A DNA stretch of 41,087 nucleotides from Myxococcales bacterium (GTDB taxonomy: Bacteria > Myxococcota_A > Polyangia > Polyangiales > Polyangiaceae), in the NCBI GenBank assembly GCA_020430845.1, contig JAGQJA010000048.1, positions 1 to 41,087 of the forward strand, written 5' to 3'. Both the position numbers and the translations under genes were made by a program. A model generated the notes under the pieces. The model ran no database searches. It saw nothing but the letters and a program-made list of their open reading frames with translations, and was not told the origin of the DNA. Positions 1 through 41,087 of the stretch are shown piece by piece (positions within the stretch are counted from its first letter, which is position 1; every line of letters starts with the position of its first letter).

Positions 1-463
1 TCGGGTTCTCGACAAAGTTTGTCTGAGGTCCGGCGCCCGGCGCGGCGAACACGGCGCACCACTTGCCGAGCGGGTCGACCGCCAGGCCCGTGTGCGGCGA
101 CTCGAGCGGATACGTCTTGAGCGTGCCGCCCTCGATGACCGAGAGGCTCGGGCGCTCGTCGGTGCCCTTGCGCCGCGGCAGCTCCCCCGCCGACAGGACG
201 AACAGGCGTTTGGTGTCGGCGGACGGCGCCGCCACGGTGACGTTCTTGCCGACGCGCACGCTCGAGCGCGACAGCTCTTGCCCCGCGCGCGCCGAGAGGA
301 GCGCGACGCGGTGGGCGCCTTCGTCGACGACGGCGACCTGATCGACGAGGCCGAACGTGCGCAGCGAGCCCGACTTGACGATGGGGGCCTCCCACTCGTC
401 GGGCCTGTCGCCGCACGCGGCGAACGTGAGCGCGAGGAGGATCGCGACGGTCTTCGATCTCAT
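1..463 (-). CDS. Putative lipoprotein, beta-propeller-like (3' end cut by window)
   Basis: The reading frame begins at an ATG and runs off the left edge, so the C-terminus is missing. About 154 codons are visible. The N-terminus is a lipoprotein signal peptide: MRSKTVAI, a hydrophobic run, then LTFAAC with Cys17 as the probable lipidated residue. The mature part has short repeated beta-rich units (for example GLVDQVAVVDEGAHRVALLSA) of the kind found in YVTN/WD40-like propellers. The start codon overlaps the stop of the upstream gene as ATGA, so the two are probably translationally coupled and function together. The substrate or partner is unknown. Near the window edge, positions 11-23 form a perfect AT-rich interrupted palindrome written in unusual codons. 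Confidence 0.75.
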   Translation of the reverse strand, partial: MRSKTVAILLALTFAACGDRPDEWEAPIVKSGSLRTFGLVDQVAVVDEGAHRVALLSARAGQELSRSSVRVGKNVTVAAPSADTKRLFVLSAGELPRRKGTDERPSLSVIEGGTLKTYPLESPHTGLAVDPLGKWCAVFAAPGAGPQTNFVENP

Positions 464-2079
464 GGCTTGCTCCCATCGACGACGCGCGCGCCGAGCTCGA
501 AGCCCGTCAGCGTTCGCGCGACGCCCGTGTCCAGATCCAAGAAGGTGATGCGCCCCTCGGGGTGCTGCTGCGCGACGAAGGCCCGCTTGGCCGCGGGCAC
601 GAGCCCCGCCGCGATGGGCGGGCTGGCGAGCGGGAAGCGCTCGACCATGAGCTGCGGGAGGCGCGCGAGGTACACGCCGTAGACCTTCTTGGTGTCGTCG
701 CGCTCGGTCACGACGGCGCGGTCGTTGGCGAGGACGACCTGGGGCGGCGGCGTCTTTCCCACGGCGACCATCGGCGCCTGCGTCGCGACGATCTTGGCCG
801 GGAGCGGCTCGGCGCCGGTGGGCACGAGGCTGAACGCGCCGGGCGATCCGTCGGGACCGTCGGTGCGATCGTGCAGGACCACCGCGTGCAGGCCGTCGGG
901 CGAAGGGAACGCGCCGAGCACGGGCGAGTAGACGCGCACCGTGCGGTACGTCGCCGGCTGCTTGGTGAGGTCCATGATGGTGAGCCGCTCGACGGGCGTG
1001 CCGTTCGAGAAGAGCAGGCCCATGGCCCCGCCGTTGGCGAGCACGACCGAGCCGATGGTCTCGCCGGTGACGGTGACCGTGGTGAACTGCGTCGGGGCCG
1101 CGAGCAGTCCCGGCACGGGGAGCACGGAGACGTCGGACTTGTCGCGGACGACGGCGACGGCGCGATCTCCGGCCGGAGACAGGTCGAGGTCGGTCACGGC
1201 GCCGGTGAGCGTCGCGTCGGCCCTGGCGCCGTCGGCGAGCGCGACGATCGTGACCGCGCTCGAGTTGTCGCGCCGGATGAGCGCGTGCGATCCGCTCGGC
1301 GTGACCGAGACGTCGCGCGAGCCCGGGTCTTCGAGCGGGTTCGACGAGACGGCGATGTTCTTCGAGACGCGCGGCGCGCTCGACAGGTCGATGATGGCGA
1401 TCCCGTCCTGCGTGATCGCGTGCGCCGTGGCGCCTTGGGCGGCGAAGCCGACCTTCACCGGGCGGTAGCCGACCGCGAGGATCGTCGAGGTGCCCGCGGC
1501 GAGATCGAGGATCGCCAGATCCTGGAAGCCCTGCTGGCGCGACGCCCCCGGCACCTTGCGCGCGTCGGTCCACGCGATCGCGTAGCGTCCGTCGGCCGAG
1601 AAGGCCCACGCGTTGGCGCCTTCGGCCGTCTTGAACGTCTTGGTCGTGATGCCCTGCGGCGTGACCTTGAGCAGCGTCGCGTCGCTCGAGAGCACGTTCG
1701 CCACGATCGTCGTGTCCTCGGCCTGACCGGGCACCGTGGCCAGGTAGGTGGGGCCGTTGCCCGCCTCGACGGTGCGGACCTCGAGGCTGCGCGCGTCGAC
1801 GAACGCGACGCGGCCGCTCTTGGGGTTCGCGATCCAGATGAAGTTGCCCGTGGCGACCGGCGCCTCCGAGTCGGGCTCGACCTCCCGCTCGGGCTCGGGC
1901 GCTCCGGGCGCGGCGGCGCCACCCGAGCTCGTGCCGTCGGCGCCGCGCTCACCCGGGGCCCCTGCGAACTCCGCGGCGGCGTCGGACGCGCCGCACGCCC
2001 CCGCGGACGCGGCCGTGAGCCCGACGCCCGCGAGCAGCAGCCAGAGCGGCCCTGGCTTCCAGTCGTGTGATCGATTCAT
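460..2079 (-). CDS. Secreted beta-propeller protein, probable lipoprotein
   Basis: This 539-residue exported protein is unrecognised beyond its fold class. I chose the ATG at 2079 because AGGAGG lies 7 nt upstream; an in-frame ATG at 2109 lacks this. The signal region has WLLLAGVGLTAASAGAC, with a possible but weak lipobox. A low-complexity Ala/Gly/Glu/Pro linker follows. From about residue 80 there are repeated blades such as IWIANPKSGRVAFVDARSLEVRTVEAG, WAFSADGRYAIAWTDA, TDLDLSPAGDRAVAVV and AFPSPDGLHAVVLHDRT, typical of YVTN/TolB-like propellers. It is the first gene of a pair with the lipoprotein at 1-463 and overlaps it by 4 nt. A surface or periplasmic binding role is inference. No catalytic motif is visible. 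Confidence 0.8.
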   Translation of the reverse strand: MNRSHDWKPGPLWLLLAGVGLTAASAGACGASDAAAEFAGAPGERGADGTSSGGAAAPGAPEPEREVEPDSEAPVATGNFIWIANPKSGRVAFVDARSLEVRTVEAGNGPTYLATVPGQAEDTTIVANVLSSDATLLKVTPQGITTKTFKTAEGANAWAFSADGRYAIAWTDARKVPGASRQQGFQDLAILDLAAGTSTILAVGYRPVKVGFAAQGATAHAITQDGIAIIDLSSAPRVSKNIAVSSNPLEDPGSRDVSVTPSGSHALIRRDNSSAVTIVALADGARADATLTGAVTDLDLSPAGDRAVAVVRDKSDVSVLPVPGLLAAPTQFTTVTVTGETIGSVVLANGGAMGLLFSNGTPVERLTIMDLTKQPATYRTVRVYSPVLGAFPSPDGLHAVVLHDRTDGPDGSPGAFSLVPTGAEPLPAKIVATQAPMVAVGKTPPPQVVLANDRAVVTERDDTKKVYGVYLARLPQLMVERFPLASPPIAAGLVPAAKRAFVAQQHPEGRITFLDLDTGVARTLTGFELGARVVDGSKP

Positions 2080-2254
2080 CCCGAGGCCTCCTATCGCGCG
2101 AGCCCGCAAGCATCGCCGCCCGAGCGCGTCGCGTACGTGGCACCGTTCGCAACCCGCGTGCCACGCGACAAGAATGCCGAATCACGGGCGAATCGGCCCA
2201 CTTGTGCGGGACGCAGGGCCGCCGAGCCCTGGCATCGATGTCAGGTTCCGCCGA

Positions 2255-3271
2255 TCAGCTGCCGATCCAGACGCCGCGCTGGTTCGCCGCGAAAATTTCG
2301 CGCCGCAGCTCGGCCTCCTTGCGATCGACGTCGGCGCCCGACTCTCCGCGCCTGCGCCGGCTCTTCACGAACGCGAGCTCGACGAGCAGGAGCTGCTTCT
2401 TGCGCCGATCGCGGAACGCGGTCCAGCCACGCGAGAAGAGCACGCCCATGTTCTTCTGCCCGAGCGCAAAGTAGCTCGACACGAGGCGCAGCTCGTCGGG
2501 GTGCAAGAGGTCGCCGACCTCGTGGAACAGCTCGCGGATCACGATGCGCCGATCACGCACGACGAGCGACGCGAGCAGGACGAAGAAGACGATGTCGATG
2601 AGCCACGACACGAGGAGCATGAGGATGAGCCCGCCGTCGCCGAAGAACGTGGGCAGGCCGTTGTGCATGGCGTGCATCGCGACCGCGAAGACGAACCCGC
2701 CGAAGGGCGCGCACACCTTGACCGCCCAGCTGCGTGACTCGGTGGCGATGCCGAAGCCGAGGCCCGTGCACGCGGTGAAGGTGCAGTGCGAGAGGCCGAG
2801 GAGCACGGTGCGCAAGAAGAGCAGCACGGCGAAGCCCGCGATCCCCTCCTTGGCGAACTGGTTGGCGACGTACAGGATGTCCTCGGTGAGGGTGAAGCCG
2901 AGCCCCACGACGCCGCCGTAGATGGCGCCGTCGAGCGGGCCGTCGAGCTCACGCAGGCCGAGGGCGCTGATGAGCGCGATCGCCGCGACGCCGAAGCCCT
3001 TGAACGTCTCTTCGAAGATCGGCGCGAAGACCGTGGCGCCGACGGCGTCGAGGAACGCCGCGTCGGGGCGCGCGATCGCCTCGGTGAGGTTCTGCGCGAT
3101 CGACGAGGCCATCCCGCCGCCGACCGTGGCGAAGCAGGCGCCCCAGATGAACGCGGCCGCGATGAGCCACCACGGCTCGGGCTCGAAGCGGTCCACCCAG
3201 CGGATGAACACGAGGTAGCTCAGCACGATCGGCGTGACGAACACGACACCGAGGACGAGGCCGAGCAACAT
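2255..3271 (-). CDS. prsW: PrsW-family intramembrane metalloprotease
   Basis: This is a 338-residue polytopic membrane protein. It carries the PrsW/CPBP-like signature: EExxK at residues 87-91 (FEETFKG), FTLTED at 126-131, SHCTF with His162, and HAMHN with His200. These are the presumed metal ligands and catalytic residues. About seven hydrophobic segments span residues 1-240. The C-terminal 90 residues are charged and probably cytoplasmic. In Bacillus, PrsW makes the first cut in an anti-sigma factor; the substrate here is unknown and no sigma/anti-sigma pair is adjacent. The ATG is preceded by GGAG and, 8 nt away, by a TATCGT hexamer. The C-terminal coding region contains a 15-bp AT-rich palindrome at 2288-2302. 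The start lies 86 nt after the propeller lipoprotein gene, so it may belong to the same transcript. Confidence 0.88.
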   Translation of the reverse strand: MLLGLVLGVVFVTPIVLSYLVFIRWVDRFEPEPWWLIAAAFIWGACFATVGGGMASSIAQNLTEAIARPDAAFLDAVGATVFAPIFEETFKGFGVAAIALISALGLRELDGPLDGAIYGGVVGLGFTLTEDILYVANQFAKEGIAGFAVLLFLRTVLLGLSHCTFTACTGLGFGIATESRSWAVKVCAPFGGFVFAVAMHAMHNGLPTFFGDGGLILMLLVSWLIDIVFFVLLASLVVRDRRIVIRELFHEVGDLLHPDELRLVSSYFALGQKNMGVLFSRGWTAFRDRRKKQLLLVELAFVKSRRRRGESGADVDRKEAELRREIFAANQRGVWIGS

Positions 3272-3279
3272 CTCCGTTC

Positions 3280-3285
3280 ACGATA
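3280..3285 (-). promoter_or_regulatory. Candidate extended -10 for prsW
   Basis: TGCTATCGT on the minus strand gives an extended -10 (TGnTANNNT) whose last base is 8 nt before the prsW ATG. A start site 6-7 nt downstream would leave a leader of only a few bases. No clear -35 is visible. Confidence 0.4.
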
Positions 3286-3357
3286 GCAGGGCCGCGCCCG
3301 CGCACGACGGCCGCCGCGCACAAACGGCCCGCGTCGCCGTCGGGCCGGCGCCGGGGC

Positions 3358-4488
3358 TCACGGGCTCGCCGGGTAGTCGAGCGGCCGCGCCAACGTCTCT
3401 GTGCCGGGGGCGTACGCGGCCGACAGCGCAAAGTAGCCCTCGCCTCCCCCGAGACCCGCCGGGTGGTCCTGCTGCACGTAGAGCATGATCCCCGCCCCCA
3501 CGGGCACCATCGTGGGCGCGCGCTCCTTCTTGCCGACCGCGAACACGGGCAGCTGCTGGCGCTCGAGCGGGCCGCTCTCGCCGTAGCGCCCGGCGAAGCC
3601 GATCACGGTCGCGCCCGCGAGCGACTCTCCCGTGTAGAGTACACGTATGTGCAGGCGCCCCGCCGGCGTCGTGCGCACAGAGACCTCGGGGTCGGACACG
3701 CGGCCCGTGTCGAAGGGCCCCTTCTCGTTGGGGAGGAGCTCCGACGGGAGCGCCGGACGGGACGGCGCGAGCACGGGCTCGATCTCGGGCGTGCTCGGGT
3801 CGGGATCGAGGCGGCGGAAGGCCAGGCCGTCGGCGCTCTCGGCCTCGAAGATCGACGTGCCCGCGGCGTAGAGCATCCGGAAGCGCCCGTCGGGGAGCCG
3901 ATACACAGAGGGGGCGCGCGGCGCGGTGGTCTCGGCGCCCGACGGCGCGACCGCGGCGAGCACCGGCGCGGGCAGCTTGGAGAACGTGACGCCGTCGACG
4001 GATCGCGCGAGCCCGATGCCGCCCGCGGCCGCGTAGTAGAGCCAGATCTCGCCGCCCACCGCGAGCGCCGCGGGGCCCGAGAGCGCGCCGCCCTCCCACG
4101 GTAGGTCGGCCGAGAGCACGCGCGCGGGGCTCCGCCCGGTGTGACCCGTCGCGCCGAAGAACGCCCGCCCGTCGAGCGCACGCGAGCGCACGATCCCGTC
4201 CGCGCCCGCCGCGTCGCGCGCCACGGCGTAGAGCACCACAGAGGGCTCGGCCTCACCCGCGACGCGGATCGAGATGGCCGACGGCTCTCGGTACTCGGCG
4301 CGCTCGTCGTCGAGCACGAACGGCGCGACGCCGGGCACCTCGTCGCCGGCGAGCTTGCGGAACGGCCCCACGCCGGAGCTCGGCAGGTCGCGGTCCCCCT
4401 CGCCTTCGGCCCCTGTGGTCGCGCACGCATAGATGCATATGCATGCAGATGCACCGAGCAGCGCCTGGGCGAGCGCCCGCCGCGTCAC
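3358..4488 (-). CDS. Lipoprotein with five-bladed propeller-like (GH43/GH32-type) fold
   Basis: This 376-residue protein starts at a GTG that overlaps the stop of the upstream FadL-like gene (GTGA). An upstream-extended reading in the same frame is antisense-like arginine-rich noise. The N-terminus MTRRALAQALLGASACICIYAC is a lipoprotein signal, with Cys22 as the likely acylation site. The body repeats units such as EIWLYYAAAGGIGLARSVDG, FRMLYAAGTSIFEAESADG and RLHIRVLYTGES, resembling the glycoside-hydrolase 43/32/130 propeller. I cannot pick out a catalytic Asp/Glu set, so it may be a non-enzymatic binding lipoprotein. It is the third gene of a coupled set with two FadL-like barrels. Two AT-rich palindromes (3631-3645 and 4433-4444) sit in its coding sequence and use rare codons. 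Confidence 0.75.
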   Translation of the reverse strand: MTRRALAQALLGASACICIYACATTGAEGEGDRDLPSSGVGPFRKLAGDEVPGVAPFVLDDERAEYREPSAISIRVAGEAEPSVVLYAVARDAAGADGIVRSRALDGRAFFGATGHTGRSPARVLSADLPWEGGALSGPAALAVGGEIWLYYAAAGGIGLARSVDGVTFSKLPAPVLAAVAPSGAETTAPRAPSVYRLPDGRFRMLYAAGTSIFEAESADGLAFRRLDPDPSTPEIEPVLAPSRPALPSELLPNEKGPFDTGRVSDPEVSVRTTPAGRLHIRVLYTGESLAGATVIGFAGRYGESGPLERQQLPVFAVGKKERAPTMVPVGAGIMLYVQQDHPAGLGGGEGYFALSAAYAPGTETLARPLDYPASP

Positions 4489-5852
4489 TTGGCCCTCCCC
4501 GGCGGGTCGAACACGACGCCGAGCTGCAGGCCGAACGCGATGAAGCGCCCGCCGGCCGTGTAGTCGCCGACCAGGTCGGCCGCGCTGGTCTTGCGCGTCG
4601 TGGAGGTGACGAGCTGGCCGAGCTGGCCGTGCGCGTCGAGCGTGACCGTGCCTGGGAGCTCGCGCGCGAGATCGCGCAGGGCCACGCCCGCCCCGAGCGA
4701 GACGGTGTGCCGACTGCGATCGATGTAGTTGGTGAGGCCCGACTGCGCCTCGATGGGGCTGACGAAGATCTCGTAGCCGCCGCGCGCGAACACGTCGGCG
4801 GTGCGGGCGTGCACGGCGCGCCACTCGACACCGAAGCGAGGGACGAGCCGATCGCGCATCCTGAGCGGCTCGACGCGCGTCGGCGCGGGCACCTCCGGCG
4901 GCGTCACGGTGGGCGGCCAGCCGCCGTCCGGCGGGGGGATGTCGAGCGCGACGTCGAGCCGCGCGACCGGGGGCACGTACGCGCTCCACTGGATCCACGT
5001 GGCGTCGAACGTCGTCGTCACGTCGCGGTGGGGCTTCCACTCGCCGCCGAGCACGATCTGCTGGGGCAAGAAGTTGTTGACGCTGCTCGTCTCGAGCACG
5101 AAGAGCGCGGTCGTGAGGTCGGAGATGCTCCCCGCGAGGCGCGCGGAGAGGTCGAGCCCGAGCTGGAACTCGCCCCGGTAGACCGCGGCGAGCGCGGCGC
5201 TGTCGGAGAGCGCGACACGCACGCCCGCGTGGGGGTAGCGGATCGCGGTCAGGTCCGCGTCGACCTCGTGGCGCAGCTCGGAGTCGTCTGCACGAAAGAC
5301 GTTGGCGCGGCCGGTGATGTCGAGGCGGCCGCGCGTCGACGACATGAACGAGAGCCCGCCGCCGATCTGGAGCCACGGCACCGGCTCGATGGCGAGGCAC
5401 GCCGCGAGGAAGAGGCGTTGGTTTCGGTTGTCGTACATCTCCCAGCGCGGCTGCTCCTGGCGGAGCGCTCGGACGCGCGAGATGCGGTCGTCGGGCAGGT
5501 GCAGCGCGATGCCGAAGGCGAACGGCATCCCGAAGAGCGTGCCGGGCACCACGAGCCCGCCGTTGAGACCTTTGACCGGGTCGACCCCGGTGTCGGCCCC
5601 GTTGATCTGCATGTGGTGATCGGCGCGAAAGTATCCGATGGAGAGCTCGAGGCCGCGCGAGCGCGCGAGCGCCGCGGGGTTGTAGTAGGTCGCGGCGAAC
5701 CCGCGGGTGGTGGCCGAGGCGGCTCCGCCCATGGCCGTCTCGCGAGAGCCGAAGCCATACGTGTCGGGCGGGTTGGCCTGCGCGGCGCCTGCCGAGAGCG
5801 AGGCGGCGCACGCGGCGGCAGCAGCGAGGGAGAGCGAGCGCGCGCGTGCCAT
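4485..5852 (-). CDS. FadL/OmpP1-family outer-membrane protein (second copy)
   Basis: This is a 455-residue protein with an N-terminal signal peptide (MARARSLSLAAAAACAAS, cleavage near AQANPPD). The mature start shows the OmpP1/FadL hallmark GFGSRETAMGGAASAT followed by FAATYYNPAALA. The rest alternates short amphipathic strands, as expected of a 14-strand barrel for hydrophobic compounds. The family imports long-chain fatty acids or aromatic hydrocarbons; the substrate here is unknown. The ATG overlaps the stop of the paralogous upstream gene (TGATG), and its own stop overlaps the GTG of the propeller lipoprotein. The three genes are therefore probably made together. Confidence 0.85.
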   Translation of the reverse strand: MARARSLSLAAAAACAASLSAGAAQANPPDTYGFGSRETAMGGAASATTRGFAATYYNPAALARSRGLELSIGYFRADHHMQINGADTGVDPVKGLNGGLVVPGTLFGMPFAFGIALHLPDDRISRVRALRQEQPRWEMYDNRNQRLFLAACLAIEPVPWLQIGGGLSFMSSTRGRLDITGRANVFRADDSELRHEVDADLTAIRYPHAGVRVALSDSAALAAVYRGEFQLGLDLSARLAGSISDLTTALFVLETSSVNNFLPQQIVLGGEWKPHRDVTTTFDATWIQWSAYVPPVARLDVALDIPPPDGGWPPTVTPPEVPAPTRVEPLRMRDRLVPRFGVEWRAVHARTADVFARGGYEIFVSPIEAQSGLTNYIDRSRHTVSLGAGVALRDLARELPGTVTLDAHGQLGQLVTSTTRKTSAADLVGDYTAGGRFIAFGLQLGVVFDPPGRAK

Positions 5853-7183
5853 CAGAAGCTCACCCCCGCGAGCGCGCCGAAGACGAGCACCTGCCCCGAG
5901 ATCTGCGCCGGGGCGAACGACGCGTCTGTGGAGCCGATGTCGCGCCCGACGAGGCTCTGGACCTGGGTGAAGATGTCGAACGTGACGGGGGGCAGCGGAC
6001 GCTTGCCTGCGAGGCCCGCCCCGAAGGTCGCGGCCACGCGCGCCGCGTCGAAGTAGCGCGTGGGCACGGTGCTCACCCCGCGCGACGCGCCGTCGTAGGC
6101 CTGCGACACGGGCAGCTCGGACGGGACCGGCGACGTCTCGAAGAAGGCGCCCGCGCGGAGCGCGAGGTCGAGCGACGGCGTGACCGTCACGTGCTGCTCG
6201 GCCCCCACGCGCACGCTCACGACGTCACGGAACGCGATCTTCGGCGGAGAGAGCCCGCAGTCGGTGCCGCCGTCGCTGCAGAGCACGGTCGGCTCGAGCG
6301 GACCGGGGTAGTCGCCCCAGCGCTTGTAGACGGCGCCGATCGCGATCGTATTACCTTTCCGTACACGCGCGACCTCGGTCACGATCTGCGCGGGATCGTA
6401 CTGGGCGAGGCCCGCGATGTTGAACACGGGGATGGCGATCGAGCTGAGCTTGGAGCCGTCGACGAGCACGGCGAAGCGCGCGTCGAGCTTGCCGCGGAAC
6501 GAGAGGCCGAGGCGGTACGTGGCGTCGCCCCCGCTCGGCAGGTCGTACGAGGCGCCGATGGCGGGAGCATAGGTCGCGACGAGCTGGTCCTCGACGCGCG
6601 TCCCGACGCGGCCGGTCGCGTCGGTCGCCGCGACGACGGTGCCGACGATCTCGGCGAGCGCGGCGAACCCCACGCCGAGCCGCAGACCGTAGCCCAGGTT
6701 CGCGCCGAGACCTGCGCGGAGCGTGACCGACTGCGCGCGATCGCCGAGCACGACGAACTGCGGGCGCTCGGGGTAGAGCGCGCGGCCCCGAACGATGACG
6801 TCGGACGGCGTGTAGAACGCGAGGCCCAGCCCCACGCGGTCTCGGAGCTTTCCGCCGAGCGGAAGCGGCAGATCTGCGCCGATGAAGAACCCGCGCGCGC
6901 GCTCGGTGCTCAGGCGCCCGGGCAGCCCCGGCCCCGCCGCGTCGAGGCGGAACGTCGCGCCGAGCATGCCGAGCGTGAGCTTGCTCTTCATGCGCGCGCC
7001 GAGGAGCGCGGGGTTCGCGTACGCGGCCTCGAAGCCGCGCGCGTGGGCCGCGCCGGTGGCGCCCATCGCGCTCGAGCGCCCGCCGTAGCCGAAGAGGTCC
7101 TCCGGCGACGCCGACGCCGACCCCGCGGCGCACGTGAGCGCGAGCCCCACGCACGCGCCGATCGTCCGCTCCTGCCACCCCAT
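5852..7183 (-). CDS. FadL/OmpP1-family outer-membrane protein (first copy)
   Basis: This 443-residue barrel protein is paralogous to the next gene. The ATG at 7183 gives a signal peptide, MGWQERTIGACVGLALTCAAGSASAS; an in-frame extension to 7327 overlaps the rlmN-like gene and looks non-coding. The mature part begins with DLFGYGGRSSAMGATGAAHARGF and AAYANPALLG, the same FadL pattern as its neighbour. A Cys pair occurs near GTDCGL. It is the first gene of a coupled set (this, the second FadL-like gene, the propeller lipoprotein). Substrate unknown; a channel for hydrophobic molecules is inferred from the family. Confidence 0.83.
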   Translation of the reverse strand: MGWQERTIGACVGLALTCAAGSASASPEDLFGYGGRSSAMGATGAAHARGFEAAYANPALLGARMKSKLTLGMLGATFRLDAAGPGLPGRLSTERARGFFIGADLPLPLGGKLRDRVGLGLAFYTPSDVIVRGRALYPERPQFVVLGDRAQSVTLRAGLGANLGYGLRLGVGFAALAEIVGTVVAATDATGRVGTRVEDQLVATYAPAIGASYDLPSGGDATYRLGLSFRGKLDARFAVLVDGSKLSSIAIPVFNIAGLAQYDPAQIVTEVARVRKGNTIAIGAVYKRWGDYPGPLEPTVLCSDGGTDCGLSPPKIAFRDVVSVRVGAEQHVTVTPSLDLALRAGAFFETSPVPSELPVSQAYDGASRGVSTVPTRYFDAARVAATFGAGLAGKRPLPPVTFDIFTQVQSLVGRDIGSTDASFAPAQISGQVLVFGALAGVSF

Positions 7184-7226
7184 GACCCGCGCCGGGATTA
7201 CCACGACCGCGGGCGCGCGGGGCGAA

Positions 7227-8291
7227 CTACCGGGCTTGGCCGGCGAGCTGCCCGCAGGCCGCCTGCACGTCGGCGCCGCCGCTGTACCGCCGGTGGCTCG
7301 CGACGCCGGCGGCCGAGAGCGCGTCACGAAAGCGGGCTTCGGCGTCGGGCGCGCTGCGCGAGAACGGATCGTCGTGGCCGAGGCTGTTGTACGGGATGAG
7401 GCTCAGCCGGGGCGAGTGCCCCGCGCGCTGACGGAAGTCGTCGACGAGGCGCGCGAGCGCGAGCGCGTCCTCGGGCCCGTCGTTGACGCCCGCGAGCAGC
7501 GTGTAAGCCCACATGGGTGACTGCGCCGTGGCGCGCGCGTGCTCGACGCACGCCTCGAGGACGGCGGACGTGTCGTGAGAGGCGTCGATGGGCATGAGCG
7601 AGCGGCGTCGGCCGGGGCGCGCGCTCCCGATCGACCACCCGAGCCGCACGTTGGGCGCCTCGACGGCGAGGCGGCGGATGCCCGACGGGAGCCCGGCCGT
7701 GCAGACCGTGACGTTGCGCGCGTCGATCGCGAGCGCGCTCGGGTCGGTGAGCACCCGGATGGCCGCGATGACCCGGTCGGCGTTGGCGAGCGGCTCGCCC
7801 ATGCCTTGGAACACGACGCCGTGCACGCGACCGATCCCGCGCGCGCGCAGCCCCCGACGCACGACGCGCACCTGCTCGACGATCTCCCAGACCTCGAGGT
7901 TGCGCGACAGCCCCAGCCGCCCCGTGGCGCAGAACGCGCACGCGAGCGCGCACCCCACCTGCGAGCTGACGCACACCGAGAAGCGCCCCGCCCGCTCGAG
8001 CGGGATACGCACGGCCTCGACGACGTGACCGTCCGGCGTCCGGAGGGCGTACTTCACGAACGGATCCAGCTCGCTCGACGCTTCGGCCGTCACCTCGAGC
8101 GCGGGGACCACGCCTCGGCGCACGACGGCCTCACGTGCGAGGCGGCGGATGCCGGACGACGGCGTCCCAGGGTCCTCGTCGCGGTGCACCTGGGCCACGA
8201 TCCGCCGTGCGTCGGCGAGCGTCGCCTCGGGGACGCTCTCGGCGAGCTGCCCGGGCGTCACGGCCTGGAGGTAGATCGGGGTTTGTGACAC
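7227..8291 (-). CDS. RlmN/Cfr-family radical SAM methyltransferase-like protein
   Basis: This is a 354-residue protein that starts at GTG. It has the radical SAM cluster motif CALACAFC (Cys114, Cys118, Cys121) preceded by CVSSQVG with Cys107, and GMGEPLAN. The late CGQLAG has the C-terminal Cys at about residue 346 that forms the protein-RNA intermediate in RlmN. RlmN methylates C2 of A2503 in 23S rRNA and of A37 in some tRNAs. Two central blocks differ from canonical RlmN: VTVCTAGL where VT(L/V)STSG is usual, and LGWSIGSARPG where LAISLHA is usual. A paralogue with a different RNA target is possible. It lies 43 nt upstream of the FadL-like genes and is divergent from tatB. Confidence 0.82.
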   Translation of the reverse strand: MSQTPIYLQAVTPGQLAESVPEATLADARRIVAQVHRDEDPGTPSSGIRRLAREAVVRRGVVPALEVTAEASSELDPFVKYALRTPDGHVVEAVRIPLERAGRFSVCVSSQVGCALACAFCATGRLGLSRNLEVWEIVEQVRVVRRGLRARGIGRVHGVVFQGMGEPLANADRVIAAIRVLTDPSALAIDARNVTVCTAGLPSGIRRLAVEAPNVRLGWSIGSARPGRRRSLMPIDASHDTSAVLEACVEHARATAQSPMWAYTLLAGVNDGPEDALALARLVDDFRQRAGHSPRLSLIPYNSLGHDDPFSRSAPDAEARFRDALSAAGVASHRRYSGGADVQAACGQLAGQAR

Positions 8292-8371
8292 GGCGCCCCG
8301 GTCTGTAGCAGAACGACGAGGCGGCGTCCGCCGGGGTCACGCGTCCTTCGCCGGGCGCGCGCGAGCCGTGA

Positions 8372-8377
8372 TACCTT
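8372..8377 (+). promoter_or_regulatory. Candidate extended -10 for tatBC
   Basis: TGATACCTT is an extended -10 (TGnTANNNT) with 9 nt between the hexamer and the GTG start of tatB. This predicts a 2-3 nt leader. No Shine-Dalgarno sequence precedes the GTG. Confidence 0.4.
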
Positions 8378-8386
8378 GCACCTCAC

Positions 8387-9148
8387 GTGTTCGGCTTCGG
8401 CTTCTGGGAGATTGTCATGATCGCGGTGGTGGCGCTCGTCGTCGCCGGTCCGAAAGATCTGCCCAAGATGCTCCGCAAGGCCGGCCGCATGGCCGCGAAG
8501 CTCCGACGTATGGCCGCCGATCTCCGGGCGCAGAGCGGCATCGACGACGCGCTCCGCACCGAAGGCCTGAGCGAAGAGCTCGCCGAGCTGCGCAAGCTCG
8601 CGCGGGGAGAGATCGACCGCGTCGATCGCGCCGTCCGATACGAGCCTGCCGCCGCGGCCCCCGAGACCTCGGCGCAGGACCTGCGAAACCGCGACTGGGT
8701 CATCGCGCGAGACCGCGAATACCCGCGGGACGGCGCCGACAGCTACGGCGCGCTCCCCGACGACGCGGTCGTCTACGCCGACACCCTCCCGGCGTCGCCG
8801 TGGGCGCGCGACGCGCTCTACGTGATGGGCGACGCTTCGGCCGAGCTGCCCCCCGAGCCCGTCGCCGAAGACACCAGCGCCGAAGACACCAGCGCCGAAG
8901 AGGCCGAGCCCGCCGGCGCCGAAGAGGCCGGGCCCGCCAGCGCCGGAGAGGCCGAGCCCGCCGGCGCCGCCGAGAAAGCGCGCATCGCGACGGACGCGTC
9001 GAGCGCGGCCACGGACGCCGGCACCGAGCCGCCGCCGAGCGGTCCCCGCCTCGAGCCGACCGCCGCCGAAGAGGCGGAGCACGCCGGCGCGGCCACCGCG
9101 AGCGTGGAGACGAAGGCCGGCGGCGTGTCGAGCGGGGTGGGCTCGTGA
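8387..9148 (+). CDS. tatB: Sec-independent protein translocase subunit TatB
   Basis: This 253-residue protein starts at GTG. The first 50 residues match TatB: MFGFGFWEIVMIAVVALVVAGP, with the Glu of the F-x-x-G-F-x-E pattern, a single TM helix, the GP hinge, then an amphipathic basic helix (KMLRKAGRMAAKLRRMAADLR). TatB and TatC form the receptor that recognises twin-arginine signal peptides. The tail is unusually long and acidic, rich in Ala, Glu and Pro from about residue 150, and includes repeated EDTSA units encoded by a 15-bp tandem repeat. The tail is not needed for the family signature and is probably disordered. The gene overlaps tatC by 4 nt (GTGA). No tatA is present in the window. 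Confidence 0.9.
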   Translation: MFGFGFWEIVMIAVVALVVAGPKDLPKMLRKAGRMAAKLRRMAADLRAQSGIDDALRTEGLSEELAELRKLARGEIDRVDRAVRYEPAAAAPETSAQDLRNRDWVIARDREYPRDGADSYGALPDDAVVYADTLPASPWARDALYVMGDASAELPPEPVAEDTSAEDTSAEEAEPAGAEEAGPASAGEAEPAGAAEKARIATDASSAATDAGTEPPPSGPRLEPTAAEEAEHAGAATASVETKAGGVSSGVGS

Positions 9149-9972
9149 GCTCGGCCGACGAGGTGGCGGACGTCCCCGAGGACGACGTCAAGATGACGAT
9201 CTGGGAGCACGTGGCGGAGTTCCGCAAGCGGCTCATCCGCGCGGCCGCCGCGGTCGTGGTCGGCGCCGGCGTCGTGTGGACCTTCCGCGAGCGCGTGCTC
9301 GGCATCATCGCCGAGCCGTACCGCGCGGCGTGGAAGGAGCGCTTCCCCAACACGCCCGTCGAGCTCCAGACGCTCGCGCCTGCCGACGCGTTCCTCAACT
9401 ACCTGCAGCTCGCGCTGGTCGGCGGCGTCATCCTCGCGATGCCCGTCGTCTTCTACCAGCTCTGGGCGTTCGTCAGCCCGGGCCTCTACTCCCGCGAGAA
9501 GCGCCTCGTCATCCCGTTCGTCGTCTTCTCGTCGTCGCTCTTCGGCGGGGGCGTCTACTTCGCGTACAAGGTCGCGTTTCCATTCAGCTTTCAGTACTTC
9601 TTCTCGCTGCTCGGCGAGCTCGGCGACGGCGCGGGCGGACACGGCGTCGTCGTCACGTCGCGTCCGACGCTCGAGTACTACCTCGACTTCGCGACGCGCA
9701 TGCTCCTCGCGTTCGGGTTCGTCTTCGAGCTGCCGCTCTTCATCGGCTTCCTCGCGCTCGCCGGCATCGTCACGCCGCGCCAGCTGCTGCGCTTCGGCAA
9801 GTGGGCGGTGATCCTGAGCTTCGCGATCGGCGCGTTCATCACGCCGCCCGACGTGATGAGCCAGGCCGCCGTCGCCGGGGCTCTCATCGCGCTCTACTTC
9901 CTGTCGGTCGGTATCGCGTTCATCATCGCCAAGCGGCGCGACGACGAGCCCCCCGCCGAAGAAGAGACCTGA
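9145..9972 (+). CDS. tatC: Sec-independent protein translocase subunit TatC
   Basis: This 275-residue polytopic membrane protein starts at a GTG overlapping the tatB stop. It has the TatC features: an N-terminal cytoplasmic segment MTIWEHVAEFRKRLIRA, where the conserved HL.ELR motif reads HVAEFRKR; AFVSPGLYSREKR; LFGGGVYFAYKVAFPF; a central FGFVFELPLFIGFL helix; and GAFITPPDVMSQ. Six TM helices are expected. TatC is the primary binding site for Tat signal peptides. A candidate Tat-type signal occurs on the sulfur-region binding protein at 36179. The gene ends inside a hairpin shared with the convergent rsfS. Confidence 0.95.
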   Translation: MSSADEVADVPEDDVKMTIWEHVAEFRKRLIRAAAAVVVGAGVVWTFRERVLGIIAEPYRAAWKERFPNTPVELQTLAPADAFLNYLQLALVGGVILAMPVVFYQLWAFVSPGLYSREKRLVIPFVVFSSSLFGGGVYFAYKVAFPFSFQYFFSLLGELGDGAGGHGVVVTSRPTLEYYLDFATRMLLAFGFVFELPLFIGFLALAGIVTPRQLLRFGKWAVILSFAIGAFITPPDVMSQAAVAGALIALYFLSVGIAFIIAKRRDDEPPAEEET

Positions 9973-10004
9973 TCTCCCGCCGGCGACGCCGGCGACGCGG
10001 TCTC
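9964..10004. terminator. Shared hairpin between tatC and rsfS stops
   Basis: Outer arms GAGACC (9964-9969) and GGTCTC (9999-10004) flank an inner stem GCCGGC-GAC-GCCGGC (79-93 of the 9900s). The structure spans the stop codons of both convergent genes. A bidirectional terminator is plausible, although there is no U-tract. Confidence 0.4.
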
Positions 10005-10653
10005 AGGGGCCTTCGGGGAGCGGCACGGGGATGCGCCGGGCGTCCATCCAGAGGCCGTCGAGGTCGTACGTCGATCGCGCGTCGTCCTGGAAGACGTGCA
10101 CGACGACGTCGCCGAAGTCCATCAGCACCCACGACGCGTTGGGCAGGCCCTCGACCGAGAGCGCGCGGCGGCCCTTCTTGCGGAGCGCGTCCTCGATGGC
10201 CTGCGACAGGGCCGCGACGTGGCGATCGCTGCGCCCCGACATGAGCACGAGGAAGTCGGCGTAGTCGACGCGGCCGGCCACGTCGATCACCTCGAGGCCG
10301 GAGGCCTTCTTGTCGAGGGCCGAGATCGCGATCGCGCTGGCCAGATCGCGGGCCTCGTCGCTCGCCTCCGAGAGCTCGGGCTGCGCGCTCGCCGCCTTGG
10401 GCCGCTTGGCCTTGGCGAGCTCCTTGGGCTCACGCGGCGGCGCGGCGGCCGCGGCCGAGGGGCGGGCGGGCGCGGCGACGGCGCGCTTGGGCTTGTCTTT
10501 GCCCGCGGGCGGCGCGGCTCCCCCTCCACGGCCACGGGGCTTGGGCGCCCCGTGAGAGGAACGGAGCATGGGGCGTTCGGGGCCTCGAGGCGGCGGGCGC
10601 TTCGCAGTGGACAATGACGAGGTCTCCAGGGGTTGAGACGCGGGCCACGTCAT
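10003..10653 (-). CDS. rsfS: Ribosomal silencing factor RsfS (Iojap family) with long N-terminal extension
   Basis: This 216-residue protein has the RsfS fold in its last 110 residues: LASAIAISALDKKASGLEVIDV, YADFLVLMSGRSDRHVAALSQAIEDAL, and ASWVLMDFGDVVVHVFQDDAR. RsfS binds L14 (uL14) on the 50S subunit and blocks subunit joining under starvation. The family is usually about 105-130 residues; here about 90 extra residues rich in Ala, Pro and Lys/Arg precede it. I placed the start at 10653, where GGGAGG lies just before the ATG; an ATG at 10569 is possible but lacks a ribosome site. It follows proA by 30 nt, probably in one transcript. nadD, a frequent rsfS neighbour, is not in the window. 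Confidence 0.88.
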   Translation of the reverse strand: MTWPASQPLETSSLSTAKRPPPRGPERPMLRSSHGAPKPRGRGGGAAPPAGKDKPKRAVAAPARPSAAAAAPPREPKELAKAKRPKAASAQPELSEASDEARDLASAIAISALDKKASGLEVIDVAGRVDYADFLVLMSGRSDRHVAALSQAIEDALRKKGRRALSVEGLPNASWVLMDFGDVVVHVFQDDARSTYDLDGLWMDARRIPVPLPEGP

Positions 10654-10683
10654 CGTCCTCCCGAGTCGCCTTGGGGTCAACGT

Positions 10684-11940
10684 TCATCGACGCACTTGGC
10701 CGTCCCCGTCGACGATCCACTTCATCGTCGTGAGGGACTCGAGGCCCATGGGGCCCCGCCAGTGCAACCGGCTCGTGGCGATGCCGATCTCGGCGCCCAG
10801 TCCGAGCTGCCCCCCGTCGTGGAAGCGCGTCGAGGCGTTGACCACCACGCACGCGGCGTCGACCTCTCGGCGCCAGCGGGCGGCGTGATCGGGGTCGGGC
10901 GTGAGGATGGCCTCGGTGTGACCCGAGCCGTAACGCTCCACGTGCGCGAGCGCCCCGTCGAGCCCGTCGACGACGCGGACCGCCAAGATGGGATCGCCGA
11001 ACTCCTGCCCGAAGTCCTCGTCGACGGCCGCCTTCGCCGCCGGGAACAGCTCGCGCGTCCGTTCGCACCCGCGAAGCTCACACCCGCCCTCGGCGAGCGC
11101 CGTGAGCAACGTCGGGAGCACCCTGGGCGCGTCGCTGGCGTCGACGAGCAGGCACTCGAGCGCGTTGCAGACCGCCGGCCGCGAGAGCTTGGCGTTGTGC
11201 ACGATGCTCGTCGCCTGCGCGAGGTCGGCGCCCGCGTCGACGAAGAGGTGACAGACGCCCTTGTAGTGCTGGACGACGGGGACGCGGGCGTTGTCGGTCA
11301 CGAACCGGATGAGCGCCTCCCCTCCCCGCGGGATCGCGAGGTCGACGAGCTCGCTCTGCGAGACGAGCGCGCGGACGGCGTCGCGGTCGGTGAACGGCAG
11401 GACCTGCACGGCGTCCTCGGGCAGACCCGCGCCGGCGATGGCGCCGCGGACGATGTCGGCGAGCGTGACGTTGGAGCGGTGGGCCTCGGACCCGCCGCGG
11501 AGCACGATGGCGTTGCCCGCCTTGAGCGCCAGCGCGCTCGCCTCGACGGTCACGTTCGGGCGCGACTCGTAGATCATCGCGATGACGCCCAGCGGCGCGC
11601 GGACCCGGCGCACGCGCAGCCCGTTGGGCCGCGTCTCGTCGGAGATCGTCTCGCCGACCGGATCGGGCAGCGCCGCGATCTCGCGGACGGCGTCGGCCAC
11701 GGCCGCGACGCGCGCCTCGTCGAGAGCGAGGCGGTCGACCACCGCGTCTCGCGTGCCCCGCGCCCGCGCCTCTTGGACGTCGGCACGGTTGGCCTCGAGC
11801 ACGCGGCCGGCGTTGGCGACGAGCGCGTCGGCCACGGCGACGAGCGCGGCGTTCTTGGCGGCGGTGTCGCGCGGACCGAGCCGGCGCGCGGCCGCGCGCG
11901 CGAGCTGACAGCGCCGACGGACTTCTTCGTCGAGGTTCAT
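10684..11940 (-). CDS. proA: Gamma-glutamyl phosphate reductase
   Basis: This 418-residue enzyme is full length for ProA. It makes glutamate-5-semialdehyde from gamma-glutamyl phosphate with NADPH, the second step of proline synthesis. Visible family blocks: PLGVIAMIYESRPNVTVEA, ALKAGNAIVLRGGSEA, LVDLAIPRGGEALIRFV, VVQHYKGVCHLFVD, SRPAVCNALECLLV (containing the catalytic Cys) and the C-terminal GPMGLESLTTMKWI. The ATG has GGAGG 4 nt upstream. proB is not in this window. The next gene downstream is rsfS, 30 nt away. Its upstream neighbour, the membrane glycosyltransferase-like gene, ends 14 nt before the proA start on the same strand. Confidence 0.96.
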   Translation of the reverse strand: MNLDEEVRRRCQLARAAARRLGPRDTAAKNAALVAVADALVANAGRVLEANRADVQEARARGTRDAVVDRLALDEARVAAVADAVREIAALPDPVGETISDETRPNGLRVRRVRAPLGVIAMIYESRPNVTVEASALALKAGNAIVLRGGSEAHRSNVTLADIVRGAIAGAGLPEDAVQVLPFTDRDAVRALVSQSELVDLAIPRGGEALIRFVTDNARVPVVQHYKGVCHLFVDAGADLAQATSIVHNAKLSRPAVCNALECLLVDASDAPRVLPTLLTALAEGGCELRGCERTRELFPAAKAAVDEDFGQEFGDPILAVRVVDGLDGALAHVERYGSGHTEAILTPDPDHAARWRREVDAACVVVNASTRFHDGGQLGLGAEIGIATSRLHWRGPMGLESLTTMKWIVDGDGQVRR

Positions 11941-11954
11941 GCGTCCTCCATAGC

Positions 11955-13400
11955 TCACCTGCGCGCCGTGTAGAAACGGAGCCCCGCGCGCGTCCACGCC
12001 AGGGCGAAGCGGGCGCGCAGGGCGTCGCGCAGCTCGGCGCCGAAGCGGTCGTGCTCGAGCGACACGCGCTCGGCCGGGCGCTCGAGGAGGTCGTCCTGCA
12101 TCACGAGGCAGCGCACCTCGGGCGCGCGCACGTCCGACAGCCAAGGCCCGAGCGGCATCGCGCCCCGGCGCGCGAGGTGCGTCGACTGGAACGGCGTCGC
12201 GACAATGCGCCCGTTGAGCATGCGCTCGAGCCCAGGCTCGTCCGCGAGGATCACCGCGCCGGGTGCGGCGCACGTCGCACGCACGTCTGCGAGCGCGCGC
12301 GCCTGGGCGAACGCGAGCGGGACGCGCTCCGTCGCGCTCCGCACGCTCGCCACCGTGGTCCACGCGACCTGCAGCCCGAGCAGCGCTCCGGCCGACCACT
12401 CCGCGCGGAAGCGGAGCGCACCCGCGGGCGCATACGCGAGCACGAGGAGCGCGGCGCCGGCGGGCTCGAGCAGGTAGTTCGCGGCGCTGCCGATCTTGGC
12501 AAAGCTGACGAGCGCCCACGCTGTGCTCGTGAGCAAGGCGCACGCGGCGATGCGCGTCGCGCCGTCGCGTCTGCCGCGCCACCCGACGAGCCCGGCGAGC
12601 GCGAGTGGGATCGCAAAAAATGGCGCGCGATCATGCACTTGTGCAAGCCAGAGCGTCGAGCTCGGGGCCTGCATCGTCGAGGCGAGCAGGTGCTCGACGA
12701 AGGCTCCGCGCGACGCGACGTGGAGCGCGCCGCCGATGAGCGCCGACGCCCCGACCCCTCCCGCGACGAGCGACACGAGCCCGGGGCGGGCCACCGACGC
12801 GAGCGCGACCCCCGCCGCGAGGCCGAGCACGTTGGGCTTGGTCCACACCGCGAGCGCGAAGAGCACGCCGACCCAAGCGTCGGCGCGGCCGCGTCGACAG
12901 GCACGTTCGAGCGCGATCACGGCGAGCGACACGGCGACCGCGTCAGGCCGCCCGGCGGCGACGTACATCGTCAGGTGGAAGGAGCCGAGGACGAAGAGCG
13001 CGCCGAGCGCCACCCACCGGCGGCGATCGCGCGGCGTACGTCGCACGACGAGCCCCAGCGCCGCGAGCCAGGCCGAGAGCGCCACCAGGCGCGCCGCGAC
13101 GTGCGCCCACGCCGTCGGGAAGACCGACAGCGCCGCCGACCACAGCGGCGGGTAGAGCACGTGGTAGCGCGCGGGGACGGCGCCGTAGTCGTGCGCGCCC
13201 GCGGCCGGATCCACCCAGAGCGCGAGGCCCGCGCGGACGCGGTCCGCCTCGAAGAGCACGTCCCCCTCCACGCCGTCGAGCGGCCTCGCGCCGAGCGTCG
13301 CGAGCGCCCACGCGAGGGCCGAGACGGCCGAGACGCCGACGCCGGCCGCGATCGCGCGCGTGAGCCACGAAAGGCGCGGATCCGGGGCCTCGTCGCGCAT
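11955..13400 (-). CDS. GT-C-like polytopic membrane protein (putative glycosyltransferase)
   Basis: This 481-residue protein has about nine hydrophobic segments (for example LVALSAWLAALGLVV, VALGALFVLGSFHLTM, ACALLTSTAWALVSF) and a soluble C-terminal domain of about 110 residues. The first extracytoplasmic loop has an acidic patch (GVEGDVLFEADRV) and VLYPPLWSAALSVFP, and later AAGRPDAVAVSLAVIALER, all of which recall GT-C/ArnT-like or DUF2029-type mannosyltransferases that use lipid-linked sugars. Assignment to one family is not secure. I chose the ATG at 13400 because TATACT lies 9 nt before it. The segment near 12610-12650 is AT-rich and written in rare codons (CTT, CAA, CAT, TTT) around the palindrome TGCACTTGTGCA. 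Confidence 0.7.
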   Translation of the reverse strand: MRDEAPDPRLSWLTRAIAAGVGVSAVSALAWALATLGARPLDGVEGDVLFEADRVRAGLALWVDPAAGAHDYGAVPARYHVLYPPLWSAALSVFPTAWAHVAARLVALSAWLAALGLVVRRTPRDRRRWVALGALFVLGSFHLTMYVAAGRPDAVAVSLAVIALERACRRGRADAWVGVLFALAVWTKPNVLGLAAGVALASVARPGLVSLVAGGVGASALIGGALHVASRGAFVEHLLASTMQAPSSTLWLAQVHDRAPFFAIPLALAGLVGWRGRRDGATRIAACALLTSTAWALVSFAKIGSAANYLLEPAGAALLVLAYAPAGALRFRAEWSAGALLGLQVAWTTVASVRSATERVPLAFAQARALADVRATCAAPGAVILADEPGLERMLNGRIVATPFQSTHLARRGAMPLGPWLSDVRAPEVRCLVMQDDLLERPAERVSLEHDRFGAELRDALRARFALAWTRAGLRFYTARR

Positions 13401-13409
13401 CGCGCGCGG

Positions 13410-13415
13410 AGTATA
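13410..13415 (-). promoter_or_regulatory. Candidate -10 of the GT-C-like gene
   Basis: TATACT on the minus strand lies 9 nt before the ATG at 13400. It is a near-consensus -10 in a GC-rich setting and predicts a leader of only 2-3 nt. No clear -35 is seen. Confidence 0.45.
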
Positions 13416-13445
13416 GTCCAGGCGCATCGCCCGGCGGCCCTCGAC

Positions 13446-13553
13446 CCGGGCCCGGAGCTTCAGGCTTCACGTCCGCGCCCGGCGTGGCTCCGGCAGTGGA
13501 CCGGCAGAGAGACGCGCGCGACCACGACCGGAAGCCTGAAGCTCCGAGCCCGG
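13446..13553. repeat. Long inverted repeat, 23-bp arms, 62-bp loop
   Basis: Arms at 13446-13468 and 13531-13553 are complementary over 23 bp with one mismatch; the inner 15 bp (GGAGCTTCAGGCTTC and its complement) are perfect. It lies between the 3' end of the small OMP gene and the promoter of the next minus-strand gene. The loop contains the short direct repeat CCGGCAG. It could be a terminator/attenuator or a small mobile repeat. No coding frame is convincing here. Confidence 0.7.
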
Positions 13554-13565
13554 AGCGAGGTTTCG

Positions 13566-14240
13566 TCAGAAGCCGATGGCCAGGTGAAGGCCCGTCAGCG
13601 CGTAGGCGCGCAGGTCCTTCACGTCGCTGTCGACGGGGCCCACGAGGCCGCCCGTCACGCCCCCGCCGATCCGCACGTCGGCGTCCTCGAGGCCGAGCGC
13701 GTACTCGAGCACGAAGCGGCCCGTGCCCACGCCCGCGAAGCCGCTCGCATCGGGACGGCTCACGTGCACGAGGCCGATGCCCATGCCGATGACCGGGTGC
13801 AGAGGCCCGCGTTTGTGGAGGTCCAGGGTCAGCTCGCCCGTGTAGTGCCCCACGGAGTCGCCCGTCGCCGTGATGGCCCCGTCCGACGTCCGGCCCTCTC
13901 CGCGCAGCCAAGCCGCAGAGAGGCGACCGCCGACCGACCCGCTGCCGAAGTCCGCGCCGACGCCGACCCCCATGCCGAAGCCCTTGCCCGTCGTCACCCC
14001 CATCGGGCCGAGCTGCAGCCTGAAGGGCGATCGGCGGAGCTCCCGAGGCGGATCGAAGCGCCCGTCGTCCTCGACGACGATCGGGCCCGAGGCGCGAGGC
14101 TGCGGCTGTCCGTCGGGGGGCTCGGCGAAGCGCTGACCCACGGTCACGGTCGCGTCGTCGGCCCGGGCCTCTGCCGGGACGGCCGCCACGATCGCCACGA
14201 CACACACTCCACACGCCCACACGCCTGCACGGTTCTTCAT
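13566..14240 (-). CDS. Small outer-membrane beta-barrel-like protein, unknown function
   Basis: This 224-residue exported protein begins MKNRAGVWACGVCVVAIVAAVPAEARADD, a signal peptide with cleavage near ARA-DD. The mature part has a short acidic/proline segment, then alternating Gly-rich beta strands (FRLQLGPMGVTTGKGFGMG, FGSGSVGGRLSAAWLRG, HYTGELTLDLHKRGPLHPVIGMGIGLVHV), ending in LHLAIGF with a C-terminal Phe. A C-terminal Phe after a beta strand is the BAM recognition pattern of outer-membrane proteins. An 8-strand barrel is plausible. GGAGGAG precedes the ATG at a somewhat long distance. It is divergent from the TPR gene at 14363. Confidence 0.72.
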   Translation of the reverse strand: MKNRAGVWACGVCVVAIVAAVPAEARADDATVTVGQRFAEPPDGQPQPRASGPIVVEDDGRFDPPRELRRSPFRLQLGPMGVTTGKGFGMGVGVGADFGSGSVGGRLSAAWLRGEGRTSDGAITATGDSVGHYTGELTLDLHKRGPLHPVIGMGIGLVHVSRPDASGFAGVGTGRFVLEYALGLEDADVRIGGGVTGGLVGPVDSDVKDLRAYALTGLHLAIGF

Positions 14241-14347
14241 GATGGCTCGATCTCCTCCGACGCCAGGCCAACGCGGGGGGCCGGGCTCGCTTACACCGGC
14301 CGGCGTCGCGTCGGCGCATCCCACATCCACCCCCAGGCAAAATGGGC

Positions 14348-14353
14348 TATTCT
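14348..14353 (+). promoter_or_regulatory. Candidate -10 of the TPR gene
   Basis: GCTATTCT gives TATTCT 9 nt before the ATG at 14363. The match to the layout at thrC and tatB supports this ATG over the in-frame ATG at 14342, which lies upstream of the hexamer. Confidence 0.45.
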
Positions 14354-14362
14354 TTCGAGCCG

Positions 14363-15169
14363 ATGCCGCGCCGCCCGATCGTCTTGCTCTGCGCGTTGGC
14401 GGCGCTACCCCTGGTGGCGCTCACGCCCGCGTCCGGCCGCGCCGACGACTCCGCCGAAGTGGCGCCCGACAGCGACGCGGCACGGGCCAAGGCGCAGGAG
14501 CACTTCAAGCGGGCGCGCGAGCTCTATCAGGCGGGCAGCTACCGCGACGCCATCGCCGAGCTCGAGGCGGCGCGCGTGCTCGATCCCAAGGCCAAGGAGC
14601 TGGTCTTCAACCTCGGCATCGTCACCGAGAAGCTGGGCCAGTACGACGACGCCGTCGTCCACTTTCGCACCTACCTCGAGATGGAGGGCATCACCGAGCA
14701 GGAGCGAGCCAAGGCCGAGGCCGTCATCAAGCGCATCGAAGGCGCCAAGCGCGAAGCGCCCACCGTGCCCACGGCGACGACCGCGCCGCCTCCGCCTCCG
14801 CCTCCGCCCAAGCGCGAGGAGCCGCGGCGCGGGCGCGTGGACGGCGCCACCGTCGGCGCGGCAGGCGTCGCGGTCGCGGGGCTCACCGTCGGGACCATCT
14901 TCGGCATCCGCGCCCTCTCGCAGCGCCCCAACGACTTCGTCACCGGTCGCGACGGCAGCATCGACGATCTGCGCTCGCAGACCGACTCCGCGCACACGAG
15001 CGCGATCGTGGCCGACATCGGCATCGGCGTCGGCGCCGTGGCGACGCTCGCCGCGCTCTACCTCTATTTCGGACGCACCCGCGCCCCCGCCAAGACCGGC
15101 TTCGTCGTGCCGGCGCCCGCGGCGGTCCCTGGTGGAGGTGCGCTCATGTTCGGGGGCGCGTTTCGATGA
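14363..15169 (+). CDS. TPR protein with proline linker and C-terminal TM hairpin
   Basis: This 268-residue protein has a signal peptide (MPRRPIVLLCALAALPLVALTPASGRA) and two or three TPR-like helices (AQEHFKRARELYQAGSYRDAIAELEAARVLDPK, ELVFNLGIVTEKLGQYDDAVVHFRTYLE). An octaproline linker near residue 145 leads to a hydrophobic hairpin (AGVAVAGLTVGTIFGIRALSQ and IGIGVGAVATLAALYLYFG). The same architecture, with the shared GI(R/K)ALSQ block, appears in the protein encoded at 19953-21092; a third TPR gene starts at 40708. The role is unknown; such proteins may be envelope scaffolds. The stop overlaps the next gene as ATGA. Confidence 0.8.
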   Translation: MPRRPIVLLCALAALPLVALTPASGRADDSAEVAPDSDAARAKAQEHFKRARELYQAGSYRDAIAELEAARVLDPKAKELVFNLGIVTEKLGQYDDAVVHFRTYLEMEGITEQERAKAEAVIKRIEGAKREAPTVPTATTAPPPPPPPPKREEPRRGRVDGATVGAAGVAVAGLTVGTIFGIRALSQRPNDFVTGRDGSIDDLRSQTDSAHTSAIVADIGIGVGAVATLAALYLYFGRTRAPAKTGFVVPAPAAVPGGGALMFGGAFR

Positions 15170-16209
15170 CGCGTACCCGTGCGCTCGGAGGCGCGCTCGC
15201 GGCGTTCGTGCTCGTCGGCTGTCAGCTCATCGTGAGCAGCGAGCTGCCCGCGTTCAAGTGCGCGTCCGGCGCGCCCGGCGCGTGCCCGAACGGGAACGTC
15301 TGCGATCTCGCGACGGGCACGTGCGTCGCGTCGGTCGACGTCCCGACCGAGGACGCCGGCGGCGATGTCGACGCGGCCTCGCCGGTCGACGCGGCCCCCG
15401 ACGGCGACGGGGCGGTCGGACCGCTCGCGCTGGGCGAGAAGTGTCGCGTCGACGCCGAGTGCCAGAGCAAGGTCTGCGGCACGAGCACCCTGCTCACGAC
15501 GCCCATCACCGCCGCGAGCGGCCCCATCTGCACCAAGACGTGCTGCACGTCCGCCGACTGCCCGAGCGGCTTCATCTGCTTCGGCGGCGCGACCGGCGGC
15601 AACTACTGCGTGCCCGCCGCGCAGGCGTCACGCCAGCCCCCCGCGACCGGCGGCTCCGCGCCCGGCGTGGCGTGCACGCGCAACGATCAGTGCCGCTCGG
15701 GTCTCTGCGAGATCCGCTGCGTCGACACGTGCTGCAAGCCCGGCGACTGCGCCGCGGGCACCGTGTGCCGGGTCAAGACCGTGGCGCAGCACGACATCTG
15801 GGTGTGCGCGGCCGCGCAAGGCGGCGCGACCAAGGGCACCCAGACGGCGTGCACGACCAACGGCGAGTGCCTCACGGACGTGTGCATTCCCGGAGGCGGC
15901 GGGCAGTGTCGCCCGCCGTGCTGCGGGGCGTCGACGTGTCAGGCGTTCAACAACGGCCACTGCCGCTACGGCGACACGGGGGTCGCCGGCGAGACGTTCA
16001 AGTTCTGCCTGTTCTCGACGCAGACGAGCCGCAAGGATCTGGGCGAGTCGTGCCTGAGCGACAGCGACTGCCGCACCGACTTCTGCGACCCCGAGTTCAA
16101 GAAGTGCGCGGACGTGTGCTGCGTCGACAGCGACTGCGCGGCCTTGGGCGCGGGCTTCACCTGCCGACCGTCGGCGGTGGGCACGCCGTTCCTCCGCTGC
16201 GTTCGCTGA
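15166..16209 (+). CDS. Cys-rich lipoprotein
   Basis: This 347-residue lipoprotein has the signal MTRTRALGGALAAFVLVGC, with Cys19 the modified residue, followed by QLIVSSELPAF, an N-terminal block related to CELIVDFDRTRIP of the lipoprotein at 19663. An Asp/Ala-rich spacer (residues 60-85) leads to about five Cys-rich modules with the pattern C-x(4-5)-C-x-S-x-x-C, such as CRVDAECQSKVC, CTRNDQCRSGLC, CTTNGECLTDVC and CLSDSDCRTDFC. Each is followed by a TCC or VCC motif. These resemble eukaryotic-like disulfide domains common in myxobacterial surface proteins. The partner is unknown. Translation is probably coupled to the upstream TPR gene through the 4-nt overlap. Confidence 0.83.
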   Translation: MTRTRALGGALAAFVLVGCQLIVSSELPAFKCASGAPGACPNGNVCDLATGTCVASVDVPTEDAGGDVDAASPVDAAPDGDGAVGPLALGEKCRVDAECQSKVCGTSTLLTTPITAASGPICTKTCCTSADCPSGFICFGGATGGNYCVPAAQASRQPPATGGSAPGVACTRNDQCRSGLCEIRCVDTCCKPGDCAAGTVCRVKTVAQHDIWVCAAAQGGATKGTQTACTTNGECLTDVCIPGGGGQCRPPCCGASTCQAFNNGHCRYGDTGVAGETFKFCLFSTQTSRKDLGESCLSDSDCRTDFCDPEFKKCADVCCVDSDCAALGAGFTCRPSAVGTPFLRCVR

Positions 16210-16217
16210 GCCGTCGC

Positions 16218-16688
16218 TCACGCCGCGTCTTCTTCGCGCGCCGCGGCGAACCAGCGCCGGGCCCGCTCGAGGCCGAGCAGCGCTCGCGGCCCACGCGCGA
16301 GCGGTGAGAGGTGCACCACGCCGCGCGCGCGATTGGCGCACACGCGGTCCATCGCGCTCCGGAGCGTTCGAGGACAGAGGACGAGCGCCCCCGCGAGGTG
16401 GGCCAGGCGGACCGCGCACGGATCGCTCGACACCACGAAGGTCGCGTCGCGCGTCGACGCCGCGAGCGCGCCGACCTTGTGCGCCGCGCCGGCCATCCCC
16501 GCCTCCCACACCTCGACGGCCCCGCCTGGCGTGTGGCCCTCGCGCTCGCCGGAGAAGACGACGTGCACGGGCGCGTCCCAGTCTCGCGTGAGCGTGCGCA
16601 CGTCGCCGACGAGCGCGTGAGGCCAACTGAGGCCGACGTGCCAGGGGCGCGGCGACCGTTCCATGGAGGATGCATCGATGATGAGCAT
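16218..16688 (-). CDS. Small protein, possibly NYN/PIN-like
   Basis: This 156-residue protein is not securely recognised. It opens with a hydrophobic beta strand ending in Asp (MLIIDASS). It then has VHVVFSGEREG, an Ala/Gly-rich helix, FVVSSDPCAVRLAHLAGALVL and a C-terminal basic helix. The order (strand-Asp, VVFS, then VVSSD) resembles YacP-type NYN RNase domains, where Asp residues bind metal. Similarity is by eye only. An alternative start at 16712 adds eight residues; neither start has a ribosome site. It converges on the Cys-rich lipoprotein gene with only 8 nt between stops. The divergent region upstream is dense in GCATG-type palindromes. Confidence 0.5.
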   Translation of the reverse strand: MLIIDASSMERSPRPWHVGLSWPHALVGDVRTLTRDWDAPVHVVFSGEREGHTPGGAVEVWEAGMAGAAHKVGALAASTRDATFVVSSDPCAVRLAHLAGALVLCPRTLRSAMDRVCANRARGVVHLSPLARGPRALLGLERARRWFAAAREEDAA

Positions 16689-16735
16689 GTCGTCGGCATG
16701 TGCACGGCGCATGCCGCAGCGCGCATGCGCACATG
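16670..16735. promoter_or_regulatory. Cluster of GCATG-type palindromes at a divergent promoter region
   Basis: Within about 65 bp are CATCGATG (16673-16680), arms CGGCATG/CATGCCG with a 9-nt spacer (16694-16716), and GCGCATGCGC (16721-16730), plus more GCATG repeats. The first part overlaps the 5' end of the NYN-like gene; the rest is intergenic, upstream of the hydrolase gene at 16836. Operator function is inference. Confidence 0.35.
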
Positions 16736-16835
16736 CAGCGACTTCGTCACGCGGCGGCCTGGCCCGGACGGCGCGCGCCTGACCTGGGCCACCGATCGTC
16801 GGTCACGATCCACCCTCCTCGCGCGACGAGTGTGC

Positions 16836-17690
16836 ATGCGTCGCCGACTCCACCTCCGACACCTGGCCCCGGTCCTCGCCCTCTTCACCGTGTCCGTCGC
16901 CGCCGTCACCGGCTGCGACCGGCGACCGCCCACGCACCGCGCACAGCAAGATCCCTCTGCGGCGACGCCACCCGCGGCGATCGCCCCCGACGCTGGCCCC
17001 GCGGAGCGCGAGCCCCTGCCCGTCCGTGCGGAGCGCATCCTCGTGCCGGGGGACTCGGCGGCCACGGTCGTCCGGGGCCCCCACGGAGAGACGCCGAGGG
17101 CCGTGTTCATGCCGGGGGTCTGCTCCAACGCGCTCGGCTACGTGCAGTCGTTCCAGTCCGCAGCGCAGCGCTTCGGCGGGGTCGTCGCCCTCGACGGCGA
17201 CGCGCCGTGCCCGGGCGCCGGGCCAGCGTTCCACACGTTCTCCTGGGACGCGGGGCGGCAGCACGCGCGGATCGAGGCGGCGCTGGCCGCGGCGGGGGCG
17301 AAGGAGATCCCCGCAGAGGGCATCACCGTCGTCGGCTACTCGCAGGGGGCGGCGATCGCAGAGCAACTCGTCGCCCGCTGGCCCGAACGGTACACGCGCG
17401 TCGTCTTGATCGGCTCACCCAACGACCCGTCGCCCAGCAAGCTCCGCTCCGCGTCTGCGGTCGTCACGATGTCGTGCAGCCTCGACGTGACGTGGCGCAT
17501 GCGCGGCGCGGCCGATGCGCTCTCGCGGCGAGGCACACCTGCGACCTACCTCGAGATGCCCGGGTGCCGACACGGCCAGGTCGCCGACGCCGAGCGCGTC
17601 TTCGGCGAGGCCTTCCGCTGGCTCGGCGACAACGCCCGGCCGCGCGCCGCGGCGGCGCCCACCCCGATCGTCGGCCGCGTCGAAGGCTGA
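16836..17690 (+). CDS. Alpha/beta-hydrolase-fold lipoprotein
   Basis: This 284-residue protein has the lipoprotein signal MRRRLHLRHLAPVLALFTVSVAAVTGC, with Cys27 modified. The hydrolase fold shows a nucleophile elbow GYSQG (Ser in the G-x-S-x-G) at about residue 170 after EGITVV. The block RYTRVVLIGSPNDPS follows, and a late His in MPGCRHGQVADAERVF is likely the catalytic His. The acidic member is uncertain. Extra Cys residues (GVCSNALG, DAPCPGAG, MSCSLD) suggest disulfides outside the cytoplasm. The substrate is unknown; esterase or peptidase are both possible. The gene is divergent from the NYN-like gene. Confidence 0.78.
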   Translation: MRRRLHLRHLAPVLALFTVSVAAVTGCDRRPPTHRAQQDPSAATPPAAIAPDAGPAEREPLPVRAERILVPGDSAATVVRGPHGETPRAVFMPGVCSNALGYVQSFQSAAQRFGGVVALDGDAPCPGAGPAFHTFSWDAGRQHARIEAALAAAGAKEIPAEGITVVGYSQGAAIAEQLVARWPERYTRVVLIGSPNDPSPSKLRSASAVVTMSCSLDVTWRMRGAADALSRRGTPATYLEMPGCRHGQVADAERVFGEAFRWLGDNARPRAAAAPTPIVGRVEG

Positions 17691-17736
17691 AAACACGAGG
17701 GATCCGAGGTGTGGGAAGCTCCTCGAACGGGGCGCG

Positions 17737-17742
17737 TATGCT
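17737..17742 (+). promoter_or_regulatory. Candidate -10 for the gene at 17748
   Basis: TATGCT lies 5 nt before the GTG at 17748, fitting a leaderless transcript. No -35 and no ribosome site are seen. Confidence 0.3.
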
Positions 17743-17747
17743 GATGT

Positions 17748-18263
17748 GTGGGCGCGGCGCTGCTGTTGGAGGACCTCGACGACGACCCCGAGACCGTGCG
17801 CTCGCCGACATCGGACGTGCACGAGCTCCTCGACGCCCTCGTGGCCGGCGAGCCGGTGCACCGCTCGGCGCTGACCGATCAGCTCGACCGGATGCTCGCG
17901 TACGTACGCGAGACGCGCGCGGACTTCGACAACGTGGTGCTCCTCGTGCGACGCCGCACGCCGACGCCCGTCGTCCACTCGGCTGACGTGCATCGCCTCG
18001 CCGACGGCACGCTCGTGCTCCACACGACGCTGCCCATGTGCGCGCGGAGCGCGATCGCCGCGGCGTTCGACGAGGAGGGCACCGCGCTCCTCATCGGTGA
18101 GCACGACGACGAGCGCGGCGTCCCGTGCTTCGGCGCCTCTCGTCTCGACATCGTGCTCCAGGCGCGCTCGTACCGCGAGGCGCTCCGTACGCTCGACGAC
18201 GCGGCGTGCTTTCTCGTGGCGCCGAGCCTCGTCGAGACCGTCGGCGATCCCGACGACGACTGA
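17748..18263 (+). CDS. Hypothetical protein, 171 aa
   Basis: I do not recognise this protein. It starts at GTG and is acidic, with no signal peptide or TM helix. Residues 1-60 look helical (LLLEDLDDDPETV, LDALVAGEPVHRSALTDQLDRMLAYVRETRADFDN). Residues 60-170 look alpha/beta, with strands VVLLVRRRTP, DGTLVLHTTLPM and TALLIGEHD, and a helix SYREALRTLDDAACFLV. There are three or four Cys residues but no metal-binding pair. The coding statistics (strong GC3 bias) match its neighbours. It lies 57 nt after the hydrolase gene and 56 nt before thrC, each with its own candidate -10, so it may be transcribed alone. Confidence 0.65.
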   Translation: MGAALLLEDLDDDPETVRSPTSDVHELLDALVAGEPVHRSALTDQLDRMLAYVRETRADFDNVVLLVRRRTPTPVVHSADVHRLADGTLVLHTTLPMCARSAIAAAFDEEGTALLIGEHDDERGVPCFGASRLDIVLQARSYREALRTLDDAACFLVAPSLVETVGDPDDD

Positions 18264-18304
18264 TACGCGGCGCGACTTCGGCGCCAAAGGCGGCCCTGGC
18301 GCGC

Positions 18305-18310
18305 TATCCT
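18305..18310 (+). promoter_or_regulatory. Candidate -10 for thrC
   Basis: GCTATCCT gives TATCCT 9 nt before the thrC ATG, predicting a leader of 2-3 nt. No Shine-Dalgarno of usual strength precedes the ATG. Confidence 0.45.
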
Positions 18311-18319
18311 CGGCGTGAG

Positions 18320-19633
18320 ATGACCGAGCCGCGCGCCGTCTTTCGTTGCTTCTCTGGGTGCGACGGCACCTACCCGCTCACGTTGGCCATCACGCGCTGT
18401 CCGACGTGCGACGGACTGCTCTCGGTCGTGCACGATCTCGACGCGCTACGGGCGAAGACGGGCGCCGCGTGGCGCGCGCTGTTCGACGCGCGCTGGGCGC
18501 CGGGCGTAGACGTCTCGGGCGTGTGGAGCAAGCGAGAGTGGGTCGCGCCCGAGATCCCCGACGCGCATGTGGTCTCGACCGGCGAGGGAGGCACGCCGCT
18601 CCATCGCGCCGCGCGCTTCGCGACCGCGTGCGGCTTCGGCGATCTGCTCGTCAAACAGTGCGGCACGTCGCACACCGGCTCCTTCAAGGATCTGGGCATG
18701 ACGGTGTTGGTGAGCGTCGTCCGGCACGCGATCGCGGTCGGCGCCCAGCCGAGCAAGTGGCTCGCCTGCGCCAGCACGGGCGACACGTCTGCGGCGCTCG
18801 CGGCGTACGGAGCCTCGGCGGGCCTGCCCGTGGTGGTGCTCTTGCCGCGCGGCAAGGTGTCGACGGCGCAGCTCGTGCAGCCGCTGGCCCACGGCGCCAA
18901 GGTGTTGGCGCTCGACACGGACTTCGACGGCTGCATGGCCATCGTCAAAGAGCTCGCGGCGCGCGAGCTCGTGTACCTCGCCAACTCGATGAACCCGCTC
19001 CGCATCGAGGGTCAGAAGACCGTGGCGATCGAGATGACCCAGCAGCTCGGCTGGAGCCCGCCCGACTGGGTCGTCATCCCGAGCGGGAACCTGGGCAACG
19101 CGGCCGCGCTGCACGCGGGCTTCGAGCTCATGCGCACCTTGGGCGTGACCGATCGCGTCCCCCGCCTCTGCGTCGCGCAGGCGGAGCGGGCCAACCCCAT
19201 GTATCGAGCGTACCGCGCCGGGCAACGCGAGGTCGCGGCCGTGCAAGCCGAGCCGACGCTTGCGACGGCGATCCAGATCGGCAACCCGGTCAGCGCACCG
19301 CGCGCGATGGCCGCGCTCGAGGCGATGAACGGGATCGTCGAGCAGGCCAGCGAAGACGAGCTCGCCGACGCGTGCGCGCGCGCCGATCGCGACGGCCTCT
19401 ACGCCTGCCCGCACACGGGCGTCGCCCTCGCGTGCGCGATCAAGCTCCGCGAGCGAGGTGAGATCGGCGCGGCCGATCGCGTCGTCGTCGTGTCGACTGC
19501 GAGCGGGCTCAAGTTCACCGAGTTCAAGCTCGGCTATCACGAGCAGACGCTCGAGGGCGTGTCGTGCACGCGCGCGAACGCGCCCGTCCACCTGCCCGCG
19601 AGCCTCGACGACGTGATCGCGGCGCTCTCGTGA
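18320..19633 (+). CDS. thrC: Threonine synthase
   Basis: This 437-residue PLP enzyme converts O-phosphohomoserine to threonine and phosphate. The PLP lysine is in SHTGSFKDLGM at about residue 127. Other family blocks are STGEGGTPLHRAAR, ACASTGDTSAALAAYGA (phosphate cup), GLPVVVLLPRGKVS, ANSMNPLRIEGQKT and VIPSGNLGNAAALHAGFE. The N-terminus has two CxxC-like pairs (CFSGC and CPTC) that could hold zinc, as in many threonine synthases of this class. No hom or thrB gene is adjacent. It ends next to a strong hairpin shared with the convergent lipoprotein gene. Confidence 0.95.
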   Translation: MTEPRAVFRCFSGCDGTYPLTLAITRCPTCDGLLSVVHDLDALRAKTGAAWRALFDARWAPGVDVSGVWSKREWVAPEIPDAHVVSTGEGGTPLHRAARFATACGFGDLLVKQCGTSHTGSFKDLGMTVLVSVVRHAIAVGAQPSKWLACASTGDTSAALAAYGASAGLPVVVLLPRGKVSTAQLVQPLAHGAKVLALDTDFDGCMAIVKELAARELVYLANSMNPLRIEGQKTVAIEMTQQLGWSPPDWVVIPSGNLGNAAALHAGFELMRTLGVTDRVPRLCVAQAERANPMYRAYRAGQREVAAVQAEPTLATAIQIGNPVSAPRAMAALEAMNGIVEQASEDELADACARADRDGLYACPHTGVALACAIKLRERGEIGAADRVVVVSTASGLKFTEFKLGYHEQTLEGVSCTRANAPVHLPASLDDVIAALS

Positions 19634-19637
19634 GACG

Positions 19638-19658
19638 CGGCGCGCAGCCCGCGCGCCG
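19638..19658. terminator. Hairpin between convergent thrC and lipoprotein gene
   Basis: A perfect 8-bp GC stem, CGGCGCGC/GCGCGCCG, with loop AGCCC lies in the 29 nt between two facing stop codons. It fits a bidirectional terminator without a U-tract. Confidence 0.5.
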
Positions 19659-19662
19659 GGGC

Positions 19663-19938
19663 TCAGTCCGCGTCGGGCGCGTCGTCGCTGGCGTCGGCCG
19701 CGTCGTTGCTCGCGTCCGTACCGGCGTCGGCCGCGGCCTCGGCGGGCGCGTCGGTCGAGGCCTCGAGCGTCGACCCCTCGGGGAGCGACGCCTCGGGCGG
19801 GATCCCGGTGTCGGTGCCCTCGACCGGGATGCGCGTGCGGTCGAAGTCGACGATGAGCTCGCAGCCCATCGACGCGACCACCGCAGCCCCACACGCGAGC
19901 GCCGCGAGCCTCAGGCTCTTCTTCTTCGAAGCGTGCAT
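19663..19938 (-). CDS. Small Asp/Ala-rich lipoprotein
   Basis: This 91-residue lipoprotein has the signal MHASKKKSLRLAALACGAAVVASMGC. After the modified Cys comes ELIVDFDRTRIPVEGTDTG, then a disordered tail rich in Ala, Asp, Glu and Thr. I chose the ATG at 19938 because AAGGGAG lies 9 nt upstream; an ATG at 19947 is possible. The block after the Cys resembles QLIVSSELPAF in the lipoprotein at 15166, so both may belong to one family that differs in the distal domain; here the distal domain is missing. It may be a truncated or minimal family member. It starts 14 nt after the stop of the PEGA/TPR gene on the same strand. Confidence 0.72.
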   Translation of the reverse strand: MHASKKKSLRLAALACGAAVVASMGCELIVDFDRTRIPVEGTDTGIPPEASLPEGSTLEASTDAPAEAAADAGTDASNDAADASDDAPDAD

Positions 19939-19952
19939 CTGCCGCATCTCCC

Positions 19953-21092
19953 TTAGAACTGCACCAGCGCGCCCGCACCGCCGCCCGTGGGCGTGACGTA
20001 GGGGGCCGGGATGACCGTGATCTTCTTCTTGGGCGGCGCCTTGGCCGTCTTGGGCGCGGCGGCCTTTGCGCTCGCCGGCGAGTCGCTCGCGAGGAAGAGC
20101 ACGGCGCTGGTGACGCCGAACGTGATGGCGACGCCGAACATCATGTCGGCGACGAGCGCGTTGTTCTCGCCGTCGTCGGCCTTCTTGGTGGTCGGGTTCT
20201 TGTCGAAGTCGCTCGACTGCGACAGCGCCTTGATCCCGAAGCCCGTGCCCACGCCGGCCGCGACGATGGCGACGCCGCCCGTGATGTACGCCGGCAGCTT
20301 GCTGCGCGGCTCAGGCGGAGGAGGCGGAGGAGGCGGAGGAGGCGGCGGAGGCGGCGGCTCTGCGACGGGCGGCGGAGGCGGCGGAGGCTCGGGCTTCTTC
20401 TGGAGCTCGACCTTGACCTCTTGCTTGGACGCGAACGCGACGTCGATGTCGCGGTCGGCCGGCTCGTAGCCGTCGGCCTCGACCTTGAGGTGGTGCTTGC
20501 CCGGCGCGAGCTCGAGGTCGAGCGGCGCCATCTTGGGCTCGGCGGCAGGCTTGGCGTCGGCCGCGGCCTGGCCGTCGGCAGGCGGCGCGGGAGGGTCGAC
20601 CCACACCTTGGCCCCGGGGGGCACGGACTCGACGTGGACCTTGCCGGGGATCGTCTTGATCTCTTCGACGCGCTTCTTGGTGTCCTCACCCGCCGTCTTG
20701 AGCTTGGTGGGCACATCGGCCAGGAAGCGCTCGTACGCGGTGACGGCCTCGGCGAAGTTGCCGAGCTTGTCGTGCGTCATGCCGAGGTAGTAGTCGGTCT
20801 CGGGCGAGGCCTTGGCGTCGGCGGACGCCTTGAAGTCCTCGAGGGCTTCGGCGTAGCTGCCTGCCTTGAACTTCTTCTCGCCCGCCTTGAAGAGCGCGCC
20901 GGCGTTCGCCGGCTTGGGCGCCGCGGGGGCCTTGGGCGCGGCGGGCTTGGCCGCGGGAGCGGCGGCGGGCTTGGCCGCGGGAGCAGCGGCGGGCTTGGCC
21001 GCGGGCTGCTGTGCGCTCGCGAGCGCGGGAACGAGCGCCAGCGCGGCGACGAGCGCGCCCGCGACCGCGTGGGACCTCGGAACCTTCATCAT
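19953..21092 (-). CDS. TPR-PEGA protein with polyproline linker and TM hairpin
   Basis: This 379-residue protein has a signal peptide (MMKVPRSHAVAG to ALASAQQ) and an Ala/Pro/Lys repeat region made of AAKPAAAP units. Next come TPR helices (LFKAGEKKFKAGSYAEALEDFKASADAK, DYYLGMTHDKLGNFAEAVTAYERFLADV) and a PEGA-like beta domain (GKVHVESVPPGAKVWVDPP, LELAPGKHHLKVEADGYEPADRDIDV). A polyproline run near residue 255 precedes two TM helices with GFGIKALSQ and MFGVAITFGVTSAVLFLAS. PEGA domains usually sit in the envelope. It is paralogous in layout to the TPR protein at 14363. Its DNA has microsatellite-like GGAGGC runs and a repeated GCGGGAGC unit, likely prone to slippage. ATG at 21089 is an alternative start. 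Confidence 0.82.
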   Translation of the reverse strand: MMKVPRSHAVAGALVAALALVPALASAQQPAAKPAAAPAAKPAAAPAAKPAAPKAPAAPKPANAGALFKAGEKKFKAGSYAEALEDFKASADAKASPETDYYLGMTHDKLGNFAEAVTAYERFLADVPTKLKTAGEDTKKRVEEIKTIPGKVHVESVPPGAKVWVDPPAPPADGQAAADAKPAAEPKMAPLDLELAPGKHHLKVEADGYEPADRDIDVAFASKQEVKVELQKKPEPPPPPPPVAEPPPPPPPPPPPPPPPEPRSKLPAYITGGVAIVAAGVGTGFGIKALSQSSDFDKNPTTKKADDGENNALVADMMFGVAITFGVTSAVLFLASDSPASAKAAAPKTAKAPPKKKITVIPAPYVTPTGGGAGALVQF

Positions 21093-21100
21093 GGAGGCCA

Positions 21101-21106
21101 ACCCTA
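21101..21106 (-). promoter_or_regulatory. Candidate -10 for the TPR-PEGA gene
   Basis: TAGGGT on the minus strand lies 8 nt before the ATG at 21092. It is a weak -10, listed because it matches the spacing seen at other starts in this window. Confidence 0.25.
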
Positions 21107-21161
21107 CACCGAAATCGCGAGGACGTCATGGTAGCAGTTTTGTGACAAGCCGCGTTTTTGC

Positions 21162-22163
21162 ATGCCCCGCCTCGACGTCCTCCTCCCCTTTCGCAACGCC
21201 GCGCGGACGCTCGACGACGCGCTCGCGTCGGTGCTCGGCGAGCCGTGGGACGGCGTCCTCCTGGCGGTCGACGACGGCTCGACCGACGGCAGCGACGCGG
21301 TCGTCGCGCGCTGGGCCAGGCTCGACGCGCGCGTCGTCCCCCTCACCTCGGTCGGGCGCGGGATCGTGGCGGCCCTAGGGACCGGGCTGCGCGTCTCGAG
21401 GGCCGAAATCGTCGCTCGCATGGACGCCGACGACGTCAGCGCGCCGGGACGCCTGGCGCGTACGGCCGAGGCTCTCGCGGGCGACGCGTCGCTCGGGGCG
21501 GTGGCGTGCCAGGTGCGCGCCGTCCCGGAGGGCGCCGTCGGCGAGGGGCTGCGTCGGTACGTCGCCTGGCAGAACGCCTTGCTCTCCGCGGACGACCACG
21601 CCCGCGCCGTGTTCGTCGAGTCGCCGCTCTGCCACCCCGCGACCGCCCTCCGGCGCGCGGCGCTCGACGACGTGGGTGGCTTTCGCGACGTCCCGTGGGC
21701 CGAGGACTGGGACCTCTGGCTGCGCATGACCGCCGCCGGTCATGGGCTCGCCAAGGTGGCCGAGGTGCTCTTCGACTGGCGCCACTTGCCCGGGCGCCTC
21801 ACGTTCACCGATCCGCGCTACGCCCCCGCGCGGATGGTCGAAGCGCGCGCCCACTACCTGGCCGACGCCGTCCGAGGCCGGCCGCTCGTCGTGTGGGGGG
21901 CCGGACAGACGGGCCGGCGCCTCGCGCGGGCGCTCGAGGGCAATGGCATGCATATACATGCATTCATCGACATCGACCCCCAGAAGATCGGCCGTCGGGC
22001 GCGCGGCGCGCCGATCCTCTCGTGTGACGACGCCCTCGCGGCGCGGCCCAGAGACAGCGCCGTGGTGGCGGCCGTCGGGGCGCGCGGCGCGCGCGAGCTG
22101 GTGCGTGCGGAGCTGCTGGCGCGAGGGCTCGTCGAGCTCGAGGACTTCTTCTGCGCCGCGTGA
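21162..22163 (+). CDS. GT2-family glycosyltransferase fused to a Rossmann-like domain
   Basis: This is a 333-residue protein. Residues 1-220 are a GT-A glycosyltransferase of family 2: LDVLLPFRNAARTLDDALASVL, VDDGSTDGSDAVV, RMDADDVSAPGRL (the DXD metal/nucleotide motif) and AEDWDLWLRM (the catalytic-base ED block). Residues 235-333 look like a separate nucleotide-binding domain: RPLVVWGAGQTGRRLARALE, FIDIDPQKIG and DSAVVAAVGARGARELV. This resembles the N-terminal domain of PglD/NeuD-type proteins. The AT-rich palindrome at 21948-21963 lies in the domain linked by NGMHIHAF and uses rare codons (AAT, CAT, ATA). The sugar donor and acceptor are unknown. It converges on the epimerase gene. Confidence 0.85.
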   Translation: MPRLDVLLPFRNAARTLDDALASVLGEPWDGVLLAVDDGSTDGSDAVVARWARLDARVVPLTSVGRGIVAALGTGLRVSRAEIVARMDADDVSAPGRLARTAEALAGDASLGAVACQVRAVPEGAVGEGLRRYVAWQNALLSADDHARAVFVESPLCHPATALRRAALDDVGGFRDVPWAEDWDLWLRMTAAGHGLAKVAEVLFDWRHLPGRLTFTDPRYAPARMVEARAHYLADAVRGRPLVVWGAGQTGRRLARALEGNGMHIHAFIDIDPQKIGRRARGAPILSCDDALAARPRDSAVVAAVGARGARELVRAELLARGLVELEDFFCAA

Positions 22164-22181
22164 GGCTCACGCGCGCGACGG

Positions 22182-22586
22182 TCAGGGCTCGACCAGCTCC
22201 ACGAGGACACCGCCGGTCGCCTTGGGGTGCAAGAAGGCCACCTTGTGACCTCGGGCCCCGACGCGCGGCGCGTCGTCGACGAGCGGCACCCCGAGCTGCT
22301 TGAGCAGCGCGAGCGCGTCCTCGATGCCCTCGACCTCGACGGCGATGTGATGGATGCCGGGCCCGCGCTTCTCGAGGAACTTCTCGAGTCCCGCGTTGCC
22401 CTTCGGCGAGATGAGCTCCAGGCTCGTCTCGCCCAGTCCGAGGAGCGTCGCCTCGGTCTTCTGCGAGGCCACCACCTCGCGCACGGTGGGCTCGAGCCCG
22501 AACAGCTCCTTGTACTTGGCGCACGCCGCGTCCATGTCGTCGACGCAAATCGCCACGTGGTCGATCTTCTTGATGCGTACCGGCAT
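22182..22586 (-). CDS. mce: Methylmalonyl-CoA epimerase (VOC superfamily)
   Basis: This 134-residue enzyme has the usual length for the family. It interconverts (R)- and (S)-methylmalonyl-CoA in propionate/odd-chain metabolism. Family blocks: KIDHVAICVDDMDAACAKYKELFGL with the metal His, LGETSLELISPKG, FLEKRGPGIHHIAVEVEGI with the second metal His, GHKVAFLHPKATGGVLVELVEP with the C-terminal Glu ligand. I chose MPVRIKK as the start; an in-frame Met seven codons upstream is possible. No mutase gene is adjacent. Confidence 0.92.
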   Translation of the reverse strand: MPVRIKKIDHVAICVDDMDAACAKYKELFGLEPTVREVVASQKTEATLLGLGETSLELISPKGNAGLEKFLEKRGPGIHHIAVEVEGIEDALALLKQLGVPLVDDAPRVGARGHKVAFLHPKATGGVLVELVEP

Positions 22587-22676
22587 GGCGACCGTGTTGC
22601 GCATGCGGCCCCGCGACGCAACCTCGAACGGGCGCCCGCACGTCGAAGGGCGCTCCGAGGTTCGGGGGCCTCGTGA

Positions 22677-22682
22677 TAGCCT
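22677..22682 (+). promoter_or_regulatory. Candidate extended -10 for the lipoprotein at 22693
   Basis: TGATAGCCT is an extended -10 (TGnTANNNT) ending 10 nt before the ATG. It predicts a very short leader. Confidence 0.35.
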
Positions 22683-22692
22683 GCCCGCCACC

Positions 22693-23316
22693 ATGAAGCC
22701 CTCGTTCCTCTTCTTGCTCGTCACCTCTGCCGTCGCCGCCACCAGCGCCGTGGGCTGCGCGGGCTCGCTCGCCGCGCCGTTCGAGCAGATGAAGGCGCAG
22801 CCGATCACCGTGTATCGACTGCAGAATTTCGAGCCCCCCGCCCCCGCGGCCGCGGCGCCCGGGCTGCCCCCGTCGCCCATCCCGCTCCCGCCGCAGATCC
22901 AGCAGTGGCTCGGCGCGGGCGCCGGCCTGCTCCCGCCCGGCTTGCTCCCGCCCGGCTTGCTCCCCGGGGGCGCGCCCGCGCCCAACGCGCAGGCGCAGGT
23001 GCCGCGCTTCCACAACTTCCGCATCCTGCAGACCCAGGCGATCACCGACTCGGCGCAGCGCCAGGAGGTGCTCGACATCTTCGGCCGCTCGGGCAACTTC
23101 GAGGCGCGCGGCAGCAACTGCATGTACGCCGAGTTCGGCTTCGCCATCGGCGGCGGCGCGGGCGGCTCTCCCCCGGCCGACGTGCTCGTCTCGCTCTCGT
23201 GCGAGCGCACGCAGATGTTCAACTACAACTGGCCCCACGGGAACAAGGCCGGCTTCGGCTCCGACACCGCCAAGCGCATCGTGGCCGTCGTGCAGCGGAC
23301 GTTCGGAGGCGGCTGA
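22693..23316 (+). CDS. Putative lipoprotein, unknown function
   Basis: This is a 207-residue protein that I do not recognise. The N-terminus MKPSFLFLLVTSAVAATSAVGC fits a lipoprotein signal with Cys22 modified. Residues 50-100 are Pro/Ala/Leu-rich with three GLLPP repeats, encoded by a short tandem repeat near 22925-22970. Residues 100-207 look folded: VPRFHNFRILQTQAITDSAQRQEVLDIFG, NCMYAEFGFAIGGG, VLVSLSCERTQMFNYNWPHG and AKRIVAVVQRTF. Two Cys residues in this domain could form a disulfide. plsB starts 5 nt after its stop, so the two are probably cotranscribed. Confidence 0.72.
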   Translation: MKPSFLFLLVTSAVAATSAVGCAGSLAAPFEQMKAQPITVYRLQNFEPPAPAAAAPGLPPSPIPLPPQIQQWLGAGAGLLPPGLLPPGLLPGGAPAPNAQAQVPRFHNFRILQTQAITDSAQRQEVLDIFGRSGNFEARGSNCMYAEFGFAIGGGAGGSPPADVLVSLSCERTQMFNYNWPHGNKAGFGSDTAKRIVAVVQRTFGGG

Positions 23317-23321
23317 GCCCG

Positions 23322-26009
23322 ATGGCCGGCGAGGCGCCGCGCTCGTACGAGCCGAACCCTGCGCTGGCGTGGATGTACGCGCGCTTCTTCGATCACATCG
23401 AGATCGACGAGGCGTGGGTCGCTCGCGTGCGCGAGGCCGACCGGCGCGGCACCGTCGTGTACGTGCTGCGCAACCTCTCGTTCGTCGACTTCTTGGCGCT
23501 CGATCACCTCACGAAGCGACACGGCCTGCCCGAGGTGCGCTTCGCGAACGATCTGGGCCTGTGGATCCTCGAGCCGATGGGGCGCGGCTGGCTCCGTGCG
23601 CTCGCGCCGCGCTCCGAGCTCGACGACGTCGCGCGCCTGCGCACCGCGCTCGACGCAGGCGCATCGGCGGCCCTCTTCCTCAAGCGACCGCCCACGGCGC
23701 TCGAGCCCGCACCGCTCTACCGGGGCCGCGCGGCCTCACGCCAGCTCCCCACGCGAGGCCGCATCGAGGGCGACGCGTTCTTGCGCGAGCTGCTCGAGGC
23801 CCAGCGCGCCGCCGAGCGCCCCATCCTCCTCGTGCCGCAGGTGTTCGTGTGGTCGCGGCGGCCCGACCAGGCCGAGCGGAGCCCCGTCGACGCGGTGTTC
23901 GGACCGCGCGAGTGGCCCGGCAAGATCCGCACGGTCGCGCAGTTCTTGATGAACTACCGGCACGTGTCGCTCCGCGCCGGCGAGCCCGTCGACCTCGGCG
24001 CGTTCCTCGCCCAGGAGAGCACCGGTAGCCGCGATCCCGACGACGACGCGCGCGTCGTGCGACGGCTCACCTACGTCTTGTTGCGCCGCCTCGAGCGCGA
24101 GCGCCGCTCGGTGATCGGTCCCACCAAGAAGCCCGCCGACCGCATGCGCGATCAGGTGGTGCGCAGCGCGCGCCTGCAGAAGGTCATCCGCGACCTCGCC
24201 GGCGAGGGCACGGCCGAGCGCAAGGTGCTCACTGTGCGGGCGCTCTCGATGCTGCGCGACATGGAGGCGCTCGTCGACCCCAACGCGCTGACGGCGCTCG
24301 ACGCCGCGTTCGACGCGACCGTGGCGCGCATGTACTCGGGCGTCGAGGTCGACCAGGCCGGGCTCGCGCGGCTCCGTGAGGCGTCCAAGGACGGCTCGCT
24401 GGTGCTGCTACCGAGCCACAAGTCACATGTAGACTACATTATTCTCTCGCGCCTCTTCCACCGGGCGAACATGCCCGTGCCGCTCGTCGCGGCCGGCGAC
24501 AACCTCGCGTTCTTCCCGCTCGGCCCGGTGTTGCGCCGCGCCGGCGCGTTCTTCATCCGACGCAGCTTCCGCGGCGACCGCCTCTACGGGGCCGTCGTCG
24601 ACGCGTACATGCGGCGCCTGCTCAAAGACGGCTGGCCGCTCGAGTTCTTCCTCGAAGGCGGGCGCTCGCGCACGGGCAAGCTGCTCGCGCCCAAGCTCGG
24701 ATTGCTCTCGATCGTCGTCGACGCCGTGCTGGGCTCGATGTCCGACTCGGGGCGCAAGGTCTACTTCTGCCCGATCTCGATCGGCTACGAGCGCATCGTC
24801 GAGGAGCGGGCGTACGTGCGGGAGGTCACGGGCGGCGAGAAGCAGTCCGAGGACGTGCGCGGGCTGCTCGGCGCCGCGCAGACGGCCGCGGTGGGGAGGT
24901 ACGGCAAGCTCAACGTGCAGTTCGGAGAGCCGCTGACGCTCGAGGACGTGCTGCGCGAGATCGACCCGGCCTCGGAGACGAACGGCGCGGCCAAGCTGTC
25001 GCCCGCCAAGCGGCGCGCGCTCGTGAGCCGCCTGGCGTATCGCGTGATGAACGAGATCAACCGCGTGACGGCCGTGACGCCGAGCGCCCTCGCGGCCACG
25101 GCGCTCCTCACGCACGGGCGGCGCGGCATCTCGCACGTCGACCTCATGCAGGTGTGCGAGCGCATCGCGCGCCTGCTCGCGCGCGAGGGCGCCCGGTTCA
25201 CGCCGTCGCTCGACGCGGGCGGCGATCCCCTGACGATCCGCAGCGAGGCGATCCGCGAGGCGTGCGATCTCTTCGTGCGCGCAGGACACATCGAATGCCA
25301 CGCGCCGGGCGCGCCCGTGGGCGACCGCTCTCGCTCGGCGCGGCCCGGCCTCGACGCCATCTACGTGGTGCCCGACGAGGGGCGGCTGTCGCTCGACATC
25401 CCCAAGAACCTCGTCGTGCAGTTCTTCGTGTCGCGCGCGACGGTCATCACGGCGCTCGCGCCCGCCGAGCGCGACGGGCCGATGCCGATGCCCATGCTGC
25501 GCGACCGGGTGCTCGCGCTGAGCCGGCTCTTCAAGCACGAGTTCCAGTTCCGCGCCGACGCGCCCTTCGAACAGATCTTCGCCGAGACGTGCGCGCAGAT
25601 GGAGCAGGACGGCGAGATCGTGACCGAAGGGGCGGACGAGCACCGGACGGCGAGCCTCCCCGGCGCGGGGGACGGGCGCGAGGCCGCGCTGCTCTACGCC
25701 CGCGTGCTGAGGTCGTTCCTCGAGGGCTACCGCGTCGCGGCGCGCTCGCTCGTGACGCTCCTCAAGGGGCCGCTCGCGCCCAAGGACCTCGCCAAGCGGG
25801 CGATCGGCGTCGGCGAGCGCATGTTCCTCAGCGGCGAGATCGAGCTGCGCGAGAGCGTGAGCCGCCCCGTCATCGACAACGCCTTCCACGCGTTCGTCGA
25901 CCTGGGCAGCCTCGCGCGCCGCGACGGAAAGCTCGCCCTGCCCGACTCGTACGACACGCCCGAGACCGTGGGCACCGTCGAGTCACGCATCGCCTCGTAC
26001 CTCACCTGA
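23322..26009 (+). CDS. plsB: Glycerol-3-phosphate 1-O-acyltransferase, PlsB type
   Basis: This 895-residue protein acylates sn-1 of glycerol-3-phosphate, the first step of phospholipid synthesis, at the inner membrane. The catalytic HX4D motif is HKSHVD (His366, Asp371). Motif II is GAFFIRRSF, motif III FLEGGRSRTGK and motif IV YFCPISIGYERIVEE. The size and the long N- and C-terminal regions fit PlsB rather than the small PlsY or PlsC. It starts 5 nt after the upstream lipoprotein gene. At the HX4D motif the gene uses unusual codons (TCA, CAT, GTA, ATT, ATT) and makes the palindrome ATGTAGACTACAT at 24427-24439. No cytosolic frame disruption is visible. Confidence 0.93.
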   Translation: MAGEAPRSYEPNPALAWMYARFFDHIEIDEAWVARVREADRRGTVVYVLRNLSFVDFLALDHLTKRHGLPEVRFANDLGLWILEPMGRGWLRALAPRSELDDVARLRTALDAGASAALFLKRPPTALEPAPLYRGRAASRQLPTRGRIEGDAFLRELLEAQRAAERPILLVPQVFVWSRRPDQAERSPVDAVFGPREWPGKIRTVAQFLMNYRHVSLRAGEPVDLGAFLAQESTGSRDPDDDARVVRRLTYVLLRRLERERRSVIGPTKKPADRMRDQVVRSARLQKVIRDLAGEGTAERKVLTVRALSMLRDMEALVDPNALTALDAAFDATVARMYSGVEVDQAGLARLREASKDGSLVLLPSHKSHVDYIILSRLFHRANMPVPLVAAGDNLAFFPLGPVLRRAGAFFIRRSFRGDRLYGAVVDAYMRRLLKDGWPLEFFLEGGRSRTGKLLAPKLGLLSIVVDAVLGSMSDSGRKVYFCPISIGYERIVEERAYVREVTGGEKQSEDVRGLLGAAQTAAVGRYGKLNVQFGEPLTLEDVLREIDPASETNGAAKLSPAKRRALVSRLAYRVMNEINRVTAVTPSALAATALLTHGRRGISHVDLMQVCERIARLLAREGARFTPSLDAGGDPLTIRSEAIREACDLFVRAGHIECHAPGAPVGDRSRSARPGLDAIYVVPDEGRLSLDIPKNLVVQFFVSRATVITALAPAERDGPMPMPMLRDRVLALSRLFKHEFQFRADAPFEQIFAETCAQMEQDGEIVTEGADEHRTASLPGAGDGREAALLYARVLRSFLEGYRVAARSLVTLLKGPLAPKDLAKRAIGVGERMFLSGEIELRESVSRPVIDNAFHAFVDLGSLARRDGKLALPDSYDTPETVGTVESRIASYLT

Positions 26010-26014
26010 GCGAG

Positions 26015-26044
26015 GCGCCTGGCGCGGGCGGGTCGTTCAGGCGC
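26015..26044. terminator. Possible hairpin after plsB
   Basis: Arms GCGCCTG and CAGGCGC (7 bp) with a 16-nt loop lie between the stops of convergent genes. The long loop makes terminator function uncertain. Confidence 0.25.
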
Positions 26045-26288
26045 TGCGGACGTTGCCGTCGCTCTGACGGCCCCCGCGGGTGACCTGCTCGAGCTCGTCG
26101 ACGAGGCTCGCCGCGACCGCGCGGGCCATGCGCAGTGAGCCGGACTGAGCGGCCTGACCCGTCTGGGCCCGCCCGGGCACGCTGACGGTGTGCTCGAGGA
26201 GCTCTTCGATTTCGCGCGCGAGCCGAAGGGCTCGCGCGGTGGGGTCTTCGGGACGTGAGAATCGAAGCTCCGGACCGTTGAACATCAT
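26037..26288 (-). CDS. Small hypothetical protein, 83 aa
   Basis: I do not recognise this protein. It starts MMFNGPELRFSRPEDPTARALRLAREIEELLEHT and is mostly helical, with a middle Gln/Ser/Gly segment (TGQAAQSGSLRM) and a second helix ARAVAASLVDELEQVTR. It has no signal peptide or TM helix. A strong GGAGG about 10 nt before the ATG and typical codon bias support translation. It converges on plsB with 27 nt between the stops and is divergent from mepA. Coiled or helical pairing with another protein is possible, but no partner is evident. Confidence 0.6.
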   Translation of the reverse strand: MMFNGPELRFSRPEDPTARALRLAREIEELLEHTVSVPGRAQTGQAAQSGSLRMARAVAASLVDELEQVTRGGRQSDGNVRSA

Positions 26289-26458
26289 CGGGGCACCCCC
26301 TCCTTCCCAGGGCTCGCATCGTCTACCCCCCGCGCGAGCGCGCGCAAGCGACTTCGGAGGACAATCGACCTACGCGCCGCGGCATCGGCGCGTCATCGCG
26401 ACGTTGCGGCCCCGCGGGACACTTGGGCAAACCGGCTCCCATCGGGTAGAGGAAGGGA

Positions 26459-27337
26459 ATGGGCCCCCTGCTCCGCTCCGTGGCGCGACGCGCGGCGCTC
26501 GTCACGCTGCTCTGCGTGACGGGATTGGGCTGCGCCCGCGCGCCCTCCCCCGTGCATCCCGGTGTGGGCGGCTCGGTCGGCGTGCCCCACGGCGGTGTGC
26601 TCGCCGGCGGCCGCGAGCTGCCGAGGCGCGGCCCGGGGTGGGTCTGGCTCCGCGGAGACGATCGGCACTGGGGCCTTCCCCGCTTCGTCGACGCCATCGA
26701 GCGCGCGGCCCGCAAGGTCGAGTCCCAGCGGCCCGGCGGCACGCTGTCGATCGGCGATCTTTCCGTGCGCCGCGGTGGCCGCCTCCTTCCGCACCTCTCG
26801 CATCGGACCGGGCGCGACGTCGACCTCTTGCTCTACATGACCACGCTCGAGGGCGCGCCCGTGCAGAGCCCGGGCTTCATCCACGTCGGGGCCGACGGCC
26901 TCGCGTACGACGAGGCTGGCAAGCGGTGGCTGCGCCTGGACGTCGAGCGCACGTGGCTGCTCGTCAAGGCGCTCGTCGAGGACGACGCGGCGCGCGTGCA
27001 GTGGGCGTTCGCCAGCACGAACCTCGAGGCGATCCTGCTCGAGTGGGCGCGCGCGCGTGGCGAATCGGGCGAGACGTTGCTTCGTGCGTCGGAGATCCTG
27101 CTCCAGCCGCGTCCCGGCGGCGTGCACGACGACCACCTCCACGTGCGCACCGCGTGCACGCCCGAGGAGCAGGCGCTCGGGTGCGAGCACACCGGCCCCG
27201 TGCGCCGCTGGATCGCCGAGCTCGACGCGGCGACCCCGACCGCGCCACCGTCGACCGAGGAGCTCCTCTTCGCCATCCTCTCTCCGATCGGGGCGCCCGA
27301 GGCGTCGGCGCACGCAGAGCGGCATGCGGCGGAGTGA
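26459..27337 (+). CDS. mepA: Penicillin-insensitive murein endopeptidase (M74), lipoprotein
   Basis: This 292-residue exported zinc peptidase cleaves D-Ala-mDAP cross-links in peptidoglycan. The MepA signature is clear: LPHLSHRTGRDVDLLLYM (His and Asp ligands, usually SHxSGxDVD) and GGVHDDHLHVR (the HxH ligand motif). The N-terminus MGPLLRSVARRAALVTLLCVTGLGC fits a lipoprotein signal with Cys25 modified. Classical MepA is soluble periplasmic, so lipid anchoring is a variation. GAGGAAGGG precedes the ATG. The 3' end overlaps the start of the DNA methyltransferase gene by 14 nt. Confidence 0.88.
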   Translation: MGPLLRSVARRAALVTLLCVTGLGCARAPSPVHPGVGGSVGVPHGGVLAGGRELPRRGPGWVWLRGDDRHWGLPRFVDAIERAARKVESQRPGGTLSIGDLSVRRGGRLLPHLSHRTGRDVDLLLYMTTLEGAPVQSPGFIHVGADGLAYDEAGKRWLRLDVERTWLLVKALVEDDAARVQWAFASTNLEAILLEWARARGESGETLLRASEILLQPRPGGVHDDHLHVRTACTPEEQALGCEHTGPVRRWIAELDAATPTAPPSTEELLFAILSPIGAPEASAHAERHAAE

Positions 27338-28256
27338 GGCGGCGCGGGCCGACGACGTCGTCGCCCGCGGAGACATGCTGGGGCTCGGCGCGATCGTCGG
27401 CGCCGGCGCGGCCGACGTGATCTACATGGACCCGCCGTTCGGCATCTCCAAGCGGTTCGCGGCGCGCGCCGAGGAACCGGGCGGCCCACGGTCTCGCGCG
27501 CGCGGGCCCGTGGCGTACGACGATCTCTGGCCGTCGCTCGAGGCGTATCTCGCGTGGCTCACCGCGCGCGTCGTCGCGCTGCGCGAGCTCCTCGCCGACC
27601 ACGGCACGCTGTGGCTGCACCTCGACGCCCGCGCGGTGCACGACGCCAAGGTCGCGTGTGACCGCGTCTTCGGTCGCGCGCGCTTCCTGGGAGAGGTGAT
27701 CTGGGCGCCCGGCAACGGCAGCAAGGCGCGACGCGGCCCGGGGCTCGCGCATCAGACGCTGCTCCTCTATGCACGCGGGCGAGATCCCGTGTGGAACCAC
27801 AGCGATCCGGCGCTCCGCGAGCCATACGCCGACACGAGCCAAGCCATGCACTTCAAGCAGGTCGACGCCGACGGGCGGCGTTACCGCGACCGCACCGTGG
27901 GCGGAAAGACGTACCGCTACTACGCGGACGTCGGGCGCGCGATCGGCACCGTGTGGACCGATTGCCCCGCCATGGTCGCCAACACGCCGCTGCGTCGCGA
28001 GACCACCGGCTACCCCACGCAGAAGCCCCTCAAGCTGCTGGACCGCATCGTCCGCGCCTCGTCGCGGCCGGGCGGCTTGGTCGTCGACCCGTGCTTCGGA
28101 TCGGGCACCACGCTCGTGGCGGCGGCGGCCGCGGGGCGTCGCTTCGCGGGCTGCGACATCGGAGAGCGCGCGGTGCGGACGGCGCGCGCCCGGCTCGACG
28201 AAGCACATGTATCTTACATATACCGAGAGCTGACCGACGCGGCGGAGGCCTCGTGA
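27324..28256 (+). CDS. Beta-class DNA methyltransferase (N4/N6), orphan
   Basis: This 310-residue enzyme has the catalytic motif DPPF (motif IV) near residue 36, before the SAM-binding motif FGSGTT near residue 262. This order defines class beta (N6-adenine or N4-cytosine; DPPF favours no firm choice). PTQKPLKLLDRIV precedes motif I, as in related solitary methyltransferases. The middle of about 180 residues is the putative target-recognition region. No endonuclease gene is nearby, so it is probably not part of a restriction system. The ATG lies inside the end of mepA and its stop overlaps the GTG of the siroheme gene (GTGA). The C-terminus, HVSYIYREL, is written in rare codons around the palindrome at 28207-28219. 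Confidence 0.88.
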   Translation: MRRSEAARADDVVARGDMLGLGAIVGAGAADVIYMDPPFGISKRFAARAEEPGGPRSRARGPVAYDDLWPSLEAYLAWLTARVVALRELLADHGTLWLHLDARAVHDAKVACDRVFGRARFLGEVIWAPGNGSKARRGPGLAHQTLLLYARGRDPVWNHSDPALREPYADTSQAMHFKQVDADGRRYRDRTVGGKTYRYYADVGRAIGTVWTDCPAMVANTPLRRETTGYPTQKPLKLLDRIVRASSRPGGLVVDPCFGSGTTLVAAAAAGRRFAGCDIGERAVRTARARLDEAHVSYIYRELTDAAEAS

Positions 28257-28870
28257 GCTCGCTGCTCCCGCTCTTCCTCAAGCTCGGAGGCCGCGCGGTG
28301 CTCGTGGTCGGGGCCGGCGAGATCGCGTCGCGCAAGGTCGAGGAGCTGCTCGGCGTCGGGGCCGTGGTGACGGTCGTGTCGCCCGCGGTCGCCCCGCCCA
28401 TCGCCGAGGCCGCGCGCCAAGGTCGCCTGCGCCTCGTCGAGCGCGCGTTCGAGCGCGGGGACGTCGACGGCGCGTGGCTCGTCGTCGCGTGCACGGGCGA
28501 CACCGACGTGCAGCGCGGGGTGGCCGCGGCGTGCGACGCGGCGCGCGTCTTCTGCGTCGCGGTCGACGACCCTTCGAACGCGTCGGCCTACTTCGGGTCG
28601 GTGCTCCGCCGGCCGCCCGTGGTCGTCGCGATGTCGTCGTCGGGCGAGGCGCCCGCGCTCACGCGGTTGATGCGCGAGGTCTTCGAGGCGGCGCTGCCGC
28701 CGGCTTCGTGGGTCGAGGCGGCCAAGGCGCTCCGCGAGGCGTGGAAGCGCGACGGGACGCCCATGTCAGCGCGCTTCCCGGCGCTGCTCCGCGCCCTGGG
28801 CGCCGAGAGCCGCCGAGACGACGCGCCGGTCGACGACGTCCCCGACGACGAGCAGCGCGGGCGGGGCTAG
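28253..28870 (+). CDS. Met8/CysG-N-like precorrin-2 dehydrogenase/ferrochelatase
   Basis: This 205-residue protein matches the N-terminal half of CysG: LLPLFLKLGGRAVLVVGAGEIASRKVEELLGVGAVVTVVSP (NAD-binding), VACTGDTDVQRGVAAAC, VDDPSNASAYFGSVLRRPPVVVAMSSSGEAPALTRLMRE. It oxidises precorrin-2 to sirohydrochlorin and inserts iron to make siroheme, the cofactor of the sulfite/nitrite reductase at 33769. It starts at GTG, overlapping the methyltransferase stop, so it is probably cotranscribed with mepA and the methyltransferase rather than with the sulfur genes. Its last 105 bp overlap the 3' end of cobA on the other strand. Confidence 0.9.
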   Translation: MSSLLPLFLKLGGRAVLVVGAGEIASRKVEELLGVGAVVTVVSPAVAPPIAEAARQGRLRLVERAFERGDVDGAWLVVACTGDTDVQRGVAAACDAARVFCVAVDDPSNASAYFGSVLRRPPVVVAMSSSGEAPALTRLMREVFEAALPPASWVEAAKALREAWKRDGTPMSARFPALLRALGAESRRDDAPVDDVPDDEQRGRG

Positions 28871-29605
28871 CTCGGCGGCCTCGGCCTTGGCGGCGATGTC
28901 GGCGAGCGTCCCGAACACGGCGCGCTCCGTCGCGAGGGTGGCGTGGGAGACCACGGCGCACGGGGTCGACGCCGGGCGCCCGATCCGCACGAGCGCCGAC
29001 GACAGCTCACGAGCGACGCCGAGGCCCATGTAGAGCACCACCGTCCCCTCGCGCGGCACGCGCGCCGCGAGGTCCGCGTCTCCGTTCTGGGCGCCGTCTC
29101 GGAGCCGCGCGGTCACGAACGTCACCGACGACGACGCGTCGCGGTGGGTGAGCGGCACGCCGACGCTCGAGGCCGCGCCGAGCGCCGCCGTCACGCCGGG
29201 CACGATCTCGAAGGGAATGCCGAGCGCGTCGAGCTCCTCGGCCTCTTCGCCGCCGCGACCGAACACCATCGGATCGCCGCCCTTGAGGCGCACCACGTCG
29301 ATGCCGGCGAGGGCGCGCTCGACGATCTCGGGGTGGATCGCGGCGCCCGGCGTCGCCCCGACCGGCGGGCGACCGAGACGCCGACCGACGACGAGGCGTT
29401 CGGCCGTCGCCGGCGCGAGCGACGCGATCGTGTCGGGCACCAAGAGGTCGAGCGCGAGCACGCGCGCCGATTGCACGAGGCGAAGGGCGCGCACGGTCAG
29501 CAGATCCGGATCTCCGGGGCCCGCACCGACGAGCCACACCTTGCCCCGCGCGCGCGTGCGCACGCCGCTGTCCGACAGGTCTCTCCCCGATGCCTCTGTA
29601 ATCAT
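28766..29605 (-). CDS. cobA: Uroporphyrinogen-III C-methyltransferase (SUMT)
   Basis: This 279-residue enzyme adds two methyl groups from SAM to uroporphyrinogen III, giving precorrin-2 for siroheme. Family blocks: KVWLVGAGPGDPDLLTVRALRLV, VLALDLLVP, VVRLKGGDPMVFGRGGEEAEELDALGIPFEIVPGVTAALGAAS, VPLTHRD, TVVLYMGLG and PALLVVGDVV. The ATG at 29605 has AGAGG 7 nt upstream, lying within the inverted repeat at 29608-29620. It is the last gene of the minus-strand ssuB-ssuC-cobA unit, starting 31 nt after the permease stop. The 3' end overlaps the Met8-like gene by 105 bp, tail to tail. Codon use and family blocks support both overlapping frames. Confidence 0.93.
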   Translation of the reverse strand: MITEASGRDLSDSGVRTRARGKVWLVGAGPGDPDLLTVRALRLVQSARVLALDLLVPDTIASLAPATAERLVVGRRLGRPPVGATPGAAIHPEIVERALAGIDVVRLKGGDPMVFGRGGEEAEELDALGIPFEIVPGVTAALGAASSVGVPLTHRDASSSVTFVTARLRDGAQNGDADLAARVPREGTVVLYMGLGVARELSSALVRIGRPASTPCAVVSHATLATERAVFGTLADIAAKAEAAELAPPALLVVGDVVDRRVVSAALGAQGAEQRREAR

Positions 29606-29607
29606 GA

Positions 29608-29620
29608 ACAAGCCTCTTGT
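29608..29620 (-). promoter_or_regulatory. Inverted repeat covering the cobA ribosome-binding site
   Basis: ACAAG-N3-CTTGT (13 bp) ends 2 nt before the cobA ATG. On the mRNA strand the SD-like AGAGG lies inside it, so a hairpin could mask the ribosome site. Regulation is inference. Confidence 0.35.
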
Positions 29621-29636
29621 CTTTCACGTGCCCACG

Positions 29637-30389
29637 TCACGCGGCCACCGTGCCCCAGCGGCGGGCCACCGCGCGGTCGACCCGACCGAACACCGTCGTC
29701 TCGACCGCGCGCCCGAGAGCCACGATCACCACGACCACGCCCAGCACCAGCGCCGCGTCGCCCAGGTCCCGCCCCGCCTCGAGCAGCTGCCCCAGGCCGC
29801 CGCTCACGAAGAGCAGCTCGCCGGCCATGAGCGATCGCAGGGCGAAGGTCCACCCGAGCCGCGCCCCCGAGGTGATGCCCGGCATGGCCGCGGGCAGGAG
29901 CACGCGAAACAGGAGCGAAGGCCCCCGGGCGCCCATCGCGCGCGCCGCGCGGTCGACGATGGGCGGAACTTGACGCACGGCGGCCTCGGTCGCGCTCGCG
30001 ATCGGCAGCGCGGCGCCGACGACCACCACCACCTGGATGGCGGCCTCCGAGAGCCCGAACCAGAGCACCGAGAGCGGCAGCCAGCACACCGAGGGGACGC
30101 CCGAGAGGCCGTGGAGCAGCGGCGCGATCGCGCGTCGGAGCCGAGGCGCGCGCGCGAGCACGACGCCGAGGCAGACGCCCACGGCGAGCGCCACCGCGTA
30201 GCCGACCACGAGCCGCAGGCCCGTCCGCGCCACGGCGCGGGGTAGCTCCCCGGACGCGGCCGCCCGCGCGAGCGCCGCGCCCACGTCGATGGGCGACGGG
30301 AACATGGGACTGTCGAGGCCCCTAGATGCCGCGGCCCAGATGGCGGCGAGGATCAGCAGCGGCGTCGCCTTGCGAAGCGCACCATCCAT
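29637..30389 (-). CDS. SsuC/TauC-type ABC transporter permease
   Basis: This 250-residue inner-membrane permease has about six TM segments. It carries the EAA-type loop ARAMGARGPSLLFRVLLPAAMPGITSGARLGWTFAL, which contacts the ATPase. It fits the nitrate/sulfonate/taurine permease group (SsuC, TauC, NrtB). A perfect AGGAGG lies 6 nt before the ATG at 30389, so the start is secure. This start overlaps the end of the ATPase gene by 68 nt. With the ATPase and the distant binding protein at 36179 it forms a complete importer. Sulfonate, taurine or sulfate ester as substrate is inferred from the surrounding sulfur genes. Confidence 0.88.
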   Translation of the reverse strand: MDGALRKATPLLILAAIWAAASRGLDSPMFPSPIDVGAALARAAASGELPRAVARTGLRLVVGYAVALAVGVCLGVVLARAPRLRRAIAPLLHGLSGVPSVCWLPLSVLWFGLSEAAIQVVVVVGAALPIASATEAAVRQVPPIVDRAARAMGARGPSLLFRVLLPAAMPGITSGARLGWTFALRSLMAGELLFVSGGLGQLLEAGRDLGDAALVLGVVVVIVALGRAVETTVFGRVDRAVARRWGTVAA

Positions 30390-31245
30390 CGTCGGCCTCC
30401 TCTCTCTTGATCTTGTCGACCTCGGCCTTGATGTGGGCCGTCACCTCGCGCACGGCGCGCAGCACGGCGGCGTCGCTCGCGGCGCGAGGCCGGGGCGCGT
30501 CGACGTGGACGGTCTCGAGCACCCGCGCGGGCCGCGCGCCGAGCACCACGACGCGATCGCCCAACCGAACGGCCTCGGACACGTCGTGCGTGACGAAGAG
30601 CAGCGTCTTGCGCGACGCGAGGAAGACCCGCTCGACCTCGTCCTGCAGGAGGGCGCGCATCTCGGCGTCCAGGGCCGCGAACGGCTCGTCGAAGAGGATC
30701 GCGGGCGGATCGGTCACGAGCGCGCGCGCGAGGGCCCCGCGCTGCTGCATCCCGCCCGACAGCTCGTGCGGGAACGCGTCGCGGAAGCGCAGCAGGTGCA
30801 CTGTGCGGAGCATCTCGGCGGCGCGCTCGCGGCGCTCCGTCCGGTCGACGCCCGCGAGCGCGAGGGGAAAGGCCACGTTGTCGAGGAGCGTCAGCCAGGG
30901 CATCAGCCCGGCCTCCTGGAAGACGACCCCTACCCGGCTCCCGGCGGCCACGTCGCTCCGCACGGCCCCGCGCGTCGGCCGCGTGAGTCCCGCCACCAAG
31001 TTCAGGATCGTAGACTTTCCGCCCCCCGAAGGGCCCACGAGGCACGTCACGCTGCCCCGCGGGATGTCGAGGGACAGGTCTTCGAGCACGGCGCGCCGGC
31101 CGTCGTCGTAGGCGACGCTCACGCCCTGGAGCGACGCGAAAACGGTCGCAGAAGCCCAGCGATCGCGCGGGATCGGCGCCGACGAGCGCGCGCGCGAGGG
31201 CGCGGCCGTCCACGGGAAGAGGCGCCGTCGCGCGGCAGCGAACAT
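30322..31245 (-). CDS. SsuB/TauB-type ABC transporter ATPase
   Basis: This 307-residue ATPase has Walker A GPSGGGKST, Q-loop VFQEAGLMPWL, signature LSGGMQQRGALARAL, Walker B AILFDEPFAALDA and H-loop LLFVTHDVSEA. These match the nitrate/sulfonate/taurine family. About 38 residues precede the usual start of the domain (LQGVSVAYDDG). The first ATG at 31245 is kept because TATAGT lies exactly 6 nt upstream, which predicts a leaderless mRNA beginning at this codon; there is no other in-frame start before the domain. It is the first gene of the ssuB-ssuC-cobA unit and lies 59 nt downstream of the XRE regulator on the same strand, with a perfect operator-like palindrome between. Confidence 0.9.
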   Translation of the reverse strand: MFAAARRRLFPWTAAPSRARSSAPIPRDRWASATVFASLQGVSVAYDDGRRAVLEDLSLDIPRGSVTCLVGPSGGGKSTILNLVAGLTRPTRGAVRSDVAAGSRVGVVFQEAGLMPWLTLLDNVAFPLALAGVDRTERRERAAEMLRTVHLLRFRDAFPHELSGGMQQRGALARALVTDPPAILFDEPFAALDAEMRALLQDEVERVFLASRKTLLFVTHDVSEAVRLGDRVVVLGARPARVLETVHVDAPRPRAASDAAVLRAVREVTAHIKAEVDKIKREEADDGWCASQGDAAADPRRHLGRGI

Positions 31246-31246
31246 G

Positions 31247-31264
31247 CCTTCACTATAGTGAAGG
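31247..31264 (-). promoter_or_regulatory. Palindromic operator and leaderless promoter of ssuB-ssuC-cobA
   Basis: CCTTCACTATAGTGAAGG is a perfect 18-bp palindrome. Its inner 14 bp (31249-31262) end 3 nt before the ssuB ATG and contain the -10 TATAGT on the minus strand, 6 nt before the ATG. TTGCGC lies 16 nt further upstream as a possible -35. Binding would block RNA polymerase directly. The same 14-bp layout occurs before sat. Confidence 0.65.
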
Positions 31265-31304
31265 TTTGGGCGCGCGCAAGACCCTGGCGGGCGCGGGCCC
31301 GTGC

Positions 31305-31967
31305 TCAGCGCTCGTAGATGATGACGTTGTGGTAGCGGGCCTCGGACGCCCCGGGGTTCTCGTAGACGTGCTCACGGTCGGCGTCGAAGAAGATGGTGTC
31401 GCCTGCGGCGAGCTCGTGCGCCTCGCCGTCGACGTGGAGCTTGAGGTTGCCGCTCAGCACCATGACGAGCTCGTGCGTGCCCGCCGCGTGCGCCTCCGAC
31501 TCGTGGCGCGCCCGGGCCGCGAGGCGCAGCTCGTAGATCTCCACCATGGGAGACGCGCCCGCGGGCGTGAGCGGACGGCTCTCGAGCTTGCCGTCGAGCG
31601 ACCGGAGCACGCGCGCCTCGCCTCGCCGCAGGATGGTCGCGCCGGGCCGCGGCTCGCCGAGCAGCTCGGCGAACGGCACGCCCAGACCGACGGCGATCTT
31701 CCAGAGCAGCCCCACCGTGGGGTTGGTCTTGCACGTCTCGATCTGCGAGAGCGCCGCGCGGCTGACGCCCGAGCTCTGCGCGAGATCGTCGAGCGACATG
31801 CCCCGGGCCTTCCGTCGATGGCGCAGGTTCTCGGCCACGCGCCGCCCCAGCTCGGCCGCGCCGAGGTCGTCGCCCGGCGGGGTGTCGCGCTCGGCCCGAC
31901 GCCCGCTATCGTCACGTTCGACGCTCTCCGACTTTTTGCTCTTGCGCGACGCCACCCGAGCCTCCAT
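31305..31967 (-). CDS. XRE-cupin transcriptional regulator, SutR-like
   Basis: This 220-residue regulator has an N-terminal basic/acidic tail, a Cro/CI-type helix-turn-helix at about residues 38-93 (LRHRRKARGMSLDDLAQSSGVSRAALSQIE), and a C-terminal cupin_2 barrel (ELVMVLSGNLKLHVDGEAHELAAGDTIFFDADREHVYENPG). Escherichia coli SutR (YdcN) has this architecture and controls sulfur utilisation; PuuR has it too. I chose the ATG at 31967, which lies within the operator before sat; a GTG at 31979 would abut the sat ATG. It sits between the divergent sat unit and the downstream ssuB unit. Autoregulation and control of both are inferred. A cysteine or sulfide-derived effector in the cupin is possible. 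Confidence 0.88.
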   Translation of the reverse strand: MEARVASRKSKKSESVERDDSGRRAERDTPPGDDLGAAELGRRVAENLRHRRKARGMSLDDLAQSSGVSRAALSQIETCKTNPTVGLLWKIAVGLGVPFAELLGEPRPGATILRRGEARVLRSLDGKLESRPLTPAGASPMVEIYELRLAARARHESEAHAAGTHELVMVLSGNLKLHVDGEAHELAAGDTIFFDADREHVYENPGASEARYHNVIIYER

Positions 31968-31976
31968 TAGAGTGGA
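31963..31976 (+). promoter_or_regulatory. Operator-like site and leaderless promoter of sat
   Basis: TCCATTAGAGTGGA is an imperfect palindrome matching TTCACTATAGTGAA of the ssuB site at 10 of 14 positions when aligned in inverted orientation. It ends 3 nt before the sat ATG, the same spacing as at ssuB, and TAGAGT occupies the -10 position (6 nt before the ATG). It also covers the start of the regulator gene. No clear -35 is seen. Confidence 0.55.
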
Positions 31977-31979
31977 CAC

Positions 31980-33197
31980 ATGGCTACTGAAACGAATCTC
32001 CCCGCGAGCCCGAGCCTATCACGCGTCCACGGCGACGTACCCGTTCACGGCGGCGGTCCGCTCGTGTCGCGCCTCTTGGAGGGCGCGGCGGCCGACGACC
32101 TGCTCGCCTCCGCGCGCGGGCTCCCCCGCATCGCCCTCGACGCGCGCACCGCCGCCGACGCCGAGCTCATCGCCACCGGCGGCCTGTCTCCCCTCACGGG
32201 CTTCATGGGCCGCGACGACTACCGCGCGAGCGTGCACGACCGCAGGCTCGCCTCGGGCACGCTCTTCCCCATCCCGGTCACGCTGACCGCGCCCCGCTCC
32301 GAGCTCGCGGGCGTGGCCGAGGGCAAGCGCGCGGCGCTCGTGCACGAGGGCGACATCGTCGGCGTCATCGACGTCTCGAGCGTGTTCGAGGTGGATCGCG
32401 ACGCCGAGGCGAGCGAGGTCTATCGCACCAAGGACGCCGCTCATCCTGGGGTCGCGTGGCTCTTCTCGCACAAGGACGAGGTGGGCGTGGGCGGCGCGAT
32501 CACCCTCGCGCGCCGCACGGTGCCCCGCGCCTTCCCGGCCCACACGCGCGATCCCGCCGAGGTCCGCGCGCTCATCCGCGAGCGCGGCTGGCGCACCACG
32601 GTCGCGTTCCAGACGCGCAACCCGATCCACCGCGCGCACGAGTACCTGCTGCGCTGCGCGCTCGAGACCGTCGACGGCCTGGTGGTGCACCCCCTCGTCG
32701 GCGAGACCAAGAGCGACGACGTGCCCGCCGCCGTGCGCGTGCGCTGCTACGAGGCCATCCTCGACGGGTACTTTCCGCCGTCACGCACGCTCCTCACCGT
32801 CTTTCCGTTCGCGATGCGCTACGCCGGGCCCCGCGAGGCGCTCCTGCACGCGATCGCGCGGCAGAACTACGGGTTCTCGCATTTCATCGTGGGCCGCGAC
32901 CACGCGGGCGTGGGCAACTACTACGGCACGTACGACGCGCAGCTCGCGTTCGACGAGCTCTCGCCGGGTGACCTCGCGATCACGCCGGTGAAGTTCGAGC
33001 ACAGCTTCTACTGCAAGGGTTGCGGGCAGGTCGCCTCGCCCAAGACGTGCCCGCACGAGGCCGGCGAGCGGCTCACGCTCTCGGGCACGCGCGTGAGGGA
33101 GATCCTGGCGAGCGGCGAGCCGCTACCTGCAGAGTACACGCGACCCGAAGTGTCGCGGATCTTGATCGAGGCGTACCGAGCGAAGGAGTCGTCATGA
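31980..33197 (+). CDS. sat: Sulfate adenylyltransferase (ATP sulfurylase)
   Basis: This 405-residue enzyme makes adenosine 5'-phosphosulfate (APS) from ATP and sulfate. It is of the single-subunit Sat type, not CysDN. Family blocks: [14 protein letters not shown] near the N-terminus, [28 protein letters not shown] near residue 211 (the QxRNxxHxxH nucleotide site), [31 protein letters not shown] and a C-terminal zinc-like region [14 protein letters not shown]. It heads the plus-strand sulfur unit, overlapping cysC by 4 nt (ATGA). A -10 and operator-like site lie right before the ATG. Confidence 0.96.
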
Positions 33198-33760
33198 GCA
33201 GCAAGGACAAAGGCGTCGTCGTGTGGTTCACGGGGCTCAGCGGAGCGGGCAAGTCGACGATCGCCGACGCGCTCGTGCCCAAGCTCCGCGCGGCGGGAAA
33301 GAAGGTCGAGGTGCTCGACGGCGACGTCGTGCGGACCCACCTCTCCAAGGGCCTCGGCTTCTCGCGGGAGGATCGCGACACCAACATCGCGCGCATCGCC
33401 TTCGTGGCGCACCTGCTCGCGCGCAACGGCGTGACGGTCCTCGTCGCGGCCATCTCACCCTACAAGGAGACGCGAGACAGCGCGCGGGCGCTCATCGGCG
33501 ACTTCGTCGAGGTGCACGTGGCGCCGCCGCTCTCGGAGTGCGTCGCGCGCGACACCAAGGGCCTCTACAAGAAGGCCATCGCGGGCGAGATCGCCCAGTT
33601 CACGGGCATCAGCGACCCGTACGAGCCGCCCGACGCCCCCGAGCTCGCGCTCGACACGAGCGTGCTCACGGTCGACGAGGCGGTCGAGCGTGTCCGCGTC
33701 GCGCTCGTCGCCAAGGGTTACCTCGACGTCGCGCGCCGAGACGCGGCGCACGCGAGCTGA
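33194..33760 (+). CDS. cysC: Adenylyl-sulfate kinase
   Basis: This 188-residue kinase phosphorylates APS at the 3' position to PAPS. P-loop [11 protein letters not shown] near residue 12, then [29 protein letters not shown] (APS site), and [25 protein letters not shown]. The ATG overlaps the sat stop and GAAGGAG lies 5 nt upstream. Because the adjacent CysH is of the APS-reducing type, PAPS made here may serve sulfotransferases rather than reduction. Confidence 0.96.
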
Positions 33761-33768
33761 GCACGCAC

Positions 33769-35484
33769 ATGGGCGCAGCGCTATTGCCGCGGTTCTCCGA
33801 CCCGGCCGACATCCAAGAGTTCGTCGACAAGCTCGAGGCGTTCGAGCGCGGCGCCCTCTCTTCGGACGAGTTCCGCGCGTTCCGGCTCGTCCGAGGCGTG
33901 TACGGGCAGCGCCAAGAAGGCGCGCAGATGCTCCGCGTCAAGATCCCCTTCGGGCGTCTCGACCGGCGTGGCCTCGACGCGCTCGCGGACGTGGCCGACC
34001 GCTTCTCGCGCGGCTTCGGGCACGTCACGACGCGTCAGAACGTGCAGTTCCACTTCTTGCAGATGGCGGAGGTCGAGTCGGCCATGCACCGGCTCGACGA
34101 GGCGGGCCTCACCACGCGCGAGGCCTGCGGCAACTCTGTCCGCTCGATCACGGCCCACGAGCACAGCGAGGTGTGCCCGACGGCGGCGTTCGACGTCACG
34201 CCGTACGCCGAGGCGCTCACACGCCACTTCTTGCGGCACGAGCTCGCGGCGTCGCTGCCGCGCAAGTTCAAGATCGCGCTCAGCTGCTGCGCCGACGACT
34301 GCGCCAAGGCGGCGATCCACGATCTCGGGCTCGTCGCCGAGATCCGCGACGGCGCGCGGGGCTTTCGCGTGCTCGCGGCCGGGGGGCTCTCGTCGTCTCC
34401 CGCGTCGGCGCTCGTGCTCGAAGAGTGGGTTCACGCGGCGGAGCTCGGGCGCGTGTCCGAGGCCGTTCTGCGTATGTTCCATCGCCTCGGCAACCGCGAG
34501 AACCGACAGCGCGCGCGGCTCAAGTACGTCCGCAAGAAGCTCGGCGTGGACGGATTCGTCGCCGCCTACCGCGAGGTCAAGCGCGAGGTCGACGCCGAGG
34601 CCGCCCTCGAGCTGGCGCTCCCCACGCACGCGGCCGGAGCGCCCGGCGCGCCTGTCTCGGGCGGGAGCGCCGAGCCCAGGCCGGCCGGCTACCTGGCGTG
34701 GCGGGCCTCGAACGTGCTCTCCCACGCAGACCCAGAGCACACGTCTGTGTACGTGCGGCTCGACCTGGGGGACGCGACGAGCGACCAGCTCCGCGCCATC
34801 GGTCGGGTCGCCGAGACGTACGGCGACGGCACCGCGCGGCTGACGATCGACCAGAACGTGCTCGTGCCGTGGATCCACCGCACCGCGCTGCCGGCCGTGT
34901 ACCGCGAGCTGTCGGCGCACGGGCTCACCCGCCCCGACATCCACACGGCGCGCGACGTCACGTCGTGTCAGGGCGCCGACACCTGCGCGCTCGCCGTCAC
35001 GTCGTCGCGCTCGCTCGCGCGCGCGATCACCGAGCGACTCGAGGCCGAGAGCATCGAGCGGCTCGACGCGATCCGAGACACGGTCATCAAGGTCAGCGGC
35101 TGTCCAAACTCGTGCGGGCAGCACCACATCGCCGACCTGGGCTTCCACGGCGGCGCGAAGCACGTGGGCGCCGACACCGTGCCCGTGTACCAGCTCCATC
35201 TCGGCGGGGGCGTCGACGCGTCGGGCGCCACGTTCGGTCGCCAGGCGGTGAAGATCATCGCGCGTCGCGTGCCCGACGCCGTGGTGAGGCTCTTCGAGCT
35301 CTACCAGTCCGAGCGCGCCGACGGTGAGCGGCCGCGCGCGTTCTTCGCGCGGCTCGACGCCAAACGCGCCGTGGCTGCGCTCGGCGAGATCGTGACCGCA
35401 GCCCCGCGCGCGGACGAGGGCGCCGACATCGGCGAGACGTCCGGGTTCTTGGTGCAGACGGGCACCGGCGAGTGCGCCGCGTGA
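33769..35484 (+). CDS. sir: Siroheme-dependent sulfite/nitrite reductase
   Basis: This 571-residue enzyme has the two-repeat ferredoxin-like fold of assimilatory sulfite and nitrite reductases. The [4Fe-4S]-siroheme ligands are in SCQGADTCALAV near residue 400 and SGCPNSCGQHH near residue 445. N-terminal blocks include FGHVTTRQNVQFHFL, TREACGNSVRSIT and KFKIALSCCADDCAKA. From sequence alone it could reduce sulfite or nitrite; the sat-cysC-cysH context argues for sulfite. It uses ferredoxin-type electrons as no flavin domain is present. The start lies 8 nt after cysC; the stop overlaps cysH (GTGA). Confidence 0.92.
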   Translation: MGAALLPRFSDPADIQEFVDKLEAFERGALSSDEFRAFRLVRGVYGQRQEGAQMLRVKIPFGRLDRRGLDALADVADRFSRGFGHVTTRQNVQFHFLQMAEVESAMHRLDEAGLTTREACGNSVRSITAHEHSEVCPTAAFDVTPYAEALTRHFLRHELAASLPRKFKIALSCCADDCAKAAIHDLGLVAEIRDGARGFRVLAAGGLSSSPASALVLEEWVHAAELGRVSEAVLRMFHRLGNRENRQRARLKYVRKKLGVDGFVAAYREVKREVDAEAALELALPTHAAGAPGAPVSGGSAEPRPAGYLAWRASNVLSHADPEHTSVYVRLDLGDATSDQLRAIGRVAETYGDGTARLTIDQNVLVPWIHRTALPAVYRELSAHGLTRPDIHTARDVTSCQGADTCALAVTSSRSLARAITERLEAESIERLDAIRDTVIKVSGCPNSCGQHHIADLGFHGGAKHVGADTVPVYQLHLGGGVDASGATFGRQAVKIIARRVPDAVVRLFELYQSERADGERPRAFFARLDAKRAVAALGEIVTAAPRADEGADIGETSGFLVQTGTGECAA

Positions 35485-36182
35485 ACGCCGTCGACCTCGA
35501 GCAGGCGTCCTTGCGGCTCGAGCGCGCGTCGGCGAGGGAGCGGCTCGCCTTCGCCGTCGAGGCCTTCGGCGACGAGCTGCTCTTCACGTCGTCGTTCGGC
35601 GCCTCGAGCGCCGCGCTGCTGCACCTCTGGAGCGAGGTCGGGGGCGGGCGGCCCGTGGTCTTCCTCGACACGGGCTTCCACTTTCCCGAGACGCTCGCTT
35701 ATCGCGACGCGCTCGCCTCTCGCCTCTCGCTCGCCGTGCGCGTCCTGTCGCCGACGACGACTCGCGACGCGTTCTTGGCCGAGCGCGGGGCCGACGTCCA
35801 GCGCACGGACCCCGACGGCTGCTGCGCCGTGAACAAGGTCGCCCCCCTCGAGCCCTTGCGCGCGAGCGCCCGCGGGTGGGTGTCGGGGCTGCGTCGCGTG
35901 CAGGCGTCCACCCGACGCGAGGTCGCCATCCTCGAGCGCGATGGTCACCTGGTGCGCGTTCATCCGCTCGCCGACTTCAGCGACGACGACGTGCGCGCGT
36001 ACATGCTCGCGCACGATCTGCCCGATCACCCGCTCACGGCGCGCCGCTACCTCTCGATCGGCTGCGCGCCGTGCACGCGCGCGGTGGCCGACGGTGAGGA
36101 CCCGCGCGCAGGGCGCTGGGCTTGGGGACAGAAGACCGAGTGCGGTCTGCACACGACGCGCGCGACGGACGCGGCGCGGTGA
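35481..36182 (+). CDS. cysH: Adenylyl-sulfate (APS) reductase, iron-sulfur type
   Basis: This is a 233-residue reductase (GTG start). The paired cysteines CCAVNKV near residue 114 and CAPCTR near residue 195 ligate a [4Fe-4S] cluster and mark the APS-reducing branch; PAPS reductases lack them. The catalytic Cys is in the C-terminal ECGLH. SSFGASSAALLHL is the PP-loop-like nucleotide site and FLDTGFHFPETL the family signature. It makes sulfite for the adjacent reductase. Its GTG overlaps the reductase stop, and its own stop overlaps the next gene, so sir, cysH and the binding-protein gene are all coupled. Confidence 0.95.
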   Translation: MNAVDLEQASLRLERASARERLAFAVEAFGDELLFTSSFGASSAALLHLWSEVGGGRPVVFLDTGFHFPETLAYRDALASRLSLAVRVLSPTTTRDAFLAERGADVQRTDPDGCCAVNKVAPLEPLRASARGWVSGLRRVQASTRREVAILERDGHLVRVHPLADFSDDDVRAYMLAHDLPDHPLTARRYLSIGCAPCTRAVADGEDPRAGRWAWGQKTECGLHTTRATDAAR

Positions 36183-37153
36183 CGACGCTCGGTCGGCGGG
36201 AGCTGTCGCGCGGGGCTCTCGGCGTGGCGCTGTCTTCGCTCGTCGCGACGCCCGCGTGCCGCAGAGGCGCGGGCGCGACGCTCACCGTGGGCGCGCTCGC
36301 GAACGTGACCCACGCGCCCGTGCTCGCGGCGATCGGATCGGGAGAGCTCGCCCGCGCGCTCGCCCCCGCCCAACTCGAGGTCCGGCTCTTCCGGTCGGGC
36401 CCTCGCGTGATGGAGGCGCTCGTGAGCGGCGCCGTCGACGTGGGCGTGCTCGGCCCTGGGCCGCTCGTCATCCATCACGCACGTCGCGGTCGCCGCGCGC
36501 CTCTCGCGGTGCTCTCGGGCGTCTCGTCGGGCGGAGCGTCGCTCGTGACGGCACCGGGCTCGGCCGTGCGCACGATCACCGACCTCCGGGGCCTGCGTGT
36601 GGCCGTCACTCAGGTGGGCTCGACGCAGGACATCTCGCTGCGCCACGCGTGCGCGCAGGCGTCGCTGCCCGTGGCGCGCACGCGAGACGGCGTCTCGGTC
36701 GACGTGCTCCCGGCGTCGGTCGCCGTGCTCGAGCTCGGCCGGCGCCACCTCGCCGCGGCGTGGCTCGCCGAACCGTGGGCCACGCGCGCCGTGCACGCAG
36801 GCGGCACGCGCCTCGTCGACGAGCGAACGCTCTGGCCGGGCGGACGGTTCGCGACGGCCCTCTTGGTCTGCGGGCGGCACGCGGCCGAGCGGCGCGACGT
36901 CGGACGCGCCCGCGAGGTCCTCGGCGCGCACGTCTCCCGCGCCGCGCGCGAGCCGGCCGCGGTGGCGGCCGAGAGCTTCGCGGCCCTCGCGTCGCTCGGC
37001 GTCAGCCCGGGGCCGCGGGCGGCGTACGACGAGGCGCTCGCGCGCGTCGACTTCACCACAGACCCGCTCGCGTCGACCGTCGCCGAGATCGCCCGACGCG
37101 CATACGCCCTTGGGCTCGTGCCCGCGGCGGACGCCTCGACGCTGTTCACCTGA
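36179..37153 (+). CDS. SsuA-like ABC transporter substrate-binding protein
   Basis: This is a 324-residue exported binding protein of the NMT1/SsuA (nitrate/sulfonate/taurine) family. GTG start overlapping the cysH stop. The N-terminus TTLGRRELSRGALGVALSSLVATPAC has a twin-arginine motif and ends in a possible lipobox, so export by the Tat system (tatBC at 8387-9972) is plausible. Family blocks: VGALANVTHAPVLAAIGSGEL, VMEALVSGAVDVGVLGPGPLVIHHA, LRGLRVAVTQVGSTQDISLRHA and WLAEPWATRAVHAGGTRLVDE. It completes the importer formed with the ATPase and permease on the opposite strand. Substrate, probably an organosulfur compound, is inferred. Confidence 0.85.
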   Translation: MTTLGRRELSRGALGVALSSLVATPACRRGAGATLTVGALANVTHAPVLAAIGSGELARALAPAQLEVRLFRSGPRVMEALVSGAVDVGVLGPGPLVIHHARRGRRAPLAVLSGVSSGGASLVTAPGSAVRTITDLRGLRVAVTQVGSTQDISLRHACAQASLPVARTRDGVSVDVLPASVAVLELGRRHLAAAWLAEPWATRAVHAGGTRLVDERTLWPGGRFATALLVCGRHAAERRDVGRAREVLGAHVSRAAREPAAVAAESFAALASLGVSPGPRAAYDEALARVDFTTDPLASTVAEIARRAYALGLVPAADASTLFT

Positions 37154-37186
37154 GTCGCGCCGCGCTTCGCTCGAATCCGGCGACGC

Positions 37187-37738
37187 TCAGCCGTTGCGCG
37201 GGCCCGTGCACCAGATGGTGACGCCACAGGCGGCGCGCGAGTAGCAGGCCGCGTTGTCGAGCAGGCAGTCGCTCGGGCCCGGGACGGGCTTGTCGCCGGC
37301 GTCGCACGCGGGGACGGCGGCGCAGGTGTCCTGCTTCGCGCACAGGATCGTCGCGCCGCACATCGCGCGCGTGTAACAGGCCGCGTCGGCCGGGCACTGG
37401 GCCACCTCTCGGTCGTCGCGATCGCAGGTGGGCACGGCTGCGCATTGCACCTGTTGGTACGTGGCGCAGAGGATCGTGGCGCCGCAGCGCGCGCGCGAGT
37501 AGCACGTCGCGCCGGCCGGGCACGCCTCGTCTCGCGCGAGCTGCAGATCGGACGTCGCGTCGCAGCTCGGCGCCGGCGCGCGTCCCTGGGCGTCGACCCC
37601 GCACGTCGGCTCGGTCGGGTCGACGGGCTGCGTGGGGTCGGGCACGGACGCGCTCGACCCGCTGCAACCGACGACGGCCCAGGCGGTCAGGACAAGCGCG
37701 GAGGAGAGGAGGCTTCGGGGCGACATGCCGCTCGCCAT
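37187..37738 (-). CDS. Cys-repeat lipoprotein
   Basis: This 183-residue lipoprotein has a signal ending in LTAWAVVGC (the modified Cys), a Pro/Thr linker (DPTQPVDPTEPT), and three copies of a module with the core CYxRAxCGxTIxC: CYSRARCGATILC, CYTRAMCGATILC and CYSRAACGVTIWC. Each is preceded by a Cys-Pro-Ala-like segment and followed by CAAVPxCD. The spacing suggests a disulfide-stabilised repeat. I do not recognise a named domain. I chose the ATG at 37738 with GAAGG 5 nt upstream; ATG at 37726 is possible. It converges on the SsuA-like gene with 33 nt between the stops. Confidence 0.78.
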   Translation of the reverse strand: MASGMSPRSLLSSALVLTAWAVVGCSGSSASVPDPTQPVDPTEPTCGVDAQGRAPAPSCDATSDLQLARDEACPAGATCYSRARCGATILCATYQQVQCAAVPTCDRDDREVAQCPADAACYTRAMCGATILCAKQDTCAAVPACDAGDKPVPGPSDCLLDNAACYSRAACGVTIWCTGPRNG

Positions 37739-37853
37739 CGCACCTTCTGTGCCGCCCCGCACGACGCGTGCAATGGCTGGATATCATGATGTTTATCGGG
37801 GCCCATGTGCCTGCGCCGGACTGTGCCACGCGCCGCCGAGGATGCCGTCGGCG

Positions 37854-39257
37854 TCACGCGTCGGGGCGAGAGACGCCGATCGCGCCGTGCCACGCGGCCA
37901 GGTCGACCAGCGCGCGCGCGGCGAGCGCCTCGTAGCGCTCCCGCTTCGGGATCTTCTTTCGCTTCTTGCCGCTGGCGTCGGGCGCGTCGATCGGCGGGAT
38001 GCACGCCCACGTGATGTTCGACGGCTGGAAGCTCTCGCGCGGCGTCGACAGGTGCGTCATGAGCCCGCCGAGCGCCGTGGTGGGCGGAGGAGGCGCGGCC
38101 GACGCGCCGGCGAGCCGACGCGCGAGCATGATCCCACAGAGCAGGCCGCCGGCCGCGCTCTCGACGTAGCCCTCGACCCCCGTGATCTGTCCTGCCAGGT
38201 ACAGACCCGGCCGGGCGCGCACCTCCATCTCGGGCGTGAGCAGCAGCGGTGAGTTGACGAACGTGTTGCGGTGCACGGATCCGAAGCGCAGGAACTCCGC
38301 CTGCTCGAGGCCCGGGATCATGCGAAAGACGCGCCCCTGATCGGTCCACGTCATGCGCGACTGGAAGCCGACCAGGTTGTACGCCGTCGCGGCGTGGTCC
38401 TCTTGCCGGAGCTGCACGACGGCGAAGGGACGGCGGCCGGTGCGCGGGTCGACGAGGCCGACCGGCTTCATCGGGCCGAACGCGAGGGTCATCTCGCCGC
38501 GCGACGCCATGACCTCTACGGGCAGGCAGCCTTCGAAGTAGCGGACGTCCTCGAACGCCCGCGGCTCGACCTTCTCGGACTCGACGACGGCGCGCACGAA
38601 CGCGCGGTACTCGGCCTCGTCGAACGGGCAGTTGATGTACGCGTCGTCCCCGCCATCCTCGGCGCCCGCGTCGACGGCCTCGTCGCCGCCCCCGGGCAGG
38701 GACTTGCCGTACCGCGACTGCCGGAAGACGCGAGACGTGTCGATGCTCTCGGTCGCGACGATCGGCGCGATGGCGTCGTAGTACGCGAGGTGCGCCGCGC
38801 CGACGACCGAGGCGAGATCGCGCGCGAGCTCGTCGCCCGTGAGCGGTCCGGTGGCGAGGACGACGGGCGCCTCGGGCGACGACGGCGGCAGGGCCTCGAC
38901 CACGGCGTTCGTGCGCGTGATGCGTGGGTGCGCGTCGAGCCGCGCGCTCACGTGCGCCGAGAAGCGCTCCCGATCGACGGCGAGCGCGCCGCCCGCGGGC
39001 ACGCGGGTCGCGTCTGCCGACGACAAGACGAGCGAGCCCGACCGCCGGAGCTCCTCTTTGAGCAACCCGACCGCGTTCGACAGCGCCGCGCCGCGCATCG
39101 AGTTCGAGCACACGAGCTCGCAGATGGCGTCCGTCGTCTGCGCGGGGGTGCGGCGTAGCGGCTTTTGTTCGATGAGCTCGACCTCGACGCCGCGCTCGGC
39201 GAGCTGCCACGCCGCCTCGCACCCCGCCAGACCTGCACCCACGATCGTGACCTTCAT
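37854..39257 (-). CDS. trmFO: Methylenetetrahydrofolate-tRNA-(uracil-5-)-methyltransferase TrmFO
   Basis: This 467-residue FAD enzyme makes 5-methyluridine-54 in tRNA using methylene-THF. [28 protein letters not shown] is the FAD-binding N-terminus; [42 protein letters not shown] and [14 protein letters not shown] are family blocks. An acidic insert of about 14 residues ([13 protein letters not shown]) follows the GKSL block, where shorter family members have a tight turn. The start codon lies within the palindrome ATGTA-CC-TACAT at 39256-39267. No ribosome site precedes it. It is divergent from the Ser/Thr kinase gene. Confidence 0.93.
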
Positions 39258-39298
39258 GTACCTACATCTTTCTGTCTCAGAAGCGACGTGCCTGATGC

Positions 39299-39304
39299 TA
39301 CGCT
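39299..39304 (+). promoter_or_regulatory. Candidate extended -10 for the Ser/Thr kinase
   Basis: TGCTACGCT is an extended -10 (TGnTANNNT) ending 7 nt before the GTG at 39312. It predicts a leaderless mRNA and supports that start over the in-frame GTG at 39288. Confidence 0.4.
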
Positions 39305-39311
39305 CGACATC

Positions 39312-40703
39312 GTGGGGTCTCCTCCGGTGCAACCTGGAGATGTGCTCGGGGGCAAGTACCGTGTCGAACGGGTGCTCGGCGCCGGCGGCATGGGCGTCGT
39401 CGTCGCCGCGCGGCACGTCGACCTCGGGCATCGCTTCGCCCTGAAGTTCATGTTGCGTGAGGCGATGACGGATCCGGCGGCCACGGAGCGCTTCATGCGC
39501 GAAGCGCGGGCCGCTGTCCAGCTCCAGAGCCCTCACACGGCGCGCGTCAGCGACGTCGGGCGCCTGAGCAGCGGCGAGCCGTACATGGTCATGGAGTACC
39601 TCGAGGGGCGTGATCTCGACGCCGTCGTGGTGCAGCACGGGCCGCTCGCGCCGCCCGTCGCCGTCGAGTACGTGCTCCAAGCCAGCGAGGCCATCGCCGA
39701 GGCGCACGCGCTCGGCATCGTCCACCGCGACGTCAAGCTCAAGAACCTCTTCCTCACGCGGGCGGTCGACGGGCGCGATCTCGTGAAGGTGCTCGACTTC
39801 GGCCTCGCCAAGACGGTCGGCAGCGCCGGGGAGGTCTCGCTCACGCAGACGAGCGCCGTCTTCGGATCGCCGCAGTACATGTCGCCCGAGCAGATGAAGT
39901 CGGCCAAGGACGTCGACGGTCGCGCCGACATATGGGCGCTCGGCGTGTGCCTCTACGAGCTGCTCACGGCCCGCCTGCCGTTCGACGGGTCGACGATGCC
40001 CGAGATCTGCGCGATGGTGCTCAAGGACGAGCCGGCGCCGCCGTCGACCGTGGTCGACACGGTGCCGCCCGATCTCGAGGCGATCGTGCTCCGGTGCCTC
40101 GAGAAGGATCCCGAGCGGCGCTTCCAGTCGGTCGCCGACCTCGCGCACGCGCTCGAGCCGTTCGGTGCGCGATCGGGATCCAGCGCGCGCATCCGCAACG
40201 TCGCGGCCGCCGCCGCGCGCGCCACGCCCCGCGACGACGCCACGCGCTTCGGCGTCGCCGATCTGCCGGTCGAGCCAGACGAGGCGAAGACGGTCAACGC
40301 GTGGCAGTCGGGCGGTGCGCACGGTCCCAAGGAGACGCGCACCCGCGTCGTGATGAGCGCGGCGCTCGGCGTGAGCGTCGCGGCGATCATCTTGCTCGCG
40401 ACGACCCTCGCCGTCTTCATCGTGCGCCTCCGGCGACCTTCGACCGACCCCGTCGCGGCGCCGATGCTGCAGAGCGCCGACGCGCCCGCGGCCCCGGGTG
40501 GAGCGGGCACGTCACCGGTGATCGCGCCGAGCCCCGCCGACGCGCCGGTCGCCGTCGCGCGGCCGCCTTCGATCCCCGTGCTCCCCGACGCGGGCGCGGG
40601 CGCCGCGCCGACCCCGACCTGGACGCCGCCGCCGCGAAAGACGTCCACGCCTTCCCGCCCTCCGCCGCCGCCGCCGAAGCCCGCGGCGAGCAACCGCCTC
40701 TGA
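39312..40703 (+). CDS. Membrane Ser/Thr protein kinase (PknB-like)
   Basis: This 463-residue kinase has a catalytic domain at about residues 14-280: GAGGMGVV glycine loop, ALKFML with the ATP Lys, HRDVKLKN catalytic loop, DFGLAK and [11 protein letters not shown] in the activation segment. A linker with DDATRF, then one TM helix ([18 protein letters not shown] near residue 365), and a Pro/Ala-rich extracytoplasmic tail follow. Start GTG at 39312 is set by the adjacent -10; GTG 39288 adds eight residues. Such kinases are abundant in myxobacteria and signal to the envelope. A TPR gene begins 4 nt after its stop, a likely partner or substrate. Confidence 0.93.
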
Positions 40704-40707
40704 CCCC

Positions 40708-41087
40708 ATGTCCGACGCTCGCAGACCCCACAAGCCACTCACGTGCCGGACCGTCGCGCTGCTCGCCGCGGCCCTCGTGCTCTCGACCTCGGCGCTGGCG
40801 CGCGCCGACGGACCCGACCCGCGCGCGGTCGAGCACTTCGAGGCCGGGGTCAAGCTGCGCGATCAAGGCAAGACGTCGGGCGCGATCGCCGAGTTCGAGG
40901 CGAGCCTCGCCGCAGAGCCCTCGGTGGGCGCGCACCTCAACCTCGGCAACCTGTTCGCAGGAACGGACGCTGCCCGTGCCTACCGGCACTACGTCGAGGC
41001 GCTGCGCCTGGCCGAGGCCCGCAACGACGATCGCGTGAAGGACGTCAAGGACGCCACCGACGCGCTGCTCGGCCGCGCGCCGCACGT
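40708..41087 (+). CDS. TPR-domain exported protein (3' end cut by window)
   Basis: The first 126 codons are visible; the gene runs off the right edge. The signal region is TCRTVALLAAALVLSTSALARA, followed by ADGPDPRAVEHFEAGVKLRDQGKTSGAIAEFEASLAAEPSVGAHLNLGNLFAGTDAARAYRHYVEALRLAEAR in TPR-like helices. It resembles the first half of the TPR proteins at 14363 and 19953. The 4-nt distance from the kinase gene suggests one transcript. Whether it has the proline linker and TM hairpin cannot be seen. Confidence 0.78.
   Translation, partial: MSDARRPHKPLTCRTVALLAAALVLSTSALARADGPDPRAVEHFEAGVKLRDQGKTSGAIAEFEASLAAEPSVGAHLNLGNLFAGTDAARAYRHYVEALRLAEARNDDRVKDVKDATDALLGRAPH

Follow-up and report, generated by a model that had tools for sequence, protein, structure and literature searches.

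The usual picture of a FadL-family channel is a lone protein whose cargo leaves laterally into the membrane, and TodX and TbuX are such single channels. FadL-fold proteins also take structural (BamG) or secretion-related (PorV) roles, a point that weighs against reading the locus described here as an uptake system. In the AupA-AupB alkane uptake operon of Marinobacter, a FadL-family barrel likewise shares its operon with a partner, AupB, given as an inner-membrane protein in the available part of the source. A FadL-fold barrel is likewise found in the BAM complex of Bacteroidota (BamG-BamH), where BamG holds a lipoprotein partner, and in type 9 secretion (PorV). The five-bladed propeller is also the fold of the GH130 mannoside phosphorylases and mannosidases, in which the Asp of the EDPR motif is a catalytic residue. 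In Myxococcus xanthus, MXAN7040 (FadL) and MXAN7039 (putative lipoprotein), which can be likened to the present locus by annotation, have adjacent locus numbers, and both stand in an outer-membrane proteomics table in the portion of PMC3222651 consulted.

The window, a 41,087-nucleotide stretch of a Myxococcales bacterium contig (JAGQJA010000048.1), carries three consecutive genes on the minus strand: barA (5852..7183, ATG at 7183) and barB (4485..5852, ATG at 5852), encoding FadL-family outer-membrane barrels of 443 and 455 aa, each with a Sec signal peptide, and a lipoprotein gene (3358..4488, GTG at 4488), encoding a predicted five-bladed GH130/GH43-type propeller of 376 aa. Whereas FadL acts alone, the cassette pairs two anciently diverged paralogues and adds a lipoprotein partner; it differs from AupA-AupB, with its one barrel and inner-membrane partner, and from the MXAN7039/7040 place, for which one FadL is known. 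With FadL, TodX and TbuX the barrels have in common the Toluene_X family, the fold, the NPA motif and the length of the N-terminal tail, whereas BamG is a BAM-complex member whose extended N-terminal tail runs through the lateral opening. No paired FadL and propeller-lipoprotein operon in Myxococcota was found in titles and the starts of abstracts, within a partial coverage of the literature. The ORF coordinates confirmed the overlaps of 1 and 4 nt that the sequence-only reading had described, between the barA stop and barB start (TGATG) and between the barB stop and lipoprotein start (GTGA), and because the genes overlap, their translation is probably coupled. Scanning for promoters and terminators returned 0 promoter-like and 2 terminator-like signals, the latter against 1.2 in shuffled sequence.

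BarA and BarB are, by sequence, distant FadL-family paralogues (27% identity, E=5e-26), as had been read from the window, and profile-profile comparison aligned them over 412 columns at 26% identity with a probability of 100. For the Pfam Toluene_X family (cut-off 29.7 bits), window BarB scored above the cut-off at 39.4 bits and window BarA alone under it at 19.2 bits; 43 of the 45 barA members matched the family at E<=0.01. Solved relatives of the barrel profiles were FadL, 3dwo, TodX, TbuX and CymD, with the barA profile reaching 3dwo at 2.3e-17 and E. coli FadL at about 1e-12. A low-confidence model of BarB (mean pLDDT 62) showed a FadL barrel fold with N-terminal hatch, and superposed on E. 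coli FadL with Z 32.1 and rmsd 5.0 over 351 residues. Family and solved relatives, joined for BarB by the fold, thus upheld the assignment of both products to FadL-type channels. The NPA hatch motif lies at 7007..7015 (-) in barA (N57-P58-A59) and at 5673..5681 (-) in barB (N58-P59-A60), with the Asn at mature position 32 in both; across the alignments, and assuming cleavage after AxA, this column corresponded to mature residue 32 in 89/90 barrels and to residue 33 in one. The Asn itself was present in all 45 barB members and 96% of barA members, and its E. coli FadL counterpart, as named in structure titles, is N33/P34 (delta-NPA). Each of the 90 barrels had a mature N-terminal tail that matched that of FadL in length to within one residue. 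The hydrophobic-compound channel proposed from the sequence gained indirect support from family, fold and this FadL-length tail with its NPA motif, and both proteins are best read as putative transporter-type FadL channels.

The lipoprotein has a hydrophobic stretch that precedes an invariant Cys, giving a predicted signal peptide that ends at the lipid-anchor codon C22 (4423..4425, -; Cys in 44/44 aligned members), and the lipobox of the window copy, IYA-C, is non-canonical. Lys at +2 is reported as an inner-membrane signal of M. xanthus lipoproteins in the part of PMC3222651 available; the residue after the anchor Cys was G, A or S in 44/44 members and never K, so the lipoprotein does not carry that signal. 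With regard to surface exposure, at least two acidic residues at +2 to +7 were found in only 2/44 members. Between anchor and propeller lies a conserved linker, LPSSGVGPFRKL (4351..4386, -; consensus LPxxGxGPFR), in which P36, G41 and P42 were conserved at 95%, 98% and 89%, respectively; it is a candidate docking segment. The modelled blades begin at residue 66. The model (mean pLDDT 79.4, pTM 0.82) had five strand groups and matched GH130, GH43 and GH117 propellers with Z up to 25.7, the top match being 4onz (rmsd 2.7, 269 residues), and with the invariant Cys this bore out the call of a five-bladed-propeller lipoprotein. In-frame TGA codons in some lipoprotein matches raised the question of recoding, which the one such locus examined closely (L050) did not bear out: its gene runs for 361 codons without an inner stop, and the TGA there is simply where gene and match both terminate.

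For family assignment, the window lipoprotein alone was uninformative, and a profile of 44 members was used, which recovered GH130 proteins as its closest solved sequences; these are also among the closest folds. The beta-1,2-mannobiose phosphorylase model was matched by 15/44 members and the beta-1,2-mannosidase model by 8/44 (E<=0.01), and the window protein scored 14.1 bits against a cut-off of 450. EDPR is present in the three best solved relatives of the profile, but the Asp column held D in 1/44 members and A, S, R, G, Q or H in the other 43, and E132 (40/44), within a WE motif common to GH130, was the sole acidic residue conserved at 80% or more. The lipoprotein thus differs from GH130 enzymes in the lost Asp and in being lipid-anchored behind a conserved linker, and from these sequences it is probably non-catalytic, with a ligand-binding or docking role.

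Co-occurrence of the three genes, the check proposed in the sequence-only reading, proved to extend far beyond close relatives. Within the class, 79 loci were picked by lipoprotein hit from 104 lipoprotein-positive genomes (the window's own included), 14 of which were left out of locus sampling. The lipoprotein was present in 78 of these loci, and all three genes stood in the same order on one strand in 75. The barrels lay within 150 nt of each other in 75 of the 76 class loci with both, and barB within 160 nt of the lipoprotein gene in 70 of the 76 with that pair. The barrel genes overlapped in 63/75, by exactly 1 nt in 29 and exactly 4 nt in 28, and barB overlapped the lipoprotein gene in 51/70; since start codons in relatives were set by a simple rule, single overlap values may be off. 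A gap of 550 nt in one locus (L101) was an artefact, its lipoprotein gene having been split in two on reading, and in some loci barB and the lipoprotein gene stand 1.3-2.3 kb apart. Ten further positive genomes with short loci all had the lipoprotein gene no more than 41 nt from barB. Outside the class, 16 genomes gave a barB match scoring more than 450 bits, and the three genes stood in this order on one strand in 15 of them. A further 20 loci were chosen because they have tandem barrels but gave no lipoprotein hit; a profile search located the lipoprotein at its usual position in 15 of them and gave none in the other 5; in one genome the lipoprotein lies about 0.57 Mb from the barrels (L140/L141). 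The barrels are thus not strictly dependent on a neighbouring lipoprotein gene. In one genome (G018), a second place (C72) shows two FadL-like matches and, after them on that strand, a partial match to the propeller, which suggests that the three genes move as a module. The cassette was not found by single-sequence search in three near-complete relatives (G061, G111 and G220). Joint inheritance over a large myxobacteria-like group makes the three genes a probable functional unit.

For the history of the pair, alignments were built from the window and 44 diversity-chosen loci for the barrels, and from the window and 43 loci for the lipoprotein (L141 has none). In a tree of 90 rows (45 each), computed without outgroup and with its root not placed, the A/B split had support of 100/100 and appeared in 100% of 200 bootstrap trees. 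An earlier tree gave support of 26 for the A branch and 98 for the B branch with a flawed outgroup, made of six other FadL-like stretches, of which two were partial and one (L005_out) had been translated from the wrong strand. These six stretches are further FadL-like sequences of the window's own genome. As reconstructed, barA and barB go back to one old duplication that preceded the divergence of the sampled class members, and the tree ruled out a recent tandem duplication of a FadL gene. Tree-distance correlations over 44 loci, which include shared species history, were 0.891 (A-B), 0.816 (A-lipoprotein) and 0.845 (B-lipoprotein). Judged on sequence data, the cassette is vertically inherited, with both paralogues kept in the sampled families.

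Our tentatively favoured reading, held at a little under even odds, is an outer-membrane cassette that takes up a compound of hydrophobic or amphipathic character, made up of two FadL channels and a probably non-catalytic lipoprotein. BarA and BarB would either assemble into a heteromer or remain two channels that supply a single pathway, and the lipoprotein, lipidated at C22, would be sorted to the outer membrane. Its degenerate GH130-like propeller, most likely no longer a GH130 enzyme, may bind a sugar-bearing ligand or headgroup, or may dock on the barrels through the LPxxGxGPFR linker. The outer-membrane location of the lipoprotein, complex formation, the direction of transport and the substrate class are all put forward here as presumed. 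A myxobacterial precedent for lipid uptake by FadL comes from an M. xanthus fadL mutant (MXAN7040), which did not incorporate labelled palmitate according to the available text of PMC4048283. Counting against uptake, the FadL-like MXAN_7040 and MXAN_6116 were down-regulated with prey, so that another uptake process must operate there, as stated in the accessible part of PMC9548883. A more elaborate form, speculative and rather doubtful, is a heteromeric BarA-BarB twin channel whose cap is a pseudo-glycosidase propeller on a lipid anchor; the propeller would grip the polar head of an amphiphile and feed it to two lateral openings, which would make the cassette a dedicated, phylum-wide three-part glycolipid or amphiphile uptake machine in Myxococcota.

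Two other readings bear on whether the three products work together on transport at all. The operon might be a loose one, in which two FadL channels of differing specificity and an unrelated lipoprotein are co-expressed without forming a complex. E. coli FadL acts alone (available portion of PMC5989066), the lipoprotein can be absent or relocated, and the wide barB-lipoprotein spacings would fit; but the order kept in 75/79 loci, the frequent 1- and 4-nt overlaps, the retention of both paralogues and the second place in G018 make this rather unlikely. Alternatively, the barrels may be structural, a myxobacterial counterpart of BamG-BamH or PorV, with barrels of the FadL fold keeping a surface lipoprotein in place above some other outer-membrane machine. 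The extracellular loops of BamG bind the lipoprotein BamH, and BamG2-BamH2 of B. thetaiotaomicron lie in a putative operon, as described in the available text of PMC12578637 (see also PMC12611786); two other chains came close to FadL in matching the BarB model, one of the BAM complex (presumably BamG; Z 29.7) and one of the type 9 translocon (Z 25.8); the NCBIfam BamG model was matched by 21/45 barB members (E<=0.001) and the PorV family by 38; and phylum-wide retention fits a housekeeping role. However, the BamG hallmark in the parts of PMC12578637 and PMC12611786 consulted is a conserved N-terminal extension of ~10-12 residues, and none of the 90 barrels has such a tail; the window barrels reached 12.5 bits (BarB) and 10 bits (BarA), where the NCBIfam BamG model requires 250; and the failure of the single-sequence search to find the cassette in some near-complete relatives is unlike an essential BAM part. 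Membership in BamG was ruled out on tail length and cut-off, and we regard the wider structural role as unlikely. The NCBIfam model with the most matches among barB members was AupA (44/45 at E<=0.001), with window BarB at 36.1 bits under its cut-off of 840.

On another account, the lipoprotein could be catalytically active, a glycosidase or phosphorylase acting on a surface glycolipid or polysaccharide, whose trimmed product would then pass to the FadL channels. The GH130/GH43 superfamily fold and the mannobiose phosphorylase and mannosidase matches speak for such an enzyme, but with the EDPR Asp replaced in nearly every member and E132 the one well-conserved acidic residue, an active GH130 enzyme is disfavoured and this account is very improbable. 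Under the uptake reading, the cassette is a candidate lipid-uptake route in such bacteria, in view of the further process that PMC9548883 calls for in M. xanthus on prey. That two FadL proteins and a lipoprotein of their own have stayed together since before the divergence of the sampled class suggests that FadL transport can be cooperative; a structural cassette would instead extend the BamG/PorV theme to Myxococcota. For structural studies, the three genes lend themselves to co-expression as they stand.

A PrsW-family intramembrane protease (2255..3271, -) lies 86 nt downstream in the window and had been suggested as a possible part of the unit. Its profile gave 23 hits across loci, PrsW was among the first three downstream genes in 21 loci (95 loci have a first downstream gene), and all PrsW-bearing loci of known family belong to the window's own family; it was therefore dismissed as a unit member and is taken as a family-level neighbour. 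The neighbour clusters, scanned by representative, gave no clear link and no clear hint of lipid metabolism. An RlmN-like methyltransferase gene (7227..8291, -; below NCBIfam cut-offs) is a syntenic neighbour 43 nt upstream, and such a gene was near the set, on either strand, in 21 loci. An RNase Z-like pair follows the set in 17 loci, and further neighbours, named from representatives, were Tat genes, a D-Tyr-tRNA deacylase and a kinase.

The window, contig C454 in a draft genome of 8.56 Mb, carries on its minus strand barA (7183-5852) and barB (5852-4485), both encoding FadL-type barrels, followed by the lipoprotein gene (4488-3358), with an overlap of 1 base between barA and barB and of 4 bases between barB and the lipoprotein gene; when the window's genes were read again, the coordinates, overlaps and gene kinds given for this set in the sequence-only reading were all right. 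The set is flanked on the same strand by an RlmN-like gene (8291-7227) upstream of barA and by a PrsW-family gene (3271-2255) after the lipoprotein gene, itself followed by a gene (2079-460, minus strand) for a lipoprotein-like protein of 539 aa, with a signal peptide ending in AGAC. Propeller matches of this 539-aa protein (window 460-2079) were sub-threshold only, and its profile matches were confined to five loci (L122, L124, L125, L127, L134). The best-supported interpretation of the cassette is a co-inherited outer-membrane unit of two transporter-type FadL barrels and a propeller lipoprotein.

Within the class Polyangia, 289 genomes were surveyed by single-sequence searches (E ≤ 0.001), with matches to the lipoprotein in 104, to BarB in 180 and to BarA in 155, the weak barrel matches including other FadLs. 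Gene order was read in 79 loci chosen on the lipoprotein match, one each from 79 of the 104 positive genomes (L042-L101, L122-L140), among them one barrel contig (L068) from a genome whose lipoprotein is on another contig. The lipoprotein was present in 78/79 loci and all three genes in 75/79; where barA and barB were both present (76 loci), 75 had them co-oriented and no more than 150 nt apart, and where barB and the lipoprotein gene were both present (also 76), 70 had them no more than 160 nt apart, with overlaps, mostly of 1 or 4 nt, in 63/75 and 51/70 cases, respectively. In short loci from ten further positive genomes (L021-L025, L027, L032, L036, L040, L041), the lipoprotein gene lay within 41 nt of barB in 10/10. 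All but 14 of the 104 lipoprotein-positive genomes, a total that includes the window's own, were covered. Among 20 loci chosen from those first seen as tandem barrels without a lipoprotein, a profile search found it in place in 15 and did not find it in five.

Conserved co-occurrence of the three genes, proposed as a check in the sequence-only reading, was thus found in the class, and it extends outside it. In a sample of 282 genomes from the phylum, the lipoprotein profile matched 149 and the BarB profile 236, many of these being generic propellers or FadLs. Outside the class, a BarB match above 450 bits was listed for 16 genomes, and the loci of all of them were taken: A adjoined B in 16/16, and a lipoprotein match lay directly after B in 15/16. 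Of these 15 matches several are truncated by a contig end or broken in frame, and that in L156 is weak, at 33 bits. Separately, one genome in the class (G018), with its main set on contig C12, has at C72:209714-213485 a second place where a partial propeller match comes after two FadL-like ones.

The arrangement is not invariant. A distance of ~0.57 Mb parts the lipoprotein and the barrels in one genome (L140/L141). The space from barB to the lipoprotein gene is 1.75-2.35 kb in four loci and 1.26 kb in a fifth, and that from barA to barB is 2.4 kb in one locus. In three genomes assigned to the same genus (G061, G111, G220; 97-100% complete), single-sequence search matched none of the cassette genes, and profile searches of G061 and G111 gave weak matches only. 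Taken with these moved, spaced or absent sets, the cassette is widespread and ancient without being indispensable. The 1.75-2.35 kb inserts, all in family f4 (L061, L063, L074, L081), hold an opposite-strand gene and also a same-strand reading frame of 64-267 aa, that of L061 having no Pfam match at E ≤ 0.01. L049 has a 263-aa reading frame (~0.8 kb) after barB and ahead of the lipoprotein gene. In L049, L057 and L101 the lipoprotein gene comes out as two separate matches or frames, which could reflect decay, repeats or sequence error.

In a tree built from class members, 45 for A and 45 for B, one branch parted A from B; its support was 100/100, and it recurred in 100% of 200 bootstraps. A preceding rough tree, whose outgroup was poor, also split A from B, the support being 98 for B and only 26 for A. 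Since A and B form the two sides of one branch, a single duplication preceded the sampled divergence, and both copies have been retained since. Tree distances over 44 loci were correlated (A and B, 0.891; A and lipoprotein, 0.816; B and lipoprotein, 0.845), which shows co-inheritance of all three, shared species history being included in the figures.

In the AlphaFold model of the lipoprotein (mean pLDDT 79.4, pTM 0.82, from 6 sequences) the strands fall into five groups, and GH130, GH43 and GH117 enzymes match it with Z up to 25.7, the top match being 4onz (Z 25.7, rmsd 2.7, 269 residues, 18% identity); the nearest solved sequences to a 44-member profile were GH130 mannoside phosphorylases (best 4.9e-15). 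The Asp of the GH130 EDPR motif is catalytic, and the 44 members have A in 22, S in 10, R in 6, G in 2, Q in 2, H in 1 and D in 1 at this position. The propeller is probably non-catalytic, and would bind a ligand or dock on the barrels. C22 is kept in 44/44, the window's lipobox (IYA-C) is non-canonical, and the segment linking anchor and propeller is conserved on a par with the best propeller positions (P36 95%, G41 98%, P42 89%). For M. xanthus, Lys at +2 is reported for most inner-membrane lipoproteins, and Ala at +7 as a matrix-export residue (PMC3222651). Here +2 is G in 20, A in 16 and S in 8, with Lys in 0/44, which by exclusion places the lipoprotein putatively in the outer membrane; Ala at +7 occurs in 5/44.

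BarB belongs to the Toluene_X/FadL family (39.4 bits against a Pfam cut-off of 29.7); BarA of the window alone scores 19.2 bits, below that cut-off, and 43/45 members of the barA set reach E ≤ 0.01 against the family. The A and B profiles align over 412 columns (probability 100, 26% identity) and have the same solved relatives: E. coli FadL, the P. aeruginosa FadL homologue 3dwo, TodX, TbuX and CymD. One main rival holds that the barrels are structural, in a role like that of BamG or PorV. A low-confidence BarB model (mean pLDDT 62.2, pTM 0.62) matched FadL with Z 32.1; a type 9 translocon chain (Z 25.8) and BAM-complex chains, presumably BamG (Z no higher than 29.7), also matched, so fold alone cannot separate transport from structure. 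BamG is described as differing from transport FadLs by an extra ~10-12 N-terminal residues that thread the lateral opening (PMC12578637, PMC12611786), whereas BarA and BarB have a FadL-length tail, which weakens the structural role. With the mature start taken directly after the signal-peptide AxA (AxA-like in 45/45 of each set), the N column of the NPA motif is mature residue 32 in 45/45 BarA and 44/45 BarB, and residue 33 in the remaining BarB; the corresponding E. coli residues, going by the titles of FadL mutants, are N33 and P34, and FadL residue 1 aligned to residue 27 of the BarB model, where the mature protein is predicted to start. This spacing makes both tails canonical FadL, which, short of proof, favours transport.

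FadL and AupA-AupB are the nearest functional precedents for the cassette. The M. xanthus FadL homologue MXAN7040 is reported to be required for palmitate uptake (PMC4048283), and an outer-membrane proteomics table lists it with 13 peptides along with the putative lipoprotein MXAN7039, adjacent in locus number, with 34 (PMC3222651). The second precedent, the AupA-AupB alkane-uptake operon, encodes products that are reported to interact (PMC5989066). The other main rival is a loose operon with no complex among its products, in whose favour the moved and spaced sets speak. A partial search of the literature, by titles and the starts of abstracts, found no description of a paired FadL and propeller lipoprotein set; FadL-type transport is already known, and what may be new here is its pairing with a second barrel and a lipoprotein.

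Neighbours were scanned over the first three genes on each side, in loci with at least a first gene downstream (95) or upstream (96) of the set, clusters being named from representatives. PrsW, suggested in the sequence-only reading as a possible downstream partner, was near the set in only 21 loci, none known outside the window's family, and does not hold up in that role. An RlmN-like gene was near the set in 21 loci and Tat genes were near it in 33; in 17 loci from distant families of the class the lipoprotein gene was followed, on its own strand, by a pair of RNase Z-like genes. All these neighbours look like old synteny, not function. The RNase Z-like pair has a metallo-beta-lactamase fold (L059, L077, L082, L083, L085-L090, L092, L110, L111, L114-L116, L121).
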